42,910 nucleotides of DNA from a virus: positions 1 to 42,910 of the IMG/VR virus record IMGVR_UViG_3300010430_000135; one strand, given 5' to 3'. Below, piece by piece: positions 1 to 42,910 of this stretch. The notes beneath the pieces are model-generated. The model did not search any database. It worked only from the letters and a program-made list of their open reading frames with translations, and was not told the DNA's origin. Both the position numbers and the translations under genes were made by a program. Position 1 is the first letter of the stretch. Each line of letters starts with the position of its first letter.

Positions 1-175
1 CGTCGCCAGAGCCCCAGCCATCGCCATAGCCATCGCCATAGCCAGCGCCATCGCCATAGCCATAGCCAGCGCCATAGCCAGCGCCAAAGCCATCGCCATA
101 GCCAGCGCCATCGCCATAGCCAGCGCCAAAGCCATCGCCAGAGCCATCAAAGATGTTTTGTTTTTCTGTAGTCAT
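1..175 (-). CDS. Gly-X dipeptide repeat protein (partial, runs off left edge)
   Basis: The start codon is at 173-175 on the minus strand, with an AGAGGT ribosome site just upstream. The protein begins MTTEKQNIFDGSG and then alternates glycine with D, F, A, Y, W or S to the window edge, so every second codon is GGC. The first 13 residues equal those of the gene at 637-858, so the two are paralogues flanking a DUF6948-like gene. No enzyme motif is visible. Strict codon alternation and a normal start and ribosome site suggest a real low-complexity protein. The function is unknown and the C-terminus is not in the window. Confidence 0.65.
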   Translation of the reverse strand, partial: MTTEKQNIFDGSGDGFGAGYGDGAGYGDGFGAGYGAGYGYGDGAGYGDGYGDGWGSGD

Positions 176-212
176 AATATACCTCTAGTTTCCCACCCCA
201 TCACCCATTAAA

Positions 213-593
213 CTATTTGGCTATATAAACGTCGGCTTTTTCAATAGACTGGCGTGCAGTACCAGAGCATAAAATAATCTCGATCGGCTCAAGCTCTTTT
301 AAAGGCACCTCACAGCATATTCTACTACCTGTAGGATTTATACCAAACACGGCTATTTCAGAGAGCGATATACCATTGTTAGCAGTCTGCCACCTCCAAA
401 GATTACGCGAATTCTCAAGAACGACCTTGTTACCGACACGTCTTTTTATAGTGCCTGCATGCACTCCAGCGGAATACGTACGAATAACGCAGTACTTACC
501 GATAAACTCATCCTCGGTGTCTACGGTATTTGTTTCAGCTGGTGTATCCAAGTTTAGCACTTTGATCAATTCTAGTAGTTTTGTAATTTCCAT
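213..593 (-). CDS. DUF6948-like phage protein
   Basis: 126 residues. The segment YCVIRTYSAGVHAG (about 34-47), then a KVVLENSRNLWRW stretch and a C-terminal PIEIILCS...SIEKA tail, is the pattern I know from small phage proteins labelled DUF6948; no function is established for them. It looks like a compact beta-rich domain with a short N-terminal helix. It lies between two Gly-X repeat genes in the leftward operon. A diverged relative is at 12413-12763, also bordered by low-complexity ORFs. The start has an AGGA site at suitable spacing. The family call is from memory of the motif, not a search. Confidence 0.75.
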   Translation of the reverse strand: MEITKLLELIKVLNLDTPAETNTVDTEDEFIGKYCVIRTYSAGVHAGTIKRRVGNKVVLENSRNLWRWQTANNGISLSEIAVFGINPTGSRICCEVPLKELEPIEIILCSGTARQSIEKADVYIAK

Positions 594-636
594 AATAGTA
601 TCCTATAGTTAAGTTAAAAAAGTTAGTTCCGTACAT

Positions 637-858
637 CTATTCATCGCCAGAGCCAGAGCCCCAGCCATCGCCATCGCCATCGCCGGAGCCATCACCCCAT
701 CCGGAGCCCTCGCCCTCGCCCTCGCCATTGCCATTGCCAAAGCCCCAGCCGGAGCGCGTGCCAAAGCCCCAGCCATCGCCATAGCGAGAGCCAGAGCCAT
801 AGCCAGAGCCATCGCCATATCCAGAGCCGTCAAAGATGTTTTGTTTTTCTGTAGTCAT
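637..858 (-). CDS. Gly-X dipeptide repeat protein
   Basis: 73 residues beginning MTTEKQNIFDGSG, then a long Gly-X array (X mainly Y, D, S, W, F, E, N) ending SGSGDE. GGN codons recur every six bases, giving a hexanucleotide-periodic tract at about 645-830. It is a paralogue of the gene at 1-175; the two share the N-terminus but differ in the order of X residues, as expected from expansion and contraction of in-frame repeats. The ribosome site is GGAGG (read on minus from about 865). The minus-strand reading frame at 609-833 is a shadow of the same repeat. No function can be assigned. Confidence 0.65.
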   Translation of the reverse strand: MTTEKQNIFDGSGYGDGSGYGSGSRYGDGWGFGTRSGWGFGNGNGEGEGEGSGWGDGSGDGDGDGWGSGSGDE

Positions 859-926
859 AATTCCTCCATGAACTGTTTCATATTTTGCAACGGTTGTTAT
901 TCAGTTGAACCGGTCACAAAGTGTGA

Positions 927-1769
927 TTACTTGTTTTCATCACTTGCGGCATCCGTCAGTAGATTCTTTCTTTCAGAGAACGCTTTGATAATAGAATCAT
1001 ATTGATCTGTGTGGTGCATCTGTACGACATCAATATAGATTTTCTCCTTGTTCCAGAGCTCCCCTAGCTTGGCAAGGTTGCTAACCTTCTCCAAAGAATC
1101 ACATATTTGACCAGAGAATATTATTGCCTCACTCTCCGTTTCCACGAGCCTTACTTTCGTAGCTGAAGAAACAGCAATAATCTCGTTGAATCTATCTTCG
1201 TTGTAAGATTTGATTTTGTTAGCTTCTGCCCAATTGCTCTTAAACAAAGTCGTAAGCTCTTCCAACGTCTTAGCTGCATTCAATACCTTGCATATCTTAT
1301 CAGCCATATCAAATAGCTCTTCGTCGGTAGGGGGTAGTTCCTCTACAACATTGGATTGATCTTTATCATACAGCGCCAATCCAAAGCGATCACCGAACGA
1401 CTTTAATGCACGCTTCATTGCATCTGTCTCTGCTTCCTTACCCGCTCCTTCATAGGCATCGAAGAGATCACGAGCAATACCAGAACCATAGCCTATGCCG
1501 TCACGGTATATTCCAAAAGCAGAAATACGGACCTTAGCCTCGTATCCTACTTTGTAGTTACCCTTCTGGTTCTTAGTCTCAGATATCTTCTGGCAGTAAA
1601 TAGTGTCACAAGACCATCCACCAAATCCAAAGACGGTGTTAGCCTCACGGATAGCATGGTGCCCCTCAATGTAGGATAGCTTCATCCCACGACCACCTTC
1701 ACGTGTCTTGACGTTCTCACGTACTAGTGGCTGCTCTAAGAGCTTTTGTTGTTCTTCTGTAATAGTCAT
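927..1769 (-). CDS. Rad52/Rad22-family single-strand annealing protein
   Basis: 280 residues from the ATG at 1767-1769, which follows a clean AGGAGG site; an upstream ATG at 1814 would add 15 residues without a comparable site and is rejected. Residues about 30-136 carry the Rad52 core: LSYIEGHHAIREANTVFGF, then GWSCD, then YEGAGKEAETDAMKRALKSF (about 106-125) and GDRFGLALYD. Family members anneal complementary single strands during phage recombination and replication, usually with an exonuclease; none is seen here. The C-terminal half (about 140-280) is diverged and may contact SSB or replication proteins. It lies in the leftward early operon. Confidence 0.9.
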   Translation of the reverse strand: MTITEEQQKLLEQPLVRENVKTREGGRGMKLSYIEGHHAIREANTVFGFGGWSCDTIYCQKISETKNQKGNYKVGYEAKVRISAFGIYRDGIGYGSGIARDLFDAYEGAGKEAETDAMKRALKSFGDRFGLALYDKDQSNVVEELPPTDEELFDMADKICKVLNAAKTLEELTTLFKSNWAEANKIKSYNEDRFNEIIAVSSATKVRLVETESEAIIFSGQICDSLEKVSNLAKLGELWNKEKIYIDVVQMHHTDQYDSIIKAFSERKNLLTDAASDENK

Positions 1770-1788
1770 AATTCCTCCTATAATTCTA

Positions 1789-1905
1789 TTAATTATCATT
1801 ATCAAAAATGTCAAAGATATTCATCGGATCAATGCCTAATAGTAGCAATACAATAGCTATAAAAATCACTCCAACCACTAAGGCAACAATTGTCATTGTA
1901 CTCAC
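1789..1905 (-). CDS. small one-helix membrane protein (GTG start)
   Basis: 38 residues. The GTG at 1903-1905 follows the phage consensus ribosome site ATAGGAGGTTGTT, so GTG is preferred over the in-frame ATG three codons later. Residues about 5-24 (TIVALVVGVIFIAIVLLLLG) form one hydrophobic helix, followed by a short acidic tail rich in D and N. It lies between a 53-residue gene and the rad52-like gene in the leftward operon. Similar single-helix miniproteins are frequent elsewhere in this phage (10976, 14238, 15992, 16766, 19047). Function unknown. Confidence 0.6.
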   Translation of the reverse strand: MSTMTIVALVVGVIFIAIVLLLLGIDPMNIFDIFDNDN

Positions 1906-1914
1906 AACAACCTC

Positions 1915-2076
1915 CTATTTAACTTTTTCGAAAATAGGGGTAATTTCTAGTTTTGGAACATCTTTTTCATATTCCCAGTTCGCTTTTAACCATTCAATGT
2001 ACTTCTCCCACGTTCCTTCAAATACAAGATCACCGTCAGTATTTGAAACACGGATACTAGTTATTTCTAAAGTCAT
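1915..2076 (-). CDS. small hypothetical protein
   Basis: 53 residues, MTLEITSIRV...ITPIFEKVK, from an ATG at 2074-2076 with AGGAG seven bases upstream. It reads as a small soluble protein with an EGTWEKYIEWLKANWEYEKD central helix rich in W, E and K. The stop lies inside the ribosome site of the next gene (1905), which suggests translational coupling. I recognise no family. Confidence 0.65.
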   Translation of the reverse strand: MTLEITSIRVSNTDGDLVFEGTWEKYIEWLKANWEYEKDVPKLEITPIFEKVK

Positions 2077-2084
2077 AATTACTC

Positions 2085-2405
2085 CTATAATTTTATTGTA
2101 TTTGAAAATGTATTTTTATGACGCACTATCTTTTTTGTGAATAAAGATACAATGTACAATCCCAAAGATTCAAAAACTGATAGATATTTTGCATTAAATA
2201 ATAAAATATAATAGTGCTCTTTAGTGATGTGCAGATGCTGAATCTGTCCAGAATATACAACATTCTGATGGGTGAATACATGGACCCTGCTATCCTCTTT
2301 TAAATTATCAGGGTTAAATCCCTCGCTATGTTTTAAGTCTTCTGTCCCACCCAAAATAAACCGAATATCTTTGAATTCTATTTTACTGGAGTGAAAATAC
2401 CACAT
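2085..2405 (-). CDS. hypothetical protein, first gene of the leftward operon
   Basis: 106 residues from an ATG preceded by AAATAGGAGGTTTTT. The sequence has a basic C-terminal part (FTKKIVRHKNTF) after a hydrophobic stretch YLSVFESLGLYIVSLF (about 74-89) that could be an amphipathic or membrane-touching helix. It is the first gene after the operator-containing minus promoter at 2434-2462, so it is expected to be made early and in quantity. No known family is recognised. An unrelated plus-strand ORF at 1808-2140 overlaps this gene and its two neighbours and lacks a ribosome site. Confidence 0.65.
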   Translation of the reverse strand: MWYFHSSKIEFKDIRFILGGTEDLKHSEGFNPDNLKEDSRVHVFTHQNVVYSGQIQHLHITKEHYYILLFNAKYLSVFESLGLYIVSLFTKKIVRHKNTFSNTIKL

Positions 2406-2433
2406 AAAAACCTCCTATTTGCGTTAGGTCTCC

Positions 2434-2462
2434 ACACTACCATTAGTGTTTACAGGTGTCAA
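2434..2462 (-). promoter_or_regulatory. leftward early promoter with CACTAATG operator in the spacer
   Basis: Read on minus: TTGACA (2457-2462), a 17-bp spacer that contains TGTAAACACTAATG, then TAGTGT (2434-2439). The leader after it is TAACGCAAATAGGAGG, as in the plus promoters at 5328 and 11680. The spacer motif recurs in front of other early units, so it is probably the site of a phage regulator. Confidence 0.75.
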
Positions 2463-2471
2463 CAGTTTTTA

Positions 2472-2500
2472 TTGACTTATGTTCAAAAACAGCATATACT
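2472..2500 (+). promoter_or_regulatory. rightward promoter for the replication genes
   Basis: TTGACT (2472-2477), a 17-bp spacer and TATACT (2495-2500), with transcription expected near 2507 and the ribosome site AGGAGG at 2517-2522. It is divergent from, and starts only ten bases from, the leftward promoter at 2434-2462. A protein bound at one could therefore affect both. Unlike the leftward promoter it has no CACTAATG motif. Confidence 0.7.
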
Positions 2501-2526
2501 ATAGCCTCAACTTAACAGGAGGCATC

Positions 2527-2679
2527 ATGGCAACAACGAATAAGAATCTTAGTTTCCCACCAGAATTACTAGAGTATTACCGTGAGAAAGCTGAGGAAGA
2601 TAATCGTAGTTTTAGCGGTTATATTGTACATGTTCTGACCAAAATTATGAAGGAGGATTCAAAGAATGGAACAAAGTAA
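2527..2679 (+). CDS. ribbon-helix-helix (Arc/MetJ-type) DNA-binding protein
   Basis: 50 residues, starting at the ATG after AACAGGAGGCATC; the longer reading from 2479 begins inside the promoter and is rejected. The pattern NLSFPPELLEYYREKAEED followed by RSFSGYIVHVLTKIM is the strand-helix-helix of the Arc/MetJ/CopG fold: short beta strand (about 7-10), helix A (11-23), turn with S/T, helix B (27-40). Such proteins dimerise and bind short repeated operators through the paired strands. It is first in the replication operon and next to a divergent operator, so it is a candidate for the regulator of the CACTAATG sites (inference). Confidence 0.7.
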   Translation: MATTNKNLSFPPELLEYYREKAEEDNRSFSGYIVHVLTKIMKEDSKNGTK

Positions 2680-3556
2680 TGAAGGGTATATTCAGGTAAC
2701 AAGATACCAATTGTTTCATGATGTACTTGCCGAGAAGAAATTCTCTAAGACAAAAGCATGGCTTTGGCTGCAACAGAGAGCTGCGTATGGATATATGACA
2801 GTCAACCGTAAGGGACATGAAATTCAGTTAGAAAAAGGTGAATTATGCGAGTCATCTCGCTTCTTAGCAGAGCAGTGGGGATGGTCAAAGAGTGCAGTTT
2901 TGAGGTTCATTTCAGAGCTAAAAAAGGCTGAATTTCTTGGACCAGGTTCATGGACCGGTCCAAAAAGTGGTCCAGAAACCGGACCAGAAACCGGACCAGC
3001 CTCCCAGGTTTACGTTATGCAGATCAACAACTTAACCGGACCAGAAACCGGACCAGAAACCGGACCAGAAACCGGACCAGAAACCGGTCCAAAACAGGAA
3101 GAGTGGACCGGTGTTTTGGACCAAAAGATAATAAACTCTACTACTCTTACTTCTAATAATATTACTAATACGCGGGTGCGCGAGGACGACCTTTTGGAAG
3201 GTCTCAACAAAGTGCAGGTTTCAGACTTGGATGAATTCAAGATGCAGATGGAAATGGCATGTGATCCCATTCAAGTAAACCTAGATACTTCGCTAATAGC
3301 ATTTCAAACATATTTTCAATCAAAAGGAGGAAAAGACAAACACGGTCATCCTATTCGTGATTGGGTCGCACGATTCAAGTTATGGGTGATGGATGAAAAC
3401 AAACGGTACAAAATGAACAAACCAATAGGAGGTTACGAGAATGACAACGGAACTAACAACACAGGACCAAAACTTAGCCAACACTCTGCAGCCATTGCAC
3501 GAGCAACAGAAGATTACATCATGGATCTCCGAGCTGGTGGACAATTCAGAGATTGA
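2666..3556 (+). CDS. lambda O-like replication initiator with GPET repeats
   Basis: 296 residues, with its ribosome site AAGGAGG inside the end of the upstream gene. Residues about 50-95 form a winged helix-turn-helix (ESSRFLAEQWGWSKSAVLRF followed by ISELKKAEFL) as in phage initiators that bind origin iterons. Residues about 92-150 are a low-complexity GPET linker encoded by 12-bp DNA repeats that look like the origin itself. The C-terminal part has DWVARFKLWV, the W-rich helix common in O/DnaD-like replication proteins and probably used to recruit helicase or its loader. The stop overlaps the next gene by 116 bases. The role in origin binding is by analogy with lambda O, not tested. Confidence 0.75.
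   Translation: MEQSNEGYIQVTRYQLFHDVLAEKKFSKTKAWLWLQQRAAYGYMTVNRKGHEIQLEKGELCESSRFLAEQWGWSKSAVLRFISELKKAEFLGPGSWTGPKSGPETGPETGPASQVYVMQINNLTGPETGPETGPETGPETGPKQEEWTGVLDQKIINSTTLTSNNITNTRVREDDLLEGLNKVQVSDLDEFKMQMEMACDPIQVNLDTSLIAFQTYFQSKGGKDKHGHPIRDWVARFKLWVMDENKRYKMNKPIGGYENDNGTNNTGPKLSQHSAAIARATEDYIMDLRAGGQFRD
2939..3171 (+). repeat. predicted replication origin: GGACCAGAAACC iterons plus AT-rich tract inside the initiator gene
   Basis: Four perfect adjacent 12-bp copies of GGACCAGAAACC lie at 3038-3085. Two more copies (the first with one T change) lie at 2969-2992, and part copies follow at 2993-2999 and 3086-3094. A perfect palindrome TGGACCGGTCCA is at 2951-2962, and further GGACC sites are at about 2939, 3105 and 3118. 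About 30 bases after the iterons the sequence turns strongly AT-rich (3121-3171). Iterons followed by an AT-rich unwinding region within the initiator gene is the lambda ori layout. Confidence 0.65.
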
Positions 3557-4010
3557 TTGGGATAATGTTGCAACCGACCATGGAGGGTATTTGTTGTTTG
3601 GGAGTAAACGCTATAAGCGCATACCAACATTGGTTCCAAAAGACCTCGCAGAAGTGAGAGACGTTCTTGGCAACGTACAAAAGCAATTATTCCCTGCTAG
3701 AACACGTGATGTAGAAATAGGGATGATTGGAGTGAAAATACGTGAACTACACTCTTGCCTGCCATCACCAGGACATCTCAACAAGGACGATGTGGAAGTC
3801 AGATCACGCAAATTACTCAAACTGCTTGGTGAATATCCAATCGATATCGTAATCAGTGCCATCGATGATTGCACAGAGACCTGCAAATACTTCCCGGTAC
3901 CAAAAATCCTAGTGGATGCATGCGAGAAATTATTTGCCAAAAGGAAGCATCTTGCTGGAAGGTTACAGAAGTTGGTCGAAGTTAGTGAAGAAATGGCGAT
4001 TGCTGGATAG
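3441..4010 (+). CDS. hypothetical replication-operon protein (possible helicase-loader analogue)
   Basis: 189 residues. The ATG follows CAATAGGAGGTTACGAGA and lies 116 bases inside the 3-prime end of the initiator gene in another frame, which implies tight co-translation. The C-terminal half has LLGEYPIDIVISAIDDCTE followed by KYFPVPKILVDACE, resembling the yP..vv..ai....fP.p.ei..a pattern I associate with phage P-type or loader proteins next to O-like initiators. No Walker A motif is present, so it is not a DnaC-type ATPase. Position after the initiator supports a loader role, but this is inference. Confidence 0.5.
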   Translation: MTTELTTQDQNLANTLQPLHEQQKITSWISELVDNSEIDWDNVATDHGGYLLFGSKRYKRIPTLVPKDLAEVRDVLGNVQKQLFPARTRDVEIGMIGVKIRELHSCLPSPGHLNKDDVEVRSRKLLKLLGEYPIDIVISAIDDCTETCKYFPVPKILVDACEKLFAKRKHLAGRLQKLVEVSEEMAIAG

Positions 4011-4104
4011 GAGATGGTGGTTTAAAGACGATTTGAGAGAAAAACGTCTCTACCTACCTGAAGGGTGTTAAAAGTGTTTAAAATGGATTTATGGAGAAGA
4101 TAAA

Positions 4105-4908
4105 ATGATAATTGAAGAGAATATACAAACTGGTGAAGTGCGTGATGAAGAGGGTAATGTTATTACGCCTGAGGATATAAAGAAGTTTCAGGAGCAGAAG
4201 AATCGAATTCTGACACGATTTCAAGATGAGTTGAGAGATCAATTCTGGAGAGAGTCGGGTTACGATAAAACACCAGACTCATGGCCCAAAGGATTTATGG
4301 TTAAGAAGCCTTCTAGTATTCATCTAGGAACGGAGAAAGTAATCGATGCATTAGAACGCACAAAAGGAAGAATGGCTGGAGGTTATATCAATGATGATAT
4401 ATTACATATTCATCGGGTTGACTTAGACGATGAAGGTATTGAAGCAATATGTAACGTACTGGCTAAAAATGATTATTTTGAGGAGGTTCATTTAGTAATG
4501 TGCGATATAGGGGTACAAGGTGCAGTACATATTGCAAACATGCTTAAGCTGAATAAAAAAATAAAAATCCTCGGATTAGGCGGTAATCCACTTGGTGATG
4601 AAGGATCAGAAATTATATTAAAGGCGTTATGTGACAATGAAACGCTTGAAGGATTAGATCTTGGTACACTGGATTATCATGAACGGAATATTGCAAAAGA
4701 CAGTAATCTTTTAGATGTGATGCTACATAATAAAACGGTTCAAACGATTTATCTTAGTGGGTACGATATAGACGGAGAATTTAAATTACAGTGGGATCGT
4801 AGTTTTCAAGAAATTGATCAATTGTATTATAATGTTTGGAGAGACTATGTTGACTTAAATGTTGAGGGGAGTTTGTGGATTCAAAGATTGCAAAAGGAAA
4901 CAAATTAG
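4105..4908 (+). CDS. leucine-rich-repeat protein (ribonuclease-inhibitor type)
   Basis: 267 residues after a GGAGA site. Residues about 1-95 are charged and predicted soluble; from about 100 to 225 come repeats of the form LxxLxLxxxxLGDEGxxxLxxALxxN, for example HRVDLDDEGIEAICNVLAKN and then ILGLGGNPLGDEGSEII (about 155-171). Long repeats of this type build a curved solenoid that binds other proteins; they are common in eukaryotic NLR and ribonuclease-inhibitor proteins and in bacteria living with protists, and unusual in phages. There is no signal peptide. Two larger relatives are at 7371 and 8353, on the far side of rtcB and the endonuclease gene. The partner is unknown. Confidence 0.75.
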   Translation: MIIEENIQTGEVRDEEGNVITPEDIKKFQEQKNRILTRFQDELRDQFWRESGYDKTPDSWPKGFMVKKPSSIHLGTEKVIDALERTKGRMAGGYINDDILHIHRVDLDDEGIEAICNVLAKNDYFEEVHLVMCDIGVQGAVHIANMLKLNKKIKILGLGGNPLGDEGSEIILKALCDNETLEGLDLGTLDYHERNIAKDSNLLDVMLHNKTVQTIYLSGYDIDGEFKLQWDRSFQEIDQLYYNVWRDYVDLNVEGSLWIQRLQKETN

Positions 4909-4920
4909 GTTATAATGTTT

Positions 4921-4987
4921 AGGCGGCTTGTGTCATTCTCCCTTTGACGATCCCACAGATTTCCTACTCCCCTGGAGCAAGCCGCTT
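4921..4987 (+). other. long-range hairpin after the first LRR gene
   Basis: GCGGCTTG at 4923-4930 pairs perfectly with CAAGCCGC at 4978-4985, extendable by two more pairs. The loop is 47 bases and no T-run follows, so it is not a standard terminator. It may protect the end of the LRR mRNA or be part of a small RNA. The minor ORF 4944-5198 across this region lacks a ribosome site and is not credible. Confidence 0.35.
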
Positions 4988-4992
4988 ATGCT

Positions 4993-5098
4993 TTGACAGC
5001 GTTTACGTTTTATTAATGTCTAGGGTGCATTGTAGATTTTGCGTATCCTTCTATTTGCACCCCGGGTGTGTCATCTCACAGTGGCACACCCTTTTTTT
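4993..5098 (+). ncRNA. possible short plus-strand transcript ending in a terminator
   Basis: A TTGACA at 4993-4998 is followed 15 bp later by TAATGT (5014-5019), a short but usable spacing. The following 75 bases contain GGGTGCA (5023-5029) pairing with TGCACCC (5056-5062), and then a terminator hairpin. No ORF with a ribosome site lies inside. It may equally be only the 3-prime untranslated region of the LRR transcript. Confidence 0.3.
5064..5098 (+). terminator. rho-independent terminator, plus strand
   Basis: GGGTGTG (5064-5070) pairs with CACACCC (5085-5091), followed by seven T residues (5092-5098). It ends transcription from the LRR gene at 4105-4908 or from a small local transcript. 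Confidence 0.75.
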
Positions 5099-5116
5099 AT
5101 GCACAACATCAGACAC

Positions 5117-5144
5117 AAAAAAAGTCCCAACTACGTGTCGGGAC
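5117..5144 (-). terminator. rho-independent terminator, minus strand
   Basis: Read on minus: GTCCC, an 11-base loop, GGGAC (5124-5144), then seven U (5117-5123). No minus-strand protein gene lies upstream between here and 5384, so it must serve a non-coding transcript. Confidence 0.65.
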
Positions 5145-5236
5145 AGTGGTGTATGTGATATAAGAGGGGGAGGAAGGTTTTACAATAGGAGGTCGTAAAG
5201 GCGGCCTCCCCCGAGTGACCTTTAACCTAAAAAGGA
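5117..5236 (-). ncRNA. predicted small RNA with an anti-Shine-Dalgarno loop
   Basis: On minus, a promoter (5243-5271) is followed within about 120 bases by a terminator (hairpin 5124-5144 and U-run 5117-5123), with no ORF between. Within the RNA, GGGGGAGG (5205-5212) pairs perfectly with CCUCCCCC (5166-5173). The enclosed 31-base loop displays CGACCUCCUAUU (5184-5195), the complement of AATAGGAGGTCG. This is the core of the phage's own ribosome sites (for example before 14886, 16766, 16900, 17608, 17979 and 18329). A trans-acting translational regulator is possible. The alternative is a relic gene junction with a plus-strand ribosome site that lost its gene. Confidence 0.45.
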
Positions 5237-5242
5237 AATCTA

Positions 5243-5271
5243 AGTATAGCATATGTCAAGAAAATTATCAA
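5243..5271 (-). promoter_or_regulatory. minus-strand promoter of the predicted small RNA
   Basis: Read on minus: TTGATA (5266-5271), a 17-bp spacer, TATACT (5243-5248). Five of six bases match at each box and the spacing is ideal. The start is expected near 5236. It has no CACTAATG motif, so it is probably not controlled with the early genes. Confidence 0.6.
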
Positions 5272-5327
5272 CTTATAAAATTCCCTGTTACTATGGATGA
5301 TATCTTTTCCAAAGACACAACTTTATG

Positions 5328-5356
5328 TTGACAGTGTTAAGCACTAATGATAATGT
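5328..5356 (+). promoter_or_regulatory. operator-containing promoter of the rtcB operon
   Basis: TTGACA (5328-5333), a 17-bp spacer containing TTAAGCACTAATG (5337-5349), TAATGT (5351-5356). It is preceded by ACAACTTTATG, also found before the promoters at 11680 and 15287, and followed by the leader TAACGCAAATAGGAGGTTGT. Expected start near 5363. Confidence 0.8.
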
Positions 5357-5384
5357 GTCTGAATAACGCAAATAGGAGGTTGTT

Positions 5385-6623
5385 ATGTTTAATATAATTG
5401 AGAGTTCAGGATCACCAATTAAGGCTTGGACTAATGGTATACCTGTTGAAGATAGAGCATTAGAGCAGGTCAAGAATTTGGCATCAATGGGTTTCATCAC
5501 CAACCATGTTGCTATAATGCCTGATGTTCATTGGGGTATGGGTGCTACAATTGGCTCTGTAATACCCACTAACAAAGCTATTATTCCTGCGGCTGTTGGT
5601 GTTGATATTGGCTGTGGAATGATGGCTGTAAAGACGAGTATAACCGCATCACAGTTGCCTGATTCATTGGCTGAGATTCGTTCATCGATAGAAAAGAGTG
5701 TACCGCATGGACGTACATCCGCTGGACGTAGATACAATCCAAAGAACGATAGAGGATTATGGTATAATACTCCGAAGATTAATGAAGAACGATTCAAGGA
5801 TTTAAATACAGACCTACAAAGTATTCTTGATATGCTTGGTAAGGCTCAATGGATTAGAAGAGCGTCGGAGAATGCAGTTAATCAGTTAGGTACACTCGGT
5901 ACAGGTAATCACTTCATAGAGTTGTGCTTGGATGAGAACGATGATCTATGGATAATGCTACATTCTGGTAGCCGAGGCATCGGTAATACAATAGGTGATT
6001 ATTTCATCAAAAAAGCTAAGGAGGATATGCAACGTTGGCTGATTAATTTACCTGATGCAGACCTTGCATATATTCCAGAAGGATCTGAGAACTTTGATAA
6101 GTATGTTAAAGCTGTTGAATGGGCCCAAAGGTTTGCAAAGGCGAATAGAGAAATAATGATGCAATCTGTCATTAATTGTTTGAGTGAATATTTCCCTCTA
6201 GATATCTCTATCGAGAAAGAAGCTGTTAATTGTCATCACAATTACATTTCACGGGAGAATCACTTCGGTAAAAATGTATGGATAACTCGTAAAGGTGCAG
6301 TACGTGCTAGAGAAGGCGAGTTAGGTATAATTCCTGGTAGTATGGGTGCAAAAAGCTTTATCGTAAAAGGTAAGGGTAACCCTGAATCATTCTGCTCATG
6401 CTCACATGGTGCTGGTCGTATAATGAGTCGTATGAAGGCAAAGAAAACTATTAGTTTGGATGAGCATATCAAAGATACAGAAGGTGTGGAATGTAGAAAA
6501 GATTCTGACGTTATCGACGAAACACCAAAAGCATATAAGGATATTGATGCTGTCATCGCAGCTCAATCGGATTTAATTGATGTAGTTCACACACTAAAAC
6601 AAGTTGTATGTGTAAAGGGCTAG
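5385..6623 (+). CDS. rtcB: RNA-splicing ligase RtcB
   Basis: 412 residues, the normal length for a bacterial RtcB. It joins RNA 2,3-cyclic-phosphate ends to 5-OH ends using GTP and manganese. Visible motifs are PDVHWG (46-51), VDIGCGM (73-79, metal-binding C77), GTGNHF (171-176), HSGSRG (192-197), NCHHNYISRENHFG (281-294) and CSHGAGR (338-344), where H340 is the expected guanylylated histidine. All key residues appear intact. It is first in an operon with endonuclease I and two LRR genes, driven by an operator promoter. In a phage that carries tRNAs, RNA repair after host anticodon-nuclease attack is a plausible role (inference). Confidence 0.96.
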   Translation: MFNIIESSGSPIKAWTNGIPVEDRALEQVKNLASMGFITNHVAIMPDVHWGMGATIGSVIPTNKAIIPAAVGVDIGCGMMAVKTSITASQLPDSLAEIRSSIEKSVPHGRTSAGRRYNPKNDRGLWYNTPKINEERFKDLNTDLQSILDMLGKAQWIRRASENAVNQLGTLGTGNHFIELCLDENDDLWIMLHSGSRGIGNTIGDYFIKKAKEDMQRWLINLPDADLAYIPEGSENFDKYVKAVEWAQRFAKANREIMMQSVINCLSEYFPLDISIEKEAVNCHHNYISRENHFGKNVWITRKGAVRAREGELGIIPGSMGAKSFIVKGKGNPESFCSCSHGAGRIMSRMKAKKTISLDEHIKDTEGVECRKDSDVIDETPKAYKDIDAVIAAQSDLIDVVHTLKQVVCVKG

Positions 6624-6632
6624 GAGGTTGTT

Positions 6633-7361
6633 ATGGTTATTATTACGCTACTAGCACTGCTGGTAACATTGATTCCTGTGGAGAGTTCTGCATTAAGTCA
6701 AAAGAGCTTTCGTCAAGCAAAACAGGGTATGTTGCGAGTCTATGCTAGAGACAAGGAAACCTTCTACTGTGGATGTAAATACTATGAGCAAGATGGTACT
6801 TCTGATCCGAGTCTTAGTTCCTGCAGGTACGAACCCAGAAAGAATGCAAAGCGTGCTTCCCGATTAGAGTGGGACCATGTAGTGCCTGCCTCCTACTTTG
6901 GCAAGATGATGCCGTGTTGGGAAAAGGGGGGACGTAAGGAGTGTAAGAAGTATCCGTTGTTTAAGCAGATGGAAGCAGACATGCACAACTTAGTGCCGAG
7001 CATCGGAGAGATTAACGGAGACAAGAGCAACTACCTGTTCGATGAGATTCCAGGAGAAGCTCGCAAGTATGGAAGCTGTGACTTTGAAGTGGATACAAAG
7101 AAGCGTGTTGTAGAGCCTAGAGAGGAGATTAGAGGGGATATAGCGCGTAAGTGGTTCTATATGTCAGAGAAGTATTCCATGCCTATGCCACAGAGTTTAT
7201 ATCTACGTATGAAGCTATGGCACGAGAATGATCCGGTGACTTACGAGGAACGCGCATTGAATCAAAGAATTGGGTGGATACAAGGGAATGAGAATAAATA
7301 CGTGAAGGATAGGGATCTGCAGGTTGTGGGTATCGAAAATCAGAAGGCGTTTGTTAGATAG
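6633..7361 (+). CDS. endonuclease I family nuclease with signal peptide
   Basis: 242 residues, of usual length for the EndA/Dns family. An N-terminal hydrophobic segment (ITLLALLVTLIPVESSA, about 4-20) looks like a signal peptide cut after ESSA, so the mature enzyme should be periplasmic or secreted and disulphide-rich (C46, C48, C64, C95, C104). The active-site block is LEWDHVVPASYFG (78-90, general base H82), followed by DMHNLVPSIGEINGDKSNY (116-134) and a C-terminal GWIQGNENKYV. The family cuts double-stranded DNA without sequence preference. In a phage it might degrade DNA outside the cell or protect the infected cell. It is ten bases from rtcB and shares the phage ribosome site. Confidence 0.93.
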   Translation: MVIITLLALLVTLIPVESSALSQKSFRQAKQGMLRVYARDKETFYCGCKYYEQDGTSDPSLSSCRYEPRKNAKRASRLEWDHVVPASYFGKMMPCWEKGGRKECKKYPLFKQMEADMHNLVPSIGEINGDKSNYLFDEIPGEARKYGSCDFEVDTKKRVVEPREEIRGDIARKWFYMSEKYSMPMPQSLYLRMKLWHENDPVTYEERALNQRIGWIQGNENKYVKDRDLQVVGIENQKAFVR

Positions 7362-7370
7362 GAGGTTGTT

Positions 7371-8324
7371 ATGAATGGTTACATAGAAGAAGCATTTGAT
7401 AATTGGGATATCGATATGCTAAAGAATGCTGTAGATAATGCTAAAGAGTTGTATTTTAAAACATTACACACTGGTGATGCGAAGCAATTATGTCGTATTT
7501 TACAAAAGAATTCAACGGTTAAGAGGTTGAATCTTTCTTGGTGTGAACTTGATAAAAAACAAATAGAATTTTTTATTGAGATGCTAATGAAAAATTCATG
7601 TATTGAAGTGCTGACTTTTGATCATGTGTTTAGAGATCATGAGGAGTTATCTAGAATATTTAAGGCAATAAAAACAAATAATTCTATCAAAGAATTAATC
7701 GTGAAGAATAACACATTGTCTATAGAGCGATGTTCGATTTGTGAATCAGTAGAGAAATTTTGTTATTGTGATGATTGTGGGGATATTGATGGAGGATGTT
7801 TTACATACGACCCATACTGCAACTTTGATACAGCAACTTCAATTCGTGATATGCTATTAGTTCATGATTCATTAGTCTTTTTAGATTTATCAGATTGTGA
7901 ATTTACAAGCTTACGTGCCGATGAGTTTAGAATAATATTCTCAGCTCTGAAGGGGGATGAATCAAAATTAGAAATATTGAAATTCGATGGGAATAGACTG
8001 CAGACAAACATAGATATTGTAACTGATGTGATGCGTACGAATCGTCATCTAAAAAGACTGATACTAAAAGAAAATCATATAGGCGATCAAGGGGCTGACG
8101 GCATCGCACAGATGTTGACGAGTAATACAACGCTTGAATGGTTAGACCTTCGTAAGAATGTATTAACGGACGAAGGAATCTTCGTAATCGCTGAAGCACT
8201 GAAGTATAACAAAACGCTGAAACATCTTCTGATCGGCGGGAATCAGTTTTCTGATAAAGGAATTGCAGCGTTAAATGATGCAAAAGAAACGAATGGAACG
8301 CTTGGTGCCCTTAGTGTGAAATAA
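7371..8324 (+). CDS. leucine-rich-repeat protein with cysteine-rich insert
   Basis: 317 residues. LRRs of the ribonuclease-inhibitor kind occupy about 30-118 and 155-317, with textbook units such as LKRLILKENHIGDQGADGI and LEWLDLRKNVLTDEGIFVI near the end. Between them, at 121-150, is a cysteine cluster C-x2-C-x6-C-x-C-x2-C with further C143 and C150, probably a metal-binding knuckle inserted in the solenoid. There is no signal peptide. It follows endonuclease I by ten bases and is a close paralogue of the next gene (same layout, many identical segments such as LEILKFDGN versus LEVLKFDGN). Binding partner unknown; a role against host factors is only a guess. Confidence 0.8.
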   Translation: MNGYIEEAFDNWDIDMLKNAVDNAKELYFKTLHTGDAKQLCRILQKNSTVKRLNLSWCELDKKQIEFFIEMLMKNSCIEVLTFDHVFRDHEELSRIFKAIKTNNSIKELIVKNNTLSIERCSICESVEKFCYCDDCGDIDGGCFTYDPYCNFDTATSIRDMLLVHDSLVFLDLSDCEFTSLRADEFRIIFSALKGDESKLEILKFDGNRLQTNIDIVTDVMRTNRHLKRLILKENHIGDQGADGIAQMLTSNTTLEWLDLRKNVLTDEGIFVIAEALKYNKTLKHLLIGGNQFSDKGIAALNDAKETNGTLGALSVK

Positions 8325-8352
8325 GAAGGCGTTTGTTAAATAGGAGGTTGTT

Positions 8353-9333
8353 ATGAATAATTATGTATTTAAAGCACTATGTGAATGGGATTCTAGTTTA
8401 CTCAAAGAAGAGTTAAGCAAGATCAATGACGTATCGTTTATTTCTGAGCCATTAGAGCAAGAATTTAGAATAGGTGAGCTACGTACAGGAGATGTCAAAG
8501 CTTTATCCGAAGCGCTGAGAGATAATGTAACTTTGAAGCGGTTGAATCTTTCTAAGAATGTTTTACATAACAAAGCAGCACGGTATATTGTTGATCTACT
8601 TGAGCATAACTCATGTTTAGAAGATCTTGTCATAGAGGGCGTTATAAGAGATCCAGAAAGTATTCAGGAAATATTTCTTGGCATTAAAAATAACTCGTCT
8701 CTACATTCCCTCAGTATAGGTAGAAGCCTTATATCCCAGGATGTATGTAAGGAGTGTAAACTTGAGCGGAAATATTGTGGTGGCTGCGATGACAATGACG
8801 TTAATAATTATGAGCCTTATTGTGACTATAAAAGTGCACAGGCTATACATGACGGTTTAGTGAATAATAGTCCATTAAGATTTCTCGATTTATCCAACTG
8901 TGATTTTTCTGATGATTTTAGAAAACAAGAATTGGAAATAATATTCTCTGCTTTAGCCCAGGATAAATCCAAATTGGAAGTACTTAAGTTTGATGGGAAT
9001 TTAGTGCATGAAAGTATTGATACACTTTCTGATTCAATGAGAACTAATCATCATTTAAAACGTTTGATACTAAAAGGTAATACTATAAGTGATGATGACG
9101 TTGATAGTATTTCTCAAATCATAACAAACAATACAACTCTGGAGTGGTTGGATATAAGAAGCAACTATATCACTGATCGAGGAATCCAAGTTATAGCTGA
9201 GGCCCTAAGATACAATAAAAGAAAAATATACTTACTTTTGGAGAGAAACGAGATTACAGAAGAAGGTATTAGAACACTAAAGGATTCCATGGCAGTGAAT
9301 TATAATTTTTCATGCGATATAATACGATCCTGA
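8353..9333 (+). CDS. leucine-rich-repeat protein with cysteine-rich insert (paralogue)
   Basis: 326 residues, same order of parts as the 7371 protein: N-terminal LRRs (LKRLNLSKNVLHNKAARYIV), a cysteine cluster at 132-157 (C-x2-C-x6-C-x2-C plus C157), then LRRs LKRLILKGNTISDDDVDSI and LEWLDIRSNYITDRGIQVI. The 28-base stretch before its start, GAAGGCGTTTGTTAAATAGG and onward, copies the end of the endonuclease gene plus the ribosome site seen before 7371. The pair therefore arose by a tandem duplication that carried the junction along. It is the last gene of the operon, followed by a large inverted repeat. Confidence 0.8.
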   Translation: MNNYVFKALCEWDSSLLKEELSKINDVSFISEPLEQEFRIGELRTGDVKALSEALRDNVTLKRLNLSKNVLHNKAARYIVDLLEHNSCLEDLVIEGVIRDPESIQEIFLGIKNNSSLHSLSIGRSLISQDVCKECKLERKYCGGCDDNDVNNYEPYCDYKSAQAIHDGLVNNSPLRFLDLSNCDFSDDFRKQELEIIFSALAQDKSKLEVLKFDGNLVHESIDTLSDSMRTNHHLKRLILKGNTISDDDVDSISQIITNNTTLEWLDIRSNYITDRGIQVIAEALRYNKRKIYLLLERNEITEEGIRTLKDSMAVNYNFSCDIIRS

Positions 9334-9387
9334 TCGGGACGTTATTGTATATTTATATTTAATACGAGCATAATGCTCCCGATCAGG
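9329..9387 (+). terminator. inverted repeat at the end of the LRR operon
   Basis: CCTGATCGGGA (9329-9339, overlapping the LRR stop codon) and TCCCGATCAGG (9377-9387) are perfect 11-base complements with an AT-rich 37-base loop. No T-run follows, so it may be a stability element or a factor-dependent terminator. A second stem GAGTTGTT / AATAACTC and more small stems lie within 9390-9450, before the next gene. Confidence 0.5.
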
Positions 9388-9455
9388 GTGATGAGTTGTT
9401 AGGGAAATCCGAATAACTCAGTTGCCGAGCAATCCTCAGTAGTTGAGCTGTCAAG

Positions 9456-9704
9456 TAATCCTTTACAACTGCCAGCAATAAAAGGAAAATAATATGAGTA
9501 ATGAGTATGATCTACGGATCGAGAAACTGAAGGAGTTAGAATCAAGAATTGGCGCTCGGTCTATAGTATCGGATTATGCTGACAGGTCACAATGTGCAGT
9601 GGATAATGTTCAGTATGGATACAATATTGAAGAGGGTATTATTACTATAAAATGTGTTCTATCCTTTGATGCATCACTTGTTTAATAATCCTTTACAACT
9701 GCCA
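9456..9704 (+). repeat. 19-bp direct repeats bracketing a small gene
   Basis: TAATCCTTTACAACTGCCA occurs at 9456-9474 and again at 9686-9704. The first copy lies just before the ribosome site of the gene at 9494-9685 and the second starts one base after its stop codon. The arrangement suggests the gene with its flank can be gained or lost by recombination between the repeats. Confidence 0.7.
9494..9685 (+). CDS. small hypothetical protein
   Basis: 63 residues: MSNEYDLRIEKLKELESRIG, a helical charged N-terminus, then a short predicted beta region (YNIEEGIITIKCVLSFDASL). The ribosome site AAAGGA is at suitable spacing. The gene is held exactly between two 19-bp direct repeats (9456 and 9686). 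No family recognised. Confidence 0.6.
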   Translation: MSNEYDLRIEKLKELESRIGARSIVSDYADRSQCAVDNVQYGYNIEEGIITIKCVLSFDASLV

Positions 9705-9746
9705 ACCAATCTCACATAGTGCATACAATACACACATGGTAGCGCT

Positions 9747-9989
9747 ATGGAATACAACGACACAGAACCAACAGAATATTCATTCCACACAACAAACAAG
9801 TACGAAGCTAAGTGCATGATGGTAGCTATGGATATGGCTGGCGCAATCGGATCGTGCTACTACGATGTACTACGCAATAAGTACAAGCATCAAGAGGGAA
9901 TGACAGAAGAACAATATACCATGTACGACGATATATCTGAAAGATTGATAGAACACTTCCAAGACTTCGAATGGTTACAAGAGGGATAA
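9747..9989 (+). CDS. small hypothetical protein
   Basis: 80 residues, mostly helical and acidic, with MMVAMDMAGAIGSCYYDVLR (about 24-43) and a C-terminal EEQYTMYDDISERLIEHFQDF helix. The pattern resembles small phage helical proteins that follow a Y..L....Y..E..T.EQY..Y..I...L logic, but I cannot name a family. The ribosome site is weak (GGTAG). It is followed at once by a strong terminator. Confidence 0.55.
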   Translation: MEYNDTEPTEYSFHTTNKYEAKCMMVAMDMAGAIGSCYYDVLRNKYKHQEGMTEEQYTMYDDISERLIEHFQDFEWLQEG

Positions 9990-9993
9990 AAAA

Positions 9994-10023
9994 ACGCGCC
10001 CCGGGTTTAAAAGGGCGCGTTTT
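9994..10023. terminator. strong bidirectional terminator
   Basis: ACGCGCCC (9994-10001) pairs perfectly with GGGCGCGT (10013-10020). A-run before and T-run after make it work on both strands. It ends the plus genes 9494-9989 and the convergent minus genes at 10069-10405. Confidence 0.9.
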
Positions 10024-10068
10024 AACGGTGTACTACAACTACTTTCGGGATGGTAATTGTAGGCTAGA

Positions 10069-10260
10069 TCAAGTATATTCACGGAGGAGTGATACTAATC
10101 GATCTAATTTATCTTCGATAATACAGGACAGTACAAGAATTGCAAGATCCTTTTTATCTGCAGATATCGTGTCACATATATTAAGAGCATGTAGCAATGA
10201 TGCTATCTCTTCCTCAGTGTGATGTAATACTAGTGTCTTACCTTCCATGAACTTGTCCAT
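10069..10260 (-). CDS. small hypothetical protein
   Basis: 63 residues, MDKFMEGKTLVLHHTEEEIA then LLHALNIC and KKDLAILVLSCIIEDKLDRL, a plausible amphipathic helical protein. It overlaps the end of the upstream minus gene by 23 bases in another frame, and no clear ribosome site is seen, so it may be translated by coupling. It ends before the bidirectional terminator. The plus-strand ORF 9971-10222 over it begins inside the neighbour and is rejected. Confidence 0.5.
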   Translation of the reverse strand: MDKFMEGKTLVLHHTEEEIASLLHALNICDTISADKKDLAILVLSCIIEDKLDRLVSLLREYT

Positions 10261-10405
10261 TATGGGTTGATGTGTAACGCGTAGTATTCTCTAGTCTATC
10301 AAAATAATGCTCCATAGAGATACTACTAAGTATCAACAGTAATACTACAGTTGTGCCCAGAATTAAAGTATAGTAAGGAATATCAGTATGATGTTTGTTA
10401 TGCAT
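10238..10405 (-). CDS. small membrane protein
   Basis: 55 residues from the ATG at 10403-10405, preceded by TTAGGAGGTCGCC. One hydrophobic helix, YTLILGTTVVLLLILSSI (about 12-29), follows a basic, histidine-containing N-terminus (MHNKHHTD). The C-terminal tail is polar. It is transcribed leftwards from the divergent operator region at 10457-10500. Function unknown. Confidence 0.55.
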   Translation of the reverse strand: MHNKHHTDIPYYTLILGTTVVLLLILSSISMEHYFDRLENTTRYTSTHNGQVHGR

Positions 10406-10456
10406 GGCGACCTCCTAAGTCAGTTGAGTTGCTATTTATACATAGAACTGATATGC

Positions 10457-10500
10457 TGTAAACACTAATGGTACGATAAAATGAACATTAGTGCTTAATG
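10457..10500. promoter_or_regulatory. divergent control region with two inverted CACTAATG operators
   Basis: CACTAATG at 10463-10470 (extended form CTGTAAACACTAATGGTA) and its inverted copy CATTAGTG at 10486-10493 (extended form TTAAGCACTAATG on minus) face each other across 15 bp. The region separates the leftward 10405 gene from the rightward 10527 gene. Promoter boxes are weaker than at other operator sites: TACGAT follows the first copy but the -35 is poor. Confidence 0.55.
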
Positions 10501-10526
10501 TAATATAAATGTAACATGTGGTTAAT

Positions 10527-10979
10527 ATGGAAGAAAAATCCCCAAAGCCTGTAATGGGAAGACCAAAGATACAACTAAGCGATTTGCCTGAAGGATGGAA
10601 GGAAAAGATGCTGGAACACGCAAGAGAAGGTGCCACAGACATAGAGCTGAGAGTAGATGTTTTGGATTGTATTAGTCATAAAACATGGGAAAGGTTAATT
10701 AATGAGGAAGATGACTTTCTAGAAACCGTAGAAACATGTCGTGAACTATCAGAGGCTTACATGACTAAGCTGGGTAAAAATGGTATTACAAGCGAAGGTC
10801 AATTTAGAGCTAATGTGTATCAATTCATGATGCAGAATAAATATAGATGGACAGAGAGAAGAGAGATTACCGGTGACTCAAAGAAGCCCGTTGTTGTGGA
10901 GAATATAAATACAGAAGTCTCAAAAGACCAGTTGGAAGCAATGCGTAAGGCACGTGTAGATATATTGGACGATGTATGA
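10527..10979 (+). CDS. terminase small-subunit-like protein
   Basis: 150 residues from ATG 10527; a GTG nine bases earlier is possible. It starts MEEKSPKPVMGRPKIQLSDL with the GRP motif common at the start of small terminase and related phage DNA-binding proteins, then a helical domain EGATDIELRV...ISHKTWERLINEE, a predicted helix-turn-helix, and FRANVYQFMMQNKYRWTERR near the end, typical of small terminases of this kind. If so it recognises packaging sites for the large subunit at 21055, though ten kilobases separate them, which is unusual. No ribosome site is obvious. Confidence 0.6.
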   Translation: MEEKSPKPVMGRPKIQLSDLPEGWKEKMLEHAREGATDIELRVDVLDCISHKTWERLINEEDDFLETVETCRELSEAYMTKLGKNGITSEGQFRANVYQFMMQNKYRWTERREITGDSKKPVVVENINTEVSKDQLEAMRKARVDILDDV

Positions 10980-11146
10980 TTGATGCGTTGTGGAAGATTG
11001 TACTGGTTGTGGGGTATACAGCCTTTGTGTTAGTGCCGGTGCTTATGTTCCTGATACCGATTACGTTGTTTGTTATTAGCCCGTTGTTCCTTGTTATGGC
11101 AGTGGTGGGTTATTGGGATGAAGTCCATGCAGGTAAGGCTCAGTAG
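10976..11146 (+). CDS. small membrane protein ending inside tRNA-Cys
   Basis: 56 residues. The start overlaps the previous stop as ATGA (10976-10979). Two hydrophobic stretches, IVLVVGYTAFVLVPVLMFLI (about 8-27) and ITLFVISPLFLVMAVVGYW (29-47), make it an integral membrane protein; holin-like size and shape but no proof. Its TAG stop (11144-11146) is made by nucleotides 8-10 of the tRNA-Cys gene, so RNA processing of the tRNA would remove the stop codon from the mRNA. The 14238 gene shows the same arrangement. Confidence 0.6.
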   Translation: MIDALWKIVLVVGYTAFVLVPVLMFLIPITLFVISPLFLVMAVVGYWDEVHAGKAQ

Positions 11147-11210
11147 CAAAGTGGTAATGCACTGGATTGCAACCCCAGCATCGTTGGTTCGATTCCAGCC
11201 TGGGCCTCCA
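11137..11210 (+). tRNA. tRNA-Cys (GCA)
   Basis: Acceptor arm GGCTCAG / CTGGGCC (one G-U pair), D-arm GCAAAGTGGTAATGC, anticodon loop TTGCAAC with anticodon GCA, T-arm with GGTTCGATTCC, and encoded CCA at 11208-11210. The anticodon stem has one mismatch (A-C) next to the loop. Length is 74 nt. It overlaps the end of a membrane-protein gene and is followed two bases later by a promoter. Confidence 0.88.
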
Positions 11211-11212
11211 AC

Positions 11213-11240
11213 TTGACTTTAAGCACTAATGTTGTATATT
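11213..11240 (+). promoter_or_regulatory. promoter of the structured RNA, with CACTAATG operator
   Basis: TTGACT (11213-11218), a 16-bp spacer that includes TTAAGCACTAATG, TATATT (11235-11240). Expected start near 11247. No ribosome site or gene follows, only a folded RNA and a terminator. Confidence 0.7.
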
Positions 11241-11246
11241 GACTCT

Positions 11247-11476
11247 GAAGTTTGGAAGAGAGCGATTGCTCGCCCCCTTCCTGTGGGACTGACTACTCAA
11301 GCTCATCAATGATTTGCTTAAGTAACTTAAGGATGTCGAGGATCAGGCGAGTGATCCTCATAATGTCATCGGCGAAGTATTGACAACAATACTGATGACA
11401 TTATTCTGACAAAGAAACCTTATATGGTAGATTTTAAAAGAGACAACGGGGTGGCTTCGGTTGCCCTGTTTTTTTT
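11247..11476 (+). ncRNA. predicted structured non-coding RNA with possible pseudoknot
   Basis: A promoter (11213-11240) and terminator (11447-11476) bracket about 230 bases without a credible ORF. Perfect stems: GGAAG/CTTCC (11254-11258 with 11277-11281) enclosing GAGC/GCTC; GAGGATCA/TGATCCTC (11338-11345 with 11352-11359); ATAATGTCATC/GATGACATTAT (11360-11370 with 11394-11404); within the last, AGTATTG/CAATACT (11376-11393) with loop ACAA. The loop GGCGAG (11346-11351) is complementary to CTCGCC at 11269-11274, so a loop-loop or pseudoknot contact is possible. GGCGA repeats as an internal bulge at 11371-11375. It does not match tmRNA, RNase P, 6S or SRP RNA as I know them. Confidence 0.6.
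11447..11476 (+). terminator. rho-independent terminator with TTCG tetraloop
   Basis: CGGGGTGGC, loop TTCG, GTTGCCCTG (with G-U pairs), then eight T residues (11469-11476). The same TTCG-capped design occurs at 27191-27214 after the capsid gene. Confidence 0.85.
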
Positions 11477-11679
11477 ACGCATTCAGTTAGTCACAATCCG
11501 TGACCATCTATCAATGTTCTATGCCGCATAGCACTACCATGTTGGATTGAGTATGTAATATGCATACAAGAAATGACAGTTTTGTGTGTTCGTAGTCGGT
11601 ATACATACAAGAATTAGGGTTTTATGTGCACGTATGTACGTATGTCCAAATCTTTTTTCACAAATAGTACAACTTTATG
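11477..11679. other. gene-free stretch with imperfect direct repeats
   Basis: No ORF with a ribosome site is seen. Two imperfect copies of a sequence of about 33 bases begin at 11562 (CATACAAGAAATGACAG...) and 11603 (CATACAAGAATTAGGG...), each ending in CGTA. GTATGTACGTATGT follows near 11633. They could be protein-binding sites or the remains of a duplication. Confidence 0.4.
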
Positions 11680-11708
11680 TTGACAGTGTTAAACACTAAT
11701 GGTAGAGT
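11680..11708 (+). promoter_or_regulatory. operator-containing promoter
   Basis: TTGACA (11680-11685), a 17-bp spacer containing TTAAACACTAATG, TAGAGT (11703-11708), preceded by ACAACTTTATG and followed by the standard leader TAACGCAAATAGGAGG. Near copy of the 5328 promoter. It drives the gene at 11737 and probably the genes after it. Confidence 0.8.
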
Positions 11709-11736
11709 GTGTTTGTAACGCAAATAGGAGGTTGTT

Positions 11737-12249
11737 ATGTGTATTTATGACGGAATGGCACTTGTTGCCATATGTTCACTGGTTGTATTGATTTATCTTC
11801 AGCATAAGAATTATAGCAAGAAAACCAAAGAGAGAGAACTTATGCATAAGAGAATAAGCGATGATTATGTTTTTATGTTGTTAAAAAAAAGAATAAGCGA
11901 ATATGAAGAAAAAACTCAATATTCTATGTATGAAGATTCTATGTATGAAAATACTATATATAGAGATAATTTAAGGGGATTGTATATCGATACAAAATGC
12001 CTTTTTGAAACTTTATGCTTCAGATTACCAAAATTCTATTCAATACATAAAAATAATCCAACACCACGTAATAAAAATCTCAGCGGTAAGGAATATGACA
12101 AAGAAGAAGTTAGGGTGCATATTTCTCATATAAACAAGATATTGAAATTATACGAAGAACATAAAAAAGATCAGCGAGAAAAAAGCGCAAATCCTAAAGG
12201 GGTAGAAGACTTTACTATACACGCAATAGTAAGTTCTGAAAGTGAATAG
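11737..12249 (+). CDS. membrane-anchored hypothetical protein
   Basis: 170 residues. An N-terminal hydrophobic helix, MALVAICSLVVLIYL (about 7-21), is followed by a lysine-rich stretch (KKTKERELMHKRI) and a long charged, mostly helical domain with tyrosine/acid repeats YSMYEDSMYENTIYRDN. The expected topology is N-terminus out and a large cytoplasmic domain. The ribosome site is the phage consensus. No family recognised; an inner-membrane-anchored exclusion or host-modifying protein is one idea only. Confidence 0.6.
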   Translation: MCIYDGMALVAICSLVVLIYLQHKNYSKKTKERELMHKRISDDYVFMLLKKRISEYEEKTQYSMYEDSMYENTIYRDNLRGLYIDTKCLFETLCFRLPKFYSIHKNNPTPRNKNLSGKEYDKEEVRVHISHINKILKLYEEHKKDQREKSANPKGVEDFTIHAIVSSESE

Positions 12250-12262
12250 CACTAATGGTAGG
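12250..12262 (+). promoter_or_regulatory. CACTAATG operator without clear -35
   Basis: GCACTAATGGTAG follows the stop of the 11737 gene, and the leader ATAACACAGATAGGAGG comes after it as in the other cassettes. The -35 position reads CTGAAA, so promoter activity is doubtful. It looks like a cassette whose -35 has been lost or never formed. Confidence 0.45.
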
Positions 12263-12292
12263 GTGTGGGAATAACACAGATAGGAGGTTGTT

Positions 12293-12379
12293 ATGAATCA
12301 AGCTTTATTACGTATAGGATACGAACGGTCTAGGTCTAGGTCTTGGTCTTGGTCTAGGTCTTGGTCTAGGTCTTGGTGA
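12293..12379 (+). CDS. 28-residue Ser-Arg/Ser-Trp repeat peptide
   Basis: It starts MNQALLRIGYER and continues with SRSRSWSWSRSWSRSW, encoded by a hexanucleotide-periodic tract of GGTCTA/GGTCTT units. The ribosome site is the phage consensus, ATAGGAGGTTGTT. Shifted by one base the same tract would read (Gly-Leu)n, like the Gly-X genes at 1-175 and 637-858, but that frame has no start codon. It precedes the second DUF6948-like gene. Two further ORFs starting MNQAL follow at 12763 and 12989. Real expression is likely from the ribosome site; function unknown. Confidence 0.5.
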   Translation: MNQALLRIGYERSRSRSWSWSRSWSRSW

Positions 12380-12412
12380 TAAATTTTAATTATAACTTTA
12401 TAGGAGAATATT

Positions 12413-12763
12413 ATGGATATTAATACAATTACAATCGGTGAAGCTAAGGATCTATTGTCTGTTCTTGGTGGTTCAGGTAACAACGATGGTTTACAGCCAT
12501 TTGAAATCGGTAAAGCATATTTAATACGTACAGTGACGCATATTGATATCGGTATCGTAGAGAAAGTCGGTGATAAAGAGCTTGTGCTATCACAGTGTTC
12601 GTGGATTGCTGATACAGGTAGATATCACAACTGTTTGAAGGCTGGTATCGAGAGCCTAGATACCAGCGAGATAGAGCCATATGTCGATGATGTGATATTG
12701 GGACGTGGCGCGATTATTGATGCTACGATTTGGCGGCATGCATTACCAAGAGAGCAGAAGTAA
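12413..12763 (+). CDS. DUF6948-like phage protein (second copy)
   Basis: 116 residues, a diverged relative of the 213-593 protein: EIGKAYLIRTVTHIDIGIV lines up with its EFIGKYCVIRTYSAGVHAGT, and KELVLSQCSWIADTGRY with KVVLENSRNLWRW. The N-terminal helix (about 1-20) is followed by a small beta-rich domain. The ATG has a TAGGAG site. As at the first locus, the gene is flanked by low-complexity ORFs, here Ser-Arg/Ser-Trp types. The stop overlaps the next start (TAATG). Confidence 0.65.
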   Translation: MDINTITIGEAKDLLSVLGGSGNNDGLQPFEIGKAYLIRTVTHIDIGIVEKVGDKELVLSQCSWIADTGRYHNCLKAGIESLDTSEIEPYVDDVILGRGAIIDATIWRHALPREQK

Positions 12764-13041
12764 TGAATCAGGCATTAAGAACAGCTGGTTTTACCAATTG
12801 TAGGACTTTATCTAGGAGTAGGAGTGGTCCAAGGGTCGTATCTAAGATGAGAATTAGAACGGGGCATTCATATCCTTATCAAGTATCTCGCCTTAGATCT
12901 AAAACTTGGTGGATTACTATATCTAATGTTTGGTCCAATGTAGGACTAGATAGATTTTTATCTTTACGGAAATCACTAGGAGATTGTTATGAATCAAGCT
13001 TTGTTACATACAGGACGAGCAAGCAGCAGGCCAGCATCTAA
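12763..13041 (+). CDS. basic Ser/Arg-rich protein, MNQAL family
   Basis: 92 residues from the ATG at 12763 that overlaps the DUF6948 stop; the longer reading from 12730 is rejected. It starts MNQALRTAGF and contains TLSRSRSGPRVVSKMRIRTG, then SRLRSKTWWIT. The composition is strongly basic and the DNA is rich in CTAGG-type words, like a degenerated form of the 12293 repeat. Coupling to the upstream stop would provide translation. It may be a decaying copy; the same five-residue start in three successive ORFs argues for duplication. Confidence 0.4.
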   Translation: MNQALRTAGFTNCRTLSRSRSGPRVVSKMRIRTGHSYPYQVSRLRSKTWWITISNVWSNVGLDRFLSLRKSLGDCYESSFVTYRTSKQQASI

Positions 13042-13231
13042 ATGTGGATCACGTGCCAGAACTCATCACCACAGATCCAAATGTGGAAAGAGAAATTTCT
13101 CTGGAGGATGGTCATGGTCACAGTCCAGGTGTAGACCTCGGTTTTTTTCTAGATGTGTACCTGGCAATTATTGGGACGTGGCTGGATCTAGGTCTAAGAC
13201 CTGGGATGATCGGGGGAAAAATGACATTTAA
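12989..13231 (+). CDS. basic Ser/Arg/Cys-rich protein, MNQAL family
   Basis: 80 residues. The start region TAGGAGATTGTT-ATG-AATCAAGC copies that of 12293. The protein is rich in S, R, C and W (ASKCGSRARTHHHRSKCGKR, then GGWSWSQSRCRPRFFSR). It overlaps the end of the 12763 ORF by 53 bases and the start of the 13221 gene by 11. An alternative frame opening at 13044 reads through to 13430 without a stop. Which frame is used cannot be settled by eye; the ribosome site favours this one. Confidence 0.4.
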   Translation: MNQALLHTGRASSRPASKCGSRARTHHHRSKCGKRNFSGGWSWSQSRCRPRFFSRCVPGNYWDVAGSRSKTWDDRGKNDI

Positions 13232-13430
13232 AGATAGTAATTATTTCAAAGATAGAGATGTAAAGGCTTTTACTATTGAGAAATTAGGTGCAAAGAAGCG
13301 AGCAATATTTCTTGAGCTTGAAGGTATGTTGATTAAATTTGCGATATTGACCGATACAGGTGAACAATATTTACAGCAACATGAACTAGGTTTGGTATTT
13401 CAGAGAAAAGAGGAAGAGGAGGTAACATGA
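13221..13430 (+). CDS. small hypothetical protein upstream of an XRE regulator
   Basis: 69 residues from the ATG after GGGGGAAAA. It reads MTFKDSNYFKDRDVKAFTIE, then KLGAKKRAIFLELEGMLIKF, a plausible small globular protein with an acidic C-terminus (KEEEEVT). The frame stays open upstream to 13044, so a longer protein is possible, but that part is compositionally unlike a normal protein. The stop overlaps the XRE start (ATGA), so the two are coupled. Confidence 0.55.
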   Translation: MTFKDSNYFKDRDVKAFTIEKLGAKKRAIFLELEGMLIKFAILTDTGEQYLQQHELGLVFQRKEEEEVT

Positions 13431-13807
13431 CTAAAAGAAAATATACGATAAATCCAGGCGTAAGAGTGCCTAGTGATACCGATAAGTGTGTAGGTGAGCG
13501 TATTAGAGAGATACGTGTGTCTAAAGGCTTGTCACGTCGTCAAATAGCAAATCGTGTACATGTAACGCATCAACAGATACAGAAGTACGAGAAAGGCTAT
13601 AATCGCATGAGTGTTGGTAGACTCGTAGAGATTGCTGATGCAATGGACTGTCATGTAACAGAGTTGCTGCAGGTAGAAGATACAAAGATGGGCGATAATA
13701 CACATAGTCGTTTGGAACTAGATTTAATGCGTAGCTTTGCCAAGCTTGATGAAGCTTCTAGGCAGAAGGTGAGTGCGTTGGTGAGAGTGATGGCGGAGGG
13801 TGAGTGA
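13427..13807 (+). CDS. XRE-family helix-turn-helix regulator
   Basis: 126 residues. Residues about 23-80 form an HTH_3 domain: GERIREIRVSKGLSRRQIAN, then VHVTHQQIQKYEKGYNRMSVGR, then LVEIADAMDCHVTELL. The C-terminal part (RLELDLMRSFAKLDEASRQK) is a helical tail seen in many phage and prophage Cro/CI-like proteins. It probably binds an operator as a dimer; candidates are the CACTAATG sites or palindromes near 19992. It is inside the rightward small-gene cluster, not next to a divergent promoter, so it is not a typical CI position. Confidence 0.85.
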   Translation: MTKRKYTINPGVRVPSDTDKCVGERIREIRVSKGLSRRQIANRVHVTHQQIQKYEKGYNRMSVGRLVEIADAMDCHVTELLQVEDTKMGDNTHSRLELDLMRSFAKLDEASRQKVSALVRVMAEGE

Positions 13808-14238
13808 TGGATTTTTCGATATTGAAAGGAAAGGTACTTAGGCGTGTAAATCTAAAAGCGGATTCTATTTATGCAGATGGAAGAACACGTTTTTCGATTC
13901 CGTCAAGTCGATACAGAGAAATAGTATTCGAATGCAAGGATTTTAAACGATATCGTTTATATCATAAGAATGAGTGTTGTGAGGATGTATTTATCGAAGA
14001 TGTATGTGGAAATCTGAATGATTTAGCTGGTAGTGAAATATTACTCGCAGAAGAGGTAAGTAGTGAATTTGAATGTGAAGGTGAAGAGAGATGGAGTACA
14101 GGGATGCATTCCATAACTTACACATTCTACAAACTAGCAACAATCAAAGGTTCGGTAGATATAAGATGGCATGGGAACTCGAATGGGTTCTATTCCGAAA
14201 AGGTGGATTTCGAGGAAATAGTTGAGGAGAGTGAGTGA
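13807..14238 (+). CDS. DUF7448-like phage protein
   Basis: 143 residues from ATG 13807 (TGATG overlap; the GTG directly before could also serve). The stretch YRLYHKNECCEDVFIEDVCG, then LNDLAGSEILLAEEVSS, then YTFYKLATIKGSVDIRWHG and SNGFYSE is the pattern I know from DUF7448 phage proteins. These have no known function. GGAGG eight bases upstream supports the start. It lies between the XRE gene and a membrane protein, all coupled by overlaps. Confidence 0.75.
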   Translation: MDFSILKGKVLRRVNLKADSIYADGRTRFSIPSSRYREIVFECKDFKRYRLYHKNECCEDVFIEDVCGNLNDLAGSEILLAEEVSSEFECEGEERWSTGMHSITYTFYKLATIKGSVDIRWHGNSNGFYSEKVDFEEIVEESE

Positions 14239-14435
14239 TGGACAGTAGTCGCCAGATATGTGCATTACGTAGTCGTGTAGAAAAACTCGAAAAGAAAATA
14301 AGTGATACCAATGGAGCATTAGTGATAGTCGCCATTTTTCTTATCGGATTTTTTTTCCTTTTTACTAAATTGACAGATATACAAAATCAACATTTAGCAG
14401 AAATTGGAGTAATTGAAACTAACAAGCCGGATTAG
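14238..14435 (+). CDS. small membrane protein ending inside tRNA-Ile
   Basis: 65 residues from ATG 14238 (TGATG overlap). A charged coiled-coil-like N-terminus (LRSRVEKLEKKI) is followed by one hydrophobic helix ALVIVAIFLIGFFFLFT (about 27-43) and a polar tail. The TAG stop (14433-14435) is formed by nucleotides 8-10 of the tRNA gene, as for the 10976 gene and tRNA-Cys. The shape resembles small phage spanin or holin-accessory proteins, but nothing else supports this. Confidence 0.6.
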   Translation: MDSSRQICALRSRVEKLEKKISDTNGALVIVAIFLIGFFFLFTKLTDIQNQHLAEIGVIETNKPD

Positions 14436-14501
14436 CTCAGCGGTTAGAGCAGGACGCTCATAACGTCAAGGTCGCTGGTTCGAATCCAGCATCCGGCACC
14501 A
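14426..14501 (+). tRNA. tRNA-Ile (CAT anticodon, lysidine type) or tRNA-Met
   Basis: Acceptor arm GCCGGAT / ATCCGGC, D-arm TAGCTCAGCGGTTAGAGCA, anticodon loop CTCATAA (anticodon CAT), T-arm GCTGGTTCGAATCCAGC, encoded CCA. Length is 76 nt. The GGTCGCTGGTT variable/T region and GAGCAGG before the anticodon stem resemble bacterial tRNA-Ile2, whose CAU is modified to read AUA, more than elongator tRNA-Met. The phage uses AUA often, which fits. One mismatch (G-A) lies at the top of the anticodon stem. Confidence 0.85.
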
Positions 14502-14518
14502 TAATAGGAGAAGAAGAT

Positions 14519-14779
14519 ATGATGGGATATGCAACGGAAGCTGAACTTGAAGTGACTGGAAGATTCCGAATATTAACGACTAGTAGGGCTTCAGGTGCGG
14601 AGCCAGTACAAGAGATGATGGAGAAATTTAATGTTGACCTAAAGAATGTAATGAAGGAACAAGCAATCAAACAAGTACTTGATATGTTTGAAGAAAATAT
14701 ACCAGAATATATTACAATAGAATTGGATGGAGTAGAAAGTGAAATAGTGCGCATAGATGAGCGTGAGTCACATGAATAA
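14519..14779 (+). CDS. small hypothetical protein
   Basis: 86 residues from ATG 14519 after ATAGGAGAAGAT. MMGYATEAELEVTGRF leads into a charged helical centre (MEKFNVDLKNVMKEQ) and a beta C-terminus (PEYITIELDGVESEIVRI). No family recognised. Directly after tRNA-Ile, 17 bases from its CCA. The following 100 bases (14780-14885) hold no convincing gene. Confidence 0.6.
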   Translation: MMGYATEAELEVTGRFRILTTSRASGAEPVQEMMEKFNVDLKNVMKEQAIKQVLDMFEENIPEYITIELDGVESEIVRIDERESHE

Positions 14780-14885
14780 TAGGAGAATGATCACGGGATT
14801 AGGCCCGAGGAGTTATAGCAAGTTTATGGGGTTATAGTAAGATTCCGATAAACTAGAAACTTAATGCGAGATAGGAGGTCGAATA

Positions 14886-15290
14886 GTGCAACTGATTTAC
14901 AAGAATGATATCACGCCCGAAGCAATTGAACTAGTCATGAAAAGAGAGCCAAGGAGGGGAATCTTTATTTTCCAGTTTGACCACTATAAAGACTTTGTTA
15001 CAAAATATGCGAAATACTTCAATGATACAGACTTATTGCTGGAAGAGATGGCGCACACAATGAGAGCATATCTACGCGGTAGTAAAGTTTACCTGGTTAA
15101 GGAGATGCCAGACAAATTTACAGATCATGCCGTCTATGGTGATCTACGTTTAGAGTTTGCGGGAGTACTGGAAAGACATAAACAAAAATACCCACATTCG
15201 TTAGTACAAGCAACGTCAGATGTGTTTGACTCTATAATAGAAAGAAGAATTAAATACCCGAGGAGCTATAATAGTACAACTTTATGTTGA
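14886..15290 (+). CDS. hypothetical protein with GTG start
   Basis: 134 residues. GTG at 14886 is preceded by ATAGGAGGTCGAATA, a good ribosome site, and no ATG fits better. The protein looks soluble and mixed alpha/beta (GIFIFQFDHYKDFVTKYAKY, then LEEMAHTMRAYLRG). The end of the gene contains the next promoter: its TGA stop (15288-15290) lies inside the TTGACA box. The ribosome site is fully complementary to the proposed small-RNA loop at 5184-5195 over ATAGGAGGTCG. Function unknown. Confidence 0.6.
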   Translation: MQLIYKNDITPEAIELVMKREPRRGIFIFQFDHYKDFVTKYAKYFNDTDLLLEEMAHTMRAYLRGSKVYLVKEMPDKFTDHAVYGDLRLEFAGVLERHKQKYPHSLVQATSDVFDSIIERRIKYPRSYNSTTLC

Positions 15291-15315
15291 CACCATTAAG
15301 CACTAATGTTACAGT
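15287..15315 (+). promoter_or_regulatory. operator-containing promoter
   Basis: TTGACA (15287-15292), a 17-bp spacer containing TTAAGCACTAATG, TACAGT (15310-15315), preceded by ACAACTTTATG and followed by ATAACACAAATAGGAGGTT. The -35 overlaps the stop codon of the preceding gene. Confidence 0.8.
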
Positions 15316-15343
15316 AGGGATATAACACAAATAGGAGGTTGTT

Positions 15344-15727
15344 ATGGATACATTTTCATTTAATGATAAAGCCAAGATTGTAGAGTTTCGGTTCAATGAT
15401 ACTCAAAGAAGCTGGGATCTTATTAAGCGTTTCAAAAATGATTATTATGTGGATTTATCGTACAGGTCTAAAGACGGTGATGACCTAGTCCTTGATGCTG
15501 AAGGAGAGAATCTTTTGCAAGATGTCAGGTTATACTCGTACATGTTGGATAAGTCAGCAGGGGAAATAAAGGTGGAGTTTATAACGCACCAACCACTATT
15601 CGTAGACAAACAGGCGGATGAGCCATCTGTAACTCCAACGAAGCTGGTAATAGGTGGAGAAGAGTTAGCAATGGTGCCCAATAGATTCGTCCCAACAATG
15701 GGATCCGGCGAGAATAATAGTAAATAG
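15344..15727 (+). CDS. hypothetical protein
   Basis: 127 residues, soluble, with an N-terminal beta-rich part (FNDKAKIVEFRFNDTQRSW) and a proline-containing tail (HQPLFVDKQADEPSVTPTKL). First gene behind the 15287 promoter, with the standard ribosome site. No family recognised. Confidence 0.6.
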   Translation: MDTFSFNDKAKIVEFRFNDTQRSWDLIKRFKNDYYVDLSYRSKDGDDLVLDAEGENLLQDVRLYSYMLDKSAGEIKVEFITHQPLFVDKQADEPSVTPTKLVIGGEELAMVPNRFVPTMGSGENNSK

Positions 15728-15736
15728 GAGGTTGTT

Positions 15737-15982
15737 ATGGATGACAGAGGGCCAATCAGTAGAAGTAAGGAAATCTCAGAATTAGAATTTGTGGAGTCCG
15801 GGCCAGACGAGTTAATAGGGACTTCTATTATAGATTGGGAACCAGCTTTGTATGATATGGATGGAATATATCTGATAACTTCCGAGTTTAAGGTGCTTCA
15901 GATTTGTATCCGTCGTGATTATTACGGTGACCGTATAATAGAAGTATTAAAGGCCACTAAGACTTTTGAATCAATTAAATAG
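15737..15982 (+). CDS. small acidic hypothetical protein
   Basis: 81 residues, acidic N-terminus (ISRSKEISELEFVESGPDEL) and a beta-like C-terminal part with MDGIYLITSEFKVLQICIRRD, resembling a small domain that reads as a display of strands. Standard ribosome site, nine bases after the previous stop. Function unknown. Confidence 0.6.
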   Translation: MDDRGPISRSKEISELEFVESGPDELIGTSIIDWEPALYDMDGIYLITSEFKVLQICIRRDYYGDRIIEVLKATKTFESIK

Positions 15983-15991
15983 GAGGTTGTT

Positions 15992-16120
15992 ATGTTTTAC
16001 CAAATGAAAGAAGAAGTTGCTCATAAGCTCAGTGTGGTACTGGGTATGTTGGGTGTGGGTGCGTTCATGGCTGTTGTTACGGCGTGGGTTGTGATGATTG
16101 GGGCTGTGGGGAGTTTGTAG
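15992..16120 (+). CDS. small one-helix membrane protein
   Basis: 42 residues from the ATG after ATAGGAGGTTGTT. One long hydrophobic segment SVVLGMLGVGAFMAVVTAWVVMIGAVG (about 14-40, given as three pieces SVVLGMLGV, GAFMAVVTAW, VVMIGAVG) fills most of the protein. The N-terminus is charged (MKEEVAHK). Function unknown. Confidence 0.55.
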   Translation: MFYQMKEEVAHKLSVVLGMLGVGAFMAVVTAWVVMIGAVGSL

Positions 16121-16121
16121 G

Positions 16122-16391
16122 ATGAGTAGTATAGATAGTACGAAAGAGATATTGGATATTATGGTGACGGATTTATCAACATCGTCATGGTGTTCAAGTG
16201 ATCTCAAATACCGAACTAAGGAAATTGACATAGAAATCTTAGATGGTCTTCGGATATGCGCTTTAAACAGGCATAATGGTACGTTGTACATCGCTGCGGA
16301 TAATGGAGGTTTCTATTGTATTAAAGGGGGAGGCGAATTCATGGGTGGTGGTGGTGGATACGTATATTTACGTCAGATAATAGAGAGATAG
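16122..16391 (+). CDS. small hypothetical protein with Gly-rich C-terminus
   Basis: 89 residues from ATG 16122, one base after the upstream stop with GGGGAG upstream; the longer frame from 16098 is rejected. It has a helical N-terminus (MSSIDSTKEILDIMVTDL), a central WCSSDLKYR piece, and a GGGEFMGGGGGYVYL tail. No family recognised. Its neighbours are similar small early proteins. Confidence 0.55.
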   Translation: MSSIDSTKEILDIMVTDLSTSSWCSSDLKYRTKEIDIEILDGLRICALNRHNGTLYIAADNGGFYCIKGGGEFMGGGGGYVYLRQIIER

Positions 16392-16406
16392 AGGGGAGTT
16401 TGTAGG

Positions 16407-16757
16407 ATGATAAAGGAGCCCCCTAAGGGAATGCAAGAGTATTACACTGGTGGTGATGGATCGGATTCAATTACAATTAGATGTGGATATTTTGAAGCTC
16501 AAATTGAGTTTGAAGCAAAAGTTCTTATTGAGAATGGTAAAATAGGTTGGGAATTTTATCCTCGGTATATTTGGGTATCACAAATATGTTTCGATATGTC
16601 GCAAAGCTCAATCAAAAGTAACCTTATAGGGCAATACGATAAAGATAGGGATGACTTTAACAAGGTGCTAAATCTTTTCCTAGAAACCGATGTCGCAGGT
16701 GTCCATGAATTCTTTATGAATGAAAACAAAGAAAAACTAAAACAAATATTGGCATAG
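16407..16757 (+). CDS. hypothetical protein
   Basis: 116 residues, soluble, predicted mainly beta in the first half (SITIRCGYFEAQIEFEAKVL) and helical at the end (FLETDVAGVHEFFMNENKEK). Ribosome site GGGGAG; the GGGGAGTTTGTAGG junction upstream also precedes the 16122 gene, suggesting copy of the junction. Function unknown. Confidence 0.55.
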   Translation: MIKEPPKGMQEYYTGGDGSDSITIRCGYFEAQIEFEAKVLIENGKIGWEFYPRYIWVSQICFDMSQSSIKSNLIGQYDKDRDDFNKVLNLFLETDVAGVHEFFMNENKEKLKQILA

Positions 16758-16765
16758 GAGGTCAC

Positions 16766-16891
16766 ATGTCAGAAAAAGAAATATTACAGGAAATTACAGA
16801 GATTAAAGATGGTATTTCGCACATTAAATTCTCTCTGAACTTGAACAGTGTTCTACTGTTTGTAATGGTATTAAATATATTGTTTGCATAG
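16766..16891 (+). CDS. small one-helix membrane protein
   Basis: 41 residues: MSEKEILQEITEIKDGISHI, an amphipathic helix, then KFSLNLNSVLLFVMVLNILF, a membrane helix at the C-terminus. It resembles the 19047 protein in design (short charged helix with EILxxL, then a membrane helix). Ribosome site ATAGGAGGTCAC. Function unknown. Confidence 0.55.
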   Translation: MSEKEILQEITEIKDGISHIKFSLNLNSVLLFVMVLNILFA

Positions 16892-16899
16892 GAGGTCAC

Positions 16900-17397
16900 A
16901 TGGAAACCATAGCAACGCATAAAATAGCTAAAGACACAGAAGAAGCTTGGGAGATTCAGGATAAACGAGAAGGGCAACCACATGGATGGATTCAGTGGAA
17001 AGGGACTGATGTCTGTATGGATGTATATTGTATATGCGGTGAACATTCACACGTCGATGGTGATTTTTATTACGACCTTCAATGTCCTTCTTGCAAAAGA
17101 ATATACTGCACAAATGGTCATATTGAATTCATAGAACTACAGATAGACACTGATGACGTTAAGGTATGCAGGGAAGAGCACAAAGAAGAGGTAAATATAT
17201 ATAAGACTTTTGACAGTATTCGGGAGGTATTTGAATATCCGCTAAAAGAACTCACAGACAAGCAAATAATCCGTCTTGAACATACGATGAAAAGAAGAAA
17301 GATGCTGGATATTCTAATCAAGGTATTGAGTGAGGCATTAACAGATGGGGAACGAGCAAAGGTGCATGAGCAAATATTAAACAACATTGATCAATAG
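16900..17397 (+). CDS. zinc-ribbon-like phage protein (long paralogue)
   Basis: 165 residues. The core, about 28-80, is HGWIQWKGTDVCMDVYCICG then DFYYDLQCPSCKRIYCTNGH, with C-x-C and C-x2-C pairs spaced like a zinc ribbon. I know this WIQWKGTDVCMD pattern from small phage proteins of unknown function. The C-terminal half (about 95-165) is helical and not shared with the shorter paralogue at 17608. The gene begins METIATHKIAKD and ends in IDQ before an ATTGATCAAT junction. Nucleic-acid binding is possible but not shown. Confidence 0.7.
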   Translation: METIATHKIAKDTEEAWEIQDKREGQPHGWIQWKGTDVCMDVYCICGEHSHVDGDFYYDLQCPSCKRIYCTNGHIEFIELQIDTDDVKVCREEHKEEVNIYKTFDSIREVFEYPLKELTDKQIIRLEHTMKRRKMLDILIKVLSEALTDGERAKVHEQILNNIDQ

Positions 17398-17405
17398 GAG
17401 GCCAC

Positions 17406-17588
17406 ATGGGTAGAAAGCTTAATATGAAAAATATGATATTAAAACAGATTGTGTCTACAGCCGCAGGAGTCGCACTGCTTCCAATTTCAGGTGGGATTTT
17501 ATTACTGGCATTTATAATCATTTTATTAGGGAATATCGGAAAAGGTTTTATTAAAACATTCAAGGATATGAGGGCTTGGATACGATAA
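17406..17588 (+). CDS. small membrane protein
   Basis: 60 residues. Basic ends (MGRKLNMKN and KTFKDMRAWIR) surround hydrophobic LPISGGILLLAFIIILLGNI (about 25-44) and a shorter first segment (QIVSTAAGVALL), so one or two membrane passes. Sits between the two zinc-ribbon-like paralogues and is bordered on both sides by an ATTGATCAAT-AGGAGG junction. Function unknown. Confidence 0.55.
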   Translation: MGRKLNMKNMILKQIVSTAAGVALLPISGGILLLAFIIILLGNIGKGFIKTFKDMRAWIR

Positions 17589-17607
17589 TTGATCAATAGG
17601 AGGTCAC

Positions 17608-17970
17608 ATGGAAACTAAAACAGCGCATAAAATAGCTAAAGACAGGGCTGAGGCTTGGACCTTACAAGGTGGAGGAGGTGATAAGTTGCATGCTCATATT
17701 CAGTGGAAAGGGACCGATGTCTGTATGGATGTATATTGTGTATGTGGTAAATCAACCCACATCGATGGTGAATTTGCCTACAACGTAAAGTGTACTTATT
17801 GTAAAAGAGTATATTTTGTTAACGGTCATATTGAGCTTATTGAATTAAAAGAGGAACCAGAGAATTGTGTTTTAATGCAGGATATTGAAGATAATACTAC
17901 TTCAACTATTATCGCATCGGACGATATGGGAAGGGGATACGACTGTGTATCGGAAGAAATTGATCAATAG
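17608..17970 (+). CDS. zinc-ribbon-like phage protein (short paralogue)
   Basis: 120 residues, METKTAHKIAKDRAEAWTLQ then HIQWKGTDVCMDVYCVCG and EFAYNVKCTYCKRVYFVNGH, a clear paralogue of the 16900 protein over the first 85 residues; the cysteine pairs are kept. The tail (about 88-120) is acidic and unrelated. A duplicate that lost or replaced the helical half. Its ribosome site is AATAGGAGGTCAC within an ATTGATCAAT junction. Confidence 0.7.
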   Translation: METKTAHKIAKDRAEAWTLQGGGGDKLHAHIQWKGTDVCMDVYCVCGKSTHIDGEFAYNVKCTYCKRVYFVNGHIELIELKEEPENCVLMQDIEDNTTSTIIASDDMGRGYDCVSEEIDQ

Positions 17971-17978
17971 GAGGTCAC

Positions 17979-18320
17979 ATGGAAACGTTAGTTAAAACAC
18001 TCAAAGGAATATTTGCACCACTGCTTTTTTTGGGAGCGTTTGTGGTTGTGTGTTTGGTATGGAATGGGGTGTTTCATGGGCAACCAGTATTAGAAGTATT
18101 GCTACTAATCATAGGGATTCCCGTTTCTATGGCTTTTCCTATCTGGTTCGCAGAGTGGGAGCAAAACGAACGGTACGAAAGCTGTCGCAAAGAGTGGAAG
18201 AAAAAGGGTTATATGGATCGTCCAGCGTATGAGCCTCCGTATGATGTAGCATTTTCTCCGGAGAGGAATACAAAGGATTCTATAGAAGTGAAGATGATAG
18301 AGCATTTAAATGGGAAATAG
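17979..18320 (+). CDS. two-helix membrane protein
   Basis: 113 residues. METLVKTLKGIFAPLLF starts a first membrane helix (to about 30, GAFVVVCLVWNGVF), followed by a second (VLEVLLLIIGIPVSMAFPI, about 37-55) and a polar C-terminal domain (EWEQNERYESCRKEWKKKGY). The first 12 residues nearly repeat in the next gene (METLVKILKGI), showing duplication of the 5-prime end. Function unknown. Confidence 0.6.
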   Translation: METLVKTLKGIFAPLLFLGAFVVVCLVWNGVFHGQPVLEVLLLIIGIPVSMAFPIWFAEWEQNERYESCRKEWKKKGYMDRPAYEPPYDVAFSPERNTKDSIEVKMIEHLNGK

Positions 18321-18328
18321 GAGGTCAT

Positions 18329-18430
18329 ATGGAAACGTTAGTTAAAATACTGAAAGGAATAGTAATAGCCCCGTTCTTGCTGGGAGCTATTGGGGTTGTG
18401 GTTGTAATGTTTATGGTGTTGTTGGGGTAG
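18329..18430 (+). CDS. 33-residue membrane peptide, truncated paralogue of the previous gene
   Basis: METLVKILKGIVIAPFLLGA followed by IGVVVVMFMVLLG. It matches the first 30 residues of the 17979 protein and then stops, so it is either a deliberate single-helix variant or a truncated duplicate. Ribosome site AATAGGAGGTCAT is intact, so it is probably translated. Confidence 0.5.
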   Translation: METLVKILKGIVIAPFLLGAIGVVVVMFMVLLG

Positions 18431-18433
18431 GGT

Positions 18434-19030
18434 ATGCCAAATTATGTAATTAATGTTGTAAAATTTGAAGAAGGTTTTGATAAGGAATTGGCACGTAAAG
18501 TATTTCTCGACGAAGAAGGCTTTGTGTCATTCGAAAAGATTTATCCGAAACCAGAATGCCTTAAAGAATTTTCTCTTTACGTGCACTTAGTTGATATGGC
18601 CAAATCAAAAATAGATGGGAAGGATATCAGTAGAGAATATGAAAGCCTCTGTCCCGAAGAGAAAATTGATGTGGACAGAGCCTTATCAAATTATAATGAA
18701 TGTGGGTATGTCTATTGGTATGATTGGACAACTGATGTTTGGGGAACAAAGTGGAATGCTACTTGTCAACCAGATGGTGGCCAAGATTTATCAAAAGGAC
18801 TAATTGTTTTTCAAACGGCTTGGGAACATCCAGGTAAGATACTGTCTGAATTCTCAAAGAAGTTACCCGATACCTCATTATTTATCGAATATGCTGACGA
18901 AGATATAGGTTCGAACTGTGATTCATATCACCTTAAGAATGGTGAACGATATCAGTGCATATCAGACAACGATGCCGAGTTGTTTGGACTTAATTTGTGG
19001 AAACGTTGCGGCTATACATTCATTTCATAG
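18434..19030 (+). CDS. YubB/DUF1281 ferredoxin-like-domain protein
   Basis: 198 residues starting MPNYVINVVKFEEGFDKEL, with FEKIYPKPE (about 34-42), then GYVYWYDWTTDVWGTKWNA (about 91-109) and LIVFQTAWEHPGKILSEFSK. The MPNYV.N.V.F start, the W..WGTKWNA block and the F.TAW..P motif are those of the YubB/DUF1281 family found on plasmids and phages; function is not established. The start is three bases from the previous stop without a clear ribosome site (GGGGTAGGGT). Length is normal for the family. Confidence 0.8.
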   Translation: MPNYVINVVKFEEGFDKELARKVFLDEEGFVSFEKIYPKPECLKEFSLYVHLVDMAKSKIDGKDISREYESLCPEEKIDVDRALSNYNECGYVYWYDWTTDVWGTKWNATCQPDGGQDLSKGLIVFQTAWEHPGKILSEFSKKLPDTSLFIEYADEDIGSNCDSYHLKNGERYQCISDNDAELFGLNLWKRCGYTFIS

Positions 19031-19046
19031 AATAATTGGGTTAGAT

Positions 19047-19181
19047 ATGGAACAAGAAATATTATTACAGCTTCAAGCAACACATGAGTTGGTGGATGGC
19101 ATTCATAGCATGCTCATGTTTTTCGTCGCAATATTGGCTGTGGTTGGTTTAGTAATAGGGGTTATTCGTGGTGTTCAGTAA
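19047..19181 (+). CDS. small one-helix membrane protein
   Basis: 44 residues: MEQEILLQLQATHELVDGIH then SMLMFFVAILAVVGLVIGVI and RGVQ. The start at 19047 has a weak GGGTT site; the upstream frame from 18918 is antisense-like shadow of the YubB gene. Similar in plan to the 16766 protein. Its end overlaps the next gene. Confidence 0.5.
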   Translation: MEQEILLQLQATHELVDGIHSMLMFFVAILAVVGLVIGVIRGVQ

Positions 19182-19467
19182 AATTAAGACTGCAGTGATA
19201 CTACCTTTGACAGTACCTCTTCTTGCGCTTGTGTCTACGTTACTTCTAATTGTCGTAATGTGCGACAGAGACTCTGAGTATTTAGATGACTTCTCAATGC
19301 GAGATATTGCAGTAGTACAAATAGCCTCAGTGTTAGCGTTGTTTATACTGGCTGCGTTTATACACCTGATAGTCACAATGTCGTACTGGTTCTTCATTCC
19401 TACGTTTCTAGCGTGGCTCTTTACTTCACGTATGCTCAAAACGATATTCAGAAGGACGCAAATATAA
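19168..19467 (+). CDS. polytopic membrane protein (GTG start)
   Basis: 99 residues with three predicted membrane helices: AVILPLTVPLLALVSTLLLI (about 9-28), VVQIASVLALFILAAFIHLI (48-67) and YWFFIPTFLAWLF (73-85). Basic C-terminus KTIFRRTQI. Starts with GTG at 19168 or 19171 after ATAGGGG, overlapping the previous gene. Size and topology are compatible with a class I holin, but neighbours do not include a lysin, so this is only a possibility. Confidence 0.55.
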   Translation: MVFSKIKTAVILPLTVPLLALVSTLLLIVVMCDRDSEYLDDFSMRDIAVVQIASVLALFILAAFIHLIVTMSYWFFIPTFLAWLFTSRMLKTIFRRTQI

Positions 19468-19577
19468 TGCTAACTAAACTGACAGCAGTAACAGCCTATC
19501 TCTTGCACAAGTACGGACCGTATATCTTAGTTATATGTATTGTTGCTGGGATGGTGGGATACTTTGAAGCACTGTAG
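19467..19577 (+). CDS. small one-helix membrane protein
   Basis: 36 residues, MLTKLTAVTAYLLHKYGPYI then LVICIVAGMVGYFEAL. The ATG overlaps the previous stop (TAATG) and AAGGA lies upstream. Last gene of the small-gene cluster. Function unknown. Confidence 0.45.
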   Translation: MLTKLTAVTAYLLHKYGPYILVICIVAGMVGYFEAL

Positions 19578-19866
19578 CCTTGCATATTCGGAGTTGGTCT
19601 CCCGATTTGCAGGGGAGATATGTTATGCCCCAGGATGGATAATGGTTTGGATGAGCTTGGATGAACCTGGGAAATCTTTATTTCCGTGGTTAAATTGATA
19701 CATCTATATGATTCTGCAACCTGCCCCTCAACGACTCACATAGAAGACCGTGCACGATGGTGAACTGAAGCCAGAATTTAAGAAACTTCTTGCCTATCGC
19801 GAGGAAGAACTTTCACAAATTTCACAAGTTCTGGTGATATAGCATTATATTTTTTGTGAGAGCACC

Positions 19867-19910
19867 TAGAAGAAGTCTAGGAGAAGTCTAGGAGAAGGTT
19901 AGAAGAAGGT
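19867..19910 (+). repeat. four 11-bp tandem repeats
   Basis: Successive units TAGAAGAAGTC, TAGGAGAAGTC, TAGGAGAAGGT and TAGAAGAAGGT (consensus TAGRAGAAGKY), followed by TAGG. A period of 11 bp is close to one helical turn, as expected of sites bound cooperatively on one face of DNA. Confidence 0.65.
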
Positions 19911-19987
19911 TAGGTAACTTGGTTTGTATAGATTGGATGAGGGGATATATACAAACCGGGTAAACTTGTATAATTGTGTAATAGGTG

Positions 19988-20016
19988 TTGACAGGGCAGC
20001 CCTGTTATGATAGCAC
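19988..20016 (+). promoter_or_regulatory. candidate promoter with palindromic operator
   Basis: TTGACA (19988-19993) with a weak -10 TAGCAC (20011-20016). The 13-bp perfect palindrome CAGGGCAGCCCTG overlaps the -35 and would block polymerase if bound. The palindrome differs from the CACTAATG motif, so another regulator, perhaps the XRE protein at 20401, may act here. Confidence 0.4.
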
Positions 20017-20050
20017 TATAGACGGGCGGAAACATCAAAAAGTAGAGTTT

Positions 20051-20398
20051 ATGTTTGAAAAAGATATAGCCAGGACAATTATGGATTTTGATACCGAATT
20101 AGATTTAGATCGTGAAACAAAAATAAAGCTAGCACATCAACTTTTCATAAATCGCAGGGCTGAAGTAATTAAATTACCGATAGATGGATATGAAGTGGAT
20201 GATATATGCGAGATGTTGATGTGTTTGCCTGAGAAGTATAGGTATACTAAAGACGAATCTAAATATGACAACATTGATTTTGATAAAGATCTAGCTCGTG
20301 ACTTAATACTGCTTGGAGCTTCAAGTGGTGTTGAATGGTTCCTTATGGATTTCATCGATCAAGTATGGGAAGAATTCGTAGGAAAAAAGAATGTATAA
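20051..20398 (+). CDS. hypothetical protein
   Basis: 115 residues from ATG 20051; the frame opens at 19985 but the extra 22 residues lie in the operator region and are unlikely. Acidic and mainly helical: FEKDIARTIMDFDTELDLDR, then LAHQLFINRRAEVIKLPIDG and a C-terminal DLILLGASSGVEWFLMDFID. Ribosome site weak (GTAGAG). It precedes an XRE gene by two bases. No family recognised. Confidence 0.6.
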   Translation: MFEKDIARTIMDFDTELDLDRETKIKLAHQLFINRRAEVIKLPIDGYEVDDICEMLMCLPEKYRYTKDESKYDNIDFDKDLARDLILLGASSGVEWFLMDFIDQVWEEFVGKKNV

Positions 20399-20400
20399 TT

Positions 20401-20562
20401 ATGACAAAAGAACAGTTCAAACAAATCCGCCTCAACATGGGATTAACCCAGCAACAAATGGCTGACTATCTCGGCATAAAGAGTGGGCGTACTATTAGGC
20501 GGTATGAGTCGGGGGAATGGGCTGTATCGCAGGTTGTTATAGAAAAATTAATAGGAGAATAA
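20401..20562 (+). CDS. small XRE-family helix-turn-helix protein
   Basis: 53 residues, only the DNA-binding domain: MTKEQFKQIRLNMGLTQQQM then ADYLGIKSGRTIRRYESGEW, ending VSQVVIEKLIGE. This is the minimal HTH_3 fold of Cro-like proteins. The longer frame from 20335 runs through the upstream gene and is rejected. It sits shortly before the late genes, where a late-gene regulator could be expected (inference). Confidence 0.75.
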   Translation: MTKEQFKQIRLNMGLTQQQMADYLGIKSGRTIRRYESGEWAVSQVVIEKLIGE

Positions 20563-20564
20563 TT

Positions 20565-21005
20565 ATGGAAATACAATATTGCATAATTGTGAATGTAAGA
20601 TGGCACTATAATGACGTGAATGGTGAGCCCGAAAGTCATCTACATGATTATATACCTGTCTTGATTGGTACTACCAGTAAAGAGGATGCAATACCAATTG
20701 CGAAAGATGAAGCGGAGAAGCATTTTTATAAACGACACCCTGCAGCGGTGATAGAATCGATACATCCTTTCGAGGTTGATGTTAAAGAAGAAGACCTAAA
20801 CCTATTTGAAGAGTACAGTAGACGGGAAGGTATAATAAAAAGATCACGAGTTGCTATCAAGTTTCCAGATAAAATCCAACATGCAAAATGTTATAAGTGT
20901 GGAACAAAATGCCTGATAGAAAACGATACAATTAATCTTCAGTGTGAATGTTATTATCAGCCAAACCCACCATTTGAAGTGACGATTGAATTCGGTAATG
21001 CCTAA
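20565..21005 (+). CDS. hypothetical protein with C-terminal cysteine cluster
   Basis: 146 residues from ATG 20565 after ATAGGAGAATAATT. The N-terminal part (CIIVNVRWHYNDVNGEPESH, then HDYIPVLIGTTSKEDAIPI) is alpha/beta; the C-terminal part has CYKCGTKCLIENDTINLQCE then CYYQP, five cysteines in C-x2-C-x3-C...C-x-C order, a possible zinc site. Last gene before the terminase promoter. No family recognised. Confidence 0.6.
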   Translation: MEIQYCIIVNVRWHYNDVNGEPESHLHDYIPVLIGTTSKEDAIPIAKDEAEKHFYKRHPAAVIESIHPFEVDVKEEDLNLFEEYSRREGIIKRSRVAIKFPDKIQHAKCYKCGTKCLIENDTINLQCECYYQPNPPFEVTIEFGNA

Positions 21006-21019
21006 TCACCATAGTGCAC

Positions 21020-21048
21020 TTGCATAATACCTAAGTCCATGTTATACA
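21020..21048 (+). promoter_or_regulatory. late promoter placing the start at or next to the terminase ATG
   Basis: TTGCAT (21020-21025), a 17-bp spacer, TATACA (21043-21048). With the usual six to seven bases to the start, transcription begins at about 21054-21055, the A of the terL start codon. No ribosome site is present before that ATG. Confidence 0.6.
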
Positions 21049-21054
21049 ATAATA

Positions 21055-22449
21055 ATGACAGACTATAAACAGCTTGCCCGTATTGTTGAGTGCCAGGAGG
21101 ATTTCTATTACTTCTGTCGGTATATGTTCTTAAAGCAGAAGGGTGTTAAGTTTAGCCAGAACTGGCATCACAAAGTCATCTGTGACAAACTGATGGATGT
21201 GTACAATGGGAAGACCAAGCGTCTTATCATTAACATACCGCCTCGATATTCTAAGACACTGCTTGCTGTGGTGAATTTCATTGCATGGAGCTTGGGTAAG
21301 TCACCAGGCAGTGAGTTCATACATACGAGCTATTCCAAAACACTCGCTACCAATAATTCTTGGCAAGCACGTACCATTGTAGAGTCTGATTTCTATCAGG
21401 AGATATTTTCTGATGTTGTGTTGAGACATGATTCTAATAAAAAGGATGAATGGAGAACTGAACAGGGGGGTTGTGTGTATGCTGCGGGTTCAGAGGGAAC
21501 TATTACAGGATATGGTGCTGGTAAGTTGGCAGAGGGGTTTGGAGGAGCTGTAATAATTGATGATCCGCATAAGGCCGGCGAAGCACACTCCCCTGTACGA
21601 AGAAAAAATGTGATTGATTGGTTTAGTCATACTATTGAGCATCGTCTTAATAAAAAAGAAACACCTATATTTGTAATTATGCAACGCCTTCATGAAGAAG
21701 ATTTGGCGGGTTGGCTCCTAGATGGTGGTAATGGGGAAGTATGGGAGCATTTATGTATTCCTGTGCTCAACGAGAAGGAAGAGCCGTTATGGGCACAGAA
21801 ACATAATCTTGAAGATATCCGTCGACTCGAAAGAAGCAGTCCTTACGTTTTTGCTGGCCAATACATGCAGCGTCCTGCTCCTGCTGGGGGTGGTATCTTC
21901 AAAGATGATTGGTGGCAATATTATTCAATCCTCCCAAAGTTAAAATATGCTATAGTGATAGCTGATACAGCAATGAAGACAGGTGAACAGCATGACTACT
22001 CTGTATTTATGTGTTGGGGTGCTGGAGAAGATGGTAATGCTTACCTGATAGATGTTGTTCGTGGTAAGTGGGAAGCACCTGAGCTGGAGACACAGTTTGC
22101 GGCGTTTTGGAATAAACATAAATCACAAGAATATAATTTGAGGATGGCATATGTTGAGGATAAAGCGAGCGGTACTGGGCTTATACAAAAGATTAAAAAA
22201 GTCCATAAAATTCCTATTCAGGGCATTAAAAGGGATACTAAAGATAAAGTAGAACGTGCAAAAGGGGTTGTGGGTTATGTTTCAAGTGGTTATGCTTACC
22301 TAAAGCAAGACGCCCCTTGGCTATCTGAATTCCTGGCTGAGCTGTCAGTATTTCCTAACGGCAAACATGACGATCAGGTTGATGTTGTCAGTGATGGGTT
22401 AGATAAGATATATAATTCTGAAAAAATCATACGAGCAAGGATTTTATGA
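21055..22449 (+). CDS. terL: terminase large subunit
   Basis: 464 residues, a normal length. It is the motor and nuclease that cuts phage DNA and drives it into proheads. The ATPase half has a Walker A-like PPRYSKT (62-68) and Walker B AVIIDD (165-170). The nuclease half has IADTAMKTG (302-310, D304), VEDKASGTG (367-375, D369) and FPNGKHDDQVD (433-443) for metal binding. No Shine-Dalgarno precedes the ATG and the promoter suggests a leaderless message. The stop overlaps the portal start (ATGA). The small-subunit candidate is far upstream at 10527. Confidence 0.95.
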   Translation: MTDYKQLARIVECQEDFYYFCRYMFLKQKGVKFSQNWHHKVICDKLMDVYNGKTKRLIINIPPRYSKTLLAVVNFIAWSLGKSPGSEFIHTSYSKTLATNNSWQARTIVESDFYQEIFSDVVLRHDSNKKDEWRTEQGGCVYAAGSEGTITGYGAGKLAEGFGGAVIIDDPHKAGEAHSPVRRKNVIDWFSHTIEHRLNKKETPIFVIMQRLHEEDLAGWLLDGGNGEVWEHLCIPVLNEKEEPLWAQKHNLEDIRRLERSSPYVFAGQYMQRPAPAGGGIFKDDWWQYYSILPKLKYAIVIADTAMKTGEQHDYSVFMCWGAGEDGNAYLIDVVRGKWEAPELETQFAAFWNKHKSQEYNLRMAYVEDKASGTGLIQKIKKVHKIPIQGIKRDTKDKVERAKGVVGYVSSGYAYLKQDAPWLSEFLAELSVFPNGKHDDQVDVVSDGLDKIYNSEKIIRARIL

Positions 22450-23852
22450 TGTTGGATTGGTTGAAGAAGAAAGAGAAGAAAGAAGTTACAGTTTCAAGTC
22501 GTAAGAGTTACGGATTTGGCTCCATTAACGCAGCGGTATCATCTACTTTCCTTGATTCCAACGTCCCTAGGTTATCAACAACAACTACACTGAGGTGGTA
22601 TACTGTTGCGGCACCTGTTGCTACAGCTATTGACCTTGTCGTCGATGAGTTTAAGACATTACAGCCTATATTACTTGATGAGAATGAAGTCATTAAGGAG
22701 GATGAGTTCCTAACGTTCTTGAGTATGCCAAATGATGCTCAAACGCAGGAGGATATGTTTAAGGCATATGGATCTTACTTTGAAATCACCGGAGAAGCCT
22801 ACTTGGTGGCAACTGGGGATGTAAACCGTGTACCTGCTGAGCTCATAGTCATCAATCCTCGTAATGTCGAAGTTCAGCTTGGGAAAGATGGGTTTATCCA
22901 GGCAATTAGTGTGACCAATAGTGAAGGAAGCCCTTGGAAGTTTACGCGTGATGATGAGCAATTCCGTTTCTTCACCAAGAACCGCGATGCTGAGATATGG
23001 CCAGTACAAGACTTTAACTCAAACCAAAACGGGAGAGGTGCTAGTAAGCTGAATGCCGTACAGTTTGAGGTACAGCAGTATCTAGAGCAAGCAACACATA
23101 ACTTGATGCGCCTTAGGAATGAAATGCGTCCTTCTGGGATGTTCCTGTTTGATAACGAATTGAGTGATGACCAGTTTGAGGGATTGCAAGCACAAACAAA
23201 AGACTTTTTGACTGGATCTCATAATGCTGGTCAGTTTATGATCGTTGAAGGTGGTGGTCAGTTCCAAGAATTAGGCAGTGCCACTCTGGATATGGATTTC
23301 GAGAAGTTGAAAAAAGATCTAACGATTGCAATCTTCAACCGGTATAAAGTTCCCCTCCCTCTGATATCACCCGATACCATGACCATGAATAACATGGAGG
23401 TGGCAAAGTTAAACTTATATGACAATGCGGTCTTGCCACTGTCACAAAGACTATTCCAGGAGTTGGTATTATTCTTGGGTGATCGCTTCGGTATCGAGGA
23501 TGATGTCAAACTTGTCCCTGATATTGATCGTGTTCCAGCACTTCAGCCGCGTCGTAATGAGCAATTGAAGCTACAAAAAGAACTCGGTGTACTGACGGTA
23601 GATGAGCTACGTTCTATGATTGGACGTGAGGCATTGGAAACTGGTGGTGACTTCGTGTACTTGCCAAACAATCTTGTGCCAATTGGGAATGATGCATTCA
23701 CTGAAGACAATCGTGATGAGCCAAGACGTACGACACGAAAAGCTTTTGTTGAACTGATGCAAGGTCAGGTAGATACGAAAGGTAACCGCATTTATACCGA
23801 CGGACAAATCAATCAATATGCTGATGAGCAGGAATTAACGGATGAAGACTAG
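22446..23852 (+). CDS. portal protein (HK97 type)
   Basis: 468 residues. It forms the dodecameric ring at the capsid vertex through which DNA passes. Recognised by SINAAVSSTFLDSNVPRL followed by WYTVAAPVATAIDLVVDEF, FEITGEAYLVATGDVNRV, the LMRLRNEMRPSGM region and DLTIAIFNRYKVPLPLISP then MNNMEVAKLNLYDNAVLPL, the standard order of Phage_portal (HK97) proteins. Overlaps terL by four bases and the head morphogenesis gene by eleven, as usual in late operons. Confidence 0.95.
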   Translation: MMLDWLKKKEKKEVTVSSRKSYGFGSINAAVSSTFLDSNVPRLSTTTTLRWYTVAAPVATAIDLVVDEFKTLQPILLDENEVIKEDEFLTFLSMPNDAQTQEDMFKAYGSYFEITGEAYLVATGDVNRVPAELIVINPRNVEVQLGKDGFIQAISVTNSEGSPWKFTRDDEQFRFFTKNRDAEIWPVQDFNSNQNGRGASKLNAVQFEVQQYLEQATHNLMRLRNEMRPSGMFLFDNELSDDQFEGLQAQTKDFLTGSHNAGQFMIVEGGGQFQELGSATLDMDFEKLKKDLTIAIFNRYKVPLPLISPDTMTMNNMEVAKLNLYDNAVLPLSQRLFQELVLFLGDRFGIEDDVKLVPDIDRVPALQPRRNEQLKLQKELGVLTVDELRSMIGREALETGGDFVYLPNNLVPIGNDAFTEDNRDEPRRTTRKAFVELMQGQVDTKGNRIYTDGQINQYADEQELTDED

Positions 23853-24657
23853 CCCCGAGGCAGCACGCCAACTTGCTAAGAAGATGAAGCTCGAAGATAG
23901 AATGAAACCAAAGCTTCGACGGTTCTTTGATCAGATTAGCCGTGATGTTAGGGCAGTGTGGACGGCAACACGGTCTATTCCAAACTTACAGCCATTTGAG
24001 TTAGAGCTTGTCGCTTTATTACGAGAACAGTATAGGGCTATAGATAGAGCTTTTAATAAAACATCACGAGATCTCAACAAGAGCTTTCTGACCGAATTAG
24101 AAACAAAGCAAGAAGAAACTATTGATAGTGAGATTGTAGCTTTCATCAATCAGCATAGCTTGCAACAAGCTCCATTCATTCTCAATACAACCCAGAACGA
24201 GCTTGATCGAATCTCGATGGATGTTATCAGGGATACTGCCCAGCAAGGGGGGGATTTGGACGACGCTGCGATAGGTGCACTTATTGCACGTGAGTTCAAT
24301 GATCGTTCTGATAATCGTGTTGATACCATTGCTATGACTGAGACACAGACAGTGTCGGAATCTATCAAGGAAATCGAAGCTGCTACGATTGGTGGGATAA
24401 TCGCTGCTACTGCTGGCACTCAAGAGATGTTTAAGACATGGAATACCATACTCGATGAGAAAACAAGGCAATCCCATGTAAGAGCTGATGGGCAAGTAAG
24501 AGAGGTTCGACAACCGTTCAATGTTCAAGGTCAGTCACTCATGGCACCAGGTGATACTTCGTTAGGTGCTACATTAGACAACATTATTAATTGTAGGTGC
24601 GTGTCAACCTTCCAGGTTCGCGGAGAAGCTGCACCAAGTCTTGACACTTTCGTGTAA
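23842..24657 (+). CDS. Mu F/SPP1 gp7-like head morphogenesis protein
   Basis: 271 residues. The N-terminal half is helical; the C-terminal domain (about 155-265) carries NRVDTIAMTETQTVSESIKE, then FKTWNTILDEKTRQSHVRAD and INCRCVSTFQV, the typical Phage_Mu_F signature ending in the C-R-C motif. Family members are minor head proteins packed in the prohead, associated with the portal and sometimes injected with DNA. Overlaps the portal gene. Confidence 0.92.
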   Translation: MKTSPEAARQLAKKMKLEDRMKPKLRRFFDQISRDVRAVWTATRSIPNLQPFELELVALLREQYRAIDRAFNKTSRDLNKSFLTELETKQEETIDSEIVAFINQHSLQQAPFILNTTQNELDRISMDVIRDTAQQGGDLDDAAIGALIAREFNDRSDNRVDTIAMTETQTVSESIKEIEAATIGGIIAATAGTQEMFKTWNTILDEKTRQSHVRADGQVREVRQPFNVQGQSLMAPGDTSLGATLDNIINCRCVSTFQVRGEAAPSLDTFV

Positions 24658-24769
24658 TTGTATTACTCCTCTAGTTACGGATGAAAAAAAGTGTTTATTT
24701 TCAACTGAGAATGATCTACACTTAATCCAGAATATAAAGTTTGGGTCTAAAACTAGCACAGGTTCTAAA

Positions 24770-25870
24770 ATGCAAAACACTATGGACGCTCCTTTTACTT
24801 TCAAAGACTTATCAGCTACATTTGAAGTAAAAGAGCTTAACGATGAATTTGCTCGTATTGAGGGTTTTGCCTCTACGTTTGGGAACGTTGATAGAACGGG
24901 TGATATCATCGAAAAAGGGGCATTCCTAAATAGCATTGATGAACACTCTCGTAAGAACCGTCAGATTAAACTTCTCTCACAGCATAATATGAAAGATGTG
25001 ATTGGTATCATCGATGATATCTTTGAGGAGGAAGAGGGATTATTTATTCGTGCTCGTATGCCTAGAGATCATTCTATGGTGAAAGATATTGTGCCCCTAT
25101 TAAAGATGGGTGCACTCGGTGATTTCTCCATTGGCTTTAATGTGAAAGAATCTGATAAAGATAGTGATGGAAATAGAATCATTAAGGAAGCTGATTTGTG
25201 GGAAGTATCAATTGTATCTGTTCCTGCTAATCCAAAAGCGCAGATCCTAAATGTTAAGGGCGCTGTTCCCTTCCAGGATTTTGCTGTAGCTCCTCGTGAT
25301 ATGCGTTGGGATGGTGATGCTGCTGTTACTCGGTTACGTCGATTTTATAACTCCGAAGAAACACCAAGTCAGAACTATCGGCGCGGGTTTTTATGGTTTG
25401 ATGATGAGAGCTCCGAGCTTTTCACATCATACAAGTTACCAATAATCGATATCATCAATGGTGAGCCTATGGCTGTTCCTCGTGGTATCTTTGCTGCTGC
25501 ACAAACACTTCGTGGTGCGCGTGGTGGTGTAGATATTCCAGATGAGGATAGACCGGGCGTTATTGCAAACCTTGAACGCTATTTTGACAAGATGGGGCTT
25601 GAGTCTCCATTCGTCAATGAAGAGCGGGGTTTCTTTAATATTGGTGAAGTGAAGAAAATTCAAGACAGGCGTGAGTTTGAAACAATGCTTATTGAAACTG
25701 GTTTATTCAGTAAAGAAGCACGTGTTTATCTTGCGTCTTGTTTTGTTCCTAAGCGGAGTGATTCCGTGCAGGAAGAAGAAAAGCGGAGTGAATCTGTTTC
25801 TGATGGTAGTGAGGCCCTAGCTAAAAGCATAAAGGACCTCATTGAAATGATTCAAATCAAAGGTATTTAA
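24770..25870 (+). CDS. HK97-family prohead protease
   Basis: 366 residues from ATG 24770 (MQNTMDAPF); a longer frame from a TTG at 24641 lacks a ribosome site. Residues about 25-160 form the U35 protease: IEGFASTFGNVDRTGDIIEK, GAFLNSI, LLSQHNMKDVIGIID (catalytic H) and LGDFSIGFNV with WEVSIVSVPANP (catalytic S). It trims capsid and scaffold during head maturation. The C-terminal half (about 185-300: RWDGDAAVTRLRRF, then LRGARGGVDIPDEDRPGVIA) is a second domain found attached to some phage proteases; its role is unknown. Confidence 0.9.
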   Translation: MQNTMDAPFTFKDLSATFEVKELNDEFARIEGFASTFGNVDRTGDIIEKGAFLNSIDEHSRKNRQIKLLSQHNMKDVIGIIDDIFEEEEGLFIRARMPRDHSMVKDIVPLLKMGALGDFSIGFNVKESDKDSDGNRIIKEADLWEVSIVSVPANPKAQILNVKGAVPFQDFAVAPRDMRWDGDAAVTRLRRFYNSEETPSQNYRRGFLWFDDESSELFTSYKLPIIDIINGEPMAVPRGIFAAAQTLRGARGGVDIPDEDRPGVIANLERYFDKMGLESPFVNEERGFFNIGEVKKIQDRREFETMLIETGLFSKEARVYLASCFVPKRSDSVQEEEKRSESVSDGSEALAKSIKDLIEMIQIKGI

Positions 25871-25871
25871 T

Positions 25872-27185
25872 ATGTCTATCGACAATACAACAATTGAGGC
25901 CTTAAATGAGCTTCGTAGTACCGTCGAGTCTAAACATGCTGACTCTGCGGAAATGAAGGGGAAAGTTGAAAAACTTGAAGCAAAAATTGGTGATGATGAA
26001 GCTGCACGTCAAAAAGATGTTGCTGAAGCTAAAGCCAAACAAGACGAGCAAGACAAAAGACTTGTTGCTTTACAAGAGTCTTATGATTCTCTTTACAAGA
26101 AAGCTAACCGTGTTGGTGTTGCTGCTGCTGAAGATGATGCAAAAGCTGTCTTTAAAGGATACTCACGTCACTTAAGTAAATTCTTACGTCGTGGTACTAT
26201 CCCTGGTTCTGAAGAAATCGAAGCAGTTTGCCGTAAGTTCGTTGAGGAAACCCTTGATGCTGACGAAGATGTTTTGGTTAACGAAGCTAAGACGCTTGTT
26301 ACTGGCTCTAATCCTGATGGTGGATATTTGGTATTCCCGGATCGTCGTACAGACTTCCAGGTTAACCGTATATTTGAAACCTCTCCAATGCGTTCTGTAT
26401 CACGTATAATCACCACAACTTCAAACGAAGTCGAAGTGCTTATCAATGATAACGAATTTGCATCTGGTGGCTGGGTTGGCGAACTTGAAACTCGTCCTGA
26501 AACCAACACTGCACAATTTGGTCAACTAACCATCCCAACGCATGAGCAATTCGCACAACCTGCTGTTTCTCAAAAAATGCTTGATGATGCTTCTATCAAT
26601 GTTGAGCAATTGGTATCTGACCAAATCCGCGACATCATGACCCGTACGGAAAATACTGCTTTCGTAGTTGGTGATGGTTCACAAAAACCTAAAGGTTTCT
26701 TAGCTATGCCTGAGTCTGCGGACCCAGATGTATACGAGCGTGGAACTATTGGTCGTTTAGACAGTGGTGTTGCTGGTGAGATTACAGCCGATAAAGTTAT
26801 CGAGCTTACCTCACTCTTGAAACAAGCTTATACACCTAATGCTGTTTGGATGATGAAGCGCGCTACATGGAACAACGTATTGACACTTAAAGATGGTCAA
26901 GGTCGTTATCTTCTTGATCCTACAGTACTTCCAAACGAAGTGGCATTACGTCTTCGTGGATATCCTGTATTCTTCGCTGATGATATGCCTGCAATTGCGA
27001 CTGATTCTGAATCTATCGCTCTTGGAGACTTCGGTGTTGGTTATACCATCGTTGACCGTCTTGGTATTCGTGTCATTCGTGACAATCTTACCGCTAAGCC
27101 TAAAGTTTTGTTCTACACAACGAAACGGGTTGGTGGTGCAGTAACGAACTATGAAGCAATCAAAGTTCTTAAACTGTCTGCATAA
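25872..27185 (+). CDS. major capsid protein (HK97 fold)
   Basis: 437 residues. An N-terminal coiled coil of about 100 residues (EALNELRSTVESKHADSAEM...) is the scaffolding delta domain cut off by the protease. The body shows KTLVTGSNPDGGYLVFPDRR, then PMRSVSRIITTTSNEVEVLI, FGQLTIPTHEQFAQPAVSQK and a C-terminal GDFGVGYTIVDRLGIRVIRD, the usual phage capsid family layout. Follows the protease by one base and is ended by a TTCG-capped hairpin, so it can be made in large amounts. Confidence 0.96.
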   Translation: MSIDNTTIEALNELRSTVESKHADSAEMKGKVEKLEAKIGDDEAARQKDVAEAKAKQDEQDKRLVALQESYDSLYKKANRVGVAAAEDDAKAVFKGYSRHLSKFLRRGTIPGSEEIEAVCRKFVEETLDADEDVLVNEAKTLVTGSNPDGGYLVFPDRRTDFQVNRIFETSPMRSVSRIITTTSNEVEVLINDNEFASGGWVGELETRPETNTAQFGQLTIPTHEQFAQPAVSQKMLDDASINVEQLVSDQIRDIMTRTENTAFVVGDGSQKPKGFLAMPESADPDVYERGTIGRLDSGVAGEITADKVIELTSLLKQAYTPNAVWMMKRATWNNVLTLKDGQGRYLLDPTVLPNEVALRLRGYPVFFADDMPAIATDSESIALGDFGVGYTIVDRLGIRVIRDNLTAKPKVLFYTTKRVGGAVTNYEAIKVLKLSA

Positions 27186-27190
27186 TAATT

Positions 27191-27214
27191 GGGGGGTAGC
27201 TTCGGTTGCCCCCC
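27191..27214 (+). terminator. TTCG-capped hairpin after the capsid gene
   Basis: GGGGGGTAGC, loop TTCG, GTTGCCCCCC: ten base pairs including G-U. No T-run follows (TGAATAAA), so it is probably a partial terminator or a stabiliser of capsid mRNA rather than a full stop. Confidence 0.65.
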
Positions 27215-27235
27215 TGAATAAATGAGGTAAAAGTT

Positions 27236-27661
27236 ATGGCTACTAACGATATTCGTAGTGATTTACTACCACGGTTGGCATTCAATGCTAACATTTCTAC
27301 CGATACCACAACGGCTGGCGCTATCATAGATACTGCTGACGTTGATGGTGGGGTTTCTTATGAGTTGCTTGCACAAGCATGGACTGATGGAACATATACA
27401 CCACTTTTAGAAGAGAGTGATGATTCAGGTATGTCTGGCGCTACTGCTGTTCCTGATGAAAACTTGATCGGCACTGAAGCTGGAGCGGCTGTTTCTGCTC
27501 TTACTGCAGCTGGTGCTGTTCTTACATCATTTGGTGCATTTGGTACAAAACGTTATTTACGTCTAAGCATTGTCTCTACTGGTACTTCTACTGGTGCTGA
27601 CATTGTTGCAGTATTTAATGGTGTTCCAGAGATCAAACCAGATCCTGCACTGTCTGCATAG
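27236..27661 (+). CDS. presumed capsid-associated protein, tandem paralogue A
   Basis: 141 residues: MATNDIRSDLLPRLAFNANI, then GAIIDTADVDGGVSYELLAQ and FGTKRYLRLSIVSTGTSTGA, ending KPDPALSA. Beta-rich with many G, T, A and V. It is clearly related to the next gene (same DIRSxxLPxxAF start, GxIIDTADxDGG, KRYxRLS, and SA end). Position straight after the capsid gene suggests a decoration or cement protein of the capsid surface. The IDTADVDGG and KRYLRLS motifs recall phage proteins annotated only as hypothetical. Confidence 0.7.
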   Translation: MATNDIRSDLLPRLAFNANISTDTTTAGAIIDTADVDGGVSYELLAQAWTDGTYTPLLEESDDSGMSGATAVPDENLIGTEAGAAVSALTAAGAVLTSFGAFGTKRYLRLSIVSTGTSTGADIVAVFNGVPEIKPDPALSA

Positions 27662-27723
27662 TTATTATAGGGGGAGGGTAATTACCTCCTCCTATACTTG
27701 AGAAATAAGATTTAGAGGAAGAT

Positions 27724-28152
27724 ATGGCTATTAAAGATATTAGAAGCGAAGTATTACCAAAATTTGCATTTGGCGCAGTATTTGGAATAAACAATACACT
27801 AACTGGCGGCATTATTGATACGGCAGATTTCGATGGTGGGCTAATGTTTACATCGATGGCGGTTTTATATACTGATGGCACATACACTTTTACTCTAGAA
27901 GAAGACGATGATGCTTTGTTTGGAGGAAATCCAACAGTGATCCCTAATGAAAGGCTTATTGGGACGATAGAAGGCTTAACACTTACGGGCCCGAGTGGGA
28001 TACCTGGAAATCTTAGGTCGGTTGGAGTGTTTTCAAATAAACGATATATACGCCTGTCTTGCACATCTACTGGAGTAACAAGCGGAGCTACTATTACGTC
28101 TACTTTCTTAGGCGCAGGGGAAATATCGCCAGATAGCAATCTTTCGGCATAG
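27724..28152 (+). CDS. presumed capsid-associated protein, tandem paralogue B
   Basis: 142 residues, MAIKDIRSEVLPKFAFGAVF, then GGIIDTADFDGGLMFTSMAV and NKRYIRLSCTSTGVTSGATI, ending SPDSNLSA. Same plan and length as the 27236 protein, so the pair arose by tandem duplication. Good ribosome site (AGAGGAAGAT). Predicted to be a virion surface or cement component. Confidence 0.7.
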   Translation: MAIKDIRSEVLPKFAFGAVFGINNTLTGGIIDTADFDGGLMFTSMAVLYTDGTYTFTLEEDDDALFGGNPTVIPNERLIGTIEGLTLTGPSGIPGNLRSVGVFSNKRYIRLSCTSTGVTSGATITSTFLGAGEISPDSNLSA

Positions 28153-28175
28153 TAATTATAGAAAAAGAGACTACA

Positions 28176-28583
28176 ATGAAAATTAGAACGTTACGATCAG
28201 GTGGGTTAGCAAAAGATTGTAGAACCAACATTCATTTCAAGGAAGATGAAGTGTTATGTGAAGGGGATAAGGGATTGGAATTGAAACACTTAGAACGTCT
28301 TATTGAAGTTGGTTATGCAGTGGTCGAAACCGGATCTTTCCAAGAAACAATCGTCTCAGAAAAAAAAGAGGCGAAGAAAGAAGCTAGAGTCGCTGAGCGC
28401 GAAGAAAAACCTGAGAAATCACAAAAAGAAGAAAACGAACAGAATTCCCAAAGCATAGATTTGACTGCCTTGAGTAAAGAGGAGCTTGATGAATATGCTA
28501 AAGAGAAGTTTAGTGTGGAATTAGATCGGCGTAAAAGCAAAGCTAACATGATTAAAGAGCTTAATGAGAAGATTGGTGAATAA
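28176..28583 (+). CDS. hypothetical protein with C-terminal HeH/SAP-like motif
   Basis: 135 residues. The N-terminal part (MKIRTLRSGGLAKDCRTNIH...) is followed by a highly charged Lys/Glu linker (about 68-92), and the end reads LTALSKEELDEYAKEKFSVE then LDRRKSKANMIKELNEKI, the helix-extended loop-helix (HeH/LEM or SAP-like) seen at the end of several phage head or tail-completion proteins. A DNA- or protein-binding role is likely but not specified. Confidence 0.65.
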   Translation: MKIRTLRSGGLAKDCRTNIHFKEDEVLCEGDKGLELKHLERLIEVGYAVVETGSFQETIVSEKKEAKKEARVAEREEKPEKSQKEENEQNSQSIDLTALSKEELDEYAKEKFSVELDRRKSKANMIKELNEKIGE

Positions 28584-28585
28584 TT

Positions 28586-29362
28586 ATGGTATTTAATAAC
28601 CTAGACAATTTCTTTATGCAGCCTGTTTCGGGAAGTTCAGATAATAAACTGAATCTTGCAGGTACTATGAATGCAACTGGTACCGTAAATCTGGACGGTA
28701 TCACTAATACAACTGGTACTGTGAATCTAGATGGGACTATTACCGCAACAGGTGATGTGAATCTAGACGGTACTACTACCGCAACAGGTATTGTCAATCT
28801 ACAGGGAACCACGACCGCAACAGGTACTATGAATCTAGACGGTACTACTAATGCGGATGGTACTGTGAATCTAGAAGGAACCACGAATGCAAACGGTGCA
28901 GTAAATTTAAATGATACAACGAATGTCACCGGAACCTTAGACATTAATTCTGGGGGTGTGTTAGATATTGATGCTGGTGCAACAATCAATTCATCCATTC
29001 TAGTGCAAACTGTTGTTGTGTCCGCTACGGCTTCAGAAATAAATTCAGGAAAAACTATTATTTCAGGTATTCCCGGAAAGCAGATCACTATACTGAATTA
29101 TGGCCATACTGTAATTGACAACGATTTTAATGGATCACTTCCTAGATTTCGGGATGATTCAAATAATACAATATTGACAATAACCAGCAGCACAGCAGTT
29201 CGTGAAAACGAGGTTCGTAGTTATGATGCTAGTGGGGTGGACGCTGAGGCAGAATTTTTTATGACACCGCTTGCTGCAGGTGATGGTGTGAATTTTAATT
29301 CATCTGGAAGCACTAGTGGTAGTGGATTAATGACCGTAACACTAATGTATACAATAACTTAA
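28586..29362 (+). CDS. beta-solenoid-like virion protein with TxNLDGT repeats
   Basis: 258 residues. N-terminus MVFNNLDNFFMQPVSGSSDN is shared with the genes at 29377, 29859 and 31227. Residues about 30-115 are nine or more repeats of the form GTVNLDGTTxATG (12 residues, with one shorter), typical of a beta-helix fibre. The C-terminal domain (about 140-258: SATASEINSGKTIISGIPGK...) resembles that of the 29377 protein. Probably a capsid-surface or fibre protein. Confidence 0.7.
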   Translation: MVFNNLDNFFMQPVSGSSDNKLNLAGTMNATGTVNLDGITNTTGTVNLDGTITATGDVNLDGTTTATGIVNLQGTTTATGTMNLDGTTNADGTVNLEGTTNANGAVNLNDTTNVTGTLDINSGGVLDIDAGATINSSILVQTVVVSATASEINSGKTIISGIPGKQITILNYGHTVIDNDFNGSLPRFRDDSNNTILTITSSTAVRENEVRSYDASGVDAEAEFFMTPLAAGDGVNFNSSGSTSGSGLMTVTLMYTIT

Positions 29363-29376
29363 ATTAAGGTAATACT

Positions 29377-29838
29377 ATGACTAATAATAATGTCGACAAC
29401 TTTTTTGAACATCCAGCAGGACTAAGTACTGATAATGAATTAGTATTAAATGGTTCTGTTCGCTCTAGTGAAATAGTTCAACAAGTCACGAATACTGTAA
29501 CCCTTGCTGAAATTAATGCAGGTAAAACTATTGTTGCTGGTGTTGCTGGTCGTACTATTCAGCCGAAGAACTTTGTTGCTGTTGTAAATGGAACATTTTT
29601 AACTGGGACGTCTGTAGAGCTTGAAGATACAAATGGTTCTCCTGTTGGAGTATTTAGTACCGCTGCTGCTGGCTTAACTGATGCAGCTGTAATCGTACCA
29701 GGCGAAGCTAATACCACGTTAAACGCAGGATTCCTAGGTAATCTAACTGCTGGTGAAGGTTTAGCTGTCACTGCAACAGGTTCAGCGTTTACGGGTGGTA
29801 CGGATATAACGATTTCTGTGCAGTATACTTTGATATAG
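29377..29838 (+). CDS. virion protein, paralogue of the previous gene without the repeats
   Basis: 153 residues. MTNNNVDNFFEHPAGLSTDN matches the 28586 N-terminus, and VTLAEINAGKTIVAGVAGRT matches its C-terminal domain (SEINSGKTIISGIPGK), while the 12-residue repeat region is absent. So the two proteins differ by the presence of a repeat fibre stalk between the same end domains. The C-terminus is TDITISVQYTLI versus MTVTLMYTIT in the other. Confidence 0.7.
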   Translation: MTNNNVDNFFEHPAGLSTDNELVLNGSVRSSEIVQQVTNTVTLAEINAGKTIVAGVAGRTIQPKNFVAVVNGTFLTGTSVELEDTNGSPVGVFSTAAAGLTDAAVIVPGEANTTLNAGFLGNLTAGEGLAVTATGSAFTGGTDITISVQYTLI

Positions 29839-29858
29839 TGGAATTGTAGGGTAGGCAG

Positions 29859-30938
29859 ATGGTATTTAACAATACAAAGAATAGATTTGAGCAGCCTGAT
29901 GTTAATGGAGATAATCCATTACGTATTGACGGCACCTCGAAGATTGATGGTACAGAGCGAAGTGCTCCTGAATTAGATCTTGCGTTGCAGGGTGGTTTTG
30001 TAGGATCCCAAACAGCAATGAGCGGTCTTTTAACTATTGATGGTGGCGATCAGACTACTCTAGTTACGTCTTCATCATCTACTACCATTGATGTTCTTGG
30101 TGGTACTGGTCAGATTGTTAATCGTGATACCGTATTGTTTGGTACTGTTACTATTACAGATGTGACATGGCCTACTAGAACCAATATAGCTATTGGGCCA
30201 TTACTTCCATCCACTACCGGTATATTTCCTATTGCTATTGATATTAATGGTGATGTTGCAATCTTAGATTCTGGTGGTCCAGGTCTTTCGATTCCACAGC
30301 AATGGAATTATATGCAAGTGGGTATTATCACGGTAACATCGGGTAATATAGATACGGTACAAGTTGCCGCGTTACCTGCATACTCGGCCCCTTTAGAAGT
30401 TCCTGTTGTTGGCGGTGTACTGGGTTTTGCCAATAGCAAGGCTAATCCATATACGATTGAAGAATCTGCTGCTGAACCTGCGACATTAAAGATCAAAGTT
30501 AATACAGGCCAAGCACATGCGCCATTAGTAGCTTTTGCTATTGATCCTAGGCAGCCTGGTATTATTATTAGCACTACACCTACAGATCCATCACCACAAG
30601 TCTTGTATGCATTGCGTGATGCTACGTTCTTAATTAGTGGAACAGATGAAATTGATCCCAGTCAATATGAATCTTCTCCTGGTACTCTTGCTTCTGTTGG
30701 AACAAATAGATTCTCAGTTCAAAAAGTATTTTTGTTTCCTGTTGATAATACTATTGGTGTTATGTATGGAACCGGTGATTTTGTAAGTTTAAATCTTGCA
30801 ATAGCTGCAGCAGCGACAACGTTATTTCCACAACAACCAATCCTTAATACCGCCATCCCGATAGCATTCTTGGCGATAGAGGAAGGCATTACTGACTTCA
30901 CCAATCCCGGTACTGAATTTAGTTTCTTTGATGTATAG
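29859..30938 (+). CDS. virion protein, large member of a duplicated two-gene module (copy 1)
   Basis: 359 residues. MVFNNTKNRFEQPDVNGDNP gives the shared N-terminal tag. The rest is beta-rich (TIDVLGGTGQIVNRDTVLFG, VTITDVTWPTRTNIAIGPLL, TDEIDPSQYESSPGTLASVG), ending FSFFDV. It is equal in length to the 31227 protein and clearly homologous over its whole length. Located between capsid and connector genes; a surface appendage or adhesin is probable but no family is recognised. Confidence 0.7.
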   Translation: MVFNNTKNRFEQPDVNGDNPLRIDGTSKIDGTERSAPELDLALQGGFVGSQTAMSGLLTIDGGDQTTLVTSSSSTTIDVLGGTGQIVNRDTVLFGTVTITDVTWPTRTNIAIGPLLPSTTGIFPIAIDINGDVAILDSGGPGLSIPQQWNYMQVGIITVTSGNIDTVQVAALPAYSAPLEVPVVGGVLGFANSKANPYTIEESAAEPATLKIKVNTGQAHAPLVAFAIDPRQPGIIISTTPTDPSPQVLYALRDATFLISGTDEIDPSQYESSPGTLASVGTNRFSVQKVFLFPVDNTIGVMYGTGDFVSLNLAIAAAATTLFPQQPILNTAIPIAFLAIEEGITDFTNPGTEFSFFDV

Positions 30939-30946
30939 GAGGAAAG

Positions 30947-31219
30947 ATGCAAATAACAATCGAACAAGCATTTGCAGATCATATAGCAAATCTCAATGCA
31001 TATAGAACATTTTACCAAAAGAAGAATGGTGAGGTAATCCAGGGAGCTGTGGCCAGTAAGCCTTTTAGTGTACAAGAAGCGCCTGGAATAACACGAGGAT
31101 TTAATGTCGGCGACACAGTTGAGTGTGGCACGATGTCAGAAGTAAAGGCTGGAACTAAAGATATCACAACAGATCTAGGTGATAGCTTGATTGCAAAAGG
31201 ATATGCAGCAGCGGTATAG
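30947..31219 (+). CDS. small partner of the duplicated module (copy 1)
   Basis: 90 residues, MQITIEQAFADHIANLNAYR then TFYQKKNGEVIQGAVASKPF and EAPGITRGFNVGDTVECGTM. Strong ribosome site (AGGAGGAAAG). Related along its length to the 32309 protein (AxLNAxRTFxQKKxG, FNVGD, AGTKDxT). It may be a head or tail accessory that acts with the 29859 protein. Confidence 0.65.
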   Translation: MQITIEQAFADHIANLNAYRTFYQKKNGEVIQGAVASKPFSVQEAPGITRGFNVGDTVECGTMSEVKAGTKDITTDLGDSLIAKGYAAAV

Positions 31220-31226
31220 GAATATT

Positions 31227-32306
31227 ATGGTATTTAACAACGCCCTTAATGGTTTTGAAAGAACGAATAAACAACGTGATAATCCGTTGAGAATTCGTGG
31301 TACGACTATTATTGAGAATGACACTTATACCGCACCTGAGCTTAATGAAGCTATTAGTACTTCCGTTAAGGTCCCGCAAACTTTGCAAACTGGTATACTT
31401 ACTACTGAAGGTGGAAGTACATCATTAGTAGTTGCGAACACAGCTACATCAATTGATATTCTTGGTGGTACGGGCCAGGTCGTCGATAGGACAGATGTCT
31501 TGAATGGAAATATTACTATTACCAATGTTACATGGCCAAGTGAGACTAATGTTAGCATTACTCCATTACTGCCTTCACCTGATGGGAACTTTCCTATCGC
31601 AAAAGACATAAATGGTGACACTGTAGTGATTGATGCTGGTGGCTCTAGTTTACTTACCTCAGTTCAGCAGATGAGTCATATTCAGATTGGTGTACTAACA
31701 GTTGCTAGTGGCAGTATCACATTATTATCAATAGGTGCATTTGCAGCTTATGCCGTGGGTGGGCAATTTTATCCGCTATCCACAACATTCGGTGTGATGA
31801 ATTCACAAGCACAACCTGTTACTATCGAGCCCTCTATAGCAAATCCATCAAATCTAAGATTTAAGGTTAATGAGGGCGAGGTACACAGTACTATTGCTGG
31901 ATTCTTCTTTAATCCTGAGCTTCCGAATTCTGTTATCATTGACCCAGCCGTTGACCCACAAGCAGCAGTGGTACTAGCACTACGTGATAATAGTTTCTCT
32001 TTCTCAGGCACGAATGAAATCGATCCAACAATGTATGAATCACCTGTTGGTACACTTAATACCGTTGGAACAAATAAATTCACATTACAGCGTTTGTATC
32101 TGTTCCCTGGTTCTAGGTTAATAGCAACTCTTTACGGTGAGACTGATTTTACTTCTTTAGCATTAGCTGAGTCTGCAGCACTTGTTCCACCTCCGAAGAT
32201 TGCATTATTTGCTTCTGCAATTTTTATTGCCAATCTTGCTATTAAGAAAGAAGCTACCGATTTTAGCCAGCCCGGTGTTGAATTTAGTTTATTTGATGTG
32301 GATTGA
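31227..32306 (+). CDS. virion protein, large member of the duplicated module (copy 2)
   Basis: 359 residues from ATG 31227; the frame from 31191 overlaps the preceding gene. MVFNNALNGFERTNKQRDNP starts the shared tag. TSIDILGGTGQVVDRTDVLN, ITITNVTWPSETNVSITPLL and TNEIDPTMYESPVGTLNTVG line up with the 29859 protein, so it is a full-length paralogue that has diverged. Ends FSLFDVD. Confidence 0.7.
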   Translation: MVFNNALNGFERTNKQRDNPLRIRGTTIIENDTYTAPELNEAISTSVKVPQTLQTGILTTEGGSTSLVVANTATSIDILGGTGQVVDRTDVLNGNITITNVTWPSETNVSITPLLPSPDGNFPIAKDINGDTVVIDAGGSSLLTSVQQMSHIQIGVLTVASGSITLLSIGAFAAYAVGGQFYPLSTTFGVMNSQAQPVTIEPSIANPSNLRFKVNEGEVHSTIAGFFFNPELPNSVIIDPAVDPQAAVVLALRDNSFSFSGTNEIDPTMYESPVGTLNTVGTNKFTLQRLYLFPGSRLIATLYGETDFTSLALAESAALVPPPKIALFASAIFIANLAIKKEATDFSQPGVEFSLFDVD

Positions 32307-32308
32307 TT

Positions 32309-32599
32309 ATGCAGATAAAGTTTACAGAGGAATATATAGGGGCGATAGAGAAGTTAAACGCCAACAGAACATTCCTACAAAAGAAATATGGACAACCAAT
32401 ACATTCTTCGGTAAATGGAAAAGATGTATCAATTATGACTGTACCAGCCACTGATTTAGATCCTGCTGTTTTCAAAGGGTTTAATGTAGGGGATATATTG
32501 AATTCTGGAACCAAAGCAGAAGTGGTTGCTGGTACAAAAGATTTAACGGATGTCGCCGCACAGTGTCTAATTGAGACAAACTATGCGGTACAAGTATAA
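32309..32599 (+). CDS. small partner of the duplicated module (copy 2)
   Basis: 96 residues, MQIKFTEEYIGAIEKLNANR then TFLQKKYGQPIHSSVNGKDV and FKGFNVGDILNSGTKAEVVA. Paralogue of the 30947 protein, with six more residues. The start is two bases after the previous stop with no ribosome site, so it is translated by coupling, unlike copy 1. Confidence 0.65.
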   Translation: MQIKFTEEYIGAIEKLNANRTFLQKKYGQPIHSSVNGKDVSIMTVPATDLDPAVFKGFNVGDILNSGTKAEVVAGTKDLTDVAAQCLIETNYAVQV

Positions 32600-32613
32600 C
32601 AAAGAGGTAAATT

Positions 32614-32970
32614 ATGTCAGTTGTAAATGATTTTAAGAATACACAGGTAAGCATTCTAACGGCAACTATACTTAGTGGTCAGGGTATATCGGATGCTATT
32701 AATCTGTTCGGCACTAGTATAGGCGCTATAGAATTTCCTGCCGCGTTCACAGCAACTACACTGAATTTTGAAGGTAGTATTGATGGTGGTGCAACATTCA
32801 AAACTGTCGTTGATAAGTCTGCTGTTGAGATAGCTTGTGTTGTTGCGGCTGATACAGTTACAACGCTGAATGTAAATGTTTTCTTTCCTTACGACCAAAT
32901 CAAAATTGTAACACCAGGTAGCACTGAAGGTGCTGATAGAACACTCAAAATCAAACCATTCATGGTATAA
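32614..32970 (+). CDS. presumed virion protein of an unnamed phage family
   Basis: 118 residues, with LSGQGISDAINLFGTSIGAI, EFPAAFTATTLNFEGSIDGG and FFPYDQIKIVTPGSTE. The I.L.G....I..PAA.TA..L.F..S.DGG.TF pattern is one I associate with small beta-sandwich structural proteins lying near head-tail connector genes in many phages; no role is established. Good ribosome site (AGAGGT). Confidence 0.65.
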   Translation: MSVVNDFKNTQVSILTATILSGQGISDAINLFGTSIGAIEFPAAFTATTLNFEGSIDGGATFKTVVDKSAVEIACVVAADTVTTLNVNVFFPYDQIKIVTPGSTEGADRTLKIKPFMV

Positions 32971-32971
32971 T

Positions 32972-33748
32972 ATGTCAGGTCTTTTACGATTTAATTTACT
33001 AGCAGGTAGCGAGACTGGTTTTAGAAACCCTAGTGAGATCTCACCTGCGAACCTAAGGCTTTGGCTAGACCCTAGTGATGCTGCGACGATTAGTAGTGGT
33101 GGTGGTAAAATAACAACTATCAGAGACAAGAGTGGGAACGAGAGTGATTTCTCGGCTACGTCGCCAAGTACGCGACCAGATTATACAAACCAAATCAACG
33201 GCTTAAACGTTATAACATTCGACCAATCTAATGATGAGCATCTAGAAAGTGAAGATGATGACAATCTAAATGGATTTGCAGCACAAAACGCCACAATCTT
33301 TGCAGTGGCTAGGGCTACACTTATTACTGGCTCTGAAACTGCATTCGGATGGTTTACAGCCCAAGGAGATGTGGTACGAAGTGTTTGGCATGATAGTAGT
33401 GGTGCTATTGCTTATGACAGCCAAGTAGATGGATTAGATATAGCTCCAGGATCGTCTTTCGCTGCTGGTGTGTCGAAACTGGTCACCTATCAATTAGGTT
33501 ATACAAATAATACAGAAGTATATTCAAATACCACTCTTGTTGGTGGCCCTTTAGATTTAGGTACTCCAACGGGAACGTCTATTCTCGTAACAATTGGTAC
33601 TGCTTTATTTAATGATGGGGGATCACCAGCAGTTAGTCAGCCGTTTGATGGTGATATGGGTGAGATAGCGATGTATGACACAATATTGTCAAACGCCGAT
33701 AGATTAGAGTTACAAAACTACTTTATTGCTAAGTGGGGTCTTACATGA
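32972..33748 (+). CDS. LamG/concanavalin-like lectin-domain virion protein
   Basis: 258 residues from ATG 32972, one base after the previous stop; the frame from 32930 is rejected. MSGLLRFNLLAGSETGFRNP leads to PANLRLWLDPSDAATISSGG, then ITTIRDKSGNESDFSATSP, IFAVARATLITGSETAFGW and GDMGEIAMYDTILSNADRLE, the jelly-roll layout of LamG/laminin-G phage proteins, ending in the usual LQNYFIAKWGL tail. Probably binds sugars on the cell surface or decorates the virion. Confidence 0.8.
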   Translation: MSGLLRFNLLAGSETGFRNPSEISPANLRLWLDPSDAATISSGGGKITTIRDKSGNESDFSATSPSTRPDYTNQINGLNVITFDQSNDEHLESEDDDNLNGFAAQNATIFAVARATLITGSETAFGWFTAQGDVVRSVWHDSSGAIAYDSQVDGLDIAPGSSFAAGVSKLVTYQLGYTNNTEVYSNTTLVGGPLDLGTPTGTSILVTIGTALFNDGGSPAVSQPFDGDMGEIAMYDTILSNADRLELQNYFIAKWGLT

Positions 33749-34419
33749 CGATAACACAACTGTTTCAACAAGTACCACTAAGACGTAAGAATGCATTTAC
33801 GTACAATGTTATTGTTCCTGCTGTGAATAAGCCTGTAACATTGGCTGAGGTAAAGGCGCAGTTGAATATTCCTTTAGCTGATACGAGTAAAGACGCATAC
33901 CTCAATCTATTGATTGATGCAGCCACTGCGTTTGGTGAGAAGTGCACAAAGCGTGAGTTCATCAACAAGACATTCCGCACATTTAGAAATACGTTTGCAG
34001 ATTGTAAAGAGCTTCGTCGTAGTCATGTCAGTGTGATCAATTCGATTGAATATTTATTGGATGGTGTATTCACTGCTGTTACTTCTACAGTATATGGATT
34101 TACAGATGTAACTGGTTTTAGTCATGTGTTCTTAGAAGAGGACCAGTCATGGCCGACAGATGTTGATAATGTCCCACAGGCGATTAAGATAGAGTTTGTT
34201 GCTGGATATGGCCCTGATGACACCGATGTTCCTGCTGATATTAAATTGGCTCTGCTGAACCACATAGCGATGATGTACAGTAATCGTGGTGATTGTAGTT
34301 GTGACGCTGGCAATGCGGCGACACTACCAGCGACCACCAAAGCATTGTATGATAAAATACGTATTATGGACATAACAAGTTGTGATAACTTAGATAAAGG
34401 CTTCTTGTACAATGGGTAG
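33745..34419 (+). CDS. head-tail connector protein (gp6/phiE125 gp8-like)
   Basis: 224 residues. The stretch KPVTLAEVKAQLNIPLADTS followed by KDAYLNLLIDAATAFGEKCT and KREFINKTFRTF is the typical start of gp6-like adaptors that sit beneath the portal. The C-terminal half (VPQAIKIEFVAGYGPDDTDV then PADIKLALLNHIAMMYSNRG) is likewise characteristic. Overlaps the LamG gene (ATGA) and the next gene. Confidence 0.9.
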   Translation: MTITQLFQQVPLRRKNAFTYNVIVPAVNKPVTLAEVKAQLNIPLADTSKDAYLNLLIDAATAFGEKCTKREFINKTFRTFRNTFADCKELRRSHVSVINSIEYLLDGVFTAVTSTVYGFTDVTGFSHVFLEEDQSWPTDVDNVPQAIKIEFVAGYGPDDTDVPADIKLALLNHIAMMYSNRGDCSCDAGNAATLPATTKALYDKIRIMDITSCDNLDKGFLYNG

Positions 34420-34801
34420 TTGTGTAAAGATTCGTGGAAAAAAACGTGAGATATGTTCTGGTGATCTAGACCGTACTATTGCGTTACAAGTCCGCTCATT
34501 GAAGGCGCCAACGGGTGGTAGTGTAGACTTCACCGAAGAGTTTACGTTGCTTGATAATGTTCCTGCTTTGATAGAGACGACTAGTGGTGTGGAAGTATTT
34601 GATGGTGTGAACATCAAAGGAACAGCAACACATAAAATATATATTCGCTATATCGCCGATGTTACATTTGAGAACTGGATTGAGTTTAAGAGTATAAAAT
34701 ATCGTATCTTAGACACACAGAATCTTGATGAGCGCGACGAGTGGTATTTATTCCTTTGTAACCTCAAGGGGGATGCAAGTCTTGCAGCGAATTTCACATG
34801 A
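34412..34801 (+). CDS. head-tail closure/adaptor protein (SPP1 gp16-like)
   Basis: 129 residues. SGDLDRTIALQVRSLKAPTG, then FTLLDNVPALIETTSGVEVF, ATHKIYIRYIADVTFENWIE and FKSIKYRILDTQNLDERDEW give the beta-barrel head-closure signature (rhythm of L.R.I.lq, t..v.a.ve, h.i.iRy, y.i....n.d....). Overlaps neighbours on both sides, as connector genes do. Confidence 0.88.
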   Translation: MGSCVKIRGKKREICSGDLDRTIALQVRSLKAPTGGSVDFTEEFTLLDNVPALIETTSGVEVFDGVNIKGTATHKIYIRYIADVTFENWIEFKSIKYRILDTQNLDERDEWYLFLCNLKGDASLAANFT

Positions 34802-35238
34802 CGTTTAGTTTTAAGGCGGATTCCAAGAATAGGAAGATTGAATTACACATCCAGAATCTTGAGACGCTTACAAAACGTGGAATACGTCAGGCATTCTATA
34901 AGCTTGGGCGGGATGTGAAAGACACCACGAGTAAGAATATCTTGAAGAAGCCGAGATCAGGTAGAAAAGAGAAGTTCAGAGGCAGAAATCGTAGAGCTTC
35001 TGTTGCTGGTGAGAGTTTCGCTAATAGAAGTGGTGATGCACGTAAGCAGCTTGGTTACGACGTGCATGGTTCGGATGAGTTAGAAGTAGGGTTCAGATCA
35101 AATGCAAAAACAGTATATACCAAGATCTTAGAAGAGAAACTTAACAGACCAACGCTTGCTATAGCCACGTCTGCCAATAATAGAAATGCTACGGTTCATT
35201 TTGAACGTGAAATACAGAAAATGCTAAAGAGGCTATAA
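34798..35238 (+). CDS. HK97 gp10-like neck/tail-completion protein
   Basis: 146 residues, basic. IQNLETLTKRGIRQAFYKLG, then RDVKDTTSKNILKKPRSGRK and ASVAGESFANRSGDARKQLG fit the gp10 pattern of a helix followed by an Arg/Lys-rich loop and a beta tail (ELEVGFRSNAKTVYTKILEE). Works at the head-tail junction. ATGA overlap with the adaptor gene. Confidence 0.75.
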   Translation: MTFSFKADSKNRKIELHIQNLETLTKRGIRQAFYKLGRDVKDTTSKNILKKPRSGRKEKFRGRNRRASVAGESFANRSGDARKQLGYDVHGSDELEVGFRSNAKTVYTKILEEKLNRPTLAIATSANNRNATVHFEREIQKMLKRL

Positions 35239-36371
35239 TGGTCAAAGCAGAAGACATTATCAAGCAATTGCACGCTGTGTTACCTACAGAAACAAACCTG
35301 TTCAGCGACGACATAAGTGTGACATCTTTGACACGGGCTGGAGGAACTGTGACTGTAGTGACGGCTACGGCACATGGTCTGACTACAGGTGATGAAGCGA
35401 ATATTGTAGGTGCTCAAGCTCCTATTAATATCACATCATTGACGCAAGTAGACGGTGTTGCAACTGCTGTAACCGATCAAGACCATGACTTGACAGAAGG
35501 CTGGTTTAAGACCGTCGATATCACTGGTGCTAATGAAGGTGATTATAATGGTACAAAGAATCTGATAGGTGGTGGCAAAGTAGGTAGTGGCTCGATCCCT
35601 AATCGTCAGACATTTAAATTCACTGTAGATTCTGGCGCAACTACTCCAGCGACTGGTACCATTACACTGGTTGATGCGACGACCGATGATATCCCAATCA
35701 TACCGTGGACGGGGGCTACAGCCTATAATGGGCGTCATACCGTTACTGTAATCGATCCAACAACATTCACGTATCCAACAACAACAACACTAGGTTCGCC
35801 TGCTCAAGGAACGATCATTTTACGTAAAGATGTCCGTGTTTCTGGTGCTGTAAGTGTCGAGAAAGCTATCGATTCGTATACACGTCATAACGATAATCAG
35901 CTATGGGGTTATGTCGTTCTTGGTAACGTTTTTGTATCTAAAGACCGTAAAGTAGCAACGGATGCTACGGAAACAACATCGGCAGGTGATGAGTTTAGGC
36001 AAAGACTTATTATGCCGTTTAGTGTGCATGTCATTACGCCAACTAAGAATGATATTAACGGACGTGCAGCACGAGACCAGATGGAAGACGTATTTAAGGC
36101 ATTGCTAAAGTCAATCCTTCGTGTTAAGTTTGACTCAGTACTGGTTGAAAAACCTATATATAATGTAACTGCAATAGGTCATCAGTTCACTGGATTCTTT
36201 GAAGCTTATTATCTTCATGAATTTCAGTTTGAGACGGTCACAGACATAACGTTGGGTGATACGGTTGATGAGCAGTTTACAAGGGCGTTTAGAGATATTG
36301 ATGTAATCATTGAAAATGATACTGAAGATCTTGAGGCAAGAGTTAATTTAGATGATGAGCCATTGCCATGA
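35238..36371 (+). CDS. tail terminator-like protein with inserted beta domains
   Basis: 377 residues. The ends (MVKAEDIIKQLHAVLPTETN and the C-terminal 205-377 with RLIMPFSVHVITPTKNDING, then DQMEDVFKALLKSILRVKFD) read as a tail terminator or completion protein of Mu-like phages. Between them, about 25-200, are beta modules of the AHGLTTGDEANIVGA / ITSLTQVDGVATAV type found as insertions in many phage structural proteins. The insert roughly doubles normal size. Overlaps the preceding stop by one base. Confidence 0.6.
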   Translation: MVKAEDIIKQLHAVLPTETNLFSDDISVTSLTRAGGTVTVVTATAHGLTTGDEANIVGAQAPINITSLTQVDGVATAVTDQDHDLTEGWFKTVDITGANEGDYNGTKNLIGGGKVGSGSIPNRQTFKFTVDSGATTPATGTITLVDATTDDIPIIPWTGATAYNGRHTVTVIDPTTFTYPTTTTLGSPAQGTIILRKDVRVSGAVSVEKAIDSYTRHNDNQLWGYVVLGNVFVSKDRKVATDATETTSAGDEFRQRLIMPFSVHVITPTKNDINGRAARDQMEDVFKALLKSILRVKFDSVLVEKPIYNVTAIGHQFTGFFEAYYLHEFQFETVTDITLGDTVDEQFTRAFRDIDVIIENDTEDLEARVNLDDEPLP

Positions 36372-36577
36372 AGTTAAAGATAAATAAGGATTTTTCCCAC
36401 TATAAAGCTGGTAAAACCGTAGACATTCCCGTTGATAAAGATGGTATTCCTACTACTGCTTTTTGGCGGAAGCGTATCAAAGATTCTGTTCTCGATAATT
36501 GTGTAGAAGTAGTTACCGAGGAAAAGAAGGCAAAGGCTAAGACGAAATCAAAATCTAGTGATGAGGGCGACAGATGA
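36368..36577 (+). CDS. small basic tail-module protein
   Basis: 69 residues, MKLKINKDFSHYKAGKTVDI then PTTAFWRKRIKDSVLDNCVE and a Lys/Ser tail. Such a small protein often precedes the sheath gene in Mu-like phages (Mu gp38-type, DUF2635-like), having a KAGKTVxIPVDKDGxPxxxFWRKRIKD motif. Overlaps both neighbours by four bases. Confidence 0.6.
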   Translation: MKLKINKDFSHYKAGKTVDIPVDKDGIPTTAFWRKRIKDSVLDNCVEVVTEEKKAKAKTKSKSSDEGDR

Positions 36578-38124
36578 CAGTTGTTAACCAACCAGACGTA
36601 ACATTTAATATTATACCTGCACAGGGTGTTATTTCCAACGAGGCACAGAAGGTGTTATTTGTTGGACAGCAACTTCCAGCAGGCTCTGCAACGAGTGGAG
36701 CGCTTGTAACGAACATTAACACCACGGGTGGTGAGGATGCTTTGTTCGGTGAAGATTCACATCTTGCGTCAATGCTTCGTGCAGCACGTAAACTAAACAA
36801 AAACACACGGTTTGATGCTATCCCATTGGATGATAATGGAGGAGCTGTTGATGCCACAGGAACTGTTACCTTCACGGGGACAGCGACTGAGGCAGGCACA
36901 ATTACAATTGCTTTAGTATCTGAAAAGAACTTCTCCATAGATGTTGCAATTGCTGATACAGATACAGCGACCACAATAGGTGATACTTTTGAAGCTGCGG
37001 TTACCGCTCTTTCAAAGATTCCTGTTACTGCTAGTAATACAACAGGTGCTGTAACACTTACTGCCAAAAACGGTGGTGAGATTGGTAACAATTATGGCAT
37101 CAAAGTTACAGGTTCAGTTGCTGGTGTTACGGTAGCCACCGTTGCTTTTGCAAGTGGTGCTACGAATCCAGTATTAACCAACTTATTTGATGTCATTGGT
37201 GACGAGCGGTATCAAACAATTGTGTGGCCAAATACCTACACATTATCGACACTGACAGATCTTTTAGATCCACGCTTTAACGTTGATAATGATATCCAAG
37301 ATGGTGTTGGTATAACAACCCAGACCGATACCTTTGCTAACCTTCAAACGAATGGTAATGCACAGAATTCCGCTAGCTTAGTGATCGTTGGTAATGCGAT
37401 TGTCAATGAGGCGCTATATCGTGGTGGCGAATTTGTAGAACAAGATGATGTAGTTTCTTCTGAGATTGCAGCGATTCGTTCTCTCCGTCTAACGGAAGGT
37501 GCTAGCATTGCACGATTTGTTATCAGTAAGAACGGCCCACGTGATTCATTTGGTGGACCAGCGTTAGCGAGTAAGCCGTATTTCAATACACCACTTTCTG
37601 ATCTTATTGTTAGCGATCCAGGTCGTGGATTTACCAAAACTGAAATTGAATCATTAAACACTGCTGGTGTAGCCATCTTTGGAAACAATTCAGCACGCAA
37701 TGCAGTGATTCTTGGTGAAGTAGTCACTACTCGTAAAACAGATTCTGCAGGCAACCCTGAAACGACATTTAAATTCCTGAACTTAGTTGATACTTCTGTG
37801 AATATCCGTGAGTTCTACTTTAATAATGTCAAATCACGGTATGCACAATCTCGTTTGACTGAAGGTGATCTAATACCGAATCGTGATATAGCAAATGAAG
37901 CATCTATACGGGCTTTCTTGGAAGGTTTGTATGTAACACTTTCAAATGAAGACTTTGTCCTAACTCAGGCGGGTGAAACATCACGGAATTTCTATAAAGA
38001 GAATCTGTCTGTTTCAATCGATATTGAAGACGGTAAAGTTACTGTGAATTCACAAGTCCTAGTTGTTACGCAGTTGCGTGATTTCAATGGAACAATTCAA
38101 ATCGCATTCTCAACTGAAGCTTAA
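36574..38124 (+). CDS. tail sheath protein (Mu L-like)
   Basis: 516 residues. NIIPAQGVISNEAQKVLFVG, then DALFGEDSHLASMLRAARKL, an inserted beta domain (about 95-175), and ERYQTIVWPNTYTLSTLTDL, AIRSLRLTEGASIARFVISK and a C-terminal DFNGTIQIAFSTEA match Mu-like sheath proteins. The sheath contracts to push the tube through the envelope, so the phage has a myovirus tail. Confidence 0.9.
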   Translation: MTVVNQPDVTFNIIPAQGVISNEAQKVLFVGQQLPAGSATSGALVTNINTTGGEDALFGEDSHLASMLRAARKLNKNTRFDAIPLDDNGGAVDATGTVTFTGTATEAGTITIALVSEKNFSIDVAIADTDTATTIGDTFEAAVTALSKIPVTASNTTGAVTLTAKNGGEIGNNYGIKVTGSVAGVTVATVAFASGATNPVLTNLFDVIGDERYQTIVWPNTYTLSTLTDLLDPRFNVDNDIQDGVGITTQTDTFANLQTNGNAQNSASLVIVGNAIVNEALYRGGEFVEQDDVVSSEIAAIRSLRLTEGASIARFVISKNGPRDSFGGPALASKPYFNTPLSDLIVSDPGRGFTKTEIESLNTAGVAIFGNNSARNAVILGEVVTTRKTDSAGNPETTFKFLNLVDTSVNIREFYFNNVKSRYAQSRLTEGDLIPNRDIANEASIRAFLEGLYVTLSNEDFVLTQAGETSRNFYKENLSVSIDIEDGKVTVNSQVLVVTQLRDFNGTIQIAFSTEA

Positions 38125-38137
38125 GAGGTAAAAAGTT

Positions 38138-38521
38138 ATGGGTATAGTTGCATTAGCTAATCCTACCGTCATTGTTAATAATAGTCCGGTATCGGTAGTA
38201 CCGAATTCAGTGAGTTATACTGAGGGTTTCGGTGAACAAGCTGTTAGAACCCAGTCTGCTGGTGGTGGATCGGTTCAAACAGTGCTATCGAACAATGTCG
38301 AGACTAATATGTCTATGGTGAAGTTTTCTATTTTCAATACTGCTGAAAATATAGAGCTTGTTCGGACATTTAAAGTAAACAGTAACGACAATGTTATTTC
38401 TATTACTGGTGAAGGACTTACTCGCTCATTCAATAATGTTGCATTGACGAATGACTACGAAGTAAATCTTGGTGCTGATACTACTATCGACCTAGAATTC
38501 ACTGGTGATCCTTCAGTATAA
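38138..38521 (+). CDS. tail tube protein (Mu M-like)
   Basis: 127 residues following the sheath, of normal size. VNNSPVSVVPNSVSYTEGFG, then VRTQSAGGGSVQTVLSNNVE and MSMVKFSIFNTAENIELVRT with FNNVALTNDYEVNLGADTTI make a beta-sandwich. It polymerises inside the sheath. Good ribosome site (GAGGTAAAAAGTT). Confidence 0.88.
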   Translation: MGIVALANPTVIVNNSPVSVVPNSVSYTEGFGEQAVRTQSAGGGSVQTVLSNNVETNMSMVKFSIFNTAENIELVRTFKVNSNDNVISITGEGLTRSFNNVALTNDYEVNLGADTTIDLEFTGDPSV

Positions 38522-38536
38522 TAATGGAGTATAAAA

Positions 38537-38986
38537 ATGGCGGCGACCATAAACGAATTTATCTACAAACTGGAAACACCAGTTAGTTATCACGGCAAGG
38601 GGAATGAGGAGCAAGCATATGAGCTTATTCTAAAAGCCCCTTCCAATAAGCAGCGAAGAGAATGTGCACAGTTACGGCAAGGATTCTTCAAAGCTTTAAA
38701 TGATCTACAGTCTTCAGGTTCTAAAGAGCAATCTGAAGGTGGAAGTCAGGATATTGGTGGTAAAGAAGTACTCACCATGATTTTGATGTCTGGTGTCGAT
38801 TATGTAGAGTATGTTGAAACATTCCGTGACTTAGCATTGAATGATATTGTTTGGATTAATGAGCAGCAGCGTGTTACTTCCCCGATTTTTGATAATATGT
38901 CGGAGAATGACACACAGAATATGATGGGAGAATACATTGCAAATTTTCTCATTGGCTCTTGGATGAGCGGTCTAGCCACAAGCTAG
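38537..38986 (+). CDS. tail assembly chaperone, short (zero-frame) form
   Basis: 149 residues. MAATINEFIYKLETPVSYHG then AYELILKAPSNKQRRECAQL is a chaperone of the Mu gp41/lambda G type. Just before its end lies the slippery heptamer A_AAT_TTT (38941-38947) in exactly the required phase, opening a longer product by -1 frameshifting. The short form ends in LIGSWMSGLATS. Confidence 0.85.
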   Translation: MAATINEFIYKLETPVSYHGKGNEEQAYELILKAPSNKQRRECAQLRQGFFKALNDLQSSGSKEQSEGGSQDIGGKEVLTMILMSGVDYVEYVETFRDLALNDIVWINEQQRVTSPIFDNMSENDTQNMMGEYIANFLIGSWMSGLATS

Positions 38987-39138
38987 ATTATATGATAGCG
39001 AACCTGATGAAGTTTTATGAAGGTGCTGTATCATATGAGGCGTTCCAAGCGATGCCGTATCCTGATATACTCAAGCTTAATGAGTTTGCAGAGCGTATCA
39101 ATAAGGAAACGGAAAGAAATATAAAGGCGAGGACATAA
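38537..39138 (+). CDS. tail assembly chaperone, -1 frameshift fusion form
   Basis: Predicted product of 200 residues: 137 residues of the zero frame through NF at the slippery site, then SHWLLDERSSHKLDYMIANL, FYEGAVSYEAFQAMPYPDIL and a charged end, KLNEFAERINKETERNIKA and so on, stopping at 39136-39138. The -1 frame has no start codon with a ribosome site of its own before 38980. As in lambda G/GT, the long form is expected to bind tape measure and tube. The tape measure gene begins two bases later. Confidence 0.8.
38941..38947 (+). promoter_or_regulatory. -1 programmed frameshift site A_AAT_TTT
   Basis: The zero frame reads GCA-AAT-TTT-CTC, so the heptamer fits X_XXY_YYZ with both tRNAs able to re-pair after slipping one base. 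The zero frame ends about 36 bases later and the -1 frame is open to 39138. No strong stem is obvious downstream within a few bases. Confidence 0.8.
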
Positions 39139-39139
39139 T

Positions 39140-40717
39140 ATGGCTTTTGATATATCTTTTGTTTACAAAGCCATAGATCGCTTTAGTCCTACCACAAATG
39201 CTATTAAACGTAGTGTCGACTCTGTCAGTAAAAAATTCACAAAACTCCAAAGGACTGTTAAAGAAACTGGTGCCAGCTTAAGAAAAGTTGGGAGTAGTTT
39301 AGCGTTAAAAGTGACTGCGCCTATTTTGGGTTTTGCTGGCTTAGCTATAAAGACCTCGGCTGATATTGAAACAATGAAGGTGGCTTTTGAGTCGATGACG
39401 GGATCGGCAGAGAAGGCATCGGAAGTGGTAAAAGGGCTTATTGACTTTACTGCGAAGACACCTTTCCAGTTGGCAGGGGTGGGTAAAGCTGCCAAGCAGT
39501 TGTTATCGTTCGGTGTGTCCACAGAAGAGCTTCAAGGGAAATTAAAATTCCTTGGTGATATCGCAGCAGGAGCGAATGTTCCACTAAGTGATATGGCGGC
39601 TATTTTTGGAAAGTCCAAAGCCAAAGGAAAGGCAATGACCGAAGAGTTATTGCAACTATCTGACCGTGGTATTCCTATCATTGACACACTCGCTAAGGGT
39701 ATGGGGGTATCAAAGGACAAGATATTCGATCTAGCGTCTAAGGGAAAAATTAGTTTCTCTATACTAGAAAAAGCATTGATCAAACTGACTCAGAAGGGTG
39801 GGGTCTTCTTTAACCAGATGGCCAAACAGTCCAAAACAACCACTGGGCTATTTTCCACACTCAAAGACAATGTTGTCTTGGCTATGGCTGCGGTTGGAGA
39901 TCAAATTATAGAAACATTTGACTTGAAGCAGGTATTAAAAGATTCCATTGCGTTTATTCAGCGCATGACTGCTGGATTCAAACAATTTGTAAAGAATAAT
40001 CCAAGGCTTGCAAAGTTTGTGTTGATACTTATCGGTGCACTTGCAGTGTTAGGACCGTTAGCTATTGCAATCGGTGGGTTGGTGGCTATCTTAGGGATTC
40101 TACTGAATCCAATCACATTGATAATAGTGGGTGTTGTTGCTCTCGTGGGTGCTATTGCTGCTATTATTATTAAGTTCAAAGTTGTTCGTGATATTTTATC
40201 ACTATTCGGAAGAGTGCTTTCTGCAGTAGGAAGAATAGTATTTGCTTTTGGCAAAGCCCTATTCAATGGCATAACATTACCAATCCGTACGCTTGCAAAA
40301 TTCATATCTAGTATACTGAACTTATTCTTTGATTTTGATGGTATGGTAAAATCAACAACTGGGTCAGTAGGTTCTTTCCTAGAAACTTTTGATATCCAGC
40401 CAATCATTGAAGACATGCAACGACTCACAAAATGGATTGAAGATGTAGCGGTTGCTATTGAAGAAGCCTTTTCTTTTGATAATCTAACATCATCAATAGA
40501 CAAAGGAATCAGTTCACTTACAGGCGGAATTGGAGAGTTCTTTGGGGTAGGTGGGCCGGAAGCCTCAGTTGCTGCTCAAAGTATATCAACAAGTGCAAAA
40601 TTAGATGCTAACATCAACATAGCTGCACCTCCTGGTGTGGTGACTGGCGCGACCTCTAAGGTTTCTGGCGCGAGTGCTAGAAATGTTGGTATGAATATGG
40701 TGGAGGATGGCGCATGA
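39140..40717 (+). CDS. tail tape measure protein
   Basis: 525 residues. FDISFVYKAIDRFSPTTNAI then a coiled-coil start (RSVDSVSKKFTKLQRTVKET), the conserved tape measure centre KTSADIETMKVAFESMTGSA and FDLTAKTPFQLAGVGKAAKQ-like motif (about 100-115), and strongly hydrophobic stretches around 295-350 (LAKFVLILIGALAVLGPLAI, AIIGGLVAILGILLNP-like). By the usual scaling (1.5 angstrom per residue) the tail would be near 80 nm; this is an estimate. The gene ends ATGA with the next. Confidence 0.92.
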   Translation: MAFDISFVYKAIDRFSPTTNAIKRSVDSVSKKFTKLQRTVKETGASLRKVGSSLALKVTAPILGFAGLAIKTSADIETMKVAFESMTGSAEKASEVVKGLIDFTAKTPFQLAGVGKAAKQLLSFGVSTEELQGKLKFLGDIAAGANVPLSDMAAIFGKSKAKGKAMTEELLQLSDRGIPIIDTLAKGMGVSKDKIFDLASKGKISFSILEKALIKLTQKGGVFFNQMAKQSKTTTGLFSTLKDNVVLAMAAVGDQIIETFDLKQVLKDSIAFIQRMTAGFKQFVKNNPRLAKFVLILIGALAVLGPLAIAIGGLVAILGILLNPITLIIVGVVALVGAIAAIIIKFKVVRDILSLFGRVLSAVGRIVFAFGKALFNGITLPIRTLAKFISSILNLFFDFDGMVKSTTGSVGSFLETFDIQPIIEDMQRLTKWIEDVAVAIEEAFSFDNLTSSIDKGISSLTGGIGEFFGVGGPEASVAAQSISTSAKLDANINIAAPPGVVTGATSKVSGASARNVGMNMVEDGA

Positions 40718-41907
40718 CCATTTTAGATGAATTACAAGAAGCTAGTTTTAAAGGCGCACGGTTCCTGATTCGCTCAGGTAGTACAGCGGGTGGGCGCAAG
40801 ACTGTGACCCATGAATATCCCAACACTGACCGTCGTTATGTTGAAGATTTAGGCGCCTTACAGCAAACCTTTAGTATAACGGGTATTACACATGGTAAAG
40901 GTTCTGATTATTTTGTACAGCGTGATAACCTGATTAATGCTCTTAACGAAGGTGGATCTGGCGAACTGGTTCATCCATTCTTAGGTACTTTCACAGTAAC
41001 TTCTAAGCCATTCACATTATCTGAAGATACTACCGAGCTAGGAGTTGCTAACTTCTCTATGACATTCGAGAGGTCGGATGCGTCAATATTCCCAGCCCAG
41101 GCCACATCAAACAAATCACTGATTAATCGCCTAAGTGGTAATGTCACATCATCAATACAGAATGACATAGGGAATATATTCAATGTATCACGGCAGTTTG
41201 CCAGTAACTTCACTGATGGCGTATCTATTTTAAATGAAGTAGTACAAGCTTTTCAACTGGGTAGTGATATCATATTTAAAGTGACGGACCAGATTAGCCC
41301 ATTCAATTCTACCGTTGATACGTTTGAAAGAAATATAAATCAGAACATAACTGACCCTGTAAACCTTGGAAGTGATCTAACAAATATCTTCAATGAGTAT
41401 GCGTTGTTGGGTACTACGCCTGAGAATCAATTTACACTGGATAGGAATCTATTTGATTTTGGTGCTACACGTGAGCCCATTCTACCTACAACGGTTCAAC
41501 GTGTTCAACGGATTGAGAACCGAGATATCATTGATAGTGCTATGCGTACAAACGCTCTTGCATTGGCTTACAATATCACCACAGATCTAACATTAGATAA
41601 TGTAAATCAGATTGATGAAACTGCTGCAATATTAGATGACCAATATAACTTCATTATTGATGATAATAATCTTTCTAACGATACAGTGAATATCTTGAAA
41701 GACCTTCGTGTTGAAGTAAGAAAATTCCTTGATAATGAGCGGGTTACGGCATTCCGTATTGCGGATGTTGATACGCAGGAAATATCTACCACATTATTGG
41801 CTTACCAGTATTACGGAAACCTGGATAATGTAGACCAGTTGATTGAATTAAATAACACCATTAACACCAGTTTTGTTAGTGGAGAGACGCAGGTATTGAC
41901 AGCATGA
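40714..41907 (+). CDS. Mu gp43/N-like tail/DNA circularization protein
   Basis: 397 residues. MTILDELQEASFKGARFLIR, then RKTVTHEYPNTDRRYVEDLG, FSITGITHGKGSDYFVQRDN and GELVHPFLGTFTVTSKPFTL followed by ANFSMTFERSD match the DNA_circ_N domain (about 1-125). The remaining part is helical and less conserved. It is a baseplate-proximal tail protein despite the family name. ATGA overlaps with both neighbours. Confidence 0.9.
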   Translation: MTILDELQEASFKGARFLIRSGSTAGGRKTVTHEYPNTDRRYVEDLGALQQTFSITGITHGKGSDYFVQRDNLINALNEGGSGELVHPFLGTFTVTSKPFTLSEDTTELGVANFSMTFERSDASIFPAQATSNKSLINRLSGNVTSSIQNDIGNIFNVSRQFASNFTDGVSILNEVVQAFQLGSDIIFKVTDQISPFNSTVDTFERNINQNITDPVNLGSDLTNIFNEYALLGTTPENQFTLDRNLFDFGATREPILPTTVQRVQRIENRDIIDSAMRTNALALAYNITTDLTLDNVNQIDETAAILDDQYNFIIDDNNLSNDTVNILKDLRVEVRKFLDNERVTAFRIADVDTQEISTTLLAYQYYGNLDNVDQLIELNNTINTSFVSGETQVLTA

Positions 41908-42910
41908 CGATCACTTTGGAAGTTGATGGGTCAGAGTTTGAAGGGTTCACTTCTATTAATGTTGGTAAGAGCATTGAAACCATTAGTGGTACCTTTAGCT
42001 TTGAAGCAACGTCTAGTGATGTATCGACATTTCCAATTAAGCGTGGTGCTGCTGCAAAAGTTTTGATCAATGGAGTATCTGTTATTGATGGCTTTGTTGA
42101 TACGATTACCGTTTCCTATGATGCGGGTGGGCACTCTTTGCTGATACAGGGTCGTGATAAGACATCTGATGTTATTGATTCATCGCTTGTTGGGAAGAAA
42201 GAATTTACGGCACCCATCACACTAGAGCAAGTGATAGAGAAGACGTTGAGTGATAATGGTCTGACATCCATTAGTGTCGTTAATGAGGCGGCAACAACTG
42301 AACCTTTTAAAGCAACAGAATTTGTAAGTTCTAAGACGGGGCAGACTGTATTCGAGTTTATCGAAACATATGCCAGGAAGCGTCAGGTATTGCTAACGAC
42401 GAATGGAAGTGGTGACATTGTTCTAGCTCGCGCTGGGAATGAGACTATCAGTACGGTATTGAAGAACGTCGTAGGCAACACGGACAATAATATACTCAGT
42501 GGTGCTATCACTTATAATGAAATAGAACGTTTTAATAAGTATGTTCTAAAGTCGCAGCAGAATCCCACAGGTTTTGCCTTCGAGGCTGATGTCCAGATTA
42601 AAAATATTGTGAGTCAGATCGGGGATGCAACGGATAACGATATACGTTCAACACGTCAGTTACAAATAATCTCTAAGACATCTGATAATAACGTGGACTT
42701 AGGCAAGTTAGCTGCGTGGAATGCTAACCTACGTCGTGCAAGGTCTGCAGAATATTCTGTGGTAATTCAAGGATTCTTCGCTGATGAAAGTGAGACGGTT
42801 CTCTGGGAGCCAAATAAGTTGGTAAAGGTTGAAGATGACTTCGCAGACGTGAACGCAACTTTACTAATAAAATCAGTAGAGTATAATGTGGGTCTAGACT
42901 CTGGTTCAAC
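41904..42910 (+). CDS. Mu gp44/P-like baseplate hub protein (partial, runs off right edge)
   Basis: Starts at the ATG overlapping the previous stop and remains open to the end of the window (at least 335 residues). MTITLEVDGSEFEGFTSINV, then INGVSVIDGFVDTITVSYDA, LLIQGRDKTSDVIDSSLVGK and FVSSKTGQTVFEFIETYARK, then QVLLTTNGSGDIVLARAG match the gpP/gp44 hub fold with its ring domains. It forms the central hub above the spike. The C-terminus is missing only because the window ends. Confidence 0.9.
   Translation, partial: MTITLEVDGSEFEGFTSINVGKSIETISGTFSFEATSSDVSTFPIKRGAAAKVLINGVSVIDGFVDTITVSYDAGGHSLLIQGRDKTSDVIDSSLVGKKEFTAPITLEQVIEKTLSDNGLTSISVVNEAATTEPFKATEFVSSKTGQTVFEFIETYARKRQVLLTTNGSGDIVLARAGNETISTVLKNVVGNTDNNILSGAITYNEIERFNKYVLKSQQNPTGFAFEADVQIKNIVSQIGDATDNDIRSTRQLQIISKTSDNNVDLGKLAAWNANLRRARSAEYSVVIQGFFADESETVLWEPNKLVKVEDDFADVNATLLIKSVEYNVGLDSGS

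Follow-up and report, generated by a model that had tools for sequence, protein, structure and literature searches.

The question raised by positions 11247 to 11476 of the IMG/VR viral contig analyzed here (the whole stretch of 42,910 nt is called "the window" in the following) is whether some 230 bases next to a tRNA-Cys gene encode a structured RNA of their own, and what such an RNA could do. The 42.9-kb contig belongs to a tailed phage with genes for a contractile tail (sheath, baseplate hub, tape measure). Its nearest TerL match has an identity of 59%, the nearest among isolates being Pseudomonas phage MR14, which makes a gammaproteobacterial host likely; in the collections compared the phage is without close relative. 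The features discussed are collected in Table 1.

Table 1. Features of the RNA locus, its operator family and the second unit (window coordinates).
Feature	Position	Strand	Remark
tRNA-Cys (GCA)	11137-11210	+	ARAGORN; Rfam tRNA 59.7 bits; directly upstream of the RNA unit
Promoter TTGACT-16-TATATT, sigma70-type	11213-11240	+	10/12 consensus positions
Operator GCACTAATGTT in promoter spacer	11223-11233	+	1 of 7 exact RCACTAATGKT sites
Predicted non-coding RNA, ~230 nt	11247-11476	+	start inferred from -10 box
Stem GGAAG/CTTCC (hairpin H1)	11254-11281	both	plus split 5+1+4; minus 12 bp, GCAA tetraloop
Weak hairpin H2	11283-11306	+	plus only; in 97% of sampled structures
Competing hairpin H3, 10 bp + 3 bp	11292-11326	-	-12.2 kcal/mol on minus, -7.5 on plus
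Hairpin with perfect 6-bp stem CTTAAG/CTTAAG	11311-11337	+	stem 11317-11331; 99% of sampled structures
Hairpin H4, perfect 8 bp, GAGGATCA/TGATCCTC	11338-11359	both	plus loop GGCGAG
Hairpin H5, ATAATGTCATC/GATGACATTAT 11 bp + 5-nt bulge GGCGA + 7 bp	11360-11404	both	>98% of samples
Intrinsic terminator AACGGGGTGGC-TTCG-GTTGCCCTGTT + T run	11445-11476	+	UUCG loop, U tail
Next operator-bearing promoter	11680-11708	+	drives ORF at 11737
Exact operator sites	2439(-), 10462/10484 (divergent), 11223, 11693, 12249, 15300
Operator variant GCACTAATGAT	5341		before RtcB
Second-unit promoter TTGCAA-17-TATAAT	4888-4916	+	read from sequence
Second-unit 5' hairpin			closing stem GGCGGCTTG/CAAGCCGC
Second-unit terminator GGGTGTGTC...GGCACACCC with T7	ends near 5100

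A preliminary description of the locus had placed a promoter with a phage operator and a TTCG-capped terminator around a region with no credible gene, and all three elements were found as claimed. The -35 box begins 3 nt from the 3' end of the tRNA, and promoter and terminator bracket the predicted RNA exactly. The terminator has a stem of 11 bp, ends at 11476 and is tied to the plus strand by four G.U pairs (-13.4 compared to -3.6 kcal/mol on the minus strand). No ORF of at least 50 amino acids and no usable Shine-Dalgarno sequence occur in 11247-11476, where the longest frame comprises 43 amino acids and starts with TTG. An own promoter, an own terminator and the absence of an ORF are thus present, as in the general kind of a phage-encoded stand-alone sRNA, and at the level of sequence they support a stand-alone transcription unit for a predicted structured non-coding RNA on the plus strand. 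The terminator and the separate promoter of the ORF at 11737 argue against a leader RNA of that gene. In the gap 3' of the RNA the sequence TATRCATACAAGAA is found twice (11559-11572 and 11600-11613), 41 nt apart.

Short ORFs do exist on both strands of the region, e.g. a 22-residue frame on the minus strand (11361-11293), and an ORF of 170 amino acids follows the RNA. One might therefore think of a decayed or tiny gene, coding for a short peptide or forming part of a type I or type III toxin-antitoxin system. We regard this as highly improbable, as none of the ORFs possesses a Shine-Dalgarno sequence, whereas the phage uses a strong AGGAGG, and a peptide search with the 22-residue frame gave no phage match. 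The 170-residue ORF is served by a separate promoter and matches no family, and the tandem repeats before a toxin gene that are typical of type III antitoxins are absent.

The operator provides an argument of a different kind. RCACTAATGKT occurs in seven exact copies in the window compared to 0.13 expected in shuffled sequences (shuffle maximum one), and judged by these counts the operator family is real. All exact sites except the one at 11223 are located upstream of predicted ORFs, which supports the view that the RNA shares its putative operator with protein genes. An operator common to protein genes is an independent, sequence-level reason to believe that the transcript exists. The earlier proposal took the operator to show that the RNA is expressed with the early genes; "early" itself is deduced from the operator-bearing promoters being situated in the non-structural genome half. 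The promoter of the RNA deviates slightly from its sister promoters: the distance from the operator is 3 nt shorter for the -35 box and 2 nt longer for the -10 box. Between divergent genes at 10462-10494 two operator copies point outwards, and this site is a candidate for the control hub of the regulon. By a scan of IMG/VR with the promoter pattern a separate phage fragment was picked up that carries two promoter-operator copies in the same register (10050-10074 and 10993-11017, minus strand) with the pattern TTGAC-N9-CACTAATGGTA and AGGAGG-type starts; its proteins have almost no similarity to those of the window.

The predicted fold of the plus strand is unusually stable. A z-score of -4.84 was obtained with the terminator and of -5.2 without it; in a second run without the terminator z was -4.8, and 0 out of 500 shuffled sequences folded as well. 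Among 1,296 sampled windows on both strands the locus ranks third in fold strength. The top-ranked window (1-198, minus strand) was rejected as an RNA gene since it codes for a Gly-rich repeat in tandem (GDGFGAGYGDG-like) that continues beyond the end of the contig, and the highly ranked window 2905-3102 (minus) lies opposite the ORF 2666-3556. The RNA has perfect stems of 8, 11 and 7 bp. Three or more perfect stems of at least 7 bp are present in 0.75% of the shuffles, and 0.25% contain a stem of 11 bp. Of the five perfect nested stems reported previously, the 11-bp stem indeed encloses the 7-bp stem (AGTATTG/CAATACT, 11376-11393) in H5, but the remaining ones mostly stand side by side, and H1 is imperfect, with A.C mismatches dividing it into 5+1+4 pairs. 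A weak, G.U-rich helix (11243-11253 with 11429-11442) would close the structure. In the predicted fold most of the RNA is paired and few loops are exposed; H3 is absent from the sampled plus-strand structures.

The same hairpins fold even better on the opposite strand. For the region an energy of -68.9 kcal/mol was calculated on the minus strand compared to -63.3 kcal/mol on the plus strand, though the composition favors the plus strand by 2.9. In the hairpin region z is -7.1 (minus) compared to -4.8 (plus), and a difference of this size is seen in 1.6% of shuffles. The minus strand folds better because the A.C mismatches of two hairpins on the plus strand are G.U pairs on the minus strand: this holds for both mismatches in H1, with energies of -11.0 (plus) and -19.7 kcal/mol (minus), and H3 follows the same pattern. 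The G.U pairs of the terminator and the whole second unit at 4918-5103 favor the plus strand, opposite to the hairpins.

The selected molecule may consequently be a minus-strand RNA, or both strands may be selected. This leads to a two-strand antisense element in which the selected fold resides in a minus RNA and the operator-driven plus RNA would be its antisense regulator, of the type OOP, sar or RNAI. The z-scores speak for such an element, as does the fact that all A.C mismatches of H1 and H3 turn into G.U pairs, so that a GCAA-capped hairpin of 12 bp results, and a weak promoter-like site is present on the minus strand at 11692-11664. Against it we note that a good promoter and a terminator exist on the plus strand only. 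The minus strand has no terminator, the sole promoter scanned there reaches 9/12 positions, and transcription would continue antisense into the tRNA-Cys gene. The 22-residue minus frame does not help, lacking a Shine-Dalgarno sequence and a phage match, and the strand asymmetry was spotted post hoc. The phage antisense RNAs OOP, sar and aQ are likewise short phage RNAs with their own promoter, a likeness that matches the minus-strand fold; here, there is no evident opposing gene and no minus promoter of quality. We consider the antisense element possible but unlikely. If relatives turn up, the pairing bias would discriminate sharply between selection on the one strand and on the other.

That the main hairpins are inverted repeats folding on both strands could also point to an element acting at the DNA level, i.e. 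a double- or single-stranded DNA structure, for instance an origin or an array of protein-binding sites, which is transcribed incidentally. An operator-bearing promoter and a dedicated terminator would then be superfluous, and the region contains neither iterons nor tandem repeats, so that we judge this to be very unlikely.

The preliminary description had further suggested a switch in which the loop GGCGAG (11346-11351) and the bulge GGCGA (11371-11375) compete for CTCGCC (11269-11274). The three motifs are located where they were said to be, and a GC-rich complement of this kind is rare: a loop 6-mer complement with at least five G+C was seen in 0 out of 400 shuffles, compared to 25% for any loop 6-mer complement. 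An alternative 11-bp helix (11264-11274 with 11346-11356) lies just 2.7 kcal/mol above the best fold. Nevertheless, structure sampling assigns the alternative pairing approximately 4% of the predicted ensemble compared to 95%, so the two comparable folds of a bistable RNA are not found, and forcing CTCGCC onto the bulge costs 16 kcal/mol. A shared unpaired 5-mer such as GGCGA is unremarkable, as it occurs in 28% of shuffles. A kissing contact between CTCGCC and GGCGAG would gain 9.5 kcal/mol, hardly more than the 7.9 kcal/mol needed for opening H1, before any loop penalty. The terminator is present in every sampled structure (100%), which leaves no expression platform downstream. The competition of two partners is not borne out by these values, and a switch RNA appears hardly credible.

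The searches for relatives of the RNA gave a uniform picture. The earlier statement that it matches neither tmRNA, RNase P, 6S, SRP nor a riboswitch was confirmed by cmscan against Rfam 15, which gave no match to 11247-11476 at the gathering threshold or at E<=5. Blastn against 50,697 phage records, against plasmids and against E. coli genomes gave no homologue; weak plasmid matches with 74-79% identity cover for the most part the tRNA or the bases immediately before it and do not fall in the RNA. No exact 20-mer of the RNA occurs in IMG/VR. An exact 16-mer of the H4 apex has 25 matches, about the number expected by estimate, with covariance scores of 8-11 bits, and one further locus matched the terminator only (18.4 bits). 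Relatives of the phage were sought via TerL, endonuclease I, the 10518 protein, the XRE protein and RtcB. The approximately 265 viral and bacterial loci fetched in this way were searched with nhmmer and with covariance models of both strands (most loci by covariance model, whole contigs also), and no homologue of the RNA was found among them. In 369 gammaproteobacterial genomes model R1 gave three matches of 27-66 nt, one of them the terminator alone, which were judged to be chance; model R2 gave none.

This absence from the collections searched is weak evidence that the RNA is rare. As no second sequence was found in the collections searched there is no covariation or conservation, and neither the assertion nor the rejection of a new RNA class would be justified. 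A repressor-regulated multi-hairpin RNA beside a tRNA in an RtcB-carrying phage, possibly a decoy or counter-defence RNA and with the selected fold maybe opposite the promoter, would constitute an undescribed class of phage RNA, an idea we consider speculative and rather unlikely. Gene finders and Rfam miss orphan non-coding RNAs, which leaves those of phages under-annotated.

The neighborhood of the tRNA brings to mind stable RNAs with a purely structural role. Among phage RNAs, ROOL and GOLLD have no known function and are often found near tRNA islands (PMC12286853), and the RNA described here shares with them the tRNA nearby and a stable fold of many hairpins; it might even self-associate via its complementary loops, GGCGAG and CTCGCC. 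It is, however, much shorter (GOLLD has 800 nt), adjoins a single tRNA, has no conserved pseudoknotted core demonstrated, and matched neither the ROOL nor the GOLLD covariance model in the cmscan run. Self-association would depend on a single 6-mer, the complement of which is 95% engaged in the pairing of H1. Taken together, a ROOL- or GOLLD-like RNA seems quite improbable. The stable RNAs C and D of phage T4 are also short, of unknown function, and encoded in a tRNA cluster. They are made within the tRNA transcript, unlike the RNA here with its own promoter and terminator, and there is no sequence match to them.

We therefore favor, with a probability of about one half, the reading of 11247-11476 as a stand-alone phage sRNA that belongs to the operator regulon and works in trans, either as a regulator or as a decoy. 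In this model transcription would start at the operator-bearing promoter just past the tRNA-Cys gene and would end at the intrinsic terminator, short of the next promoter. Release of the operator by its regulator, perhaps the XRE-type protein encoded at 13427-13807, would lead to expression of the RNA along with the rest of the regulon. The transcript would then form a series of stable hairpins, and its few exposed loops could bind a host (or phage) protein or RNA. We infer transcription, its timing, the identity of the operator-binding protein and the action in trans from this arrangement. The unit does not depend on its neighboring genes on either side, and the operator that it shares with the regulon implies a function connected with that of the other genes under this control.

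Phages are known to encode trans-acting sRNAs; VpdS of VP882 and PreS of lambda, for example, both bind Hfq and act on host and phage RNAs (PMC12197685). The RNA described here resembles them as a phage-encoded non-coding RNA with a U-rich terminator tail. It differs in being mostly paired with little free seed, and in being without a blastn match in the phage records. Most of its bases being paired argues against a classic seed-pairing sRNA, as a typical Hfq sRNA has a free seed, and the preference of the hairpins for the minus strand speaks against the sRNA reading as a whole. Pairing with the start regions of the phage was no better than for shuffled sequences (best -13.1 kcal/mol, null -17.5 kcal/mol), and the longest exact complement in a search for antisense targets in the phage was just 10 nt.

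Promoter-structure-terminator units are found in both of the two longest ORF-poor gaps within the contig. The other gap (4909-5384) contains a second unit without an ORF at 4888-5103 on the plus strand, with a z-score of -5.3 compared to -2.3 on the minus strand. It belongs to no Rfam family, has no match in the phages or loci searched and is unrelated in sequence to the RNA at 11247-11476. If expressed, the two units would represent a tractable entry to RNA-based control or counter-defence in a lineage without close relative. After the terminator of the second unit further inverted repeats are found at 5110-5245, among them GGAGGTCGTAAAGGCGGCCTCC, with z of about -3.2 to -3.5 on both strands.

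Downstream of these repeats the gene of the RNA ligase RtcB (5385-6623) adjoins that of a periplasmic-type endonuclease I (EndA, 6633-7361), both on the plus strand; the RtcB promoter at 5328 carries the operator. Three leucine-rich-repeat (LRR) proteins are encoded nearby on the plus strand (4105-4908, 7371-8324 and 8353-9333). The one starting at 8353 matches ribonuclease-inhibitor/NLRP-type LRRs of solved structures, which is unusual for a phage. Weak LRR relatives occur in 7 out of the 369 gammaproteobacterial genomes; two LRR-bearing genomes stem from orders that contained just one or two genomes. A direct repeat, AATCCTTTACAACTGCCA (9449-9474 and 9679-9704), flanks a small ORF at 9494-9685, and a tandem repeat of GGTCTAGGTCTT is located at 12327-12380 near the start of a short gene.
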